Shown: in pieces, positions 1 through 40,291 of the stretch
Numbering within the stretch: position 1 is the stretch's first letter
Layout of the letters: each line of letters opens with the position of its first letter
Virus record (IMG/VR): IMGVR_UViG_3300024262_000086
Span: 1 to 40,291 of that record
Direction: 5' to 3' (one strand)
From: a virus
Length of the DNA: 40,291 bases
The notes under the pieces: model-generated
Database searches by the model: none
Told to the model about the DNA's origin: nothing
What the model saw: the letters and a program-made list of their open reading frames with translations, nothing else
Program-made: the position numbers and the translations under genes

Positions 1-758
1 TCGCTCCGCAGGTCCACGTAGACCCCGGGCTTGATGGTCGGCAGGAGCAGGGACTTGAACTTCGCGCCGGCCCCGCTGAGGTTGGTGCTCTTGCCCTTCT
101 TGCTCCGCGCCACCTTGGACGGGCTGCCGAGCAGTCCGGTGGATGGCGACAGCACGATGGCCAGGGCCTCGGGCAACGTGGTGCCTGTCTCGTCCAGGAC
201 CTGGACCGCGCCGTCCTGCACGCTCCACTCGAAGTCCCACGAGCGAGCCAGGCGGTTGAGCATGTGGCGGCAGCCGCCGGACAGCGCCAGCTTGCCCGGG
301 ATATTGCCCTGGATGCCTGCAGCAGACAGCCGCCCTGTGTCGGTGTTCGGCATGGCGGCGATGATGTCCTGCACCACCCGGCGGCGCGATGTGCCCGCCT
401 TGTAGCTGCGCCGAAACTCGGCAGTCTCCAGGTCGATCCCGCCGTCTTTGCACTCCAGTTCGCTGACTACATCGGGCGGGGTCTTGCGGTGCTCCACCCG
501 CTTGACCACCCCGACGAAGACCGTCTGCAGCAGGTCCTCGTATCCAGCCTTGAGGGTCACCGCCACGTCCTGCTTGTCGATGAGGTCCCGGCTGTGCTGG
601 GAGAGGTTGTAGACCTGGATCGTCGCCTTGTTCGGCTCCGAGCTGGAGGTCTTCTCCACCCGGAACGTCACGCGCAGGTCGGTGACCTTGAGCCCTCTGC
701 CGCCGCCAGACGGCGCGACCACCAGCTCCCACCTGCGGTTGTAGAGCTCGACGCCCAT
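1..758 (-). CDS. Baseplate hub protein, N-terminal part (cut by window edge)
   Basis: The reading frame opens with ATG at 758 and runs without a stop to the window edge, giving at least 252 residues. It begins MGVELYNRRWELVV and has an early beta-rich stretch ending in VYNLSQHSRDLI, followed by a VFVGVVKRVEH segment. This pattern is typical of hub proteins related to phage late-control protein D and T4 gp27, which form the trimeric centre of a contractile baseplate and carry the spike. The start overlaps the stop of the plug gene (TGATG), so the two are probably translationally coupled. Placement directly after the plug and Dit-like genes supports the baseplate role. The family assignment is from pattern recognition; a T4 gp27-like fold is an inference. 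The C-terminus is not visible. Confidence 0.65.
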   Translation of the reverse strand, partial: MGVELYNRRWELVVAPSGGGRGLKVTDLRVTFRVEKTSSSEPNKATIQVYNLSQHSRDLIDKQDVAVTLKAGYEDLLQTVFVGVVKRVEHRKTPPDVVSELECKDGGIDLETAEFRRSYKAGTSRRRVVQDIIAAMPNTDTGRLSAAGIQGNIPGKLALSGGCRHMLNRLARSWDFEWSVQDGAVQVLDETGTTLPEALAIVLSPSTGLLGSPSKVARSKKGKSTNLSGAGAKFKSLLLPTIKPGVYVDLRS

Positions 759-1084
759 CAGAGGTCAGCCGCCGGAATGAAGATGAGTTGCACGCGGTCG
801 CCGAAGTCGTCCTTGGCGGGCTCCAGGCCGGCGCCTGTGGCGTCGGTGGCCACCAGGTAGCCAGCGGGCAGGTCCGTGTCGGTGAAGCGCAGGAGCAGCG
901 GCATATCCACCACGATGGGCGTCCCGCTGACCAGCACGGTCCCGTCTGCCTGCGCCACGTCCATGTACCAGCGCGCGTCGCGGGTGTTGTATGCGAAGGA
1001 CAATCGGTAGTCCACCTCGGCCAGGCTGACCGTCATCGAGTAGTAGTCGAGGTCGCTGCGGACCGGGATGGTCTCGATGGTCAT
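758..1084 (-). CDS. Baseplate plug protein (cyanophage Pam3 gp18-like)
   Basis: This 108-residue protein starts MTIETIPVRSDLDYYSMTVS and ends EPAKDDFGDRVQLIFIPA. The layout is an N-terminal IPV strand, a YRLSFAYNTRDARWYMDV core, a GTPIVVDMPLLLRF turn, a LPAGYLVATD strand and a terminal DDFG-x-RV-x-L motif. It matches the small plug family that closes the baseplate hub in simple contractile phages such as Pam3. Length is as expected for that family. Its start overlaps the stop of the preceding Dit-like gene by four bases, and it directly precedes the hub gene. Role by family: seals the tube or hub before contraction. The function in this phage is inferred. Confidence 0.7.
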   Translation of the reverse strand: MTIETIPVRSDLDYYSMTVSLAEVDYRLSFAYNTRDARWYMDVAQADGTVLVSGTPIVVDMPLLLRFTDTDLPAGYLVATDATGAGLEPAKDDFGDRVQLIFIPAADL

Positions 1085-1794
1085 CGGGCCCTCCCCATCG
1101 CGCCGGAGAACGCGTTACCACTGGCCTGGCTCTTGGTCGTCGTGCTGGCGGCCGGCGTGGTCTTGGCTTTCTTGCCCTCGTCGATCACCTTGGCCTGCTG
1201 GGCGGTGAGCTTGGTCGCGGTGGTCTTGGCCTTCTTGGCGGCGATCTTCTTGGCCCGGCGCCGCTTGAGCGCGCTCACCACGTCCGGCGGCAGCACCCCG
1301 GTCAGCGTCTCGACGGTCACCACCTTTTTGAATGTGGCCGTGAAGAAGAACCCGCGCCCGCGGTCCTTCGACCTGGTGGTCTCCCACGACTCCAGCAGCA
1401 TGTCGTCGTAGAGGCTGTACTCGGCCAGGATGGTCACCGGCTTCTTACCGCGGAAGATGTCCTCCATCATGTCGTAGGCGCTCTGTGGGCGGTTCTCCCC
1501 GAGGCCCTGCTCGGTGTTGCCTTTGAGCGCCACCGCCGCCGGCTGGGTGGTGCCCGAGGCCCTGGTCACCGGCGCGCTGCTCACGAACCCCTCGGCAGTG
1601 ATCACGTCCGGCTTGATGATCACATGGTCGTTGACCGTGCTCCCGTCCTCGATGGGGTTCTCGGTGATCTGCGCCTGGAAGCGGTAGGTCCGCGACGACA
1701 CCACGTCCAGAGGCACCTCGGTGATCACGTCCATCAGCCCCTCGTCGGTCTCTGTGAGGAGGATGCGGAAGAATGGTTTGTTGCTGATGCTCAT
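1081..1794 (-). CDS. Dit-like baseplate/tail protein with Lys/Ala-rich tail
   Basis: A 237-residue protein. The first 150 residues carry the signature ITENPIEDGSTVNDHVIIKP, typical of the Dit-like N-terminal domain that joins tail tube to baseplate in simple myophages. The FTATFKKVVTVETL strand closes this domain. From about residue 165 the sequence becomes low complexity and strongly basic (RRRAKKIAAKKAKTTATK, then Thr/Ala/Ser), a tail not normally needed for the Dit fold. This extension may be disordered or bind DNA or neighbouring proteins; its job is unknown. It overlaps both neighbours by four bases: the tape measure upstream and the plug downstream. The order tape measure, Dit-like, plug, hub is the expected one. 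Confidence 0.65.
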   Translation of the reverse strand: MSISNKPFFRILLTETDEGLMDVITEVPLDVVSSRTYRFQAQITENPIEDGSTVNDHVIIKPDVITAEGFVSSAPVTRASGTTQPAAVALKGNTEQGLGENRPQSAYDMMEDIFRGKKPVTILAEYSLYDDMLLESWETTRSKDRGRGFFFTATFKKVVTVETLTGVLPPDVVSALKRRRAKKIAAKKAKTTATKLTAQQAKVIDEGKKAKTTPAASTTTKSQASGNAFSGAMGRAR

Positions 1795-3347
1795 GGCCTG
1801 GCCACGTCGGTGAGCCCGCGGCGGTAGGTCCGTGCGCTCTCCCGCCCGGCGGCGTCACCCACCCTCGACACCACGCTGGCCGGGGTGCCCGGCGGCACGG
1901 TGATGCTGTTGTTCACGGTGACGTTTGCAGAGCCACCACCACCAGCCCCGACACCGACGGCAGCAGGGACAGCCCCAGCCAGCGGGCCCATGGCGATCTG
2001 TCCAGCGCCAAACAGGAGGTCGCCAGCCTTGCCCAGCTTGCCCTTGACCGCGTTGACCTGGGCCACCACGGAGGCCAGCGCCGCGCGGAACCCGTCGGCC
2101 AGGCCCGTCCACAGGGCAGCCGGTAGGCCCGCGATCCAGGTGTAGACGCCCGTGAAAAACTTGGCGATATTCATCTCTGCGAGCGTGAGTGCGGTCCGCA
2201 GGTCCTCTCCGAACAAAGCGAACGGGTCAAGGATCAGCGCCGCCTTGGCGGCGACCCCAGCGAAGAACCTGTCCACGGCGGTGGCGATCCGCTCGAAGGT
2301 CACGACCGCCCACGCTGCCTGCTCGGCCAGCGCCACTGTCACGGCGCGCACCCCGTCCCAGCTGAACTTCCCCAGCTTGACGATCCACTTCAGCGCAATG
2401 GCCAGGTTGGCGAGCATGGACCCGATGCTCTTGCCGATGCCTTTGAAGTCGTCTGGACTCACCCCTCCATACATTTCCTGGAAGCCCTGCTTGATCCCCT
2501 CGAGCGCGTCCTTGATCTCGGTGTCGATGAACTTCTGGTTTGCCTTGACCCACTCCGATGCGGCCCTGGTCCCCTCGCCCATCCGCTTGATCAGCGGGGT
2601 GATCACCGGAAGGAGCCGATTGCCGATGTTGATCTTGAGGTCCTTGACGACTGCCTGGAGTCCCTTCAACTGGTTGGTGAATGAGCCTGAGGTGCGCACC
2701 GCATCGCCCTGCGCATCCTTGGTGGCGCGCATGATGATGTTGAGCCGGGCCAGCACCTTCTGCTGCTCGGTGGCACGCTTGGCGCCACCCTTGATCCCCA
2801 TGTTGAGGAGCTCTTGATTGACCGCCGCCACCCGCACATCGGCGCCGTATTTCAGCACCGGCTCGACATTGCCCAGGAGCCCGGACCGCAGAGCGATCAG
2901 CACGTCCGGCGCCGCCTCGTCGTTGAAGCTCGCCAAGTCCTCCGTCAGCTTGGACAGGTGGGTCGACAGGTTGGCCGACTCCTTCCCGCCAAAACCCAGC
3001 GCGTTGAACAGCGCGCCAAAGGTGGAAGCCTGCTCCCGAAGCTCGAAGGCGCTGCGGTTGGCAGCCTTGGCCATTCTCTCAGACCAATCGCGCACGTCCT
3101 TGGAGCTGTCCTTGAACACCGCGGCGAACTTCGACTCGCTTTCCTCGGCGGCTCCGGCCGCCTTGCTCAAGTCCCAGATGACCCCAGCTGCAGCCGTGGC
3201 GGCACGCTTGGCGATGCCCAAGCCAGTGGAGATCAGCCCCACAGCGGAGTGCAACTCAGTCAGGCTCCCGCGCAGGACGTTGACCGGCTTGGAGTCGGTC
3301 TTGAACCGCCAGCGGGTGATCAGCTCACGGAGGGTGGTCCCGGCCAT
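1791..3347 (-). CDS. Tail tape measure protein
   Basis: A 518-residue protein that is helix-rich, with alanine-rich segments and predicted coiled coil over residues 40-260. It contains stretches typical of tape measure proteins: AAGAAEESESKFAAVFKD, LNIIMRATKDAQGDAVR and FTNQLKGLQAVVKDL. A hydrophobic region at about 290-400 probably forms membrane-active helices. A glycine-rich segment (VGVGAGGGGSANVTVNNSI) lies near the C-terminus. Tape measure proteins set tail length and travel through the tube at ejection. At 518 residues it is short, which by the usual rule of about 1.5 angstrom per residue suggests a tail of roughly 75-80 nm. It starts one base inside the stop of the frameshifted chaperone, the canonical position. 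Confidence 0.85.
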   Translation of the reverse strand: MAGTTLRELITRWRFKTDSKPVNVLRGSLTELHSAVGLISTGLGIAKRAATAAAGVIWDLSKAAGAAEESESKFAAVFKDSSKDVRDWSERMAKAANRSAFELREQASTFGALFNALGFGGKESANLSTHLSKLTEDLASFNDEAAPDVLIALRSGLLGNVEPVLKYGADVRVAAVNQELLNMGIKGGAKRATEQQKVLARLNIIMRATKDAQGDAVRTSGSFTNQLKGLQAVVKDLKINIGNRLLPVITPLIKRMGEGTRAASEWVKANQKFIDTEIKDALEGIKQGFQEMYGGVSPDDFKGIGKSIGSMLANLAIALKWIVKLGKFSWDGVRAVTVALAEQAAWAVVTFERIATAVDRFFAGVAAKAALILDPFALFGEDLRTALTLAEMNIAKFFTGVYTWIAGLPAALWTGLADGFRAALASVVAQVNAVKGKLGKAGDLLFGAGQIAMGPLAGAVPAAVGVGAGGGGSANVTVNNSITVPPGTPASVVSRVGDAAGRESARTYRRGLTDVARP

Positions 3348-3993
3348 CAGCGGGCCTCCTTCATCGCGGCTTCTTGCATGGCGGCGTTGAGCTCCAACGC
3401 CAGGTGGGCGCGCACTAGATCGTCAAGAGACCAGTGGGTGTCGATCTCCTGGAGGGTGGCCACGTTGCTGAGTACGACCTGCCACACGATCCATTCCTCC
3501 TCGATTGCCTCACCGTTGATCTCGCCTAAGACGCGTCGGGTGTCTCGTCCGCTCCACCGGCCATGAGGCCCGGCAGCTCTCCGAGCCAGTCGGCCAAAGG
3601 GATGTCATAGTTCGCCTCCAGGACGAACCCGATCACCTTGAACAGGGTAGCGTAGGCGCCCATGAACACGGTGTCGAAGCGGTCGGCCGCGCTGACCTTC
3701 TTGCCGTCGTCCATGGCCACCTGGGTGCCGCGGAGCATCCGCTTGATCAGGCCCACCACCTCTGCCTCGTCCAGCCTGTCTGCCAGCGCCTCGAAGGCCT
3801 CGGCGATGGTGGCCGAGTCCACGGACGGCCCGTCCTCGCCGCCGCCGGGCCCCAGCGCGCCCGCCACAGCCCTGCCGATGGGGCCGCCCAGGATGCGGGT
3901 GAGCCGGGCCATGATGCCCAGCCCCTCGGTGGCCGAAAACACGGTGACGGTCCAGGTGCGGCCGTCGATATCCCTCTCGGTGGTGTTGCGCAC
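3347..3993 (-). CDS. Tail assembly chaperone, full product made by -1 frameshift (215 aa)
   Basis: Two overlapping frames lie immediately upstream of the tape measure gene. Frame 0 (3526-3993) encodes 155 residues ending DETPDAS. The -1 frame is open from just before the slippery site to a stop at 3347-3349, and includes EEEWIVWQVVLSNVATL and SLDDLVRAHLALELNAAM. A slip at CCCTTTG would fuse 133 frame-0 residues to 82 residues, making a 215-residue protein. This is the G/GT (lambda) or E/E+E' (P2) arrangement: the short form binds tail subunits and the long form binds the tape measure. The downstream part has no good start of its own in front, and its stop overlaps the tape measure start. The frameshift is inferred from sequence, not demonstrated. 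Confidence 0.75.
3526..3993 (-). CDS. Tail assembly chaperone, short (unshifted) product
   Basis: This is the frame-0 product of the chaperone pair, 155 residues starting MRNTTERDIDGRTWTVTVFS. It has an N-terminal beta hairpin, a helical core (ATIAEAFEALADRLDEAEVV and VGLIKRMLRGTQVAMDD), then FDTVFMGAYATLFKVIGFVLEANYD. Twenty-two residues beyond the slippery codon are unique to this form. By analogy with lambda gpG it should be the more abundant form and coat the tape measure before tube polymerisation. It follows the tube gene and precedes the tape measure, the expected order. The identification rests on position, size and the overlapping -1 frame more than on a strong motif. Confidence 0.7.
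   Translation of the reverse strand: MRNTTERDIDGRTWTVTVFSATEGLGIMARLTRILGGPIGRAVAGALGPGGGEDGPSVDSATIAEAFEALADRLDEAEVVGLIKRMLRGTQVAMDDGKKVSAADRFDTVFMGAYATLFKVIGFVLEANYDIPLADWLGELPGLMAGGADETPDAS
3595..3601 (-). promoter_or_regulatory. Programmed -1 frameshift site CCCTTTG
   Basis: On the minus strand the frame-0 codons read ATC CCT TTG GCC. The heptamer C CCT TTG fits X XXY YYZ exactly, allowing both tRNAs to re-pair as CCC TTT in the -1 frame. A TGA in the -1 frame lies only one codon upstream of the heptamer, so the -1 reading window opens just where slippage is possible. GC-rich sequence follows and could form a stimulatory structure. Confidence 0.7.
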
Positions 3994-4005
3994 GGAGCCT
4001 CCTTG

Positions 4006-4428
4006 CTACTCAGCCGGCCAGGTGAACTTGATCTTGGCGCAGGCGAAGGTCCACACCTGATCGCTCTGCTCCTTGCCCCGCTCGAAGTTGGGCGGCTTCT
4101 GGAGCCACGCCTCGCCGGCGAACGCCTTGTTGGTCAGGTTGTCCTTGACGATGAGCTCGGCCACGCCGCTGCCGTCGTCCTCGTCGGTGGCCAGCAACTC
4201 GCCCAGGATCCGGTTGCTGTCCGAGGTCTGCTTGAGGGTCAGCGTGACAGTCCCGCTCTGGTTCGCGTTGAGCGTGCGGCTCACCTCGCCGTCGGCTCCG
4301 ACGTGCTTCGTGAAGCTGTCCTCCTCGCGCTCCACCACCACGATGGTCCCGTCGGCGAACCCGGTCAGCTCGTAGCCGCCGAAGACGACCGACACCTCGC
4401 CGGGCTTGTAGGTCAGTACGTTTGCCAT
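4006..4428 (-). CDS. Tail tube protein (DUF3277 / PhiTE-type tube family)
   Basis: A 140-residue protein with the family's typical features: an opening TYKPGEVSVVFGGYELTGFA, a charged EREEDSFTKHVGADGEVSR motif, a long strand pair NQSGTVTLTLKQTSDSN, and a closing VWTFACAKIKFTWPAE. In this family the protein stacks as hexameric rings to form the inner tube of a contractile tail. It lies directly after the sheath gene in transcription order, as in KPP10-like and PhiTE-like phages. A good ribosome-binding site (AAGGAGATCGACC before ATG) supports the start. Length agrees with the family. Tail tube and sheath together establish the myovirus morphology. Confidence 0.85.
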   Translation of the reverse strand: MANVLTYKPGEVSVVFGGYELTGFADGTIVVVEREEDSFTKHVGADGEVSRTLNANQSGTVTLTLKQTSDSNRILGELLATDEDDGSGVAELIVKDNLTNKAFAGEAWLQKPPNFERGKEQSDQVWTFACAKIKFTWPAE

Positions 4429-4460
4429 GGTCGATCTCCTTGATCAGCTCGGGGCCCGGG

Positions 4461-5798
4461 CTACACGCTCACGGTGCCGGTGACGGTGATGTTGTGGATG
4501 GCGCCGGCCAGGTCGGCGGTGAACGTCACCCCGGTCAGGTTGCGCGCGGTCTTGTTGGCTGCGCTCACGTCGGCCACCAGCGGGACGAACACGGCGTCGG
4601 CTGCCAGCGGCGCCACCAGCCCGTTGCGCACGCCCTGCTCCAGCCGCTTCTGGATGATGGCCTCCACGGACGCGATGCCCTTGTCGGTGAACGCCACCTT
4701 CTTCTGGGCGATGAGCAGTGCGATCAGGTCCTCCTGCATCCGCACCCGCAGCCAGTCCAGCCCCCGGGTCACGTCGATGTAGTCCTCACCCGTGGTGCCC
4801 CACAGGGTGATGTTCACGCTGGCCTCGGTGATGTAGTAGTTGGCGTCGTTGACCTCTGCGTAGCCGCGCTGCGCAGAGCTCAGGCTGTCCACGGTGATGG
4901 AGCTGAGCGTCTTGAAGCACCAGGTCTGGGAGCCCGGGTCGAACGGCAGGCGGTCGCCCAACCAGGCGGCGTCGATGTACTCCGTCGCGGCCAGGCTGTG
5001 GTAGATCACCGCCGTGTAGGCGTAGGCGTTGGTCTTGGCCGTGTAGGCGATGCTGGTGGTGTCGCCGGTGGTGATGATCGCCGGGTCGCTGGTGGCGGCG
5101 ATGAACAGCTTTCGGTTGGTCTCGGCCCAAGCCATGATCAGGAGCTGGTCAGCCTTGTCGCCCACCGCGCGGTCGTCCGCGCAGCACAGCCCGTACCAAT
5201 CGTCGTCCAGGGTGACGATGGCGCTCAGCGCGTCGTCACTGGCCTCGATGGTGCTCTCGGCTGCGCCCACCGTGAGCAGCGAAGCCTGTGCCACGGGGCG
5301 CTGTGCGGAAAAGCCCGCCCCGCCCACAGCATCGATCTGCACGTCGTCGGCCACGTTGGTCGCGCCGACCTCTGTCTCACCGTTGGTGATGGCCAGCGCC
5401 AGGCCGTCTGCGATCTCCGTCTGGGTCGCGCTCGCATCCGAGGTGAACGTGTAGGTGCGGGCCGTGCGATTCAGGTCGGTCGCGATGGAGATCGTGTAGT
5501 CGGTGAGGTTCACCACCGAGTCCACGGTGACCGTGACCCGAGCGCATTTGCGCTGCCCGATGGCCACCTGCGTGGGCGCCGGGTTCTGGGCGAAGTGATC
5601 CACCACCGCGCCGTAGATCGCATCGCTGCTGGGGACGCCGAGCGCGGCCAGGTCCGCGGCATAGGCGCTCTGGCTGATCCACTCGATGCGGTGGAAGTGA
5701 GCCGTCTTGCCCAGGATCAGAGCCTTGCCGAAACCAGCGCGCGAGATGTTCGCCGTGGTCTTGCTGATGGTGATGGTGACGATATCGGAGAGGGCCAT
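4461..5798 (-). CDS. Contractile tail sheath protein (DUF3383-like)
   Basis: A 445-residue protein beginning MALSDIVTITISKTTANISR. Features shared with DUF3383 sheath proteins are the N-terminal TITISKTT strand, ALILGKTAHF, the alanine-rich mid-domain, the segment LYTAVIYHSLAATEYIDAAW-like around residues 270-300, a LPFDPGSQTWCFKTL motif, and the C-terminal DLAGAIHNITVTGTVSV. The central part (residues 85-200) is a beta-rich insertion likely exposed on the outer surface. The C-terminal domain is the conserved sheath core that links rings. Neighbouring tube and terminator genes fit. Role: polymerises around the tube and contracts at infection. Confident call from family motifs and order. Confidence 0.85.
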   Translation of the reverse strand: MALSDIVTITISKTTANISRAGFGKALILGKTAHFHRIEWISQSAYAADLAALGVPSSDAIYGAVVDHFAQNPAPTQVAIGQRKCARVTVTVDSVVNLTDYTISIATDLNRTARTYTFTSDASATQTEIADGLALAITNGETEVGATNVADDVQIDAVGGAGFSAQRPVAQASLLTVGAAESTIEASDDALSAIVTLDDDWYGLCCADDRAVGDKADQLLIMAWAETNRKLFIAATSDPAIITTGDTTSIAYTAKTNAYAYTAVIYHSLAATEYIDAAWLGDRLPFDPGSQTWCFKTLSSITVDSLSSAQRGYAEVNDANYYITEASVNITLWGTTGEDYIDVTRGLDWLRVRMQEDLIALLIAQKKVAFTDKGIASVEAIIQKRLEQGVRNGLVAPLAADAVFVPLVADVSAANKTARNLTGVTFTADLAGAIHNITVTGTVSV

Positions 5799-5807
5799 GA
5801 TCAGCTC

Positions 5808-6344
5808 CTATGGTTTGTCTGCCTGGATCGTGTCGGTCTTGCTGCCCGGGTCGTAGGTCCCCACGGCGGTGACGTGCTCGACCAGCGGCACGGTGTCGGT
5901 GTACTCGTCGGCGAACACGAACTCGACCTCGAGCCCGGCGCGGTCCTCAAATTCGGTTTCCAGCAACTCGGTCAGGTCGGTCAACGTCCCGATGTCCACC
6001 GGCGCGACGCCTGCTGCTGAGAGTGCATCTTTGGTGGCCTCTTTGTTCAGCGCGTTGCTGGCGGCCCGGATATAGTCCATGGCGCCGGCGCCGAAGACCT
6101 GGATTGAGGTGGTGATGATGCGGTCACCCCTCATCGCCCGCGATGCGTATGCCGGGGCCCCGGGGTCGGTCAGCGCGCCGGCGTCGTCGAGCCCCACCGT
6201 GCGCGGGTTGCCCAGCGAGATGGTCGCGTAGGGTGTCGCCGGCCGGGGCGCAGCCTGCTCAGCCATGATGACCTCGATGGCCAGCTCAGTAACGAGCCAG
6301 GTCCGCAGGGCATTCTCGATGGCGGCGGTGGTGATGATCGCCAT
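5808..6344 (-). CDS. Tail terminator / neck terminator protein (gp12-like)
   Basis: A 178-residue protein starting MAIITTAAIENALRTWLVTE. It has a small alpha/beta fold: PYATISLGNPRTVGLDDAG, then DRIITTSIQVFGAGAMDYIRAASNAL, a short helix, TDLTELLETEFEDRAGLEVEFVF, and a final strand. This matches the neck terminator family (LIC_12616-like), which caps the tail tube and sheath and docks the tail to the head connector. It sits between the stopper-like gene and the sheath, the usual place. It has a GCCATGGCG context and starts four bases after the upstream gene's stop. Assignment by family pattern and position. Confidence 0.7.
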   Translation of the reverse strand: MAIITTAAIENALRTWLVTELAIEVIMAEQAAPRPATPYATISLGNPRTVGLDDAGALTDPGAPAYASRAMRGDRIITTSIQVFGAGAMDYIRAASNALNKEATKDALSAAGVAPVDIGTLTDLTELLETEFEDRAGLEVEFVFADEYTDTVPLVEHVTAVGTYDPGSKTDTIQADKP

Positions 6345-6347
6345 GGC

Positions 6348-6698
6348 CTACCGCTCCACCCGCAGCGCCATGGCCTTGTGGTGCCCCAGGCCCAGGGCGT
6401 GCCGCCACACCTTCTGGACTTCCCACTGCTCGCCGTTCCAGGTGATCTGGTCCGGCACCAGGCCCGCGCTCTCGTCGCCCTCGGAGAGCTCGGCGTCGGT
6501 GTAGATCTTGACGGCGCCCTTGGTGCGGTCGCCCTCGGGCAGGTGCAGCAGGTCCCGCGGCCCGGCCGGCTGCACGCTCGCGGTGATCGGCGCGGTGCTG
6601 CTGGATCCCGCCACCCATCGCCCGCTGACGTAGGACCCCGCGGCCCACACCGTGAGGGTGACCGAGGTGAACATCTCCGATGGCATCTGGAGGTTCAT
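6348..6698 (-). CDS. Head closure (stopper-like) protein
   Basis: A 116-residue protein with the pattern GSYVSGRWVAGSSSTAPITA, then SVQPAGPRDLLHLPEGDRTK, then VKIYTDAEL. The combination 'I-x-ASVQP ... LPEGDRT ... IYT' is common in small neck proteins of tailed phages that seal the connector after packaging. It lies between the gp10-like neck gene (overlapping it by four bases) and the tail terminator. No catalytic motif is present. The stopper role is inferred from size and order; the family is usually annotated only as a phage structural protein. Confidence 0.55.
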   Translation of the reverse strand: MNLQMPSEMFTSVTLTVWAAGSYVSGRWVAGSSSTAPITASVQPAGPRDLLHLPEGDRTKGAVKIYTDAELSEGDESAGLVPDQITWNGEQWEVQKVWRHALGLGHHKAMALRVER

Positions 6699-7213
6699 CG
6701 CGAGCCCTTCGGGGTCATCTTCTCGGAGTGACCCACCACTATCCGAGAGCGCACCGCGGCGCGCATGTACCCCAGCCAGATGAGCGGATTCGTGGTCTTG
6801 CCGCCCTGGCTCTTGATGGTGCTGTCGGCCTTCTTTGGCGTGCGCAGCGTGGTGATCTTCTTGCGCACGTCGCTCGCCGCCAGCTCGCCCACCGCGGTCA
6901 GCATCGAGATCAGATTGCCCTTGCCCTTGCGCCGCTGCACCTTGGCAGCCACCTGCGCCATCCTGCGGTGGTAGGCGTCCCGCTGCTCGTCTGCGGTGCT
7001 CCGCAGAAAGGACCGCTCCTTGATGTGGCCGTCCTTGGTGCCGAACTCGTGCACCGCGCCGATCTGCGCGATGGTGTACTCCTCGCTCTCCGGGTGCGTC
7101 TCGCCCTCAAACAGCCCCACGTCGAAGTGGGCGTCGTCGAGCTCATCCACAGCCCGCAGCAGGGCGCGCTCCCCGAGGTCCCGGTCGATGGTGATGGAGT
7201 CGGCCTTAAACAT
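6695..7213 (-). CDS. Neck protein, HK97 gp10-like
   Basis: About 172 residues beginning MFKADSITIDRDLGERALL. It carries the typical gp10-family run: FDVGLFEGETHPESEEYTIA, AQIGAVHEFGT, IKERSFLRST, a basic helical middle, then VRKKITTLRTP and PLIWLGYMRAAVRSRI. The HEFGT and RSFLR motifs are characteristic. An upstream TTG at 7228 would add five residues, but the ATG at 7213, overlapping the previous stop by eight bases, has a GAGG just ahead and is preferred. Role: part of the head-tail junction between connector and terminator. Four-base overlap with the following stopper gene. Confidence 0.7.
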   Translation of the reverse strand: MFKADSITIDRDLGERALLRAVDELDDAHFDVGLFEGETHPESEEYTIAQIGAVHEFGTKDGHIKERSFLRSTADEQRDAYHRRMAQVAAKVQRRKGKGNLISMLTAVGELAASDVRKKITTLRTPKKADSTIKSQGGKTTNPLIWLGYMRAAVRSRIVVGHSEKMTPKGSR

Positions 7214-7628
7214 CGTCCTCGGTCTCAACGTCCCGGTCGCTGTTGAACTCCATCATGCCCACCTCGAAGGCGGGCTTCACGCGGTCGTCGTCGTCCTCGT
7301 CTACCTGCTTGTCGTCATCCGAGATGCCGCCAGCGTATGGCGTCGGAATCATCCCGAGCTGCAGTTGGCGCACCAGCGCAGCGTAAGAATCCCGCCGCTG
7401 GCTGTAGCTGATGGAGATGTCGCCGGTCCGCTGGTCGCAGAGCCGGCTGTACTTGGCCAGCAGCGACCGAGCGGCTGCGATGGCCGCCCGGTCTACGCTG
7501 CCGGTCGAGGTGAGTAGGTAGTTGATCTCCTCGTCAGAGAGCTGCTCGTCGGTGGAATCAGTGTCCCCGATTTTGAAGCGCACCGCGTCGAGGTCGCTTC
7601 CGCTCGGGTCGCTGTAGGTCCACGTCAT
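7206..7628 (-). CDS. Head-tail connector / adaptor protein
   Basis: A 140-residue protein. The N-terminus TWTYSDPSGSDLDAVRFKIG followed by DTDSTDEQLSDEEINYLLTS is a hallmark of the helical adaptor proteins that bind under the portal. It continues with AAIAAARSLLAKYSRLCDQR and ISISYSQRRDSYAALVRQLQ, the expected helices. The C-terminus is very acidic (DDDKQVDEDDDDR) and probably flexible. It lies just after the major capsid gene and before the neck gene, as in many phages. The call is from family motifs and order. Confidence 0.75.
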   Translation of the reverse strand: MTWTYSDPSGSDLDAVRFKIGDTDSTDEQLSDEEINYLLTSTGSVDRAAIAAARSLLAKYSRLCDQRTGDISISYSQRRDSYAALVRQLQLGMIPTPYAGGISDDDKQVDEDDDDRVKPAFEVGMMEFNSDRDVETEDDV

Positions 7629-7655
7629 TCAGCAGCCTCATGACGAGCCCGCGGG

Positions 7656-8645
7656 CTAGGAGATCACGTCGCGCAGGAAAATCCCGAGGTCGGAGGCGGT
7701 CAACTTCTGGTCCCAGTAGATGATGGCCTCGTAGTCGGTCCGGTTGCCCTTGCTCGGCCGGGGCACCTTGCGGACCACGACCTGGCTGCCCTTGGGCGCG
7801 TCGGTCGGGGTAGCCCACAAGAAGGTGTAGCCGGCGCTCGGCACGCGCGGGCTGGGGCTCGGGGTGCGGTAGGCCAAGAGGATCGACTTGCCGAAGATCT
7901 TGGTCATGTTGGCGGTGCCGCCCTCGGGGCCAGCGTTGTAGATGGCCTGGCCGATCACGACCTCGCCCACGCCGAACAGCCCGGCGAGCATCTGCTGCGT
8001 GACCACGGCGCCGTCGCGGGCACCGGTGTACTTGATCCGATCCTGGATCGCAGCGTTGGTCTGCAGGTGGTCCATGATCTCGCCACCCACCACCGCGATG
8101 TTCGGCATGAAGCCGGTGTTGTCGAACACCGCGCGCTTGGCCTGGGTGATGGTTTCCACCGGGTCGGCGCCGGTGGCGTCGAGCTGGAGGAACTGGTTGG
8201 CGATGGGTCCCGCGGCGACGCCGGCCCAGTCGGTGCCCCATACACCCTGGAGGAAGTAGTTGGCGGCCCAGCTGCGCTCCATCTTGGTGCGGTGCGCCTG
8301 CATGAGCTGCTGCACGACCAGCTCCTCGGGGTCGATGGACCCGTCGTCCATGGCGATGTCCTCGGGGGTGAGGAAGTCGCGCAGGCCGTACTTCTGGCAG
8401 AAGAACGACTCGTCCGAGAACGATGCGGTGTCGATGGGGGCGGCCTGGCCGGGAGCGACCTCCTGGGCCTCCAGCCGCAGGAGCTCGTTGACCGAGTACT
8501 TGCGGTACAGGTCCGACTGCTTCGGCACCGGCGCCATGGGGAACACGCGGCTGGCCACGTAGATCCCGGGGTCCTGCAGGTAGGCCATGCCGACGTTGCT
8601 CAGGAGTCCGTCGACGTGTCGGTCTGCCGGGGTGGGTCTGGGCAT
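7656..8645 (-). CDS. Major capsid protein
   Basis: A 329-residue protein beginning MPRPTPADRHVDGLLSNVGM. Family-typical segments are ASRVFPMAPVPKQSDLYRKY, FCQKYGLRDFLTPEDIA, a helix-rich spine with AHRTKMERSWAANYFLQG, IAVVGGEIMDHLQTN and a C-terminal GYTFLWATP ... VVRKVP ... YEAIIYWDQKLTASDLGIFL. This is a common myo/siphophage major capsid family with the HK97 fold. It forms the icosahedral shell around the scaffold and is likely processed or stabilised by the neighbouring protease and decoration proteins. A strong ribosome-binding site (AAAGGAGATATCAG before ATG) suits high expression. A perfect hairpin lies just upstream at 8690-8716. Confidence 0.9.
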   Translation of the reverse strand: MPRPTPADRHVDGLLSNVGMAYLQDPGIYVASRVFPMAPVPKQSDLYRKYSVNELLRLEAQEVAPGQAAPIDTASFSDESFFCQKYGLRDFLTPEDIAMDDGSIDPEELVVQQLMQAHRTKMERSWAANYFLQGVWGTDWAGVAAGPIANQFLQLDATGADPVETITQAKRAVFDNTGFMPNIAVVGGEIMDHLQTNAAIQDRIKYTGARDGAVVTQQMLAGLFGVGEVVIGQAIYNAGPEGGTANMTKIFGKSILLAYRTPSPSPRVPSAGYTFLWATPTDAPKGSQVVVRKVPRPSKGNRTDYEAIIYWDQKLTASDLGIFLRDVIS

Positions 8646-8689
8646 CTGATATCTCCTTTATCCCGGTGTCCCCGGGGTCAACTCCTGGT

Positions 8690-8716
8690 GGGGCCCGGGG
8701 GTCATCCCCGGGCCCC
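8690..8716. other. Perfect 11-bp stem-loop upstream of the major capsid gene
   Basis: GGGGCCCGGGG (8690-8700) and CCCCGGGCCCC (8706-8716) are exact inverted repeats with a five-base loop. It sits in the 80-base gap between the duplicated decoration-domain gene and the capsid gene. No U tract follows on the minus strand, so it is not a standard intrinsic terminator. It could be an mRNA processing or stability element, or a partial attenuator. Confidence 0.6.
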
Positions 8717-8725
8717 TGATGTCAA

Positions 8726-9178
8726 CTACTCCACCAGATTCTGGATGTACTGGTAGCTCTGCAGGTGGAAGATCAGCGTCAGCTTGGTGCGGTCGTCGAC
8801 CTCGATCTTGCAGAACCCGTCGGTCGCCGAGCAGATGATCTCCGCGTTGATGTACTCGGAGGCGGCGGCGGCGGCGGTCGTGAACACCTGCACGGTGTCG
8901 TCGTTGTCCGGCGTGGCCGCGTCGGCCCACTTGGCCTCATGCGCGACGGCCTCGGAGTTGACGAACTCCAGCACGCCGAACAGCCGCACGGACTTGGTCA
9001 CGTCGATGATGTCCTTGACCGCCGTGGCCAGGGCGGTGTTGAGGGCCGCGACGAGATCGAAGTCCTCCCAGGTGGCGTTCACCGCGGCGGTGAAGGCGGC
9101 CGTCTCGATGTTGGCGGGGACGCGCTTCATCTCGGACTCTTCGCGGGTGACCGGGGTCTGGTGGTAGACGGGGCTCAT
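8726..9178 (-). CDS. Duplicate of the decoration protein's C-terminal domain
   Basis: A 150-residue protein whose residues 20-150 closely repeat the C-terminal half of the preceding gene. Shared segments include the NIETAAFTAAVNATWED block, EAVAHEAK, TPDNDDTV, AAAAASEY and KIEVDDRTK, and both end in a SY-x-Y-QN motif. The first 18 residues (MSPVYHQTPVTREESEMK) replace the cement domain of its parent. It has its own ribosome-binding site (AAGGAGAGAAACA before ATG). Likely a virion surface or minor head protein produced by tandem duplication. No function can be assigned from motif; the domain is beta-rich and probably structural. Confidence 0.65.
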   Translation of the reverse strand: MSPVYHQTPVTREESEMKRVPANIETAAFTAAVNATWEDFDLVAALNTALATAVKDIIDVTKSVRLFGVLEFVNSEAVAHEAKWADAATPDNDDTVQVFTTAAAAASEYINAEIICSATDGFCKIEVDDRTKLTLIFHLQSYQYIQNLVE

Positions 9179-9237
9179 TGTTTCTCTCCTTGGTTATCTG
9201 TTGAGGCTCGGTGCCTGTTTTCTCTCGTTCGAAGCGA

Positions 9238-10014
9238 CTACAGAGTCGCGGTGTTCTGAACGTAGCTGTACGACTTGAGGTGGAACTTCAGCGTGACCTT
9301 GGTCCGGTCATCGACCTCGATCTTGATCTGGCCGCTGGCGTCGGTGATCAGGTCCACGTTGAGGTACTCGCTGGCCGCCGCCGCCGCCATGGTGAAGACG
9401 TTGACCGTGTCGTCGTTGTCCGGCGTCTCGCCGTCCGCGTACTTGGCCTCGTGGGCCACCGCCTCGGCGTTGATGAACTCCATGACCCCGCGCAGGTGGA
9501 CCGACCGACTGGTGACGATGTTGGTCGCCAGCACCGCGTTGAGCGCGGTGATGATGTTGTAGTCCTCCCAGGTCGCGTTGACGGCCGCGGTGAATGCAGC
9601 GGTCTCGATGTTGCTCGGCACGCGCAGGGGCTCGGCCGTCAGCAGTGCCTGGCCTCCGAGGCTGAGCAGGACCTCCATCACGTCGCCCGCGCTCGCGGCG
9701 GCGATCACCGCGGTGCCCAGCACCTGGGAGTTGTCGGTGGCGGTGACAGCGCGCCCGGTGGCGTCCGACATCACCTTGGCGCCAGCGGCGACCGTGGCAC
9801 CGGCCAGCACCTTGACGCGACCGCTGAAGGCGACCTCTGCGGCTCTGGACGCGGCGGCCGGCTCGTTCTGGAGCACGCCGATGGACGACGCGCCGGACGT
9901 GGCCACCCGCAGCACGGTCTTGGCCGCGGACAGGTAGCAGAACTTGTACTGGTCGCTCGACAGGTCGGCGCCGGCGAGCAGGCTCAGGCACTGGACTTTT
10001 TCTTCGACTGCCAT
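9238..10014 (-). CDS. Capsid decoration (cement) protein with extra C-terminal domain
   Basis: A 258-residue protein in two parts. Residues 1-125 resemble capsid cement proteins (DUF2190-like): GADLSSDQYKFCYLSAAKTV, IGVLQNEPAAASRAAEVAFS, then GAKVMSDATGRAV and GTAVIAAASAGDVMEVLLS. Residues 130-258 form a second domain, repeated in the next gene. The cement domain normally trimerises and locks capsid hexamers. The second domain could extend outward as a surface ornament. It lies between scaffold and major capsid genes, the usual location. A ribosome-binding site (AAGGAGATCCCC) precedes ATG. The two-domain architecture is visible; the surface role is inferred. Confidence 0.65.
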   Translation of the reverse strand: MAVEEKVQCLSLLAGADLSSDQYKFCYLSAAKTVLRVATSGASSIGVLQNEPAAASRAAEVAFSGRVKVLAGATVAAGAKVMSDATGRAVTATDNSQVLGTAVIAAASAGDVMEVLLSLGGQALLTAEPLRVPSNIETAAFTAAVNATWEDYNIITALNAVLATNIVTSRSVHLRGVMEFINAEAVAHEAKYADGETPDNDDTVNVFTMAAAAASEYLNVDLITDASGQIKIEVDDRTKVTLKFHLKSYSYVQNTATL

Positions 10015-10044
10015 GGGGATCTCCTTGGTGGACGCTCAGGGCGC

Positions 10045-10899
10045 CTACTGGGCCGACGCCTCGCGGGCCAGCTGGGGGTTCTCGCGGCGCACCTGGCGCA
10101 GCGCCTGTGCCTTGGTCATGGGCTCGGCCGACTTCTGGACCTTCTCCGCGGCCATCTTCTCCAGCTTGTCGTAGGCGTCGTCACCGTCGCCGCCGCCGCC
10201 CAGGCTGGATCCCTTCTCCACGAAGGCCTCGGACTTCGCGACCAGGCCCTGGGTGGCCTTGAGCACCTTCTCCAGGTCCTCGCCGTGGCCAGCGTCGTGC
10301 GCCTTCTGCAGCAGGTCGCCGAGCTCGTCGATGGACGCGCCGGGCACCGCGCCGAAGTCCTTCTCTGCCTTGGTCACGTACTCCTTGCGGGCTGCAGACT
10401 TCTCCAGCGCCTCGACGCGCTCCTGCGCGGCCTGGGCCGACTTCTGCATGGCCGCCCACTCGGCCTTGAACGCTTCGGGCACCGCGGGCTCGGGCGCCGC
10501 CTTCTCCACCAGCGCGGGCAGCTCGGGCATCTCCACCTCGGCCGCCTTGGCCAGGGGCTCCAGCGCGGCGGCCAGGTCCGGCTTGTCGCCGGCCAGCGCC
10601 TCGATGGACTTCTTGATCGTGGCACCCAGGTCAGCGAGGCTCTTTTCCGCCTTGGCCTTCCCGTCCTTCAGCGCCGCCAGCTCGTCTGCCGCCAGCTTGT
10701 CGGCCGCGGCCTGCTCTTCTTTGGTCATCTGCTGCTCCTTGTCTGGTAGACGCCGGGCCTCGGCCTCGGCCTTCTTCTTGTCTTCGGCTGACAAAGTGGT
10801 GGGCGCCGCAGTCTTCTGGAGGATCTTGGCGCGCCTGTTAGCCGGCCGCGGGGTGGGGCTCAGCTCCAGGACGTTGATCTGCTCCAAAAAGGTCGCCAT
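10045..10899 (-). CDS. Capsid scaffolding protein
   Basis: About 284 residues, almost entirely helical and charged, with long Ala/Glu/Lys coiled-coil stretches (KKKAEAEARRL, EEQAAADKLAADEL, EAFKAEWAAMQKSAQAAQER). A conserved C-terminal pattern follows: KEYVTKAEKDFGAV, LGDLLQKAHDAGHGEDLEKV, a Gly/Asp-rich hinge, and ALRQVRRENPQLA. This arrangement is typical of scaffold proteins directly before cement and capsid genes. Scaffolds template the procapsid and are removed by a protease, probably the XkdF-like protein upstream. The ATG at 10899 is preferred over a GTG at 10905, which sits in a hairpin; neither has a clear ribosome-binding site, and a promoter-like element lies just upstream. Confidence 0.7.
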   Translation of the reverse strand: MATFLEQINVLELSPTPRPANRRAKILQKTAAPTTLSAEDKKKAEAEARRLPDKEQQMTKEEQAAADKLAADELAALKDGKAKAEKSLADLGATIKKSIEALAGDKPDLAAALEPLAKAAEVEMPELPALVEKAAPEPAVPEAFKAEWAAMQKSAQAAQERVEALEKSAARKEYVTKAEKDFGAVPGASIDELGDLLQKAHDAGHGEDLEKVLKATQGLVAKSEAFVEKGSSLGGGGDGDDAYDKLEKMAAEKVQKSAEPMTKAQALRQVRRENPQLAREASAQ

Positions 10900-10907
10900 G
10901 CCCACAT

Positions 10908-10937
10908 AGGGTGGGAGGCAATCCGATTAAGTGTCAA
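10908..10937 (-). promoter_or_regulatory. Possible promoter for the scaffold/capsid genes
   Basis: A perfect TTGACA (10932-10937 on the minus strand) is followed 18 bases later by CACCCT, a weak -10 that resembles CACCAT of the ncRNA promoter. A CCCAC/GTGGG hairpin at 10901-10915 overlaps it. The leader to ATG 10899 would be only a few bases. Confidence 0.3.
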
Positions 10938-10957
10938 ACCATTCGGAATCGCGGATG

Positions 10958-11362
10958 TTACTGGATGGGGAGGATTAACCCAGAGCCGCCGATGCGGTCC
11001 ATGACGGTCTTCACCGTGTCGTTGAGGCGCACGACGCGGGCTCCAGCAGGCCCGGCGCAGACGACAGAACCCCTCGGGCGGTGCATGTCCAGCGCCTCGT
11101 TGAAGTGTCGCAACCCGTCCCTGCCGATGGTGTCGATCAGCGTGTCACGGATCTCCCGACCCTTCTTCGCCTGTGCCTGCTCGTCTTTGTAGGCCATGGC
11201 AGCGTCGAGGTCCGATTGGCTCCATGTGATCCTCTTCTGCCGCCCGTCGCCCTCTGTCGCAGGGGTCAGGTAGCGCTCACGGACCCAGAACTGCACGGTC
11301 TTGATCGACACGTCGATGAGGTCGGCCACCTCGCGGGTGGTGTAGGTCTGCTCGTCCGTCAC
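10958..11362 (-). CDS. Helix-turn-helix (MerR-like) DNA-binding protein
   Basis: About 134 residues from a GTG at 11362 that overlaps the preceding stop (GTGA). The N-terminal 60 residues are a winged HTH of the MerR/excisionase kind: YTTREVADLIDVSIKTVQFW, VRERYLTPATEG, then RKRITWSQSDLDAAM-like text. The rest is helical with an Arg/Lys-rich stretch. The longer open frame upstream overlaps the zinc-ribbon gene and is rejected. Its place between the protease and scaffold is unusual for a regulator. It could regulate late genes, or be a small-terminase-like or structural DNA-binding protein. DNA binding is likely from the motif; the target is unknown. Confidence 0.6.
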   Translation of the reverse strand: MTDEQTYTTREVADLIDVSIKTVQFWVRERYLTPATEGDGRQKRITWSQSDLDAAMAYKDEQAQAKKGREIRDTLIDTIGRDGLRHFNEALDMHRPRGSVVCAGPAGARVVRLNDTVKTVMDRIGGSGLILPIQ

Positions 11363-11556
11363 TGCGGCACCTCGTCGGCGGGCTCCAGGGGCAAGCTCGG
11401 GACCTTGAACCTGGCCCCAAAGTAGTTGCAGCCGCGGAGTTGGCAGGCGCACGTCTCGCGGCGCATCCCGAGCTCCATGATGTTGCCGCAGCCCGGGCAG
11501 GCGATCTCCGTCACCTTGCCCAGCACCACCGGCTCCTTGTCGGTCTTCTTGCTCAT
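11359..11556 (-). CDS. Small zinc-ribbon protein
   Basis: A 65-residue protein starting MSKKTDKEPVVLGKVTEIAC. It has a CPGC knuckle near residue 20 and a second cluster of cysteines (CAC followed by GC) about 15 residues on, then a basic FKVP segment, giving a plausible single zinc site. The ATG at 11556 overlaps the protease stop as ATGA; a longer open frame upstream of it runs inside the protease gene and is rejected. It is translationally coupled between protease and HTH gene. The function is unknown; a zinc ribbon suggests binding to nucleic acid or to a protein partner. Confidence 0.6.
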   Translation of the reverse strand: MSKKTDKEPVVLGKVTEIACPGCGNIMELGMRRETCACQLRGCNYFGARFKVPSLPLEPADEVPQ

Positions 11557-12680
11557 CGGTTTACCTTCGTTGCCATGCCGCCCCAACTGATGCCTCCCCC
11601 CATTGCCTTGACCTTCTTCCACAGCGCATTGTCGTGGTAGTGAATCGCGGCCATCCACGAGCCCTCGATCAGCGGCGCGTCCAGCACCTTCCCGTGGAAC
11701 GTCCCGCCCTTGGCGATGCCCGCCGGCAGGGTGAAGTTCTCCACCACCTTGGCCTCGCCGCTGATGTCCTTGCCGTGGTCGTATCGCACCCCGAGCTGCA
11801 CCATGTAGCCGTGGCAGGCGTCCTCGATCTCCTCACGGGTGATCTGGTGCCCGTGGGCGTCAACCGTCCCCGGCTCGCTGACCATGTACCAGATGATCTG
11901 CTTTTCTGGCTCGGCGCAGAAGACCGGGCACAGGCTCTTGGTCACGTCCCCGAGCTCTTGCTCGGTGGCGTCCCAGTCGGGGTCAGCATTCTCCACCACG
12001 TCCCAGAACGCCACCACCGGCTCGGGCGGCTGCGCAGAACTGCGGACAAGCGCCAGGTCGTAGAGGTGGACCGCGCCATCCAGCGGGTTCACGGTCGGCT
12101 CGCTCTTGTCCATGGGGTGGCCGGCTCCGTTCACGGGCATCCCCGCCCTGTTCATGGCGGTGGTGGTGATCCCCACCAGGTGCGCGTTGCTCGGTGGCTC
12201 GCAGACGGCCAGGCTTGCGACACCAGGTTCGGAGCCCTCGGACATGGCCACGAACCCCTCGCAGATGACCGCCAGGTCCGGGAGGTCTGCCAGGCGGTCG
12301 GCCAGGCTGCTCTTGGCCACCGCCGCCTCGGTCAGAGCGCATGGCTGCGGCTCCATGTCGCGCCGCTGGAGCTCCTGCAGCAAGTGGCTGGCGAAGCGGG
12401 CGAACGGCGCCTGGTCCTGCTTGCGGCGCCCTGCTTGCTTGTGCCAGGTGGCGAGCTGCTTCCATGCGTCGTTCAACACCTCGTCATTGGCCTGCTGCAG
12501 CCCGTCCGGTGTCAGGCTGTCGAGCCCGAGCTTTTCCAGCGGGGTGACCTGCGGGGAGCGCCAGGCAGCGTTGCCGCCGGCGCTGGGGAGAGCCGCGCGG
12601 TGAAGATCCTGGTAGAGCGCGGCCGGGAGGTACTCGCGGGCCCGGCGAAGCATCGCCTGGAGATATTCGACTGTCGCCAT
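11553..12680 (-). CDS. Putative prohead protease, XkdF-like, with long N-terminal extension
   Basis: A 375-residue protein. The last 110 residues fit the XkdF / Peptidase_S78_2 family: IIWYMVSEPGTVDAHGHQIT, then EIEDACHGYMVQLGVRYDHG, then EAKVVENFTLPAG, IEGSWMAAIHYHDNALWKKV and a terminal glycine-rich GGGISWGG. The first 150 residues are helical with no recognised domain, and residues 150-250 form an unassigned mixed region. Family role: cleaves scaffold and capsid during head maturation. The position ahead of scaffold and capsid supports this. Members usually carry a serine after VVE, where asparagine (VVEN) is found here, so activity is uncertain. Its ATG follows a TTGACC promoter-like element by a few bases. 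Confidence 0.6.
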   Translation of the reverse strand: MATVEYLQAMLRRAREYLPAALYQDLHRAALPSAGGNAAWRSPQVTPLEKLGLDSLTPDGLQQANDEVLNDAWKQLATWHKQAGRRKQDQAPFARFASHLLQELQRRDMEPQPCALTEAAVAKSSLADRLADLPDLAVICEGFVAMSEGSEPGVASLAVCEPPSNAHLVGITTTAMNRAGMPVNGAGHPMDKSEPTVNPLDGAVHLYDLALVRSSAQPPEPVVAFWDVVENADPDWDATEQELGDVTKSLCPVFCAEPEKQIIWYMVSEPGTVDAHGHQITREEIEDACHGYMVQLGVRYDHGKDISGEAKVVENFTLPAGIAKGGTFHGKVLDAPLIEGSWMAAIHYHDNALWKKVKAMGGGISWGGMATKVNR

Positions 12681-12687
12681 GCCCCCG

Positions 12688-12717
12688 AGTCTACAGCCCT
12701 GAATCGGGCAGGGTCAA
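12688..12717 (-). promoter_or_regulatory. Promoter-like element before the protease gene
   Basis: TTGACC (12712-12717, minus strand) is separated by 18 bases from TAGACT (12688-12693), which lies seven bases before the ATG at 12680. The -35 overlaps the stop codon of the TSCPD gene. The same TTGACC-18-TAGRCT arrangement precedes the portal gene. Confidence 0.4.
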
Positions 12718-13115
12718 GCGGCGACTTCGCGCCCCTCAGGCCACCGGGCCAGCATGTAGCGGGCCACCGCGTCGGCTGGGCTGCTCACGTTGACGTGCGG
12801 GCTCTGGCTGTCGCGCATACACTCTGGCGCGTCCAGCAGCCGCCCGTCCGGGGCGAACCGCTGGCCCAGCATCTTGCCCAGCACCTGACGATAGGGCGCG
12901 CCGCATTGCAAGGCGATGCTGGCCATGGTCATGGTGAGGTCGAGCCAGCCGCTGGTGCGCGAGCCGCAGTGGCCGGCCTGACAGAAGACCTCGCCAACGC
13001 GGCCGTCCCGGTAGAAGCCCACGGTCACGTAGATGTCCATCTGGCCCTCGTCGTGCAGCAGGCGCAGGTTGGTCACGCAGGATCGGCGCGTCTGCGGCAG
13101 GCGCTCACGGGTCAT
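12714..13115 (-). CDS. TSCPD-domain protein (ribonucleotide-reductase-like C-terminal domain)
   Basis: A 133-residue protein starting MTRERLPQTRRSCVTNLRL. It contains IYVTVGFYRDGRVGEVFCQA, then GSRTSGWLDLTMTMASIALQ, CGAPYRQVLGKMLGQRFAPDG and a final SSPADAVARYMLARW. This is the TSCPD domain, found as the C-terminal part of class II ribonucleotide reductases (NrdJ) and as free-standing proteins in phages. No reductase catalytic domain is seen in the window. The stand-alone form may influence nucleotide metabolism or be a structural relative with another role. The start overlaps the upstream stop as ATGA. Confidence 0.7.
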   Translation of the reverse strand: MTRERLPQTRRSCVTNLRLLHDEGQMDIYVTVGFYRDGRVGEVFCQAGHCGSRTSGWLDLTMTMASIALQCGAPYRQVLGKMLGQRFAPDGRLLDAPECMRDSQSPHVNVSSPADAVARYMLARWPEGREVAA

Positions 13116-13354
13116 GCTGGCACAACCTCGTCGAGGTCATCTCTGCAAAGGGCGTCGAGCACCCTATCGTCGCCCTCGGCGTAGTCCGACTCTGACACCT
13201 CTGCCCGGAAAACTTTTACACCATTGCAAACATGAAAAATGTACTTCTTTCCGATGATGTCGAAGTACTTTTGGACGATGACATCGTGCCCAAGCATAGT
13301 GCGGACGAGGTTGGTATATAAATGGTCGGTGTACCTGTCGGGCAGCATTGTCAT
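13112..13354 (-). CDS. Small unknown protein in an AT-rich patch
   Basis: About 80 residues beginning MTMLPDRYTDHLYTNLVRTM and continuing LGHDVIVQKYFDIIGKKYIF, HVCNGVKVFRAEVSES. I do not recognise the family. The ATG at 13354 overlaps the upstream stop as ATGA and follows GGAAGG, which decides the start over an upstream in-frame ATG at 13381. The gene is clearly less GC-rich than its neighbours, with A/T runs around 13,200-13,330, suggesting recent acquisition or a different selective history. Alternating hydrophobic and charged residues suggest a small alpha/beta fold. Confidence 0.55.
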   Translation of the reverse strand: MTMLPDRYTDHLYTNLVRTMLGHDVIVQKYFDIIGKKYIFHVCNGVKVFRAEVSESDYAEGDDRVLDALCRDDLDEVVPA

Positions 13355-14688
13355 TGACCTTCCACGTCGGCACATTGGCACTCCTTCGGGGGCTTAGGGA
13401 GCGGGCGCCAGTGGGTGACGTTCTCAAGCACGAAGTCTGCACCGACAACATGCCAAATGGACGGGTCTGTGTCTGCATCGTAGTAAGCAACGTGCTGGGA
13501 CCCGTCGCCGGCAATGACAATGGATAGTTCATCCGGCAGCCGCTCGCCCACCGGGATCCATCCGTCTGGCCGGTCCTTGAGGGCGCGCTGGAGATCTGCA
13601 ACGATGGACGCCGCCTCCATGTCAAAGTCCGCTTGATCCGATGCGGTCTGCCCAGCAATACGACAGGCGTCGATGCGCGCCACCAGTTCCTCGGGGATGT
13701 CCCAGTACCCAGTGCGGCGGTAGAAGTCCAACTGGCAGCTCAGTCGCACGACCTCAGCATCGGCCGCCCGCTCCCCCCTCTTGAGCCGCTCGATCTCCTC
13801 GCCCTGCTTGTTGATGGTCCGGCGCTGCTCGTTGACGAGCTTGTTCAGGCTCTCCACCTCAGCGGACGGGCCACAAAAGGACGGAGGCGGTGTCGGCGGC
13901 GAGTTGCGCACTATCTGGAACGGGTTCCCGCCGGCGCCGTCCTCCATCGCTGCGACGCGGTCGGTCAGTCTTCCCACGTTCACACCGACGACATCACCCG
14001 CCTGCCGCACAGCCCGGACCAACTCCAGCGCCAGGTTTGCAGCGTCAACCGCCTTGTTCGCTTCGGCCACCGCGTAGGTAACGCGGTCCTGGTCGCCCCT
14101 CTCGTGCTTGTCGAGCCGGTCGGTCAAGGCGTCAACCCTGTGGCGCGCGTTGGTCACATGCGCGTCGTGGGTCCCTGCCCGCTGCAGCCACCCCTCGATG
14201 TCATCCTCGCGTTGCCTGAACCTCCCCTCCAACTGGTCGATCCTGCAGTGAGCTTTGACGATGTGGTCCCCATAGCGATCGCCCGCCGCCGCCAGATCTT
14301 CCAGCCGCTTGCTGAGCGCTTCCAGCGCCGCGCTGATGCCGCTCAGGTCGGGCGGCAGAACGGTGGCCACCATCCGCTGCATCTGGGCCTCCAGGTCCAC
14401 CATCCGCTCGGGGATGTCGGCGATGACTTCCCGCACCATGGTGTCGATCTGCTTCAGATTGTACGGCAGGCTGCGCAGGTCGGAGATGGCACCCTCTGCC
14501 TCCGTCATCCTGACCGCCACGTCGAACAGCGACACGGGGTCTTTCCGCTCCAGGTCGCGCGAGTGCTCCAGCGTGTCAGGCACGGCCGAGCACTTGCCGT
14601 CCGACTGCTTGAGGTTTGGGTAAGACCACTTCTCGCCGCAGGCCCTGCATCCGGCGCCGTCCTCGCTGTACTCCAGGTCGTGCTTCAT
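13351..14688 (-). CDS. Coiled-coil protein with C-terminal DUF551 domain
   Basis: About 445 residues. The N-terminus has a possible zinc knuckle (CRACGEKWSYPNLK ... GKC). Residues 70-340 are almost wholly helical with coiled-coil heptads (VREVIADIPERMVDLEAQMQ, IEGWLQRAGTHDAHV, LVNEQRRTINKQGEEIERLK). The last 80 residues are a DUF551 domain: WIPVGERLPDELSIVIAGDG, then VAYYDADT, then VTHWRPLPKPP. DUF551 is a short domain common in phage accessory genes, of unknown function. The ATG at 14688 overlaps the previous stop and follows AGGAGAAGGG. An upstream extension to 14769 is rejected because it lies inside the neighbouring gene. The protein may bridge or scaffold partners; no enzymatic motif is visible. 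Confidence 0.6.
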   Translation of the reverse strand: MKHDLEYSEDGAGCRACGEKWSYPNLKQSDGKCSAVPDTLEHSRDLERKDPVSLFDVAVRMTEAEGAISDLRSLPYNLKQIDTMVREVIADIPERMVDLEAQMQRMVATVLPPDLSGISAALEALSKRLEDLAAAGDRYGDHIVKAHCRIDQLEGRFRQREDDIEGWLQRAGTHDAHVTNARHRVDALTDRLDKHERGDQDRVTYAVAEANKAVDAANLALELVRAVRQAGDVVGVNVGRLTDRVAAMEDGAGGNPFQIVRNSPPTPPPSFCGPSAEVESLNKLVNEQRRTINKQGEEIERLKRGERAADAEVVRLSCQLDFYRRTGYWDIPEELVARIDACRIAGQTASDQADFDMEAASIVADLQRALKDRPDGWIPVGERLPDELSIVIAGDGSQHVAYYDADTDPSIWHVVGADFVLENVTHWRPLPKPPKECQCADVEGQ

Positions 14689-14882
14689 GTTCCCTTCTCC
14701 TGTTGTGCGGCTGCCCGCCGCCGCTGATAGGCGTCCCGCTTGTGCTTGGCCTCGCGGGCCCGCAGGCACACCTCGTCGTCGCAGATGGTGCGCCTCTTGT
14801 TGGCCGCCATGAACTCGACACCGCAGAACTCGCAGGTGACGCGGTGCTGGAGTTGCTGGTGCATGGGGGCGCGCCGGCTCAC
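14685..14882 (-). CDS. Small zinc-finger protein
   Basis: About 65 residues from a GTG at 14882 (GTGA overlap, GGAGG eight bases ahead). It carries TCEFCGVEF, then about 12 residues, then ICDDEVC, followed by a very basic helix (REAKHKRDAYQRRRAAA). A C-x2-C and C-x4-C pair plus a basic tail suggests one zinc site and nucleic acid contact. It resembles the small protein at 22,473-22,655 in motif spacing. The function is unknown. Confidence 0.6.
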   Translation of the reverse strand: MSRRAPMHQQLQHRVTCEFCGVEFMAANKRRTICDDEVCLRAREAKHKRDAYQRRRAAAQQEKGT

Positions 14883-15139
14883 TTCCACGCCCTCCCGCCC
14901 TCGATCACCGCGGCCGCCCGGCGGAAGGCGCGCACCCGCTTGCCGCCGCCGAAGCGCAACACCGCTGCCATCTTGCGCGGCGACTTGGCCAGGTCCCGCT
15001 TGTACCTGCGGTAGACCTCCAGCAGGCGTTGCGGTGGCTTCCGTGCCAGCGTCTTGCGGATGCGGACCATGGCCTCGGCCTGGCGCTGCCGCTGGCGTCT
15101 GGTGTAGGGCCAGCCCTTGGGGCTCTTGGTGTCAGGCAT
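14879..15139 (-). CDS. Small basic protein of unknown function
   Basis: An 86-residue, strongly basic protein starting MPDTKSPKGWPYTRRQRQRQ and containing KPPQRLLEVYRRYKRDLAKS and RFGGGKRVRAFRRAAAVI. There is no cysteine or enzyme motif. The high Arg/Lys content (over a quarter of residues) suggests nucleic acid binding. It overlaps the flanking zinc-protein genes by a few bases on both sides, so it belongs to the same operon. I do not recognise a family. Confidence 0.5.
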   Translation of the reverse strand: MPDTKSPKGWPYTRRQRQRQAEAMVRIRKTLARKPPQRLLEVYRRYKRDLAKSPRKMAAVLRFGGGKRVRAFRRAAAVIEGGRAWK

Positions 15140-15386
15140 CGGAGGTCTCCTCGCTGGGGACTATTGCCTGCACTACAAAGTCGAGCCAGCTTTTCCATTT
15201 TTCGTGGTTCTTCCTCGTTGATTCCACATGGCGAGAACCTTGGCTGATGGCATCCTTTAGATGTCTGAGATATAGCCTCTCATGCGTTTGGATGTGTTTC
15301 AGCAGGCTTTTGGGGACACCTCCAGATACTGCAATCCCGCACATTGGGCAAAATGGTGTCAGTCTCGTCTCTCCACAGCACTTCAT
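15132..15386 (-). CDS. Small Cys/His protein (possible zinc finger)
   Basis: About 84 residues starting MKCCGETRLTPFCPMCGIAV, followed by LLKHIQTHERLYLRHLKDAI. The order CC ... CPMC ... H ... H suggests one zinc-finger-like site. The remainder is helical with KNHEKWKSWLDFVVQ. The ATG shares a base with the preceding stop (TGATG) and has GAGGAGG eight bases ahead, deciding the start over longer frames. The sequence is less GC-rich than its neighbours. DNA or RNA binding is possible; the role is unknown. Confidence 0.55.
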   Translation of the reverse strand: MKCCGETRLTPFCPMCGIAVSGGVPKSLLKHIQTHERLYLRHLKDAISQGSRHVESTRKNHEKWKSWLDFVVQAIVPSEETSDA

Positions 15387-15598
15387 CACGGCGCCTCCTC
15401 TTGGGTCAGGCCATCTGCGTCCTTCATGCATGAATCGACCCACGAATCGAGATCGGAGAGGCGATACCTAATTACCCCTTTATCGCCGAGCTTCGCATAT
15501 CGGGGGCCCCTTCCCTTGTGCCGCCATGTCCTGAGTGTTTCCGGCTTCACCTGGAGATAATCGGAAGCCTCTTTTCCTGTTAGCAAGCCAGCAGCCAC
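15386..15598 (-). CDS. Excisionase-like helix-turn-helix protein
   Basis: About 70 residues from a GTG at 15598, which follows GGAGG by six bases. It is a compact winged HTH of the HTH_17/excisionase type: LLTGKEASDYLQVKPETLRT, WRHKGRGPRYAKLGDKGVIR, YRLSDLDSWVDSC. These features match the small DNA-bending or regulator proteins common in phages. It is the first gene of the small-gene cluster and lies behind a promoter-like element, so it could regulate that cluster. No integrase is present in the window, so an excision role is not supported here. A longer start at 15643 lacks a ribosome-binding site. Confidence 0.7.
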   Translation of the reverse strand: MAAGLLTGKEASDYLQVKPETLRTWRHKGRGPRYAKLGDKGVIRYRLSDLDSWVDSCMKDADGLTQEEAP

Positions 15599-15699
15599 TG
15601 CGTCCCTCCAAAGCCTCCCCCCGGGCCGCGGCGCACCGACCAAGGGAGCCGCGGTTGCCAGGGGTCGGCAGACTGTTCGTTGGGTCGGTCGGTGCTGCG

Positions 15700-15731
15700 A
15701 TTATCTTGGCGGGAATCGGGCGGGGTGTCAA
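15700..15731 (-). promoter_or_regulatory. Possible promoter for the small-gene cluster
   Basis: TTGACA (15726-15731, minus strand) and GATAAT (15700-15705) are both near-consensus but 20 bases apart, longer than ideal. They lie in the 137-base gap between the MuF gene and the HTH gene. The text just after the -35 (GCCCGATTC) recurs behind the -35 of the protease promoter. Confidence 0.3.
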
Positions 15732-15735
15732 GCGA

Positions 15736-16605
15736 CTACTGGTCGACCAGGGATGCTGTGCAACGGCAAGAAGGGTGCGCGAACGCAGGCTCTCCGATGC
15801 TCCACGTCTCGTTGATTTCCACGGTCACGTTGTTCATCGGAGCGCAGATCGGACAGGTGGCTTCATCCTCAGAAGTGAGCCAACTTTTCTTCGGCGGCTT
15901 GTCCCCCGGCCACGCATCGTCCGCGGTGAGCTGCTCCCACAGCGCCTGCCTCCCGTGGCTCAACGACTGCATGCTCTCGGTCCGGGCGATGTTCCGCGCG
16001 CGGTGACGCAGCAGCTTTTGGCGGTACCGCTCCACCTGTTTGTCCGCGCGGGCCGCTGACACCCCGTCAGCCTCCAGCTTCGCCCGCAGCTTGTCCACCG
16101 CCTTGGCGTGCGGCTCGGTCAGCCCGATGCTCTGCTTGAGGTCCTTGGCCAGCCGCATGGGGTGCCGCCCGCGGTTGATGCCGTCAGTCAGTGTGGCGCG
16201 CAGCGCCCGCATGGAGGTCCCCGTGGTCTGCTTGATCAACTCTCCCATGTGGTCCTTGAGCCACCGCTGGAAGTGCGGCCGGCGCATGTCCAGCACCACC
16301 ACCTTGCCCAGCTCCTTGGCGGCGATCTTCGCCCCGGCCGCCGCGCCATCCACGATCTTCGGCTCCAGGCTGACACCGATGCCCGCTGTCCCCTGCGCGT
16401 TGAGCAGCTGCAGCACCTCGTCAGGGCTGGCCACGTCCAGGACCTGGGCGATCTCCTGGAGCTTCACGCTCCCCTGCAGCGCGCGGATCTCGTCCAGGAT
16501 GGCCCGGACCATCTCGCGCTCGAGGCGCTCTGCCTCGGTGAAGACGGCCCGCTGCTGCGGCCTGACCCGCTTGGTGATGGCGGCGCGGTGGAAGGCGAAG
16601 GCCAC
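15736..16605 (-). CDS. MuF-like minor head protein
   Basis: A 289-residue protein. The C-terminal third is a clear MuF domain: ARNIARTESMQSLSHGRQAL, then KKSWLTSEDEATCPICAPMN, then PAFAHPSCRCTASL. The CPIC and HPSCRC motifs form the conserved zinc-like or ligand site of this family. The helical N-terminal part (AVFTEAERLEREMVRAILDE) probably contacts the portal. MuF proteins are internal head proteins made next to the portal; in some phages they carry toxins or enzymes at the C-terminus, but none is fused here. The GTG start at 16605 follows AAGGAG, and the gene begins four bases past the portal stop. Confidence 0.85.
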   Translation of the reverse strand: MAFAFHRAAITKRVRPQQRAVFTEAERLEREMVRAILDEIRALQGSVKLQEIAQVLDVASPDEVLQLLNAQGTAGIGVSLEPKIVDGAAAGAKIAAKELGKVVVLDMRRPHFQRWLKDHMGELIKQTTGTSMRALRATLTDGINRGRHPMRLAKDLKQSIGLTEPHAKAVDKLRAKLEADGVSAARADKQVERYRQKLLRHRARNIARTESMQSLSHGRQALWEQLTADDAWPGDKPPKKSWLTSEDEATCPICAPMNNVTVEINETWSIGEPAFAHPSCRCTASLVDQ

Positions 16606-16608
16606 CGG

Positions 16609-18195
16609 CTACTCCTTGGACGCTGCAGGCTGCTTGACCGGCTTGGCGGTGATCATCTTGCGGGCTGCGTCCTCGGCCAGGCCGAGCACATTGACCATAA
16701 TGGCCACCGCGGCGTCTGGCGACATGGTGCCCTGTTGGACGGCGGTGCTCAGATCCACGATGGCCCCGATCCCGCCGACGGTCTCCAGCAACTTGTTGGT
16801 GCGCCCCACGTCCCCGGCCGCAGCATCGCCATCCCCTGCGCCCGCCCCGCCCCCATCTCCAGCGGACGGCTCGTCGTCGTCCATGTGCAGCGGCTCGGGC
16901 AGCCCCGCGGCCCGGCGCACATACCGCTCCAGCTCCTCGTCCGGGAACAGCATCATCCCGGCGCTGGCCATCTTCGAGAGGAACTCGCCCAGGGCCCCGA
17001 GGTCCCGCTCCTCGATGTCGCCCGGAACGATCTGCGGCAGCGGCCCGGACCAGCCGTTGAGGGCGAACAGCCGCGGCACCTCGACCCGGTTGAACGTGTC
17101 GGCGATGCTCGTGGCCCACGCCCCCAGCGCGGTGGCGAAGATCTCGGTCTTGCTACTGGCCAGGGCGAACGAGCCCACCTTCTGCTGGCCCAGCAGCACG
17201 AAGTCTGCCAGCACCGTCACCGCGATCATGGTGTTGTAGCGGTCGACCACGCTGCTGGTGTCGATGGTGGTGCGGCCAGAGCTCGACAGCAGTTCGAAGG
17301 TGAACATCTCGTTGCCCTGCTCATCGCGCAAGGAAGGGAAGACCACGCCCATCTGCTCATCCAGCCGGACGTTGCGCACCAGCCGCTTGAGCTGGTCCAC
17401 CATGGCCTTCTCCGCGGCCGATGCGCTGCTGCTCAGATACTCGGCTGGCACCTTGGCCATGGGCATCCCGGTCAAGTTGCGCTCGATCCCGATGGCCTCA
17501 CATACCTCGATCTTCTTTTTGAAGAACCACGGTTGGTATGCCGACCTCAAAACCGAGCGTCCCTCGGGCGACCCTTTGCGGCTGGTGGTGCGGAACAGGA
17601 TCAGCCGCTCGGACACTATGTCGACCACCTCGTAGGTCGGCGGCGCCATCTGCACCATGCCCTCGACCTCGCCGTTGTCGCTCAGCATCCAGTTGTAGAT
17701 CGTGTCTTGGGCCCGGGTTGGAAGCTTGGCCCACCCTATCTTACCGTCTTCGTGCTGGCTCGCCACGGCGGCGCCATGGCCGCGTCGTAGCTTGTAGACC
17801 GGGTGCGTCGCTTGCCAGCCGTAGACCAGCATCGAAAGGATCTCAGAGATGACCTCGGACCACGGCCGGTCCAGGTCGTCCATGCACTCCCGGAGGAAGT
17901 CAGCGTTGGCCTGGTCCTGCTCGTCATCGCTGGCCGCGTCCACGTCCCACGTCACCTGGCGCAGCAGCATCTCGATGGCGAACAGCACGGCGCCGACCAC
18001 CGGGTCGTTCTCGCTCATCTCCTGGAAGACCTCGCGCCCGCGCTTGCCCTTGAGCTTCGGGTTGAACTCCTCGTCCAGGATCCCGCCGAAGTGCTTGAGC
18101 CCTGTGGCCCCGAGCTCAACGGTGTGGTCCTTGATGGTCTTGGGTCCCCTGGCAGGGGCGGCGGGCTTGCGGGCGGCGGGCTTGCGTGTGGCCAT
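16609..18195 (-). CDS. Portal protein (Mu gp29-like, DUF935)
   Basis: A 528-residue protein typical of the DUF935 portal family. It has a basic Ala/Pro-rich N-terminus (RKPAARKPAAPARG), then FQEMSENDPVVGAVLFAIEM, LRQVTWDVDAAS, MLVYGWQATHPVYKLR, VDIVSERLILFRTTSRKGSP and RSVLRSAYQPWFFKKKIEVC. The C-terminal clip/stem region includes DEELERYVRRAAGLPEPL, followed by a Gly/Asp linker and a helical tail. Portals form the dodecameric ring through which DNA enters and leaves. It sits between terminase and MuF as expected. The ATG at 18195 lies five bases after a promoter-like TAGGCT and has no clear ribosome-binding site, so a leaderless mRNA is possible. Confidence 0.9.
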   Translation of the reverse strand: MATRKPAARKPAAPARGPKTIKDHTVELGATGLKHFGGILDEEFNPKLKGKRGREVFQEMSENDPVVGAVLFAIEMLLRQVTWDVDAASDDEQDQANADFLRECMDDLDRPWSEVISEILSMLVYGWQATHPVYKLRRGHGAAVASQHEDGKIGWAKLPTRAQDTIYNWMLSDNGEVEGMVQMAPPTYEVVDIVSERLILFRTTSRKGSPEGRSVLRSAYQPWFFKKKIEVCEAIGIERNLTGMPMAKVPAEYLSSSASAAEKAMVDQLKRLVRNVRLDEQMGVVFPSLRDEQGNEMFTFELLSSSGRTTIDTSSVVDRYNTMIAVTVLADFVLLGQQKVGSFALASSKTEIFATALGAWATSIADTFNRVEVPRLFALNGWSGPLPQIVPGDIEERDLGALGEFLSKMASAGMMLFPDEELERYVRRAAGLPEPLHMDDDEPSAGDGGGAGAGDGDAAAGDVGRTNKLLETVGGIGAIVDLSTAVQQGTMSPDAAVAIMVNVLGLAEDAARKMITAKPVKQPAASKE

Positions 18196-18200
18196 GCCCC

Positions 18201-18230
18201 AGCCTACAGCGGGTGGGGTGCAGCGGTCAA
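18201..18230 (-). promoter_or_regulatory. Promoter-like element before the portal gene
   Basis: TTGACC (18225-18230, minus strand), an 18-base spacer and TAGGCT (18201-18206) lie directly before the portal ATG, with five bases between. It matches the element before the protease gene base for base in both boxes except one position of the -10. It lies after the ncRNA terminator, so portal and downstream genes can have their own transcript. Confidence 0.4.
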
Positions 18231-18249
18231 CGTGCTGGCGATGTCAAGC

Positions 18250-18291
18250 AAAAAAGCCCCGGCTCGCGGCGCGTGAACACCACCGGGGCTT
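18250..18291 (-). terminator. Rho-independent terminator after terminase/ncRNA
   Basis: On the minus strand AAGCCCCGG (18283-18291) pairs with CCGGGGCTT (18254-18262), followed by a T run (18250-18255). It has the stem-plus-U-tract form of an intrinsic terminator for leftward transcription. It ends either the terminase message or the short RNA starting near 18,403, before the portal gene. Confidence 0.75.
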
Positions 18292-18403
18292 GCGCTGTAG
18301 CCGGATTAGGTAGGTCCCGCGCCTGGACCTGCGAAGGGTCCCCAGAGGGGAAGGCGGTGCGCATCCGGCCCTGACGCGTGGTGCCGCCTCGTGCACATGA
18401 ACA
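18250..18403 (-). ncRNA. Candidate structured small RNA between terminase and portal
   Basis: About 150 bases with a promoter-like start and a terminator at its end. The core (18300-18369) is closed by an exact seven-base stem GCCGGAT/ATCCGGC. It holds three smaller hairpins: AGGTCC/GGACCT (six pairs, 18312-18330), TCCCC/GGGGA (five pairs, 18339-18351) and a three-pair GCG/CGC (18354-18362). This gives a cloverleaf-like fold, but no T-arm or anticodon features, so it is not a tRNA. Its location between packaging genes invites comparison with phage packaging RNAs, an inference only. The alternative is a structured 3' end of the terminase mRNA. Confidence 0.4.
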
Positions 18404-18409
18404 CACGTC

Positions 18410-18438
18410 ATGGTGGCTGGCGGTGGGCCGGCTGTCAA
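18410..18438 (-). promoter_or_regulatory. Promoter-like element for the candidate RNA
   Basis: TTGACA (18433-18438, minus strand) is 17 bases from CACCAT (18410-18415). The -35 contains the TGA stop of the terminase gene. The GC-CACCAT box resembles GCTACCAT and GCTACTAT of plus-strand promoters in this genome. Start of transcription would be near 18,403. Confidence 0.35.
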
Positions 18439-19829
18439 CTGCTCCAAGGATTGGCCTGGCCCAGGTCCGGGATGACCATGCCGCTCACGCTCGGGGTCTT
18501 GCGGCCCAGCATCAGGTCGGTTATTGCCCACACCGCGGCGTCGAGTCTGTCGGGGCTCCTGGCGTTGGTGCTCGCGTCCCACGTTGTCAACTGGTCCTCC
18601 AGCGCGGGGAACGCTCCAACAAAGTGGATCCGCCCCTGCTCGCTCAGCGCAGAGACGGGCTCGGCTCGGGTGCGCTTGCCCCGGCTGGCGTGAACCGCCC
18701 GGTAGGCCACGCGCGGGTCTACGGTCCTCACGTTGGTTTCCACCAGGTCCCCGCCCTGGTTCACCTCGGCCACGATGCGATCCGCGCCCAGCTTGTGGTA
18801 CAGCGCCACGGCCTCGGCCGCCCAGCCGTTCGGTGAGTACTTGCCGGAGCGGTCCTCCAGGATGAAGCCGTGTTGCTCGGTGGGCCCGCGGCAGTTGCAG
18901 GGGCCGACGCCGGCGGCGATGATGCCGGTCTCGTCGCTCCGGTCCGTGTTGCTCACCGCCGGGTCCACGGCTACCACGATGCGGGTGAGCGCCGGGGCCG
19001 CGGCCACGCGGGCGGCCTCGATCATGCCCAGCGTCCACAGCGCGCCCGGCGTGTCCTCCAGCAGCTCGGCCTCTAGCTCCTGCCGCCCCAGGCGGGTGCC
19101 CTCGTAGCGGCTGATGATCGACTCGAAGAACGGCCGGGCCAGGTTGTCTCGGTTGTCGTAGGTGGTGCCCTTGGTGGTGACCGTCCGCGGGTCGGCGAGG
19201 ATCTGGCGCACCACCGGGATGGGGCGCGGCGTGGTGGTGATGCAGCATCGGGGGTTGTCGCCCAAGCGCAGCCCGAACATGAGCATGTCCCATGTCTCCT
19301 GGGCCCGCCCCCACGCTGCGAGCTCATCGCAGGCCGCCCAGTGATGCTGGGGCCCGCGCAAGCGGTCGGGCTCCTCCGCGCTGTAGAGCGTCGCGGTGGT
19401 GCCGTTGGGCCAGGTGAGCAGCCGCTTGGATGGCTCGAACGCCGGCCGGAAGCTGGGCGGTGACACGGCCAGGATGCCGCTGGCGCCCTCGGTGCTCTCG
19501 TGCCCGTAGCTGACCATGGTGTCGCGGGCGTCGGCTGCCGTGGGGGCCACAAGCGCGCCGTGGCTGCCAGGCATGGCGCGGGCCTGGTCGATGGCCCACT
19601 CCGAGCCGGTGCGGCTCTTGCCAAACCCGCGGCCGGCCAGCAGGAGCCAAAACGTCCAATCGCTGCGAGGGTCGGCCGCGCCGGGGGTGCCGGGGGCCAG
19701 CTGCTCGGGCCGTGCCCAGAAGCGCCAAGCGTGCAGCAGGGCCCGGGCGTCCTCCTGCCCCAGGGCCTTGAGCACCGCGCGGCGCCGGGCCGGCGGGAGC
19801 GCGCGCAGGCGGGCCAGGGGGGCGGTCAC
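18435..19829 (-). CDS. Terminase large subunit
   Basis: A 464-residue packaging motor ATPase and nuclease. The Walker A is LLAGRGFGKS near residues 63-72; the Walker B with catalytic acid is WAACDELAAW near 164-173; ITTTPRPIP (197-205) is the coupling motif. The nuclease domain follows with IVVAVDPAVSNTDRSDETG near 284-302, its first metal-binding aspartate in VDPAVS, and DRIVAEVNQGGD further on. The C-terminus includes DRLDAAVWAITDLML, typical of the family. It translocates DNA into the head and cuts it into genome lengths. GTG start at 19829, right after the methyltransferase stop. Small subunit, portal and MuF are its partners nearby. Confidence 0.95.
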   Translation of the reverse strand: MTAPLARLRALPPARRRAVLKALGQEDARALLHAWRFWARPEQLAPGTPGAADPRSDWTFWLLLAGRGFGKSRTGSEWAIDQARAMPGSHGALVAPTAADARDTMVSYGHESTEGASGILAVSPPSFRPAFEPSKRLLTWPNGTTATLYSAEEPDRLRGPQHHWAACDELAAWGRAQETWDMLMFGLRLGDNPRCCITTTPRPIPVVRQILADPRTVTTKGTTYDNRDNLARPFFESIISRYEGTRLGRQELEAELLEDTPGALWTLGMIEAARVAAAPALTRIVVAVDPAVSNTDRSDETGIIAAGVGPCNCRGPTEQHGFILEDRSGKYSPNGWAAEAVALYHKLGADRIVAEVNQGGDLVETNVRTVDPRVAYRAVHASRGKRTRAEPVSALSEQGRIHFVGAFPALEDQLTTWDASTNARSPDRLDAAVWAITDLMLGRKTPSVSGMVIPDLGQANPWSS

Positions 19830-19832
19830 CCG

Positions 19833-20564
19833 CTACTCGTGCTGAAGCTCAGGCACCAGCCCCATGCCCGCCAGGCGCTCAAGCGCCACCGCCACGTAGC
19901 CCGGGCTGATCTCCATGGCGCAGCAACGACGGCCCTCCTGCTCGGCAGCAACGAGGTGGGCACCGGAGCCGCTGAACAGTTCCAGGGTCAAGCCGCCCGG
20001 CGGCGCGCTGTTCCTCACGGGCTTTGCGAAAACCTCCACCGGCTTCTGGGTCGGGTGGTCCTTGGCGACCTGCTTGTCCCTGGTGACGTTCCAGACGTCG
20101 ACCTGTTTTCGATCACTGTGCCAGTGGTCCGGGCGGCCTCCGATCCCTTTCCATCCGTAGTAACAAAGCTCGAACTGGCTGTGGTACCCGTTCCTCCGCA
20201 TGACAAAGGACTCTTTGACCCAAACAAGGATGCTCGGCTGCTGGTGCAGGTGGTGGTCAAACAGTTTGAAGTACATCATGGCCTGGCCGCTGCCGCCGAA
20301 GATGTAGATCCTGGCGTTGTCGTCCAGCACCTCGCAGGCCAGGGAGAAGCTCACCGGGATCACGGATTGGTTCAGGTCCCCGGAGATGCGGAGCCTGGTA
20401 TCGCCCGAGGCAGAGCCAAGGGCCACGCCGTAGGGAGGATCTGTGATCAAGCAACACGGGCGCTCTCCGGCAAGCAGTCGCGCCACGTCCTCGCGCTCGG
20501 TGCTGTCGCCGCACATCAGGCGGTGCTCGACCTTGAACTCCTCGCCACAGCACTCACACTTCAT
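19833..20564 (-). CDS. DNA methyltransferase 1 (beta-class, DPPY)
   Basis: A 243-residue protein beginning with a zinc knuckle (MKCECCGEEF), then HRLMCGDST, the catalytic motif TDPPYG near residues 41-46, and the SAM-binding motif LELFSGSGAHLVAAEQEG near residue 200. Motif IV before motif I is the beta arrangement of N6-adenine or N4-cytosine methyltransferases. The conserved HPTQKPVEV segment precedes motif I. It overlaps the second methyltransferase and ends four bases before terminase. It likely modifies phage DNA against host restriction; the target base and site are not readable from sequence. Confidence 0.85.
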   Translation of the reverse strand: MKCECCGEEFKVEHRLMCGDSTEREDVARLLAGERPCCLITDPPYGVALGSASGDTRLRISGDLNQSVIPVSFSLACEVLDDNARIYIFGGSGQAMMYFKLFDHHLHQQPSILVWVKESFVMRRNGYHSQFELCYYGWKGIGGRPDHWHSDRKQVDVWNVTRDKQVAKDHPTQKPVEVFAKPVRNSAPPGGLTLELFSGSGAHLVAAEQEGRRCCAMEISPGYVAVALERLAGMGLVPELQHE

Positions 20565-21258
20565 CGGCTTCCTCCAGGGTGCAGACGAGCCCGAGGCCTT
20601 CCATGCGCTCGAGCACGACAGCCACGTACTTCGGGCTGATCTCGATGGCGCAGCAGCGCAGCCCCTCTTGCTCAGCCGCCACCAGCGTCGTTCCCGCGCC
20701 GGCGAACGGCTCGTAGACCACCCGCGTGTTTTTGTTGGAGAGCCGCTCCATGAACCGACGCCACACCGACAGCGGCTTTGGGCAGGCGTGACCGAGCCGC
20801 TTGTTCTCCTCCGCGTCCTCCTTGCTCATCATGAACTGGAAGCCGTCGGGGTGGCACCCCTCGCCCGCCGACAACTTTGGATCGTCGCCGAACACGAGCA
20901 GCGGCTGCCATGCGGTGAAGCCCCATGGCGAGCGCCCGGTCCCAGCCCCATAGAACCAGCAGAGCATCCAGTCGGGCTTTTCGTAGAGCCAGACGTTGTT
21001 GATGCCTGAGGTCAGCGCGATGAGGTCGCAGTGCTTTTGGGCCAACGGGAAGAACCCAGCGATCAGCCCCTCGAGGGCGTCCTGGCTGTCGTCGTGGGTG
21101 TCGTAGGCGATGTCCGCCCCATATGGTGGGTCGGTCATGCAGAGTTGGGCGCGCGCGCCGTCGAGGGCCCGGGCGACGTCTTCCTCGAGGGTGCTGTCGC
21201 CGCAGAGCAGTCGGTGGGCGCGAGGCTCGAAGTCCTCGCCGCAGTGGCTACACTTCAT
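20554..21258 (-). CDS. DNA methyltransferase 2 (beta-class, DPPY)
   Basis: A 234-residue protein with the same layout as its downstream neighbour: zinc knuckle (MKCSHCGEDF), HRLLCGDSTLEEDVA, TDPPYG near residues 42-47, a central region with ACPKPLSVWRRFMERLSNKN, and motif I as YEPFAGAGTTLVAAEQEG. The shared AAEQEG-x-R-CCA-x-EISP run shows common descent with methyltransferase 1, while the middle third differs, consistent with a different recognition site. It overlaps the ParB-like gene by eleven bases. The HRLLCGDST opening is the sequence that usually follows the ParB domain in fused ParB-methyltransferases. Confidence 0.85.
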   Translation of the reverse strand: MKCSHCGEDFEPRAHRLLCGDSTLEEDVARALDGARAQLCMTDPPYGADIAYDTHDDSQDALEGLIAGFFPLAQKHCDLIALTSGINNVWLYEKPDWMLCWFYGAGTGRSPWGFTAWQPLLVFGDDPKLSAGEGCHPDGFQFMMSKEDAEENKRLGHACPKPLSVWRRFMERLSNKNTRVVYEPFAGAGTTLVAAEQEGLRCCAIEISPKYVAVVLERMEGLGLVCTLEEADEV

Positions 21259-21844
21259 CGCCGACCTTCTGCTCGTGGTTGCAGTGGGGGCAGGTGGCCA
21301 TCTTGGGGCGGATCACCCAGATCTGGCCCGTCTCGGTGGCCCACTTCTCTTGAAGCTCGGCGGCGCGGTCCACCTGTGGCCCGGGGTCGGCGGGCGGCTC
21401 GTGCTTGGCGCCCACCAGCCCCTCCAGCAGCGCGCCCAGGTCCGGCGACTCGGGCCGGGCAATCTCCAGCAGGGCGGCCAGCAGCTCTGGGTCGGCCTCG
21501 GCCTGCGCCCCGATGGGGTCGAGGCTCGCCAGCGCCAGGGCCTCTTCGCGCTCGGTGAGGTCCACGACCACCACGGGGAGCTGCTCTGCGTCGCCGCGCT
21601 CCAGCGCCAGCTCCAGCCGGAGGTGCCCGTCGATGAGGGTGGGCGTGCTGCCCGCCGGCCAGCCGCGCTCCTCGCTGCGCAGGTTCTCCACCAGCGGGGC
21701 GACGAGGCCGACTTCATCGGCCGCGGCCTGCATCGTCTTGCGCTGGGCCTCGGGATGACGCCTCCAGTTTTGCGGATGGGCCGCCAGCTCTCCCGCGGGC
21801 CGGCGCTCCAGGCGCACGATGCGGTCCTGCCACGCGCTACTCAT
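21248..21844 (-). CDS. ParB-like nuclease-domain protein
   Basis: About 198 residues. The ParB-like core includes RPAGELAAHPQNWRRHPEAQ, EVGLVAPLVENLRSEE, TLIDGHLRLELALERGDAEQ and VVVVDLTEREEALALASLDP. After a helical stretch it ends AAELQEKWATETGQIWVIRP and CPHCNHEQKVGDEV. The EKWATETGQIW segment is the linker seen between ParB and methyltransferase in fused phage proteins, so this looks like the first part of a split enzyme. It may guide the two methyltransferases to sites or act on DNA itself. The ATG at 21844, with GGAGG nine bases ahead, is preferred to that at 21853. Confidence 0.8.
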   Translation of the reverse strand: MSSAWQDRIVRLERRPAGELAAHPQNWRRHPEAQRKTMQAAADEVGLVAPLVENLRSEERGWPAGSTPTLIDGHLRLELALERGDAEQLPVVVVDLTEREEALALASLDPIGAQAEADPELLAALLEIARPESPDLGALLEGLVGAKHEPPADPGPQVDRAAELQEKWATETGQIWVIRPKMATCPHCNHEQKVGDEV

Positions 21845-22448
21845 CGTCGCCATCCTCCTCCGCCCGCTCCAGCAGGGCGTCCAGCCGGGCCAGGGCGTCC
21901 TCGCTCGACACCGCCACCGGGCCGCCGTCCGCCCCGGTGAGCTCCACGCGCCGCTTGCGGCCGTAGCGGTCGGGCCGGCGGCACTCAGCCAGGAACGCCG
22001 CGGCGCGCCAGTCCTTCTTGGCGTGGTGCTCGATAAGGGCCACCAGCGCGTCCTCCCCTACGGACTTCGCGCGCGTAAGAGCGTCCAGCAACTCAAAGAA
22101 CTTCCCTGACTTAGCTTGCCGCCCCTTGGCCATCCAGTTGTAGAACGTGGCCCGGCTGATGCCCGCCACGTCCGCCATGGCGTCGTGGTCCAGCCCGCGC
22201 TCGGCGGCAGCGATGAGCCGCCCCTTCACCTCGTCGGTGAGCTTGCTCCGCCGCCCCCCGGGGCTCGGCGGCTTGGGCGGGGCGACCAGCAGCTCGGCGC
22301 CAGCCCGCAGGGCCTGCACCCCGCGGGCCGCGCTCGCCTTGTCCGGGTAGGCCACCGACTTGAAGTCGCCCGGCGCCCGCTCCACCTGGACCTGGTAGGT
22401 GCCGTCGTCCTGGCGCTGGGGGTCTCCGATGTGGGGGTAGTCGCTCAT
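21837..22448 (-). CDS. Terminase small subunit
   Basis: About 203 residues. A helix-turn-helix region in the middle (KLTDEVKGRLIAAAERGLDH, MADVAGISRATFYNWMAKG) is followed by FFELLDALTRAKSVGEDALV and DWRAAAFLAECRRPDRYGRK. The latter is the hallmark of one small-terminase family that recognises packaging sites. The N-terminal 70 residues (YPHIGDPQRQDDGTYQVQVE) are an extra domain resembling AP2-like or beta-hairpin DNA-binding pieces; its role is uncertain. A GTG at 22466 is an alternative start. It precedes the ParB/methyltransferase genes, which separate it from the large subunit, an unusual insertion point. Confidence 0.75.
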   Translation of the reverse strand: MSDYPHIGDPQRQDDGTYQVQVERAPGDFKSVAYPDKASAARGVQALRAGAELLVAPPKPPSPGGRRSKLTDEVKGRLIAAAERGLDHDAMADVAGISRATFYNWMAKGRQAKSGKFFELLDALTRAKSVGEDALVALIEHHAKKDWRAAAFLAECRRPDRYGRKRRVELTGADGGPVAVSSEDALARLDALLERAEEDGDDE

Positions 22449-22472
22449 GCCCTCCGATTCTGGCACGGATAA

Positions 22473-22655
22473 TCATGGTGGCGCAAGGGAATCGGCTGCA
22501 GCCAAGCGAGCCAGTGACCGCCGCTTGCGCTCCCTGACCCTGGCTGAGGTGCACAGCGGGTGGTCGCAGTAGAGCCTGGTCCGCAGTTGCCCCACGAACC
22601 CCCGGCCACAGAGGACGCAGGTGAGGCGCCGCCAGCGCAGCTCGCCGCGGGCCAC
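22473..22655 (-). CDS. Small zinc-finger protein (paralogue-like)
   Basis: A 60-residue protein from a GTG at 22655 that shares a base with the previous stop and has GGAGG seven bases ahead. It carries TCVLCGRGF, about 12 residues, then YCDHPLC and a basic tail (RVRERKRRSLARLAAAD). The spacing and tail match the small protein at 14,685-14,882, so the two likely share ancestry. The much longer open frame to 22910 is a shadow of the neighbouring gene and is rejected. Probably binds zinc and nucleic acid. Confidence 0.6.
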   Translation of the reverse strand: MARGELRWRRLTCVLCGRGFVGQLRTRLYCDHPLCTSARVRERKRRSLARLAAADSLAPP

Positions 22656-23035
22656 TACTTGGCCTCCATCAACACCGCCGGCGCCAGCAGCACCTGCAGC
22701 ACGTTCGCGGCCACGGCCCGGGCCTGGTCCTCGTCCGCCTCCACCCCGTGGGCGGCGAGCTGGCGCACCAGCAGTGCGGCCATGCCAGGCAGCAGGGCCT
22801 GGGCCTCCTGTGATGTCAGTCCGGCGGACGAGAGGCGCCCGTAGCGCCGCAGCAGGACGAGGGCCTCCTCCTCGTTGATCGTCCGGTGGCGCGCCTCGAG
22901 GGTGGCCCACCGCGGCTCCTTGTCGGAATCGGCGCGGGTGAGCGTGAGCTCGTGGTGCTCGCGGCCATCGTCGGTACTCTCCAGGGTCCAGTAGTCGCGC
23001 CCAGAGGCGGTGTAGTCCGGCTTTGGAATCGTCAT
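22655..23035 (-). CDS. Unknown protein, helical C-terminus
   Basis: A 126-residue protein starting MTIPKPDYTASGRDYWTLES. The first 50 residues look beta-rich and polar (HHELTLTRADSDKEPRWATL); the rest is helical and alanine/leucine-rich (LLRRYGRLSSAGLTSQEAQA, AVAANVLQVLLAPAVLMEAK). There is no catalytic motif or membrane segment. AGGAGG precedes the ATG. It follows the UvrD-like helicase by a few bases and is probably co-transcribed with it. I do not recognise the family. Confidence 0.5.
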   Translation of the reverse strand: MTIPKPDYTASGRDYWTLESTDDGREHHELTLTRADSDKEPRWATLEARHRTINEEEALVLLRRYGRLSSAGLTSQEAQALLPGMAALLVRQLAAHGVEADEDQARAVAANVLQVLLAPAVLMEAK

Positions 23036-23044
23036 GTCGTCCTC

Positions 23045-24505
23045 CTAAAGCGCCCAGACCAGCTCATGTCGGGCGCGGGTGATGGCCACGTAACGGATGT
23101 TGTCCTCCTGCCCCCCCTGGCGGAATGTGTCGGCCAGCAGGAAGGCCCTGTCCCGCTCCAGCCCCTTGGCGCGGTGCACCGAGCTGAGCGTCACCTTGCT
23201 GTCGTCGTCACGGTCGGTGAAGAGCTCTTCGAGATGCTCCAGCAGCTCGGCGCAGGTCTTGTGCTCGGCCGCCAGCACGCGCAGGCACTCGCATCGGTCG
23301 CGCAGGGTGTCGATCACGTCATCCTCGGCGTCCAGCTTGCGCAGTTTGATCACCTCCTCGTGCTCGTACTGCCCAACCCAGGCCATCAAGCACTTGGTGT
23401 CCTCGCACCCGCTGCGATCCACCATGCCCATGAGCTGGCCCATGATGTCCCGCCCCTGAATCGTCGCCGGGATGCTCCTGCGCAGCAGCTCCAGGCAGAG
23501 CGGCAGCAGCGGGGCGTTGACACGGCTCAGCACGAAGTCGCCGGGCTCCACCTCGTCGGCCAGGTCCACCGCCTTGGTTTCGCGGACCAGGCCGGGCGGG
23601 TTGCCGGCCGCGGCCTCGTAGTCCGGCACTATCTCCCGGGCCTCCTCCACTATCGCCAGGCCGCAACGGTAGGTGCGCGGCAGGGGCAAGGTGGCGGCAC
23701 CGAGCTCGTCGACCATGCGGTCGAGGAAGTCGCTGTCCGCACCGCGCCAGCCGTAGATGGCCTGCCGGTCGTCGCCCACCGCCACCAGCCGGCCGCCGGG
23801 GCGGACCGAGCCGCGGGCCAGGGCGAGCTGGGAGGCGTTCATGTCCTGCGCCTCATCCACGATCACCAGGTCGTGCTGCCAGGGACGGAGGCCGAAACGG
23901 TCCGGGAACCAGAGCTGGTCGTCAAAGTCCACCGTGCCGCGGTCCTCCTGGGCCCGGGCCATGGCCTGCTGAGCCAGACTGATCACAACGCCCACCTCGA
24001 CGCCCTCCACCCGGGCGAAGCGAACGGCCAGCGATCCCATGGTCTTGTCGTCGCCCGGGTCGGTGAGCGTGATCTTGGCCATGGTGGCGAGCTTGGCCAC
24101 CTTGCCGGGAAGGCCGTCCGTGGTGCACCGCGGGTGGGCCCGCTCATAGGCCTCGGCCAGCTCCCGGGCGATGACCCGCCCCTTCTTGCCGTCGGTGCGG
24201 ACGCCCTTGCCCCATGCCTTCTTGCAGGTGGCCAGCCCGACCGAGTTGAGGGTCTTGGCCTGGGCCTGGCGCCAGTCCAGCCCGGCATCGCGGAGGCGGG
24301 CGTCCAGCTCGCGGGCGTTCTTGACGTTGAAGGCGCAGGTGAGGACCTTCGCCTGTGGGTGGGCGCGGCAGAAGCGGATCACCGCCTCGACCATCGTGAC
24401 GGTCTTGCCCGTCCCGGCCCGGGCCATGACCACGAGGTCCCGACCCGAGGTCATGATGCCGTTGACGGCGGTGAAGATATCCTCTTGATATTGCGACCAT
24501 TCCAT
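23045..24505 (-). CDS. UvrD/Rep-like superfamily 1 DNA helicase
   Basis: A 486-residue SF1 helicase. Motif I is MARAGTGKT near residues 27-35; motif II VDEAQD near 216-221; motif III VGDDRQAIYGWRGAD near 240; motif IV region PLPRTYRC; motif V LSSVHRAKGLERD near 445; motif VI YVAITRARHEL near the end. It is shorter than UvrD (about 720 residues), lacking most of the accessory 1B/2B insertions, as is common for phage versions. Likely translocates 3'-5' on single-stranded DNA to aid replication or recombination. It follows the SSB gene directly, so the two are co-expressed. Strong start with AAGGAGC before ATG. Confidence 0.9.
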   Translation of the reverse strand: MEWSQYQEDIFTAVNGIMTSGRDLVVMARAGTGKTVTMVEAVIRFCRAHPQAKVLTCAFNVKNARELDARLRDAGLDWRQAQAKTLNSVGLATCKKAWGKGVRTDGKKGRVIARELAEAYERAHPRCTTDGLPGKVAKLATMAKITLTDPGDDKTMGSLAVRFARVEGVEVGVVISLAQQAMARAQEDRGTVDFDDQLWFPDRFGLRPWQHDLVIVDEAQDMNASQLALARGSVRPGGRLVAVGDDRQAIYGWRGADSDFLDRMVDELGAATLPLPRTYRCGLAIVEEAREIVPDYEAAAGNPPGLVRETKAVDLADEVEPGDFVLSRVNAPLLPLCLELLRRSIPATIQGRDIMGQLMGMVDRSGCEDTKCLMAWVGQYEHEEVIKLRKLDAEDDVIDTLRDRCECLRVLAAEHKTCAELLEHLEELFTDRDDDSKVTLSSVHRAKGLERDRAFLLADTFRQGGQEDNIRYVAITRARHELVWAL

Positions 24506-24544
24506 TGGGGTGCTCCTTTCTGGGTAGCTGATGATGGCTGTCGA

Positions 24545-24925
24545 TTAAAACGGCAAATCGTCGTCGTCCATGGGCGGAGGCGCATCGCGGCGCCCGCCAC
24601 CGGACCCGCCCTTCTTGTCCAGGAAGATGACGCTGAACGCCACGATCTCCGTGGTGTAACGGTCGTTGCCCTCCTTGTCCTGCCACTTCCGGGTCTGCAG
24701 CCGGCCCTCGACGTAGACCAGCGATCCCTTGGACAGATACTCTTTGCAGTTCTCGGCGGTCTTGCCGAAGCATGTGACCCGGTGCCACTCCGTCCGCTGC
24801 TCGCCGTCCTTGGGCTTGTAACTCGTGGCAACGCTCAGGCTGGACACCAATGTGCCGCTGGTGGTGGAATTGATCTCCGGGTCCTGGCCCAGATGCCCGA
24901 TGATCATCACTTTGTTCAGGTTCAC
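24545..24925 (-). CDS. ssb: Single-stranded DNA-binding protein
   Basis: A 126-residue SSB. The OB fold is clear: [73 protein letters not shown] and [10 protein letters not shown] glycine/arginine linker follows, and the acidic tip is MDDDDLPF, the usual protein-docking peptide of bacterial SSBs. The start is GTG with AGGAGG five bases ahead. It is the first gene leftward from the divergent control region. It coats single strands during replication and recombination, and the acidic tip recruits partner enzymes; the same tip appears on the exonuclease at 35,716-36,705. Confidence 0.95.
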
Positions 24926-24962
24926 TCTAGCCTCCTGCGCTGAGGGTTCATCTCATCTTTGA

Positions 24963-24971
24963 TGGTATACT
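24963..24971 (+). promoter_or_regulatory. Extended -10 promoter, rightward
   Basis: TGGTATACT is an extended -10 (TG-n-TATACT) with five of six matches in the hexamer, in the divergent gap. No good -35 precedes it, which is normal for the extended class. It overlaps the -10 of the leftward promoter because GTATAC is self-complementary. Confidence 0.4.
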
Positions 24972-24994
24972 AATGCCAATGTGCATTTTGTCAA
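24964..24994 (-). promoter_or_regulatory. Leftward early promoter before ssb
   Basis: On the minus strand TTGACA (24989-24994) and TATACC (24964-24969) are 19 bases apart, in the AT-rich gap ahead of ssb. The spacing is slightly long but the boxes are good. It should drive ssb, the helicase and probably the genes beyond. Confidence 0.5.
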
Positions 24995-25013
24995 CAACTA
25001 ATACTTGACGAAA
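24986..25013. repeat. Inverted repeat, possible operator
   Basis: TTTTGTCAA (24986-24994) and TTGACGAAA (25005-25013) are near-perfect inverted repeats (one mismatch) around a ten-base centre. The left arm covers the -35 of the leftward promoter and the right arm the -35 of a rightward one. A dimeric ribbon-helix-helix protein from the next genes is a plausible binder. Confidence 0.4.
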
Positions 25014-25033
25014 TAACTTCCATGAGCTAATTC
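25005..25033 (+). promoter_or_regulatory. Possible second rightward promoter
   Basis: TTGACG (25005-25010) is 17 bases from TAATTC (25028-25033), a weak -10. The leader to ATG 25056 would be short but contains a full AAGGAGG. The TACT-TTGACG context recalls the promoters near 33,014 and 36,761. Confidence 0.3.
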
Positions 25034-25055
25034 TGTTTCATCAAGGAGGTCCCCA

Positions 25056-25229
25056 ATGAAGATGGTCCGTATTTCAGACGCGCTCGCTGACCGGCTCGAT
25101 GCCGTGCGAGATCGCATTGCGCAAGAGAACAGCGTCATGTCCGTCACCAGGGAGCAAGCAGCGGGCATGCTCATCGAGGAAGGGATCAAGGCCCGGGAGG
25201 ACGATGAGCCAAAGGCTGCAGAGGGGTAG
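25056..25229 (+). CDS. Small ribbon-helix-helix-like protein
   Basis: A 57-residue protein starting MKMVRISDALADRLDAVRDR and continuing IAQENSVMSVTREQAAGMLI. A short strand (MVRIS) followed by two helices is the ribbon-helix-helix layout of Arc/MetJ-type regulators. AAGGAGG lies at ideal distance from the ATG. It is the first rightward gene beside the divergent promoters and their inverted repeat, so an autoregulatory repressor role is likely, though inferred. It ends one base before the next start. Confidence 0.6.
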   Translation: MKMVRISDALADRLDAVRDRIAQENSVMSVTREQAAGMLIEEGIKAREDDEPKAAEG

Positions 25230-25418
25230 ATGAAAAACAAAACGACCCAGATCAAGGTCGCGCTCCCAGCAGATATCAACGAAAATCTTGAATGGTTCTG
25301 CGGCGCTTACGAGGGGGTGAGGCGCGTCAGGCCATCAAAGGAGCAGGCCATTATCATCGTCCTGTCGCACTTCCTGACGGAGCCCGCATTCGCGGCCTTG
25401 GTGCAAGGAGAAATCTGA
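25230..25418 (+). CDS. Second small ribbon-helix-helix-like protein
   Basis: A 62-residue protein starting MKNKTTQIKVALPADINENL, with EWFCGAYEGVRRVRPSKEQA and IIIVLSHFLTEPAFAAL. A beta strand (TQIKVALP) then two helices suggests the same fold class as the gene before it. It begins directly at the preceding stop, with AGAGGGG ahead as a ribosome-binding site. Probably a DNA-binding partner or co-regulator in early control. The family is not certain. Confidence 0.5.
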   Translation: MKNKTTQIKVALPADINENLEWFCGAYEGVRRVRPSKEQAIIIVLSHFLTEPAFAALVQGEI

Positions 25419-26597
25419 ATGGCAGGATGGATAAAGCTCGACAAGGGGATAATCCACAGCACCGTCTGGCGCGAGCCGGACCACGTTCGGCTGGTCTGGC
25501 TCGCCATGCTCATTATGGCAGAATCAGACGGGGTGGTGACGGCCAGCCTGCCGGGACTGGCGGATTCAGCCAGAGTGCCAATCGACAAGTGCAAAGATGC
25601 ACTAGATCGCCTATCAGATCCGGACGAGTACTCCCGGACTCCGGACAACGAAGGGCGGCGGATCAAACGGGTCGACGACGGCTGGTTTCTGTTCAACTAC
25701 GATGCCTACCGCAAGACGGACAGGACCGCGACAGAGCGGCAGCGCCGCCGCCGGGCCAGGCTCAAAGACGATGATGTCACGCGTGACACAGGCGTGACAG
25801 GGCGTGACAGGGCGTTACATACCGTGACAGGGCGTGATGTCACGGAGCCTCTTTCTTCTTGTGTGCGATCCCCGGAGGGGGGAGCAAGCACTGGTGGTGG
25901 TACGGGCGGTAGCGGTGCTGGTGGGACCGCCAGCGGTAGCGCCACCGCCGAGTCAGGCCAGCAGCAGGGCGGTGGTAGCACCACCGCTACTGGTAGCCAG
26001 CCACCACGCAGGACTACGCAGTCCGCAGACGGTGGAGGCCAGCACGGAGGTGGTACAGCTACCCCACCCCCCACCACTGCTAGTACCAACCACACGCGCA
26101 CGCGATCCCAGCAGCCCCTGCTACCGGACACAGACAACGCGCGCACCCGCGATGGCGGTGGTACGGACCTTGATCCCGAAGCCATCAGGCTGGCGCGGGC
26201 CTGGGCCACGCAGCACCCGGTGTGGGCGAGCGACGGCGGCCCGGGTGACGCCCAGCTCGCCAAGTGGGCCGACGCCTTCGACAAGCTCAACCGGCTGGAC
26301 GGCTACTCCTGGGACCGGCTCAAGGCGCTGTGCCGGTACATCTGCGACGACCTCGGGGACGGCGAGAGGTGGCGCGGATGGGCCCAGAACTGCCGGACCC
26401 CGCTCAAGCTACGCAAGCGGGACAAGGAAGACTTGCTCTACGCCAAAGTGATCCTCGCCCAGTTGGAGGCGCCGAAGCCGAAGCCGCGGCCGAGTAAGTC
26501 GGTGTCCGACTTGACCGTCTGCGACCCAAGCGAGCTGAATCGCCCGCTGGTCGATCAAAGAGGCAAGGGGCCGAAACCGATCTTCGGGAAGAGGTAA
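25419..26597 (+). CDS. Replication initiator (phage O-like) with internal iterons
   Basis: A 392-residue protein. The N-terminal 110 residues are a winged-helix-like domain (GWIKLDKGIIHSTVWREPDH, VRLVWLAMLIMAESDGVVTA, LPGLADSARVPIDKCKDALD). A basic stretch (RQRRRRARLKDD) and a Gly/Ser/Thr/Gln-rich linker (about 150-240) follow. The C-terminal domain includes SWDRLKALCRYICDDLGDGE and WRGWAQNCRTPLKLRK, typical of phage replication proteins that recruit the helicase. The gene contains phased repeats at 25,775-25,843, as lambda O contains its origin. Role by analogy: binds iterons and loads the DnaB-like helicase. Ribosome-binding site AAGGAG precedes the ATG. Confidence 0.75.
   Translation: MAGWIKLDKGIIHSTVWREPDHVRLVWLAMLIMAESDGVVTASLPGLADSARVPIDKCKDALDRLSDPDEYSRTPDNEGRRIKRVDDGWFLFNYDAYRKTDRTATERQRRRRARLKDDDVTRDTGVTGRDRALHTVTGRDVTEPLSSCVRSPEGGASTGGGTGGSGAGGTASGSATAESGQQQGGGSTTATGSQPPRRTTQSADGGGQHGGGTATPPPTTASTNHTRTRSQQPLLPDTDNARTRDGGGTDLDPEAIRLARAWATQHPVWASDGGPGDAQLAKWADAFDKLNRLDGYSWDRLKALCRYICDDLGDGERWRGWAQNCRTPLKLRKRDKEDLLYAKVILAQLEAPKPKPRPSKSVSDLTVCDPSELNRPLVDQRGKGPKPIFGKR
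25775..25843 (+). other. Probable replication origin: phased iterons and palindrome
   Basis: A perfect 14-base palindrome TGTCACGCGTGACA (25775-25788) is followed by copies of GCGTGACA at 25781, 25792 and 25802, then variants GCGTTACA (25812), CCGTGACA (25822) and GCGTGATG (25832). Spacing is 10-11 bases, about one helix turn. GTGATGTCAC (25834-25843) closes the array. The array lies inside the initiator gene just after the region coding for its DNA-binding domain. Confidence 0.55.
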
Positions 26598-26609
26598 CAG
26601 GAGCGAATC

Positions 26610-26813
26610 ATGAGCTGGAACCCAAGCCCCAAGGTGGCCGACGCCCGCGAGTTGGCGCGCAAGTGGGGATTCAAGCAGGTAATCATCCTCGCGCTGGACC
26701 CGGCCGAGGGCAACATGGTGACCGTCACCTACGGCGAGACCAAGCGGCTGTGCTCAGAAGCCGAGCGCCTGGGCACCGCCGCCGAGGAGGCAGTGGTGAG
26801 GGCATACCGATGA
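26610..26813 (+). CDS. Small conserved phage protein, unknown function
   Basis: A 67-residue protein starting MSWNPSPKVADARELARKWG and continuing FKQVIILALDPAEGNMVTVT, then YGETKRLCSEAERLG. This short protein recurs in many phages and prophages with the same PSPKVADAR and TYGETK motifs, but has no assigned function. It has a GGAGCG ribosome-binding site and overlaps the next helicase gene as ATGA. A mixed alpha/beta fold is likely. Confidence 0.65.
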   Translation: MSWNPSPKVADARELARKWGFKQVIILALDPAEGNMVTVTYGETKRLCSEAERLGTAAEEAVVRAYR

Positions 26814-28510
26814 CCTACCAAGCCCAACTCGACTTCGAGCCCCCTGCGGAACACGGCGGGTTTACCTTGCGGCCCTACCAACGCGAATCCCTGGAGGCGG
26901 TCAAGGCCGGGCTGAAGGACGGCTTGACGCGGCAGCTCGTGGCGCTCCCGACCGGAACGGGCAAGACAGTGGTGTTTGCTCACCTGCCAGAGGCACTGGG
27001 CATCCAGGGCCGGCTGCTTGTGCTGGCCCACCGGCAAGAGCTGCTGGACCAGGCCGCGGACAAGATCCGCCGGTCAAACCCTGGGCTCTCGGTCGGCGTG
27101 GAGCAGGCTGACCGTCGCGCCGGCGCCGCCCAGGTGGTGGTGGCCTCGGTGCCCACGCTGCAAGGTAAGCGGCTGGAGGCCCTGCTGCCGGATGACTTCG
27201 AGGCGGTGGTATGCGATGAAGCGCATCACGCAGTTGCTAACTCATACCGCAGGATTTTCGAGCACTTCGGCTGCGACAAACCCGGCGGTCGACCGTTAAT
27301 CGGCTTCACCGCCACACCCAAGCGCGGCGACAACGTCGGCCTGTCGCTGGTCTTCGACTCCATCGCCTACGAGATGGGCATCCGCCAGGCAATTCAGGAG
27401 GGTTGGCTGGTCCGGCTGGCCGGCCACCGCGTGACCACTGGCACCGACTTGAGCAACGTACACACCAGGATGGGCGAGTTCGTCCAGGGCGAGCTGGCCG
27501 ATGCCGTGGACACCGACGAGCGCAACAACCTGGTGGTCGCGTCCTACCAGCGCCTGGTGCCCGGCCGGCGGGCCCTGGCCTTCACGGTCACGGTGGAGCA
27601 CGCGCGGCGCCTGTCCGAGGCCTTCGCTGGCGCCGGCGTGCCCGCTGCATACATCAGCGGCAAGACGCACAAGGATGAGCGGAAGGCGTTGTTGAAGTCC
27701 TTCGCCGCCGGCGAGCTGCGCATCCTGGCCAACTGCGCGGTGCTCACCGAGGGGTTCGACGACCCGGGCGTGGACGCCCTGCTCATGGCCAAGCCGACCA
27801 AGTCCAGCTTGCTCTACACCCAGATGGTGGGCCGCGGCACGCGCCTGGCCCCGGGCAAGACCGACCTGCAGGTGATCGACTTCGCGGACAACTCGACCCG
27901 GCACTCGCTGGCGAGCGCGGCGACCCTGCTGGGCCTGCCGCCCGAGCTGGACCTCGCCGGCGGTGACGCGGAGGCGGCTCGGGCCCGCATGGATGAGATC
28001 GAAGATCAGTACCCCTGGATCAACACCAGCGGCATCCGCTCGCTGGCCGACCTCGAGCTGGTGACGCAGAAGATCGAGTTCTTCCACCAGGGACAGCCGC
28101 CTGAGCTGGAGCGGGTGAGCCGGAACACATGGTCGCCGCTGGCCGATGGCGGATACCGGCTGTCGTTGGCGGACCGCTACGCGCTGTTGGTGGAGCCGAC
28201 CCAGCGCGATACCTGGCGCGTGACCCAGACACAGTTGCAGCAGCAGGGACGGCGGTGGTTCACTAGCCGCACGGCGCTGTGGGAGGTGCCCGGGCGTGAC
28301 GAGGCGGTGCAGCTGGCCGACCGGCATGTTCTGGCGCAGCACCGGGACTCGGCCGGGTTGGTCAACGCACAGGCGCGGTGGCGGCAGGGCGATGCCAGCG
28401 GCAAGCAGAAGGCGTTGCTGAAGAAGTTCGGCATCCCGCACCCGGAGGAGATCACGAAGGGACAGGCGAGCACGATGCTGGATATGTACTTCGCGCGGAG
28501 GAGGCGATGA
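26810..28510 (+). CDS. Superfamily 2 DNA helicase (DEAH, UvsW/RadD-like)
   Basis: A 566-residue SF2 helicase. Motif Q region RPYQRES near residue 21, motif I LPTGTGKT near 46-53, motif Ia VLAHRQELLDQAADKI, motif II CDEAHH near 135-140, motif III GFTATPKRGD near 160, motif V ANCAVLTEGFDDPGVD, and motif VI QMVGRGTRLAPGK. The C-terminal 150 residues (PYWIN-like to the end) carry aromatic and basic residues and could bind branched DNA. Homologues of this type unwind or remodel forks and recombination intermediates. The ATG at 26810 overlaps the upstream stop, ruling out the longer frame from 26663. Confidence 0.85.
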   Translation: MTYQAQLDFEPPAEHGGFTLRPYQRESLEAVKAGLKDGLTRQLVALPTGTGKTVVFAHLPEALGIQGRLLVLAHRQELLDQAADKIRRSNPGLSVGVEQADRRAGAAQVVVASVPTLQGKRLEALLPDDFEAVVCDEAHHAVANSYRRIFEHFGCDKPGGRPLIGFTATPKRGDNVGLSLVFDSIAYEMGIRQAIQEGWLVRLAGHRVTTGTDLSNVHTRMGEFVQGELADAVDTDERNNLVVASYQRLVPGRRALAFTVTVEHARRLSEAFAGAGVPAAYISGKTHKDERKALLKSFAAGELRILANCAVLTEGFDDPGVDALLMAKPTKSSLLYTQMVGRGTRLAPGKTDLQVIDFADNSTRHSLASAATLLGLPPELDLAGGDAEAARARMDEIEDQYPWINTSGIRSLADLELVTQKIEFFHQGQPPELERVSRNTWSPLADGGYRLSLADRYALLVEPTQRDTWRVTQTQLQQQGRRWFTSRTALWEVPGRDEAVQLADRHVLAQHRDSAGLVNAQARWRQGDASGKQKALLKKFGIPHPEEITKGQASTMLDMYFARRRR

Positions 28511-28743
28511 ACGCAACAGCCTACCTGGTCGGTGTGATCGCCACCGACGAGACCCCGCCGCGCTACTTGGGGTGCGACATCTTCAGCGAGGCCACGCCCT
28601 CGTTTGGTGGGAACAGGTTTCCCTTCACCATTGCCCGTGCGGATGGGGCGAACTTCGGGGAGGCTGTTCAGCTCCTGCGCGAGCAAATAGCCAACGGCCC
28701 GTGGCTCACCTGGGCGAAGCCCCTCGACAGGGCCTCGCTGTGA
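28507..28743 (+). CDS. Small unknown protein
   Basis: A 78-residue protein starting MNATAYLVGVIATDETPPRY and containing GGNRFPFTIARADGANFGEA and LLREQIANGPWLTWAKP. GGAGGAGG precedes the ATG, which overlaps the helicase stop as ATGA. The next gene overlaps its stop as GTGA. The fold looks alpha/beta. No family recognised. Confidence 0.5.
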   Translation: MNATAYLVGVIATDETPPRYLGCDIFSEATPSFGGNRFPFTIARADGANFGEAVQLLREQIANGPWLTWAKPLDRASL

Positions 28744-29006
28744 CCCCCGGCGGCCCACAGCCCGCCTACCTGTCCGAGGTCAAGCACTGGCCGGAGGACC
28801 TGCGCGCGCTGCTGGAGCGCAAGGCGAAGGCCTGCGCTGAACACTTCGGCTGCCCGCTGGTCGAGGCCGAGGCTCACTGCTACGTGCGGTTGATGCTCGG
28901 GCGCTACAAGTTGCCTGCGCTGGAGGTGGACGCGGGGCCTGACGGTGAGCCGCCGCGGTGGGCCGGGCGGCTGCCGACGACGGTCACAGTGCGATATGAC
29001 GCTTGA
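28740..29006 (+). CDS. Small unknown protein
   Basis: An 88-residue protein from a GTG at 28740 (GTGA overlap). Notable parts are EVKHWPEDLRALLERKAKAC, AEHFGCPLVEAEAHCYVRLM, then LPALEVDAGPDGEPPRWAGR. Two cysteines and histidines (KACAEHFGC ... AHC) might bind a metal but do not form a standard ribbon. It is the last gene before the hairpin and dnaB-like gene. The role is unknown. Confidence 0.5.
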   Translation: MTPGGPQPAYLSEVKHWPEDLRALLERKAKACAEHFGCPLVEAEAHCYVRLMLGRYKLPALEVDAGPDGEPPRWAGRLPTTVTVRYDA

Positions 29007-29035
29007 CGGCCGAACGCCACTGGTAGCACTATACA

Positions 29036-29063
29036 AGAACGCCGGGCGGCAACCCGGCGTTCT
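29036..29063. terminator. Perfect 11-bp stem-loop ahead of the dnaB-like gene
   Basis: AGAACGCCGGG (29036-29046) and CCCGGCGTTCT (29053-29063) pair exactly around a six-base loop. The sequence after it on the plus strand (CTGACACC) is not U-rich, so termination would be partial at best. It may separate the upstream messages from the dnaB-like gene or act as an mRNA processing site. Confidence 0.45.
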
Positions 29064-29093
29064 CTGACACCGCAGCTGATGGAGGCAGCGACG

Positions 29094-29129
29094 ATGCTCC
29101 AAGAAACATATCCCAGGGCTGGCGCATGA
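29094..29129 (+). CDS. Possible 11-residue leader peptide before dnaB-like gene
   Basis: ATG at 29094 has GGAGG eight bases ahead and opens an 11-codon frame (MLQETYPRAGA) whose stop overlaps the dnaB-like start as ATGA. A good ribosome-binding site on such a short frame, with coupling to the helicase, suggests translational coupling rather than chance, but expression is unproven. No run of regulatory codons is seen. Confidence 0.3.
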   Translation: MLQETYPRAGA

Positions 29130-30577
29130 GCAAGCAGGGCCGCCCGCCGCCCCACAACCTGGATGCTGAGCGCGCCTGCCTCGGTGCCGTGCTGCTGCGC
29201 CAGGAGGTGCTGTCCGATGTGTTGGTGGAGGCGCCGCCGACCGACTTCTACGCGCCAGCCCACCAGGACGTGCTGCGATCCATGCAGCGGCTGGCCGCGG
29301 CCGGGCAACCCATCGACCTGCTCACCCTCGAGGTGGACCTGGACGCCCACGATAGGCTCGCCCGGGTCGGCGGCGTGGAATCACTGGCAGAGCTCGCCAG
29401 CTCCGTGCCCACCGCGCAGAACGCCGCGTACTACGCCCGCATCGTGCGCGAGTCAGCGCAGAGGCGGGCGGCCATCCGGGCAGCGGCAGACATCGCCGCG
29501 GCGGCCTACGCTGGAGAGCTGGGGGCGGATGCAGTGCTCCAGGCGGGCATAGACGCGCTCCAGGGAGCGTTTCGCGGCTCTGGTCCGATCCGCACTATCG
29601 CCGAGGTGGTGGGCGAGTTGCGCGGGCAGATCGAGCAGCGCACGGCCATCGCGTGGGGCGAGGCCGAAGAGGGGGCAGAACTGCCCCCCCTGGGCATCCC
29701 GTCAGGCATCGCGCAGCTGGATGAGCAGCTCACATTCGGCGGCATTCCGGTGGGCCACCCCTCGCTTCTGGGAGCCGACAGCAGCACCGGCAAGAGCGCG
29801 CTGGCCAACCGGTGGGTCCGCACCTGCGCTGAGCGCATCGGCCCCGTGCTGGACTGCACCCTGGAGGACAGCGCAGAGAGCCGCGTCCTGCGGCACGTCG
29901 CCGGCGCGACCATGGCCAGTAACACCCACCTGCAGCGCTACGTTGTCCAGCGCCGAGAGGACTGGGACGCGGTGGCAGGCGACCTCGCGACCCTGGAGCG
30001 ACTGCCCATCCACTATCTGGAGGACATCCCCGAGGACGTGGGCGCCCTGTGCCATCAGGCCCAGCGGGTGATCCAGCGCGAGGGCTGCCGGCTGTGGGTG
30101 ATCGACTACGCGCAGCTCGTCCCCAGCGGGCTACAGCGCAGCGGGCCCTACGAGGACAGCTCGGCGATCATGAAGGCGATCAACGCCACGGCCCGCAAGC
30201 TCAAGGACTGCGCCACGCTGGTGGTCTCGCAGTTCTCCCAGCGCAAGGATGCCGAGGTGTCACCGGGGCTGCGCGACTTCTTCGGGGCGGCAGAGGTGAG
30301 CCAGAAGGCGCATACCGCCATCGCACTGTGGCGGCCAAAGAAGGGCAAGGGCAGCAGCGGCACGGAGATGCCAGCCGTTTGGTGCGACGTGCTCAAGCAG
30401 AAGAATGGTCCCGTGGGCGGATTTGCCGTGGGCTGGCACGCCAGGAGCGCGGCGTTCTTCGACTGCGGGGACGAGGCGTTCCGCGAGCTGCTGCGCCGCG
30501 AGGGCTGGCGCCATGACAAGATCACTACCCTCGCGGATGACTACGCCGCGGCGGTGAAGGGAGGATCAGACCGATGA
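29126..30577 (+). CDS. Replicative DNA helicase, DnaB-like
   Basis: A 483-residue DnaB-family helicase. The N-terminal domain begins PPHNLDAERACLGAVLLRQE and includes FYAPAHQDVLRSMQRL, the classic DnaB opening. The RecA-like domain has Walker A GADSSTGKS near residues 216-224, Walker B WVIDYAQLV near 324-332, and LVVSQFSQRKD, then DFFGAAEVSQKAHTAIALWR. The ATP site sits in SLLGADSSTGKSALANRW. It unwinds DNA 5'-3' at the phage fork and is presumably loaded by the initiator, since no separate DnaC-like loader is seen. It may be translationally coupled to a short upstream frame. Confidence 0.9.
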   Translation: MSKQGRPPPHNLDAERACLGAVLLRQEVLSDVLVEAPPTDFYAPAHQDVLRSMQRLAAAGQPIDLLTLEVDLDAHDRLARVGGVESLAELASSVPTAQNAAYYARIVRESAQRRAAIRAAADIAAAAYAGELGADAVLQAGIDALQGAFRGSGPIRTIAEVVGELRGQIEQRTAIAWGEAEEGAELPPLGIPSGIAQLDEQLTFGGIPVGHPSLLGADSSTGKSALANRWVRTCAERIGPVLDCTLEDSAESRVLRHVAGATMASNTHLQRYVVQRREDWDAVAGDLATLERLPIHYLEDIPEDVGALCHQAQRVIQREGCRLWVIDYAQLVPSGLQRSGPYEDSSAIMKAINATARKLKDCATLVVSQFSQRKDAEVSPGLRDFFGAAEVSQKAHTAIALWRPKKGKGSSGTEMPAVWCDVLKQKNGPVGGFAVGWHARSAAFFDCGDEAFRELLRREGWRHDKITTLADDYAAAVKGGSDR

Positions 30578-30792
30578 AACACGACCCTGATATTGACAGC
30601 ACGGTGATCGTCCAGCGCATGCGCAGGCTTCGCAGCGAACACGAGGCTCACATGGCCGACCCGAAGCGGCACACCTTCCACCCGCGGCCGCAGAACCCCG
30701 CGGAGTGCTGGACTTGCGGGCGGGATGATGCCGCGCACCGGCAGCGGTTGCCGTTGCTGCGGCGGGTGCTTCGTTGGCTGGTGGGAGGGTGA
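30574..30792 (+). CDS. Small protein with C-x2-C/H motif
   Basis: A 72-residue basic protein starting MKHDPDIDSTVIVQRMRRLR. It has ECWTCGRDDAAH, a short Cys-Cys...His cluster seen in many small phage proteins, and a hydrophobic-basic C-terminus LLRRVLRWLVGG. It overlaps the dnaB-like stop as ATGA. It may bind zinc and nucleic acid. The function is unknown. Confidence 0.5.
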   Translation: MKHDPDIDSTVIVQRMRRLRSEHEAHMADPKRHTFHPRPQNPAECWTCGRDDAAHRQRLPLLRRVLRWLVGG

Positions 30793-30794
30793 CG

Positions 30795-31628
30795 ATGGGC
30801 GCCCAGAAGACGATTCCCGGCATCCGGCCAAGTTGGCGTGAGGCGGTGCGGGCGCTGGGCCGCAAAGAGGCACAGCTCATGCTCAGCGGCGCCCACCGAT
30901 TGGCATGGCTGCGCGAGATGGGTTACAGCGTTGTCGATGGAGACGGCGTGGCCAAGGCTTCACACGCTGCTGTGCGCGCCCGTCTCAGCGACTTCTTTCC
31001 GACCCCGCCAGACGTGCTTGACGCGCTGCTGGACAGCCGCTTCCCGCCGCCGCCCGGGCCGGTGCTGGACCCCTGCGCGGGCGATGGTGCGATCCTGCGC
31101 CGGCTGCGTGAGCGAGGCTGGGCACTGCACGATCTGTTCGCCTGTGAGGTGCGGGGGGAAGAGGCGCCCGGCCTGCGCGCCCTGGCAGAGTTCGTGGCGG
31201 TGGGCGACTGGCACGAGGCGCTCAAGGCGTGGCCCTTCCCCGTACCGCTGCCGTGCCCGGAGTGCAGCGATAGCGGCACCGATCCTTGCGGGTGTTGCGG
31301 GAGGATGGTGCAGTTTGAGGGGCGGCCGATGCACTCGTGGTGGCGCGGCTGGCCGGCCAGCACGGTAATCACGAATGTTCCCTACGGAGACTGTCCCGCC
31401 TTCCCGTTGGCGTGCCTCAGCCCGGACCTACCTGGCGCACTGCGGTACCTGGCACTCCTGATGCCCATCGAGGAGTTGGCCGGCGTTCGGCGCATCGCTG
31501 ACTTCCTACAGCAACACCCACCGACTGCGCTTGTCCCGCTAATGTGGCGGCCGTTCACCAACGTCCGCGGCGTGGCTTGGTACATCTGGGAGCGCGACAG
31601 CGCACCCCTCAACATCGATTGGAGGTAA
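30795..31628 (+). CDS. DNA methyltransferase-like protein with altered motif IV
   Basis: A 277-residue protein. The SAM-binding motif I is LDPCAGDGAILRRLRERG with an acidic end (FACEV), preceded by DFFPTPPDVLDALL, the usual motif X region. A four-cysteine insertion (CPECSDSGTDPCGCCG) follows and may bind zinc. Where motif IV should read NPPY it has ITNVPYGD, replacing a proline. Many phage proteins of this class are annotated as methyltransferases; the altered motif leaves activity uncertain. ATG at 30795 follows GGAGGG by five bases, preferred over an upstream in-frame ATG at 30774 that lies inside the previous gene. Confidence 0.65.
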   Translation: MGAQKTIPGIRPSWREAVRALGRKEAQLMLSGAHRLAWLREMGYSVVDGDGVAKASHAAVRARLSDFFPTPPDVLDALLDSRFPPPPGPVLDPCAGDGAILRRLRERGWALHDLFACEVRGEEAPGLRALAEFVAVGDWHEALKAWPFPVPLPCPECSDSGTDPCGCCGRMVQFEGRPMHSWWRGWPASTVITNVPYGDCPAFPLACLSPDLPGALRYLALLMPIEELAGVRRIADFLQQHPPTALVPLMWRPFTNVRGVAWYIWERDSAPLNIDWR

Positions 31629-31631
31629 ATC

Positions 31632-32126
31632 ATGTTTGGAAAGCAATACCCGGCCCGCATCGAAAGGGCCATGCTCAACATCATCCGCGTCAAGAAGGAG
31701 GAGCGCCGCGCCGTCTCGGCCGTGCTCGCCTACGACTTCACCGATGGTTTGGCCGATGCCATCGGCGGCGATGCTTCGGCCCTGCAGGAGATGCTCGGGC
31801 GCGGCGGTGAGATGCCATCGAAGTTGGCCGGCTGTCGGCTGCACCTCGACACCAAGACGGTGGCGGTGACCATGGTGGCGGCCGACAACAGCGGCGACTC
31901 AATCTCGGTGGACAACACCTCGTCGATCACCGCGCGGGCCATGGCCCCAACCGCCGAGGGCGCGATGAGCCCCTCGCTGCTGGTCAAGATCACATGGCCT
32001 CTCGACGATGAGGGCTTGGATGTGGACTTTCTGCGGCGGCACCTCAGCGAGCAAGTCGGGGTGCGCATGGACCGCAAGCAGTCCGAGCTGAACTTCGACG
32101 GCGACGGCGACGGCGACGAGGAGTAG
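31632..32126 (+). CDS. Unknown protein next to RusA-like gene
   Basis: A 164-residue protein starting MFGKQYPARIERAMLNIIRV. It has a charged first part (KKEERRAVSAVLAYDFTDGL), a beta-rich middle (GCRLHLDTKTVAVTMVAADN) and a tail that turns acidic (NFDGDGDGDEE). There is no catalytic motif. It starts three bases after the methyltransferase-like gene with GGAGG ahead, and leads into the RusA-like gene. A DNA-metabolism role is suggested by the neighbours only. Confidence 0.5.
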   Translation: MFGKQYPARIERAMLNIIRVKKEERRAVSAVLAYDFTDGLADAIGGDASALQEMLGRGGEMPSKLAGCRLHLDTKTVAVTMVAADNSGDSISVDNTSSITARAMAPTAEGAMSPSLLVKITWPLDDEGLDVDFLRRHLSEQVGVRMDRKQSELNFDGDGDGDEE

Positions 32127-32129
32127 CCA

Positions 32130-32606
32130 GTGGACCACGTGATCACCTTCACCGCCATCGGTATCCCGCGGCCAAAGGGCAACCTTGTGGGCATCCGGGT
32201 GGGCAACCGCTGCGCAGTCACAGAGGCAGCGAAGCACTCCAAACTGCTCAAGCCGTGGATGGCTGAGCTTCGACGCGCCGCGTTCCCGCACCTGCGCGGC
32301 GAGCCGATGACGGGCCCACTGGAGGTGGACGTGGAGTTTCGCTTCCCGCGGCCAGCCAACCCCATCTGCGAGAGCCATCCGCTCGGCACCGAGGCCGACG
32401 TGGACAAGCTCCAGCGCGCGGTTGGAGATGCACTACAGCGCACTATCCGCAAGGGGAGACTAGTATTCGCCGGACTGTGGAAAGACGATAAGCAAATCGT
32501 GACGTGGATAGCGCGGAAGCGGTTCGGCTCTCCAGGAGCCACCATAACGGTCCGGCCGTTGGGGCCGGAGCCGGAACAACTCAACATGTACAAGGAGACA
32601 GCATGA
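32130..32606 (+). CDS. RusA-like Holliday junction resolvase
   Basis: A 158-residue protein with the RusA pattern: a beta-rich start (TFTAIGIPRPKGNL), VDVEFRFPRP, then EADVDKLQRAVGDALQRTI and LWKDDKQIVTWIARKRFG. The aspartates in DVDKL and WKDDKQIV are the metal-binding catalytic residues of the family. RusA enzymes cut four-way junctions to resolve recombined or branched DNA before packaging. Slightly longer than E. coli RusA (120 residues). The GTG start has GAGGAG ahead. Next to the SF2 helicase, RecT and exonuclease, it completes a recombination set. Confidence 0.8.
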   Translation: MDHVITFTAIGIPRPKGNLVGIRVGNRCAVTEAAKHSKLLKPWMAELRRAAFPHLRGEPMTGPLEVDVEFRFPRPANPICESHPLGTEADVDKLQRAVGDALQRTIRKGRLVFAGLWKDDKQIVTWIARKRFGSPGATITVRPLGPEPEQLNMYKETA

Positions 32607-33007
32607 CCGAAGACAATAGCGAGATGTTCGCGATCAAAAAGGAAATCACTATTCGTCTGCTGGAGGGCGATATTGTCGTTCTGCTGGTGGACGGCCAGCG
32701 CGAGATCCCCGCGGACATCGCCGCCGCGCAGCACCGCGTGGGCGAGATCTTGGGTCTGCAGGAGAGCAAGCGCGAGCGCAAGCAACGCAACATTCTCAGC
32801 GATGCCGAGGCCGCTGAGCGGGTCCAGGAGCTCTATGCGCCGGGCTCGGAGATCACCGTGGCGATGCTGAGCAGCCTGCCGGGCTACGGAGAGCATCGCG
32901 CTACCGGCCTGATGGGCAAGCTCATTGACCGGGGAGTGGTTGTGCAGGAGCGCAACGGCGCGTTCTTCATGGCCGGCGGGGACGAGGAAAACCCGCCCGT
33001 CGATTAA
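32603..33007 (+). CDS. Unknown protein with a winged-helix-like C-terminus
   Basis: A 134-residue protein starting MTEDNSEMFAIKKEITIRLL. The first half is alpha/beta (VVLLVDGQREIPADIAAAQH) with a basic helix (LQESKRERKQRN). The second half (EITVAMLSSLPGYGEHRATG, LMGKLIDRGVVVQERNGAFF) resembles a winged helix-turn-helix. It overlaps the RusA-like gene as ATGA and ends ahead of a promoter. It could regulate the recombination genes or be a DNA-binding accessory; both are inferences. Confidence 0.5.
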   Translation: MTEDNSEMFAIKKEITIRLLEGDIVVLLVDGQREIPADIAAAQHRVGEILGLQESKRERKQRNILSDAEAAERVQELYAPGSEITVAMLSSLPGYGEHRATGLMGKLIDRGVVVQERNGAFFMAGGDEENPPVD

Positions 33008-33013
33008 TTACTC

Positions 33014-33042
33014 TTGACTCGCGCTGGTGCTCTCGCTACCAT
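33014..33042 (+). promoter_or_regulatory. Promoter for the recombination operon
   Basis: TTGACT (33014-33019) and TACCAT (33037-33042) are 17 bases apart. The flanks TTACTC before the -35 and GC before the -10 recur at 36,755-36,788 (TTACTA ... GCTACTAT). Transcription would start near 33,050, just at the first copy of the leader repeat. Confidence 0.6.
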
Positions 33043-33049
33043 CATCATC

Positions 33050-33160
33050 AGAGCAGGGGAAAGCTCAGACAACAAAATTCGATTCCTCCCCCGGCCTTGC
33101 GGTGCGCCCTCCCCCTGCTCCCCGCTCGGCCGGTGGGAGGTCTTTTGGAGCAGGGGAAAA
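33050..33160 (+). ncRNA. Structured leader with predicted pseudoknot over the ribosome-binding site
   Basis: CCTCCCCCGGCC (33085-33096) pairs with GGCCGG-T-GGGAGG (33128-33140) in a 12-pair stem with one bulge. Its loop holds CCCCTGCTCC (33112-33121), exactly complementary to GGAGCAGGGG (33147-33156), the ribosome-binding region of the next gene, so an H-type pseudoknot can form. A second copy of GAGCAGGGGAAA lies at the 5' end (33051-33062) and could compete for the same loop. This looks like a switch or translational operator. Pairings are exact in the sequence; the function is inferred. Confidence 0.5.
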
Positions 33161-34647
33161 TGCACATTGACCGAGTTTACGTGCGGGCCATTCAGGCGGC
33201 CCGCGAGATCGAGATCCTCAGCGCCGGCCACGACGTGGTCGAGCTGGCGGGGCCCAACGAGAGCGGCAAGACGACCACGCTGGACGCGGTGGTTTACGCG
33301 CTCTGCGGCGCTGCGGGGGTCAACCCGGACGCGCTGCGCCACGGGGAGACTGACGGCGAGGTGACCGTGGAGGTGGGCGAGCTGGTCGTCACCCGCCGCT
33401 TCGCCGGCCCCGGCAAGGGCCGCCTGACCATCAAGCCGGCCGGCGGCCAGCGGGACCTGGATGCGCTGTACAGTTCGTTCAGCTTCGCGCCGCTGGACAT
33501 CGCCACGCGGCGCCCGGGCGAGACGGCCGCGGCCTTCCGCCGGCGGGTGGTGGACGCCCTGACCGGGCTGGCCGGGCCGGACTTCGCCGCCTCCCTGGCC
33601 CGGGCCGACGCGCGCATCGCCGACGCCGAGGCCATCCGCCGGGACGCCAAGCGGGACCTGGCCCGGGGGGGCAAGCTGGTGGCGCCGACCGAGGTGGCCC
33701 GGGTGGACACCGCCGCGGTGGAGCAGCAGCTCAAAGATGCAGAGGCCCACAACGACGCGGAGCGGGCGCGCCACGACGGCGAGCGCGCGGCGCTGGTCAA
33801 GGCTGACCAGGAGCGCCAGCGGCTGGAGGGGGACGTGGAGCGGGCGGCCGCGGCGCTGGACCGCGCCAAGCTGGCGATGGCCGCCGCGCTGGGTGAGTGC
33901 AATGAGGCCGAGGCTGCTGTCGGTGTCGCCTACGGCCACGCCATGGAGCCCGACTGCAGCACCGACCACAAGGACATGCGCGTTCGCTGGACCAGGGTGT
34001 CGGAGACCGCCTCGCTGGCGAAGAGCGCGCACAGCCACGCGGATCAGGCCGACATCAACCTCGGCCAGGCCGACGGAGACCACTGCGACGCCGTCGCCGC
34101 GCTGGAGGCCCTGCCGCCCCTGCCGGACGTGACCCCGCCGGACCTGCGCGACACCGAGGACCTGCGCGGCCAGCTCATCGAGGCCGGCCGCACCAACGAG
34201 GCCGCTGGCGCGTGGGAGACCTACCAGACCGCCCTGCAGGAGCGCGCCGACCTGGCCCGGACCGCGGGCGATGCTGAGGCCGAGCTGGAGGCCGCGCGCG
34301 GAGCGCGGGTCAACGTGCTGGCCAGCGCGGAGCTGCCGCTGCCGGGCATCACCTGGGACGAGGAGGCGGTGTACCTCGACGGCGTGGCCTGGGAAAAGCT
34401 GAGCACCGGGCGCCGCTGGCGGGCCGCGGTGGACCTGGCCATCGCTGCCAACGAGCGCGCGGGCCGGGCTCTGCGGGTGCTGTTCATCCGCGAGGGCTCG
34501 TTGATCGACCGCAAGAACTTCGCGGAGATCACCGAGGCCGCCCGGAGCAAGGGTTATCAGGTGTGGGTGGAGAGCGTCAGCGCGCACACCGACACCGCGT
34601 TTGAAATCGAGGAGGGCCGGGTGGTTTCGACGCCCGAGCCGTTCTAG
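33160..34647 (+). CDS. SbcC/Rad50-like ATPase
   Basis: A 495-residue SMC-like ATPase. The N-terminal half has Walker A AGPNESGKTTTLDAVVYALC near residues 30-49, and the C-terminal half an ABC signature LSTGRRWRAAVDLAIA and a Walker-B-like LRVLFIREGSLIDRKN. Between them lies a 250-residue Ala/Glu/Arg coiled coil (VEQQLKDAEAHNDAERARHD, QERQRLEGDVERAAAALDRA). It is far smaller than bacterial SbcC (about 1,050) and no SbcD-like nuclease is seen. Phage versions often sit beside RecT and exonuclease and probably help process recombination ends. Start from ATG 33160; a longer frame into the leader is rejected. Confidence 0.8.
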   Translation: MHIDRVYVRAIQAAREIEILSAGHDVVELAGPNESGKTTTLDAVVYALCGAAGVNPDALRHGETDGEVTVEVGELVVTRRFAGPGKGRLTIKPAGGQRDLDALYSSFSFAPLDIATRRPGETAAAFRRRVVDALTGLAGPDFAASLARADARIADAEAIRRDAKRDLARGGKLVAPTEVARVDTAAVEQQLKDAEAHNDAERARHDGERAALVKADQERQRLEGDVERAAAALDRAKLAMAAALGECNEAEAAVGVAYGHAMEPDCSTDHKDMRVRWTRVSETASLAKSAHSHADQADINLGQADGDHCDAVAALEALPPLPDVTPPDLRDTEDLRGQLIEAGRTNEAAGAWETYQTALQERADLARTAGDAEAELEAARGARVNVLASAELPLPGITWDEEAVYLDGVAWEKLSTGRRWRAAVDLAIAANERAGRALRVLFIREGSLIDRKNFAEITEAARSKGYQVWVESVSAHTDTAFEIEEGRVVSTPEPF

Positions 34648-34656
34648 GAGGAGACC

Positions 34657-35712
34657 ATGGCAGAGCACAAAGAGGCGACGTTCGACGGCGAGCAGGTGGT
34701 GGTGGACGGCGTGAGCGCCGAAGAAAAGACACTGCTGGATGAGGTCGTGCGGGAGACCAAGCTGCGGGGCGATCCGGTCTACGCCCGCATGACCGGCGAC
34801 GACCCACTGGCTGACGTCTGGCGGCTGGGCAAGTTGATTGCCGAGTCGGGCCTGTTCGGGGTCAACAACCCCGCGCAGGCCGCGGTCCTGGCCCTGGAGG
34901 CGTACCACCAGCAGCGGCCCGTGACCGAGCTGGCCCGCCGCTACCACGTCATCGAGGGGCGGCTCTCGATGCGCGCCGACGCGATGCAGGCGGAGTTCCA
35001 GGCCGACAAGGGGCGGGTCCGCTGGCTGGAGAGCACCGGGGCGGTGTGCCGCGCCGAGTTCTCCCACCCGGACTTCGCGCCCGAACCGGTGGAGGTCGAG
35101 GTGACCTTCGCCGAGATGGATCGGGTCGGTATCACCAAGGGCAAGAGCGGCCTCAAGAAAAACTGGCGGCAATTCCCCCGCCAGATGCTCAGGGCCCGGG
35201 CCATCTCCGAGGGCGTGCGCATGGTCCACCCGGGCATCGTCGTGGGTGTCTACTCGCCCGAGGAGGTGTCGGACTTCGACCTCCGAGAGGTGCCGCTGGA
35301 GACGCCGCCGGCGCGGCCGGCCGTGAACCGGGGGGCGCAGCGTGACACCAATCCGGCCAGCAAACCCGCGCCGCGGCAGGAGCAGGAGCAGGAGCAAGAG
35401 CGGCGGCAGAGCAGGGACCGCGCCCCCGAGCCGCAGGAGGAGCGGGAACGGCAGGAGCCCGCACAGGCATCCGAGGTCCTGCCCGTCTGGATCACCAAGG
35501 CCATGAGAGCCCTCAAGCCCCTGGGCGTGCTGCGCGAGGACCTGGAGGGCGACGGTGGCCGCGGCCTGGCGCTGCCGGCCACCGCATGGGACGAGGGCGA
35601 GCACAAGCCGCTGGTGATGGCCATCTACCGCGAGCTGATGGCAGTGGCCCCCGGCGAGCGGCCCAAGCTGGTGCGCGAGCTGTTCGAGCTCGGCGCGGGC
35701 GCGGAGGGCTGA
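34657..35712 (+). CDS. RecT-like single-strand annealing protein
   Basis: A 351-residue protein. The core (residues 30-220) contains LIAESGLFGVNNPAQAAVLA, YHVIEGRLSMRADAMQAEFQ, VEVEVTFAEMDRVGITKGKS and LRARAISEGVRMVHPGIVVG, typical of RecT-family annealing proteins. The middle is a low-complexity, Gln/Glu/Arg-rich linker (QEQEQEQERR), and a small C-terminal helical domain ends ELFELGAGAEG. It anneals complementary single strands made by the 5'-3' exonuclease directly downstream, the usual pair. AGGAGGAG precedes the ATG. It lacks the SSB-like acidic tip that its exonuclease partner has. Confidence 0.8.
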   Translation: MAEHKEATFDGEQVVVDGVSAEEKTLLDEVVRETKLRGDPVYARMTGDDPLADVWRLGKLIAESGLFGVNNPAQAAVLALEAYHQQRPVTELARRYHVIEGRLSMRADAMQAEFQADKGRVRWLESTGAVCRAEFSHPDFAPEPVEVEVTFAEMDRVGITKGKSGLKKNWRQFPRQMLRARAISEGVRMVHPGIVVGVYSPEEVSDFDLREVPLETPPARPAVNRGAQRDTNPASKPAPRQEQEQEQERRQSRDRAPEPQEERERQEPAQASEVLPVWITKAMRALKPLGVLREDLEGDGGRGLALPATAWDEGEHKPLVMAIYRELMAVAPGERPKLVRELFELGAGAEG

Positions 35713-35715
35713 GCG

Positions 35716-36705
35716 ATGGAGTACAGGACCGCCACAATCGACACCGGCTTTCTCACCCGCCGCGCCTTCTCGGCCAGCGGCCCAGCCGCCGCCATCGGCG
35801 CGTCCGTCGCTCTCTACTGCCGCCTGGTGCGGGACTTCGGCGCCGCGCAGGTGGTCTTCGCGTTGGAGGCCCAGGACGAGCAGAAGGGGGTCTTCCGCCG
35901 CAACATCGCGCCGGACTACAAGGGCAAGCGCAAGCCGCCGCCCGCCGAGTACCTGGCCACCCTTGCCGAGCTGCGCGAGCACTTGCCGCTGTTGGGCGCC
36001 TGGCAGGCGTGGAGCGAGGCCGAGGCAGACGACGTGGCCTACACCATCAGCCGCGAGTGGCCCGGGCCCCACCTTCTGTGGAGTGCTGACAAGGACTGGT
36101 TGCAGTTCCTCGACGACGGTGTTGACCTGCTGCGCCCGGACTGCTCCCAGCGCCCGCGCGATGTGCCACCAGAGGAGTGGCGCCGGCCCGGGGACGCGCT
36201 CATCACCGCCCGGACCTGCCAAGAGCTGACGGGGCTCACCCCCTCCGGATGGTACGAGTTGCTGTGCCTGGCCGGCGACCCGGTGGACGGCATCCCGGGC
36301 CTGCCGCGGGTGGGCAAGGGCCGGGCCGAGACCATCCACGGCGCGGCCCCCACGCTGGTGCGCGACCTGCTAGCAGCGGCCGGCGACCGCGGCCCGGTCC
36401 CCGACGACGAGGCCATGCGCCAGCGCGCCCTGGTGGCCGCCACGGCTCCCGAGCAGGCGCAGTGGGTGGAGGTGGCCATCCGCGAGATCGACGCCCTACG
36501 CGTCAGCGCAGCCCTCGTGCAGCCCTACCGCGTGGAGCTCCAGCTGGAGCCGCCCGTCGAGGGTGGGCTGGAGGACCTGCGCAGCTGGCTGGAGGGGCAC
36601 GACCTGGGGGCGATGTTCGAGCAGGTGGCCCAGCTCATTCCGGACGCCGACGACGTGGCCGCCCCTGCGGCGCAGGTAGTGGACGATGACGACATTCCGT
36701 TTTGA
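35716..36705 (+). CDS. 5'-3' exonuclease (PIN/T7 gp6-like) with SSB-like tail
   Basis: A 329-residue nuclease of the polymerase-I 5' nuclease type. It has IDTGFLTRRAF at the start, YKGKRKPPPAEYLATL near residue 68-83, EADDVAY near 103-109, SADKDWLQF near 123-131, and the DNA-binding GDPVDGIPGLPRVGKGRA near 196-213. The aspartates of these motifs form the two-metal site. It resects 5' ends to expose single strands for the RecT-like partner. The C-terminus is acidic and ends VVDDDDIPF, strikingly like the SSB tip DDDDLPF. The stop codon overlaps the -35 of the next promoter. Confidence 0.85.
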   Translation: MEYRTATIDTGFLTRRAFSASGPAAAIGASVALYCRLVRDFGAAQVVFALEAQDEQKGVFRRNIAPDYKGKRKPPPAEYLATLAELREHLPLLGAWQAWSEAEADDVAYTISREWPGPHLLWSADKDWLQFLDDGVDLLRPDCSQRPRDVPPEEWRRPGDALITARTCQELTGLTPSGWYELLCLAGDPVDGIPGLPRVGKGRAETIHGAAPTLVRDLLAAAGDRGPVPDDEAMRQRALVAATAPEQAQWVEVAIREIDALRVSAALVQPYRVELQLEPPVEGGLEDLRSWLEGHDLGAMFEQVAQLIPDADDVAAPAAQVVDDDDIPF

Positions 36706-36731
36706 CATACCCGCCCCGCTCCGAATATACA
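36702..36731 (+). promoter_or_regulatory. First promoter of the right-end operon
   Basis: TTGACA (36702-36707) and TATACA (36726-36731) are 18 bases apart. The -35 includes the TGA stop of the exonuclease gene. The surrounding gap is AT-rich, unlike the genes around it. Confidence 0.5.
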
Positions 36732-36760
36732 TCTATTTTACACATTGGTAGTTTTTACTA

Positions 36761-36788
36761 TTGACGATGCTAGCGATGATGCTACTAT
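36761..36788 (+). promoter_or_regulatory. Second promoter of the right-end operon
   Basis: TTGACG (36761-36766) and TACTAT (36783-36788) are 16 bases apart, with TTACTA ahead and GC before the -10, matching the promoter at 33,014. The -10 lies six bases before an in-frame ATG at 36795, so a leaderless start there is possible; the next ATG at 36828 has a ribosome-binding site. Confidence 0.5.
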
Positions 36789-36827
36789 CTAAATATGAAC
36801 AGCGAAACAAACAACCCGGGAGCGAAC

Positions 36828-37121
36828 ATGGACAACATCAACAAGATCATCGAGTCGGTACGACGCGCCAGCCCCCTCCGCTGGGAGACCCCGGTCGAGA
36901 CCGCCCGCCAGGTCATGCTCGCCAAGACCCTCGGCAACAAGACCATCGACACCATCTGCGACATCTGGGGCCTGAGCATCGGGCACGCCACCCGCCTGGT
37001 GCAGGAGATCAAGGCCCAGCGACAGGCCGACCGCAGCGCGGGTCAGAGCACCGCCGACGCCAGGGCCGACCGCATCCTCAACATCCGCAACAGCAGCGGG
37101 CGCGCCACCCCGCGCCGCTAA
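36828..37121 (+). CDS. Small possible HTH protein, first of right-end operon
   Basis: A 97-residue protein from ATG 36828 (GGGAG ahead), or 108 from 36795. It has RRASPLRWETPVETARQVML, then NKTIDTICDIWGLSIGHATR, LVQEIKAQRQADRSAG and a polar tail. The CDIWGLSIGHATRLVQEIK run could be a helix-turn-helix. As the first gene behind two promoters it may be a regulator. The two possible starts might reflect the two promoters. The function is unknown. Confidence 0.5.
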   Translation: MDNINKIIESVRRASPLRWETPVETARQVMLAKTLGNKTIDTICDIWGLSIGHATRLVQEIKAQRQADRSAGQSTADARADRILNIRNSSGRATPRR

Positions 37122-37143
37122 CCAACCAACAAGGAGCAGGGGC

Positions 37144-37413
37144 ATGACCATCCATATCAGCCACAGCAACGGCCGCACCGAGAGCCACGACACCGCGCAG
37201 GAGGCGTGGGCCAGCATCATGGTCAACTACCCCGAGGCCTACGTGATGCGCGAGTCCGGGCAGGAGGAGTTCGCCGACGCCGAGGACCTTGAGATGCTGA
37301 CGGTCGCCGGCTTCGGTCTGGTCGAGGACAGGGCCCTCGTCTGGGAGGACGAGGACGCCAGCGAGGATGACGACGGATCGGGAGCCGTGGCCAGCATCAC
37401 GATGGAGGATTAG
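37144..37413 (+). CDS. Small acidic protein, unknown
   Basis: An 89-residue acidic protein starting MTIHISHSNGRTESHDTAQE, with WASIMVNYPEAYVMRESGQE and a run of Asp/Glu near the end (WEDEDASEDDDGS). AAGGAG lies before the ATG. Strong negative charge and small size are typical of DNA-mimic or host-enzyme inhibitor proteins, but nothing here proves that. No family recognised. Confidence 0.45.
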   Translation: MTIHISHSNGRTESHDTAQEAWASIMVNYPEAYVMRESGQEEFADAEDLEMLTVAGFGLVEDRALVWEDEDASEDDDGSGAVASITMED

Positions 37414-37415
37414 AC

Positions 37416-37628
37416 ATGCAATACCGAGACGAACCCCAAAAGGTCGACGGCGCCCGCTGCTGGGTCCTGCCCAGCAAGGACGGCTGGGACCGCACCCTGT
37501 GGCAGCACGAGAGCGGGAGCCTTGCGCTCTATGAAGTGCGCCACCGGCACACGGACCTAACCACGGCGCAGTTCGACGCCCTTCTGGCCGAGCTGCCAGA
37601 CAGCTGCAAGCGCCCAGGGCAATTCTGA
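37416..37628 (+). CDS. Small unknown protein
   Basis: A 70-residue protein starting MQYRDEPQKVDGARCWVLPS and containing KDGWDRTLWQHESGSLALYE and TTAQFDALLAELPDSC. A likely alpha/beta mini-domain. GGAGG is ahead of the ATG; the stop overlaps the next start (TGATG). No family recognised. Confidence 0.45.
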   Translation: MQYRDEPQKVDGARCWVLPSKDGWDRTLWQHESGSLALYEVRHRHTDLTTAQFDALLAELPDSCKRPGQF

Positions 37629-37879
37629 TGATCGCCCTCAACGTCAAGGTCCCCGCAGCATTGGACCTGCGGATGCGGGCCTACCTGCGCAAGCGCGACG
37701 GGGGCCTACGCCACGGGGCCATCCGCGATGCGGTGGAGACGGCGATCCAGCACTGGCTGGACACCGTGGACGGGACCGCCATCAGCCTGCCCGAGCGGCT
37801 GCGGTCGACCCAGCTGGAGCGGGACCAACTGCGGGCCACGCTGGATGAGGTGGGGCGGCTGCTGGGAGGTGGGCGATGA
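37628..37879 (+). CDS. Ribbon-helix-helix-like protein with coiled-coil tail
   Basis: An 83-residue protein. It opens with a strand (IALNVKVPAALDLRMRAYLR) and two helices (HGAIRDAVETAIQHWLDTVD), like small ribbon-helix-helix proteins. It ends in a leucine-rich heptad stretch (LRSTQLERDQLRATLDEVGR) suggesting dimerisation. DNA binding is likely but unproven. It overlaps both neighbours. Confidence 0.5.
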   Translation: MIALNVKVPAALDLRMRAYLRKRDGGLRHGAIRDAVETAIQHWLDTVDGTAISLPERLRSTQLERDQLRATLDEVGRLLGGGR

Positions 37880-38115
37880 CCCGCGCACTAGAACACCTGA
37901 TAACCACCACCGCGGCGCTATACCGCCCGCGCTGGCACCGCACCGCTGACCGGCTGCCCGAGGTGGGGCAGGTTGTTGTAGCCCGCTGGCCGACAGGGCA
38001 CCACCCGCTGGTGGCCCGCCGCGACGAGGACTGCTGGTGGACGTGGCAGAGCTGCGTGTGCGGCTCCAAGTGGACCTCACGCAACGACCCCGCGGCGTGG
38101 TGCGAGTTGCCATGA
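37876..38115 (+). CDS. Small DUF551-like protein
   Basis: A 79-residue protein with RTADRLPEVGQVVVARWPTG, ARRDEDCWWTWQSC and NDPAAWCELP. The pattern 'RLPE-x-G-x-V-V-A ... W ... W-x-x-LP' recalls DUF551, the domain at the end of the coiled-coil protein at 13,351-14,688. Weak but visible; the role is unknown. Confidence 0.4.
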   Translation: MTRALEHLITTTAALYRPRWHRTADRLPEVGQVVVARWPTGHHPLVARRDEDCWWTWQSCVCGSKWTSRNDPAAWCELP

Positions 38116-38522
38116 CCATCTGCATCTGCCCGGGCTGCGGCCGCACGGGCCCCCGAGCCGACTTCATCGGCTCCTACGGCGAGCCCGTCTGTACCTGTGG
38201 GTACGAGTTGGTCCACGAGGTGTGGCCCACCCTGGCCGAGATGATGGCCGAGGACGACGAGTGGGATGGCGTCCGCATGGGCGCGTTCCTGCGGGCGTGC
38301 GGAAAAAAGACACCCGAGCCGAACACAGTAGACGGCAGCGCCGTGACCTGGCAGCTCCCCGACGGCTGCCAGCTCCGCTACCACACATGCCTGCGCTATC
38401 CAGCGGTGACGCGCCGCTGGACGCTCTGGAGCGGCGATGACGGGGAGCACCTGCGCATCCCCTGCAGCGTGGCCCGGGCGATACTGGTCGGCGTGGGTGC
38501 TGGCCCGGAGGTGACCGAATGA
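38112..38522 (+). CDS. Small protein with N-terminal zinc ribbon
   Basis: A 136-residue protein from an ATGA overlap at 38112. The start MTICICPGCGRTG and a later VCTCGYE give a two-knuckle zinc ribbon. The rest is mixed, with LPDGCQLRYHTCLRYPAVTR and a TLWSGDDGEHLRIPC strand region. The longer frame to 38037 is a shadow. No family recognised; a nucleic-acid-binding or adaptor role is possible. Confidence 0.5.
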   Translation: MTICICPGCGRTGPRADFIGSYGEPVCTCGYELVHEVWPTLAEMMAEDDEWDGVRMGAFLRACGKKTPEPNTVDGSAVTWQLPDGCQLRYHTCLRYPAVTRRWTLWSGDDGEHLRIPCSVARAILVGVGAGPEVTE

Positions 38523-38764
38523 ACAACCAAGACCGAGAAAGGATGGCGAGGCTGTACAGCGTATTGGCAAATCTCCCGTGGCCGAACCGCGGTAGGACTA
38601 TCGGCCCTGCGGACTTGTCCAGATTCTTTTCCAACATGGAGGACCTGACACCGATGCTCATGCAAACGGTGATGTCAATCTCCAGGTGTGACAGCGCCAG
38701 CGAAGACCCCGATGCGGAACTTGACGATCTCGAACGCGAGTTGTCAGCGAGGAGGAAGCCATGA
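38519..38764 (+). CDS. Small helical protein, unknown
   Basis: An 81-residue protein starting MNNQDRERMARLYSVLANLP. It is largely helical (MEDLTPMLMQTVMSISRCDS) with an acidic C-terminal stretch (DPDAELDDLERELSARRKP). It overlaps both neighbours by four bases. No motif or family recognised. Confidence 0.45.
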   Translation: MNNQDRERMARLYSVLANLPWPNRGRTIGPADLSRFFSNMEDLTPMLMQTVMSISRCDSASEDPDAELDDLERELSARRKP

Positions 38765-39120
38765 TCGTTGACGAACAACACGCCGCCCTGCACAGCGCGG
38801 CGCAGCACGTTTGCCTGAACGTCGAGCCGGACCTGTACAGGGGCCTCCCCGTGTTGGTCCGCGCCACCCTGGCCCGCCTGGCGGTGGTCTGCGGCTGCAC
38901 CCACTTGACGTGGTGGTCGGCCGACGCCTGCGCGTTGGACGACCGCGAACCCACCCCGCTCCACCAGCGCAAGCAGGGGCCGGCCCCGGACGGGCTGTGC
39001 TCCGAGTGCCGCCGGGCCTGGGAGACGGGTGCCAACGCCTGCCGCTGCTCGGAGTGCGGGCAGTGCGGGATGTGCCACCAAACATGCGCCTGCGTCGAGG
39101 CGCGGAGGGACGACCGATGA
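38761..39120 (+). CDS. Cysteine-rich small protein
   Basis: A 119-residue protein. After a helical start (HAALHSAAQHVCLNVEPDLY), it carries a dense cysteine cluster near the C-terminus: LCSECRRAW, ACRCSECGQCGMCHQTCACV. At least ten cysteines within 35 residues could bind two or three zinc ions. ATGA overlaps on both sides. The function is unknown. Confidence 0.5.
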   Translation: MIVDEQHAALHSAAQHVCLNVEPDLYRGLPVLVRATLARLAVVCGCTHLTWWSADACALDDREPTPLHQRKQGPAPDGLCSECRRAWETGANACRCSECGQCGMCHQTCACVEARRDDR

Positions 39121-39323
39121 AAGTAGGAGATGCCAACGCCATGCGCCTGTGCCTGTGCTGCGGCCGTGAGGGTGCAGGTCTGTACCGGCTGAGGGACGGC
39201 CGCGCGGTCCGCGTGTGCCGCCAGTGCGCTTGGAGCTGCGACGGCTGCCAGGCCTGGCTCAACGGTGCTCGGGAGCGCAAGCCCATCGGCCGGGAGGCTG
39301 AGTACCAGGAGGTGAAGTCATGA
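39117..39323 (+). CDS. Small zinc-ribbon protein
   Basis: A 68-residue protein from the ATG at 39117. It has LCLCCGREG, then VCRQCAWSCDGC, two cysteine knuckles about 20 residues apart, followed by a polar tail (GARERKPIGREAEYQEV). It resembles the neighbouring cysteine-rich gene in style but not clearly in sequence. The function is unknown. Confidence 0.5.
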   Translation: MKVGDANAMRLCLCCGREGAGLYRLRDGRAVRVCRQCAWSCDGCQAWLNGARERKPIGREAEYQEVKS

Positions 39324-39730
39324 GCGACCCAACGAAAAGAGACAGATTCGACCTGTCGGTGCTCGCGGATTCAAGCCGCGGGCATGACGCCGCCATAGCC
39401 GTGAGCCGGCTGCGGTCCTCGCTCGATTCATGGGCGCGGACGGTCACCGAGTTGACCCGCGAGAAGTACACCGCGGAAGCCGAGATCGAGGAGTGGAAGC
39501 TCGCCTCTGGCCTGGAGCGCGGCGGCGACCCGGACGGCGTGACCCCGGCGGCGATGCAGCAGTATTGGGAGGAACAGGAGCGGCAGCTTTCTCTGTGCCG
39601 GGAGGCGCTGCGGGGGCTGCTGGGGATGGTGGACGAGACAATTTACAGCACAGATTCAAACCGCGAGGATCGAGTCGAGGGCGCCTGCGTCATCGGCCTG
39701 GCCCGCGAACTACTGGAGGACGGAAAATGA
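39320..39730 (+). CDS. Helical unknown protein
   Basis: A 136-residue protein starting MSDPTKRDRFDLSVLADSSR. It is helical with a central coiled-coil-like stretch (SLDSWARTVTELTREKYTAE, AEIEEWKLASGLE) and a final LGMVDETIYSTDSNREDR. No cysteine cluster or enzyme motif. It overlaps both neighbours. No family recognised. Confidence 0.45.
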   Translation: MSDPTKRDRFDLSVLADSSRGHDAAIAVSRLRSSLDSWARTVTELTREKYTAEAEIEEWKLASGLERGGDPDGVTPAAMQQYWEEQERQLSLCREALRGLLGMVDETIYSTDSNREDRVEGACVIGLARELLEDGK

Positions 39731-39981
39731 ACGACGAAGACCCACGCCCCGCCGACTACTCAATCGGCGCTACAGCATGGTGGGGTGGACCACCGTTCGC
39801 CACGCACGGCCCGGTGGAAGCCATCCTGTGCCTGCTGGAGCGAGAGGAAATATCGCGGCGCAAGGCGCTTGAGGCCATGGCTGCGCTGTACGCCGGCCAT
39901 CGGCCCACGTTGCCGCTGGACAAGGTGGTGTGGGGCGAGGATGCGTATGTGTTAATCCCCGGATATGGAGAGCGAAAATGA
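39727..39981 (+). CDS. Small unknown protein
   Basis: An 84-residue protein from the ATG at 39727. It has WWGGPPFATHGPVEAILCLL, EREEISRRKALEAMAALYAG and LPLDKVVWGEDAYVLIPGYG. The longer frame upstream is a shadow. Alpha/beta in appearance; no motif recognised. Confidence 0.45.
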   Translation: MNDEDPRPADYSIGATAWWGGPPFATHGPVEAILCLLEREEISRRKALEAMAALYAGHRPTLPLDKVVWGEDAYVLIPGYGERK

Positions 39982-40291
39982 TCCGAAAAGTACACGACTG
40001 GAGCGAGCAAGACGAGGCCCTGCTGTGTGACGCGGTGCTGGCCCTGGAGCCGCTGCGCGAGGGGTACGAGGAGCGGGGCATCCCCGCGGCGCAGTACTGG
40101 TCGGCTGTGGCCGGACGCATCGCCCCTGCGGTCTGCGTCACGGGCAAGGCGTGCCGTGAGCGGTGGGCGACCATCGAAGCCCGCCGGAAGGAGCAGCAGC
40201 CCAAGGGCGAGCACGACGCATGGGCCGACGTGGCTCAGCGCGTGGAGAAGTACGAGCGCGACTTGGGCGAGGCCACCTACGACGTGGCGGC
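39978..40291 (+). CDS. Myb/SANT-like DNA-binding protein (cut by window edge)
   Basis: The frame opens at 39978 (ATGA overlap) and runs off the window, at least 104 residues. It starts MIRKVHDWSEQDEALLCDAV, then QYWSAVAGRIAPAVCVTGKA and CRERWATIEARRKEQ. Tryptophans spaced as in Myb/SANT repeats (W ... YW ... RW) with a CRERW end point to a Myb-like helix-turn-helix. DNA binding is inferred from this. A coiled coil begins near the edge (AQRVEKYERDL). Confidence 0.55.
   Translation, partial: MIRKVHDWSEQDEALLCDAVLALEPLREGYEERGIPAAQYWSAVAGRIAPAVCVTGKACRERWATIEARRKEQQPKGEHDAWADVAQRVEKYERDLGEATYDVA

Follow-up and report, generated by a model that had tools for sequence, protein, structure and literature searches.

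The window, the whole stretch of 40,291 nt analysed here (positions 1–40291), represents a contractile-tail phage, for which very few relatives turned up in the collections searched. Genes for its tail sheath, head and portal lie on the minus strand, and an operon for an SbcC-like ATPase, a RecT-like annealing protein and a 5'–3' exonuclease lies on the plus strand behind an intergenic gap of 152 nt. Within this gap, the ATPase leader contains a strong hairpin, termed S1, a short U-tract and two copies of the ribosome-site sequence. The features are as follows:

4461–5798, minus strand: tail sheath gene
7656–8645, minus strand: head gene
16609–18195, minus strand: portal gene
33014–33042, plus strand: predicted sigma-70-like promoter, TTGACT-17-TACCAT, a consensus match only, with a start site expected at about 33049–33050
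33051–33062, plus strand: upstream copy of the ribosome-site sequence, GAGCAGGGGAAA, a direct repeat of 33148–33159
33085–33096, plus strand: 5' arm of S1, CCTCCCCCGGCC, from sequence inspection, folding and shuffles
33097–33127, plus strand: loop region of S1, 31 nt with a weak inner helix, from folding
33112–33121, plus strand: loop element CCCCTGCTCC, exact complement of 33147–33156
33128–33140, plus strand: 3' arm of S1, GGCCGGTGGGAGG, with T33134 bulged, from sequence inspection and folding
33141–33146, plus strand: terminator-like U-tract TCTTTT, following S1 with no gap, and equal to linker L3 in the pseudoknot model
33147–33156, plus strand: ribosome-binding site GGAGCAGGGG, with the Shine-Dalgarno core GGAG at 33147–33150, 9 nt before the ATG
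33160–34647, plus strand: SbcC-like ATPase gene (phrog_1499), with the P-loop GPNESGKTT
34657–35712, plus strand: RecT-like annealing protein gene, second in the operon
35716–36705, plus strand: 5'–3' exonuclease gene, after RecT in the operon

The ATG at 33160 is the correct start of the ATPase, the N-terminus of which lines up with those of its relatives. From the promoter match, it is plausible that the mRNA begins near 33050. The initial annotation placed the upstream copy at the predicted 5' end of the transcript, and relative to the promoter match the copy does span about +1 to +12, the start itself being a prediction only. A consensus scan returned two promoter-like sites in the last 10.3 kb of the window, where 0.5 are expected. 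The second (36761–36788, TTGACG-16-TACTAT, with TG before the second hexamer) lies in an AT-rich gap before the gene at 36828. In addition, an antisense open frame of 1111 aa (33004–36339, minus strand) spans the whole ATPase-RecT-exonuclease operon, probably as a side effect of codon usage at high GC.

Re-reading of the sequence confirmed every coordinate and base that had been assigned to the S1 stem, the loop complement and the 12-nt copy. S1 consists of 12 Watson-Crick pairs (33085–33096 with 33128–33140), 11 of them G-C, interrupted by the single bulge T33134. The complementarity between its loop and the ribosome site is exact over 10 nt and extendable on neither side, while 9 nt of the upstream copy (33051–33059) are able to pair with loop positions 33112–33120. 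Between S1 and the ATG there is only TCTTTTGGAGCAGGGGAAA, in which the U-tract, with five U in six positions, is followed by GG, and the 3' end of S1 stands 7 nt from the Shine-Dalgarno core.

These features are not what shuffled sequence usually yields. In dinucleotide shuffles, a complement to the ribosome site of at least 10 nt had p=0.005 per leader and a direct repeat of at least 12 nt had p=0.0004 per leader, values uncorrected for the 50 genes and for the post-hoc choice of features, and the two never occurred jointly in 5000 shuffles. A stem of at least 12 pairs with one bulge was seen in 4 of 1000 shuffles (about 0.004). When the window's 50 gene starts are ranked, the ATPase leader comes first both for the length of its ribosome-site complement (10 nt, next 8) and for that of its direct repeat (12 nt, next 8). 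Corrected for the 50 genes, the complement alone is not significant and the combination of repeat and complement is. The complement by itself is not compelling because the features were chosen post hoc and about 0.25 ten-base complements are expected by chance over 50 genes per window; such a complement accompanies three of the window's 488 GGAG sites. The fold energy of the whole region 33045–33165 is ordinary (z=-0.74), as expected for GC-rich sequence.

The hairpin itself stands out most clearly in its position beside a U-tract. When hairpins directly upstream of each U-tract (5 of 6 T) were scanned on both strands of the 40-kb window, S1 ranked first at -35.4 kcal/mol, with the next independent site at -30.5, and no hairpin of matching strength at the U-tract end arose in 400 dinucleotide shuffles. 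With each of the 5' and 3' ends that were tried, nested folding gave S1 as the best or a near-best structure. A strong GC-rich hairpin with a U-tract, albeit a short one, right after the stem is what an intrinsic terminator presents, whereas the loop of 31 nt far exceeds the usual length of about 3–10 nt. A standard terminator scan restricted to loops of up to 8 nt did not report S1, owing to its long loop and short U-tract. The initial annotation interpreted S1 as the scaffold of a pseudoknot, which is possible, but overlooked the TCTTTT directly after the stem that makes S1 terminator-like.

Judged by layout, a hairpin and U-tract about 90 nt past a promoter-like site and 7 nt before the Shine-Dalgarno core is a putative attenuator geometry, in which the position between promoter and first gene rests on the consensus-matched promoter. 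We therefore tentatively favour, at somewhat less than an even chance, a reading of the leader 33050–33160 as a promoter-proximal terminator-like brake, either an attenuator or a leaky terminator, with capping by the loop as a possible second brake. The GC-rich S1 and UCUUUU would act in cis to limit expression of the ATPase-RecT-exonuclease operon. Many transcripts may end near 33146, in which case operon mRNA would come only from read-through, and in the read-through mRNA the C-rich S1 loop may cap the Shine-Dalgarno sequence just downstream. No antiterminator was recognized in the leader; two alternative folds that might serve as one exist, of which the pairing of the loop with the ribosome site comes close to S1 only for some 3' ends and the pairing with the upstream copy is worse. 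Attenuation by a leader peptide was considered and rejected, as reading 33050–33140 by eye showed no start codon preceded by a ribosome site; the sole in-frame upstream start, TTG at 33097, lies inside the S1 hairpin.

It is also conceivable, and deserves serious weight although we consider it unlikely, that this is ordinary GC-rich intergenic DNA in which the complement and repeat arose by chance or local duplication, with no regulation and a hairpin that at most stabilizes or ends a transcript. The unremarkable fold energy of the whole region fits such an origin, as does the repeat, which runs 3 nt (AAA) past what pairing with the loop needs, as a duplication would. Nor is the ribosome-site sequence peculiar to this leader: the same GGAGCAGGGG serves the gene at 37144, and the C-rich loop pairs with many GC-rich ribosome sites. 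Against this reading, a single leader combines three features for each of which p is no more than about 0.005, and neither the joint repeat and complement nor the hairpin at the U-tract was reproduced by shuffling.

A purely translational brake, in which the S1 loop blocks the Shine-Dalgarno sequence through an H-type pseudoknot or through a helix S2 that replaces S1, something relieves the block and no decoy takes part, is distinctly doubtful. S2 denotes the pairing of loop 33112–33121 with the ribosome site 33147–33156, and pseudoknot energies were estimated crudely with simple H-type penalties. As in pseudoknots that sequester a Shine-Dalgarno sequence, a hairpin loop is complementary to the downstream site, here by 10 exact nt, the best among the 50 gene starts. 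The crude pseudoknot energy is likewise the top one among these starts in a bulge-free scan (-21 against -16.7 for the next). The S1+S2 pseudoknot was estimated at -41 to -35 kcal/mol, as against about -38.5 for plain S1 plus the minor hairpin that the ribosome site forms locally (about -3), and thus lies within about 3–4 kcal/mol of the plain hairpin. The 6-nt linker must cover a 37 Å path over the 12-pair stem with a reach of 42–46 Å, which is tight yet sterically allowed. The pseudoknot over its own ribosome site that had been proposed earlier is hence possible in steric and energetic terms but is not favoured, being roughly iso-energetic with the plain hairpin.

When S1 and S2 were compared as mutually exclusive plain hairpins, they were near-equal only for the 3' ends 33200 and 33300, whereas for the remaining 3' ends S1 was ahead of S2 by about 4–8 kcal/mol. 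The chance expectation for ten-base complements given above also speaks against a purely translational brake, and the arrangement was seen in no homologue. By loop duplex energy, moreover, at least six other ribosome sites in the window pair as well or better, the leader's own site ranking only 7th of 50, because the loop is C-rich and the ribosome sites of this phage are GC-rich. The sequence GGAGCAGGGG recurs exactly at 37133–37142, where a small unknown gene (37144–37413) uses it for ribosome binding, and the S1 loop is its exact complement too. Action of the loop in trans on this site was rejected as a candidate, since many GC-rich ribosome sites pair equally by energy.

The initial annotation went further and proposed that the one loop pairs with either the upstream copy or the ribosome site, the outcome setting translation on or off, in response to a ligand, a protein or a signal of the phage stage. 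Such a three-part switch is very unlikely. The exact direct repeat of 12 nt close to the predicted mRNA start is itself improbable (p=0.0004), and the loop can pair with 9 nt of it; moreover, the loop is made before the 3' arm of S1, so that pairing with the upstream copy could form first. However, this pairing falls short of S1 by about 8 kcal/mol when nested and by roughly 6–16 kcal/mol when knotted, a deficit that leaves the upstream copy energetically uncompetitive. There is no sign of a ligand, protein or stage signal. Neither a ligand nor a protein site is recognizable in the leader, and Rfam offers no match. Competition between the two copies at equilibrium is thus unlikely, although a co-transcriptional version remains conceivable. 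An elaborate form would be no likelier than the switch itself: here a terminator hairpin would also supply, with its loop, an anti-Shine-Dalgarno element, and during transcription a decoy copy at the 5' end would give way to the real site, so that attenuation is coupled to translational control of the recombination operon. It is extremely unlikely that copies of GAGCAGGGG (two direct, one inverted) form a DNA operator bound by a phage repressor near the promoter: three copies do fall within 110 bp and the upstream one lies just behind the predicted start, but other promoter regions (24925–25060 and 36705–36828) have no copy, the centres lie about 61, 36 and 97 bp apart and so out of helical phase, and of two further copies one serves as a ribosome site (37134) and the other falls in coding sequence (18633).

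Protein searches covered 2.9 million viral contigs, 50,697 phage records and bacterial genomes, and no close relative of the phage was found in any of these, although very near records may be missing. The ATPase protein matched one locus (36%), the DnaB-like helicase reached 25% at best, and RecT matched 13 loci (best 60%), of which the two inspected closely, L003 and L004, have a different upstream gene. For the exonuclease, the major head protein and the gene upstream of the ATPase, protein searches returned no relatives, and the DNA search with the phage gave no match. A profile search with the ATPase family added 80 distant loci, the leaders of which are not alignable. Among the 81 ATPase relatives, 61 start within 10 nt of the upstream gene or overlap it, and only 8 have a gap of more than 60 nt before the gene. 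In annotated phages of Arthrobacter, Gordonia, Corynebacterium, Caulobacter and others, the ATPase gene similarly lies close to its neighbour, with no more than 80 nt between them. An 8-nt complement to the ribosome site in a true leader was present in none of the 81 relatives, the sole 8-nt case overlapping the upstream gene. No homologous leader was found among the relatives, and the leader appears to be lineage-specific among the ATPase relatives found.

A strong leader hairpin does occur in two of nine relatives with a leader of more than 60 nt. In L106, a textbook intrinsic terminator (a GGGCGAC-hairpin, then eight T) lies about 100 nt upstream of 2926, before the ATPase homologue, and in L035, the Glutamicibacter phage BIM BV-113, a GC hairpin with z of about -5.9 lies in the 80-nt gap 1512–1591 before the homologous ATPase. 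These two hairpins mildly favour the plain terminator-like reading of S1. A search of viral contigs for the pattern CCCCTGCTCC-N-GGAGCAGGGG gave 14 contigs, and all were rejected as unrelated palindromes, coding repeats or promoter-flanking repeats. In six unrelated contigs (L018, L020, L023, L024, L026 and L027), an inverted pair of GGAGCAGGGG flanks a TATAAT-like element and is followed by AAA as here; the arrangement appears to be an operator or promoter element conserved in a different group of phages.

Comparison with known systems places the leader near several of them. No family of Rfam 15 reached its gathering threshold in the window, and matches in the leader were at chance level only. 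The leader resembles operon-leader attenuators of the trp, pyr and riboswitch type in having a GC-rich hairpin and U-tract between a predicted promoter and the first gene that end just before the ribosome site. It differs in its short U-tract and 31-nt loop, and no leader peptide, antiterminator or ligand domain is apparent. The preQ1-I type III riboswitch is an H-type pseudoknot of about 30 nt that sequesters the Shine-Dalgarno sequence; its P1 helix is short, it has a ligand pocket, and it shares with the leader a pyrimidine-rich hairpin loop complementary to the downstream Shine-Dalgarno sequence (PMC10622847). Unlike it, the phage leader has a 12-pair S1 and 10 loop pairs, without a ligand core or Rfam match. 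In the gene 32 operator of T4 and RB69, a pseudoknot (about 28 nt in T4) 5' of the Shine-Dalgarno sequence nucleates binding of gp32 on UUAAA repeats (PMC535899). The likeness is that of a phage recombination or replication gene with a putative structured leader beside the ribosome site, whereas the UUAAA/UAAA repeats before the start are absent here. In the fluoride riboswitch, a ligand-bound pseudoknot lies upstream of an intrinsic terminator and controls it, so that pseudoknot and terminator share one leader (PMC11077080); in the phage leader, by contrast, the terminator-like hairpin's own loop would form the knot.

Regulation by this leader is a prediction from a single genome. If functional, it would be a compact case of one hairpin that brakes transcription and also caps the ribosome site. 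The brake would precede an ATPase-RecT-exonuclease module, the dosage of which phages may need to limit. It would also be a lineage-specific regulator in a family whose members are mostly coupled tightly to the upstream gene and have no leader.
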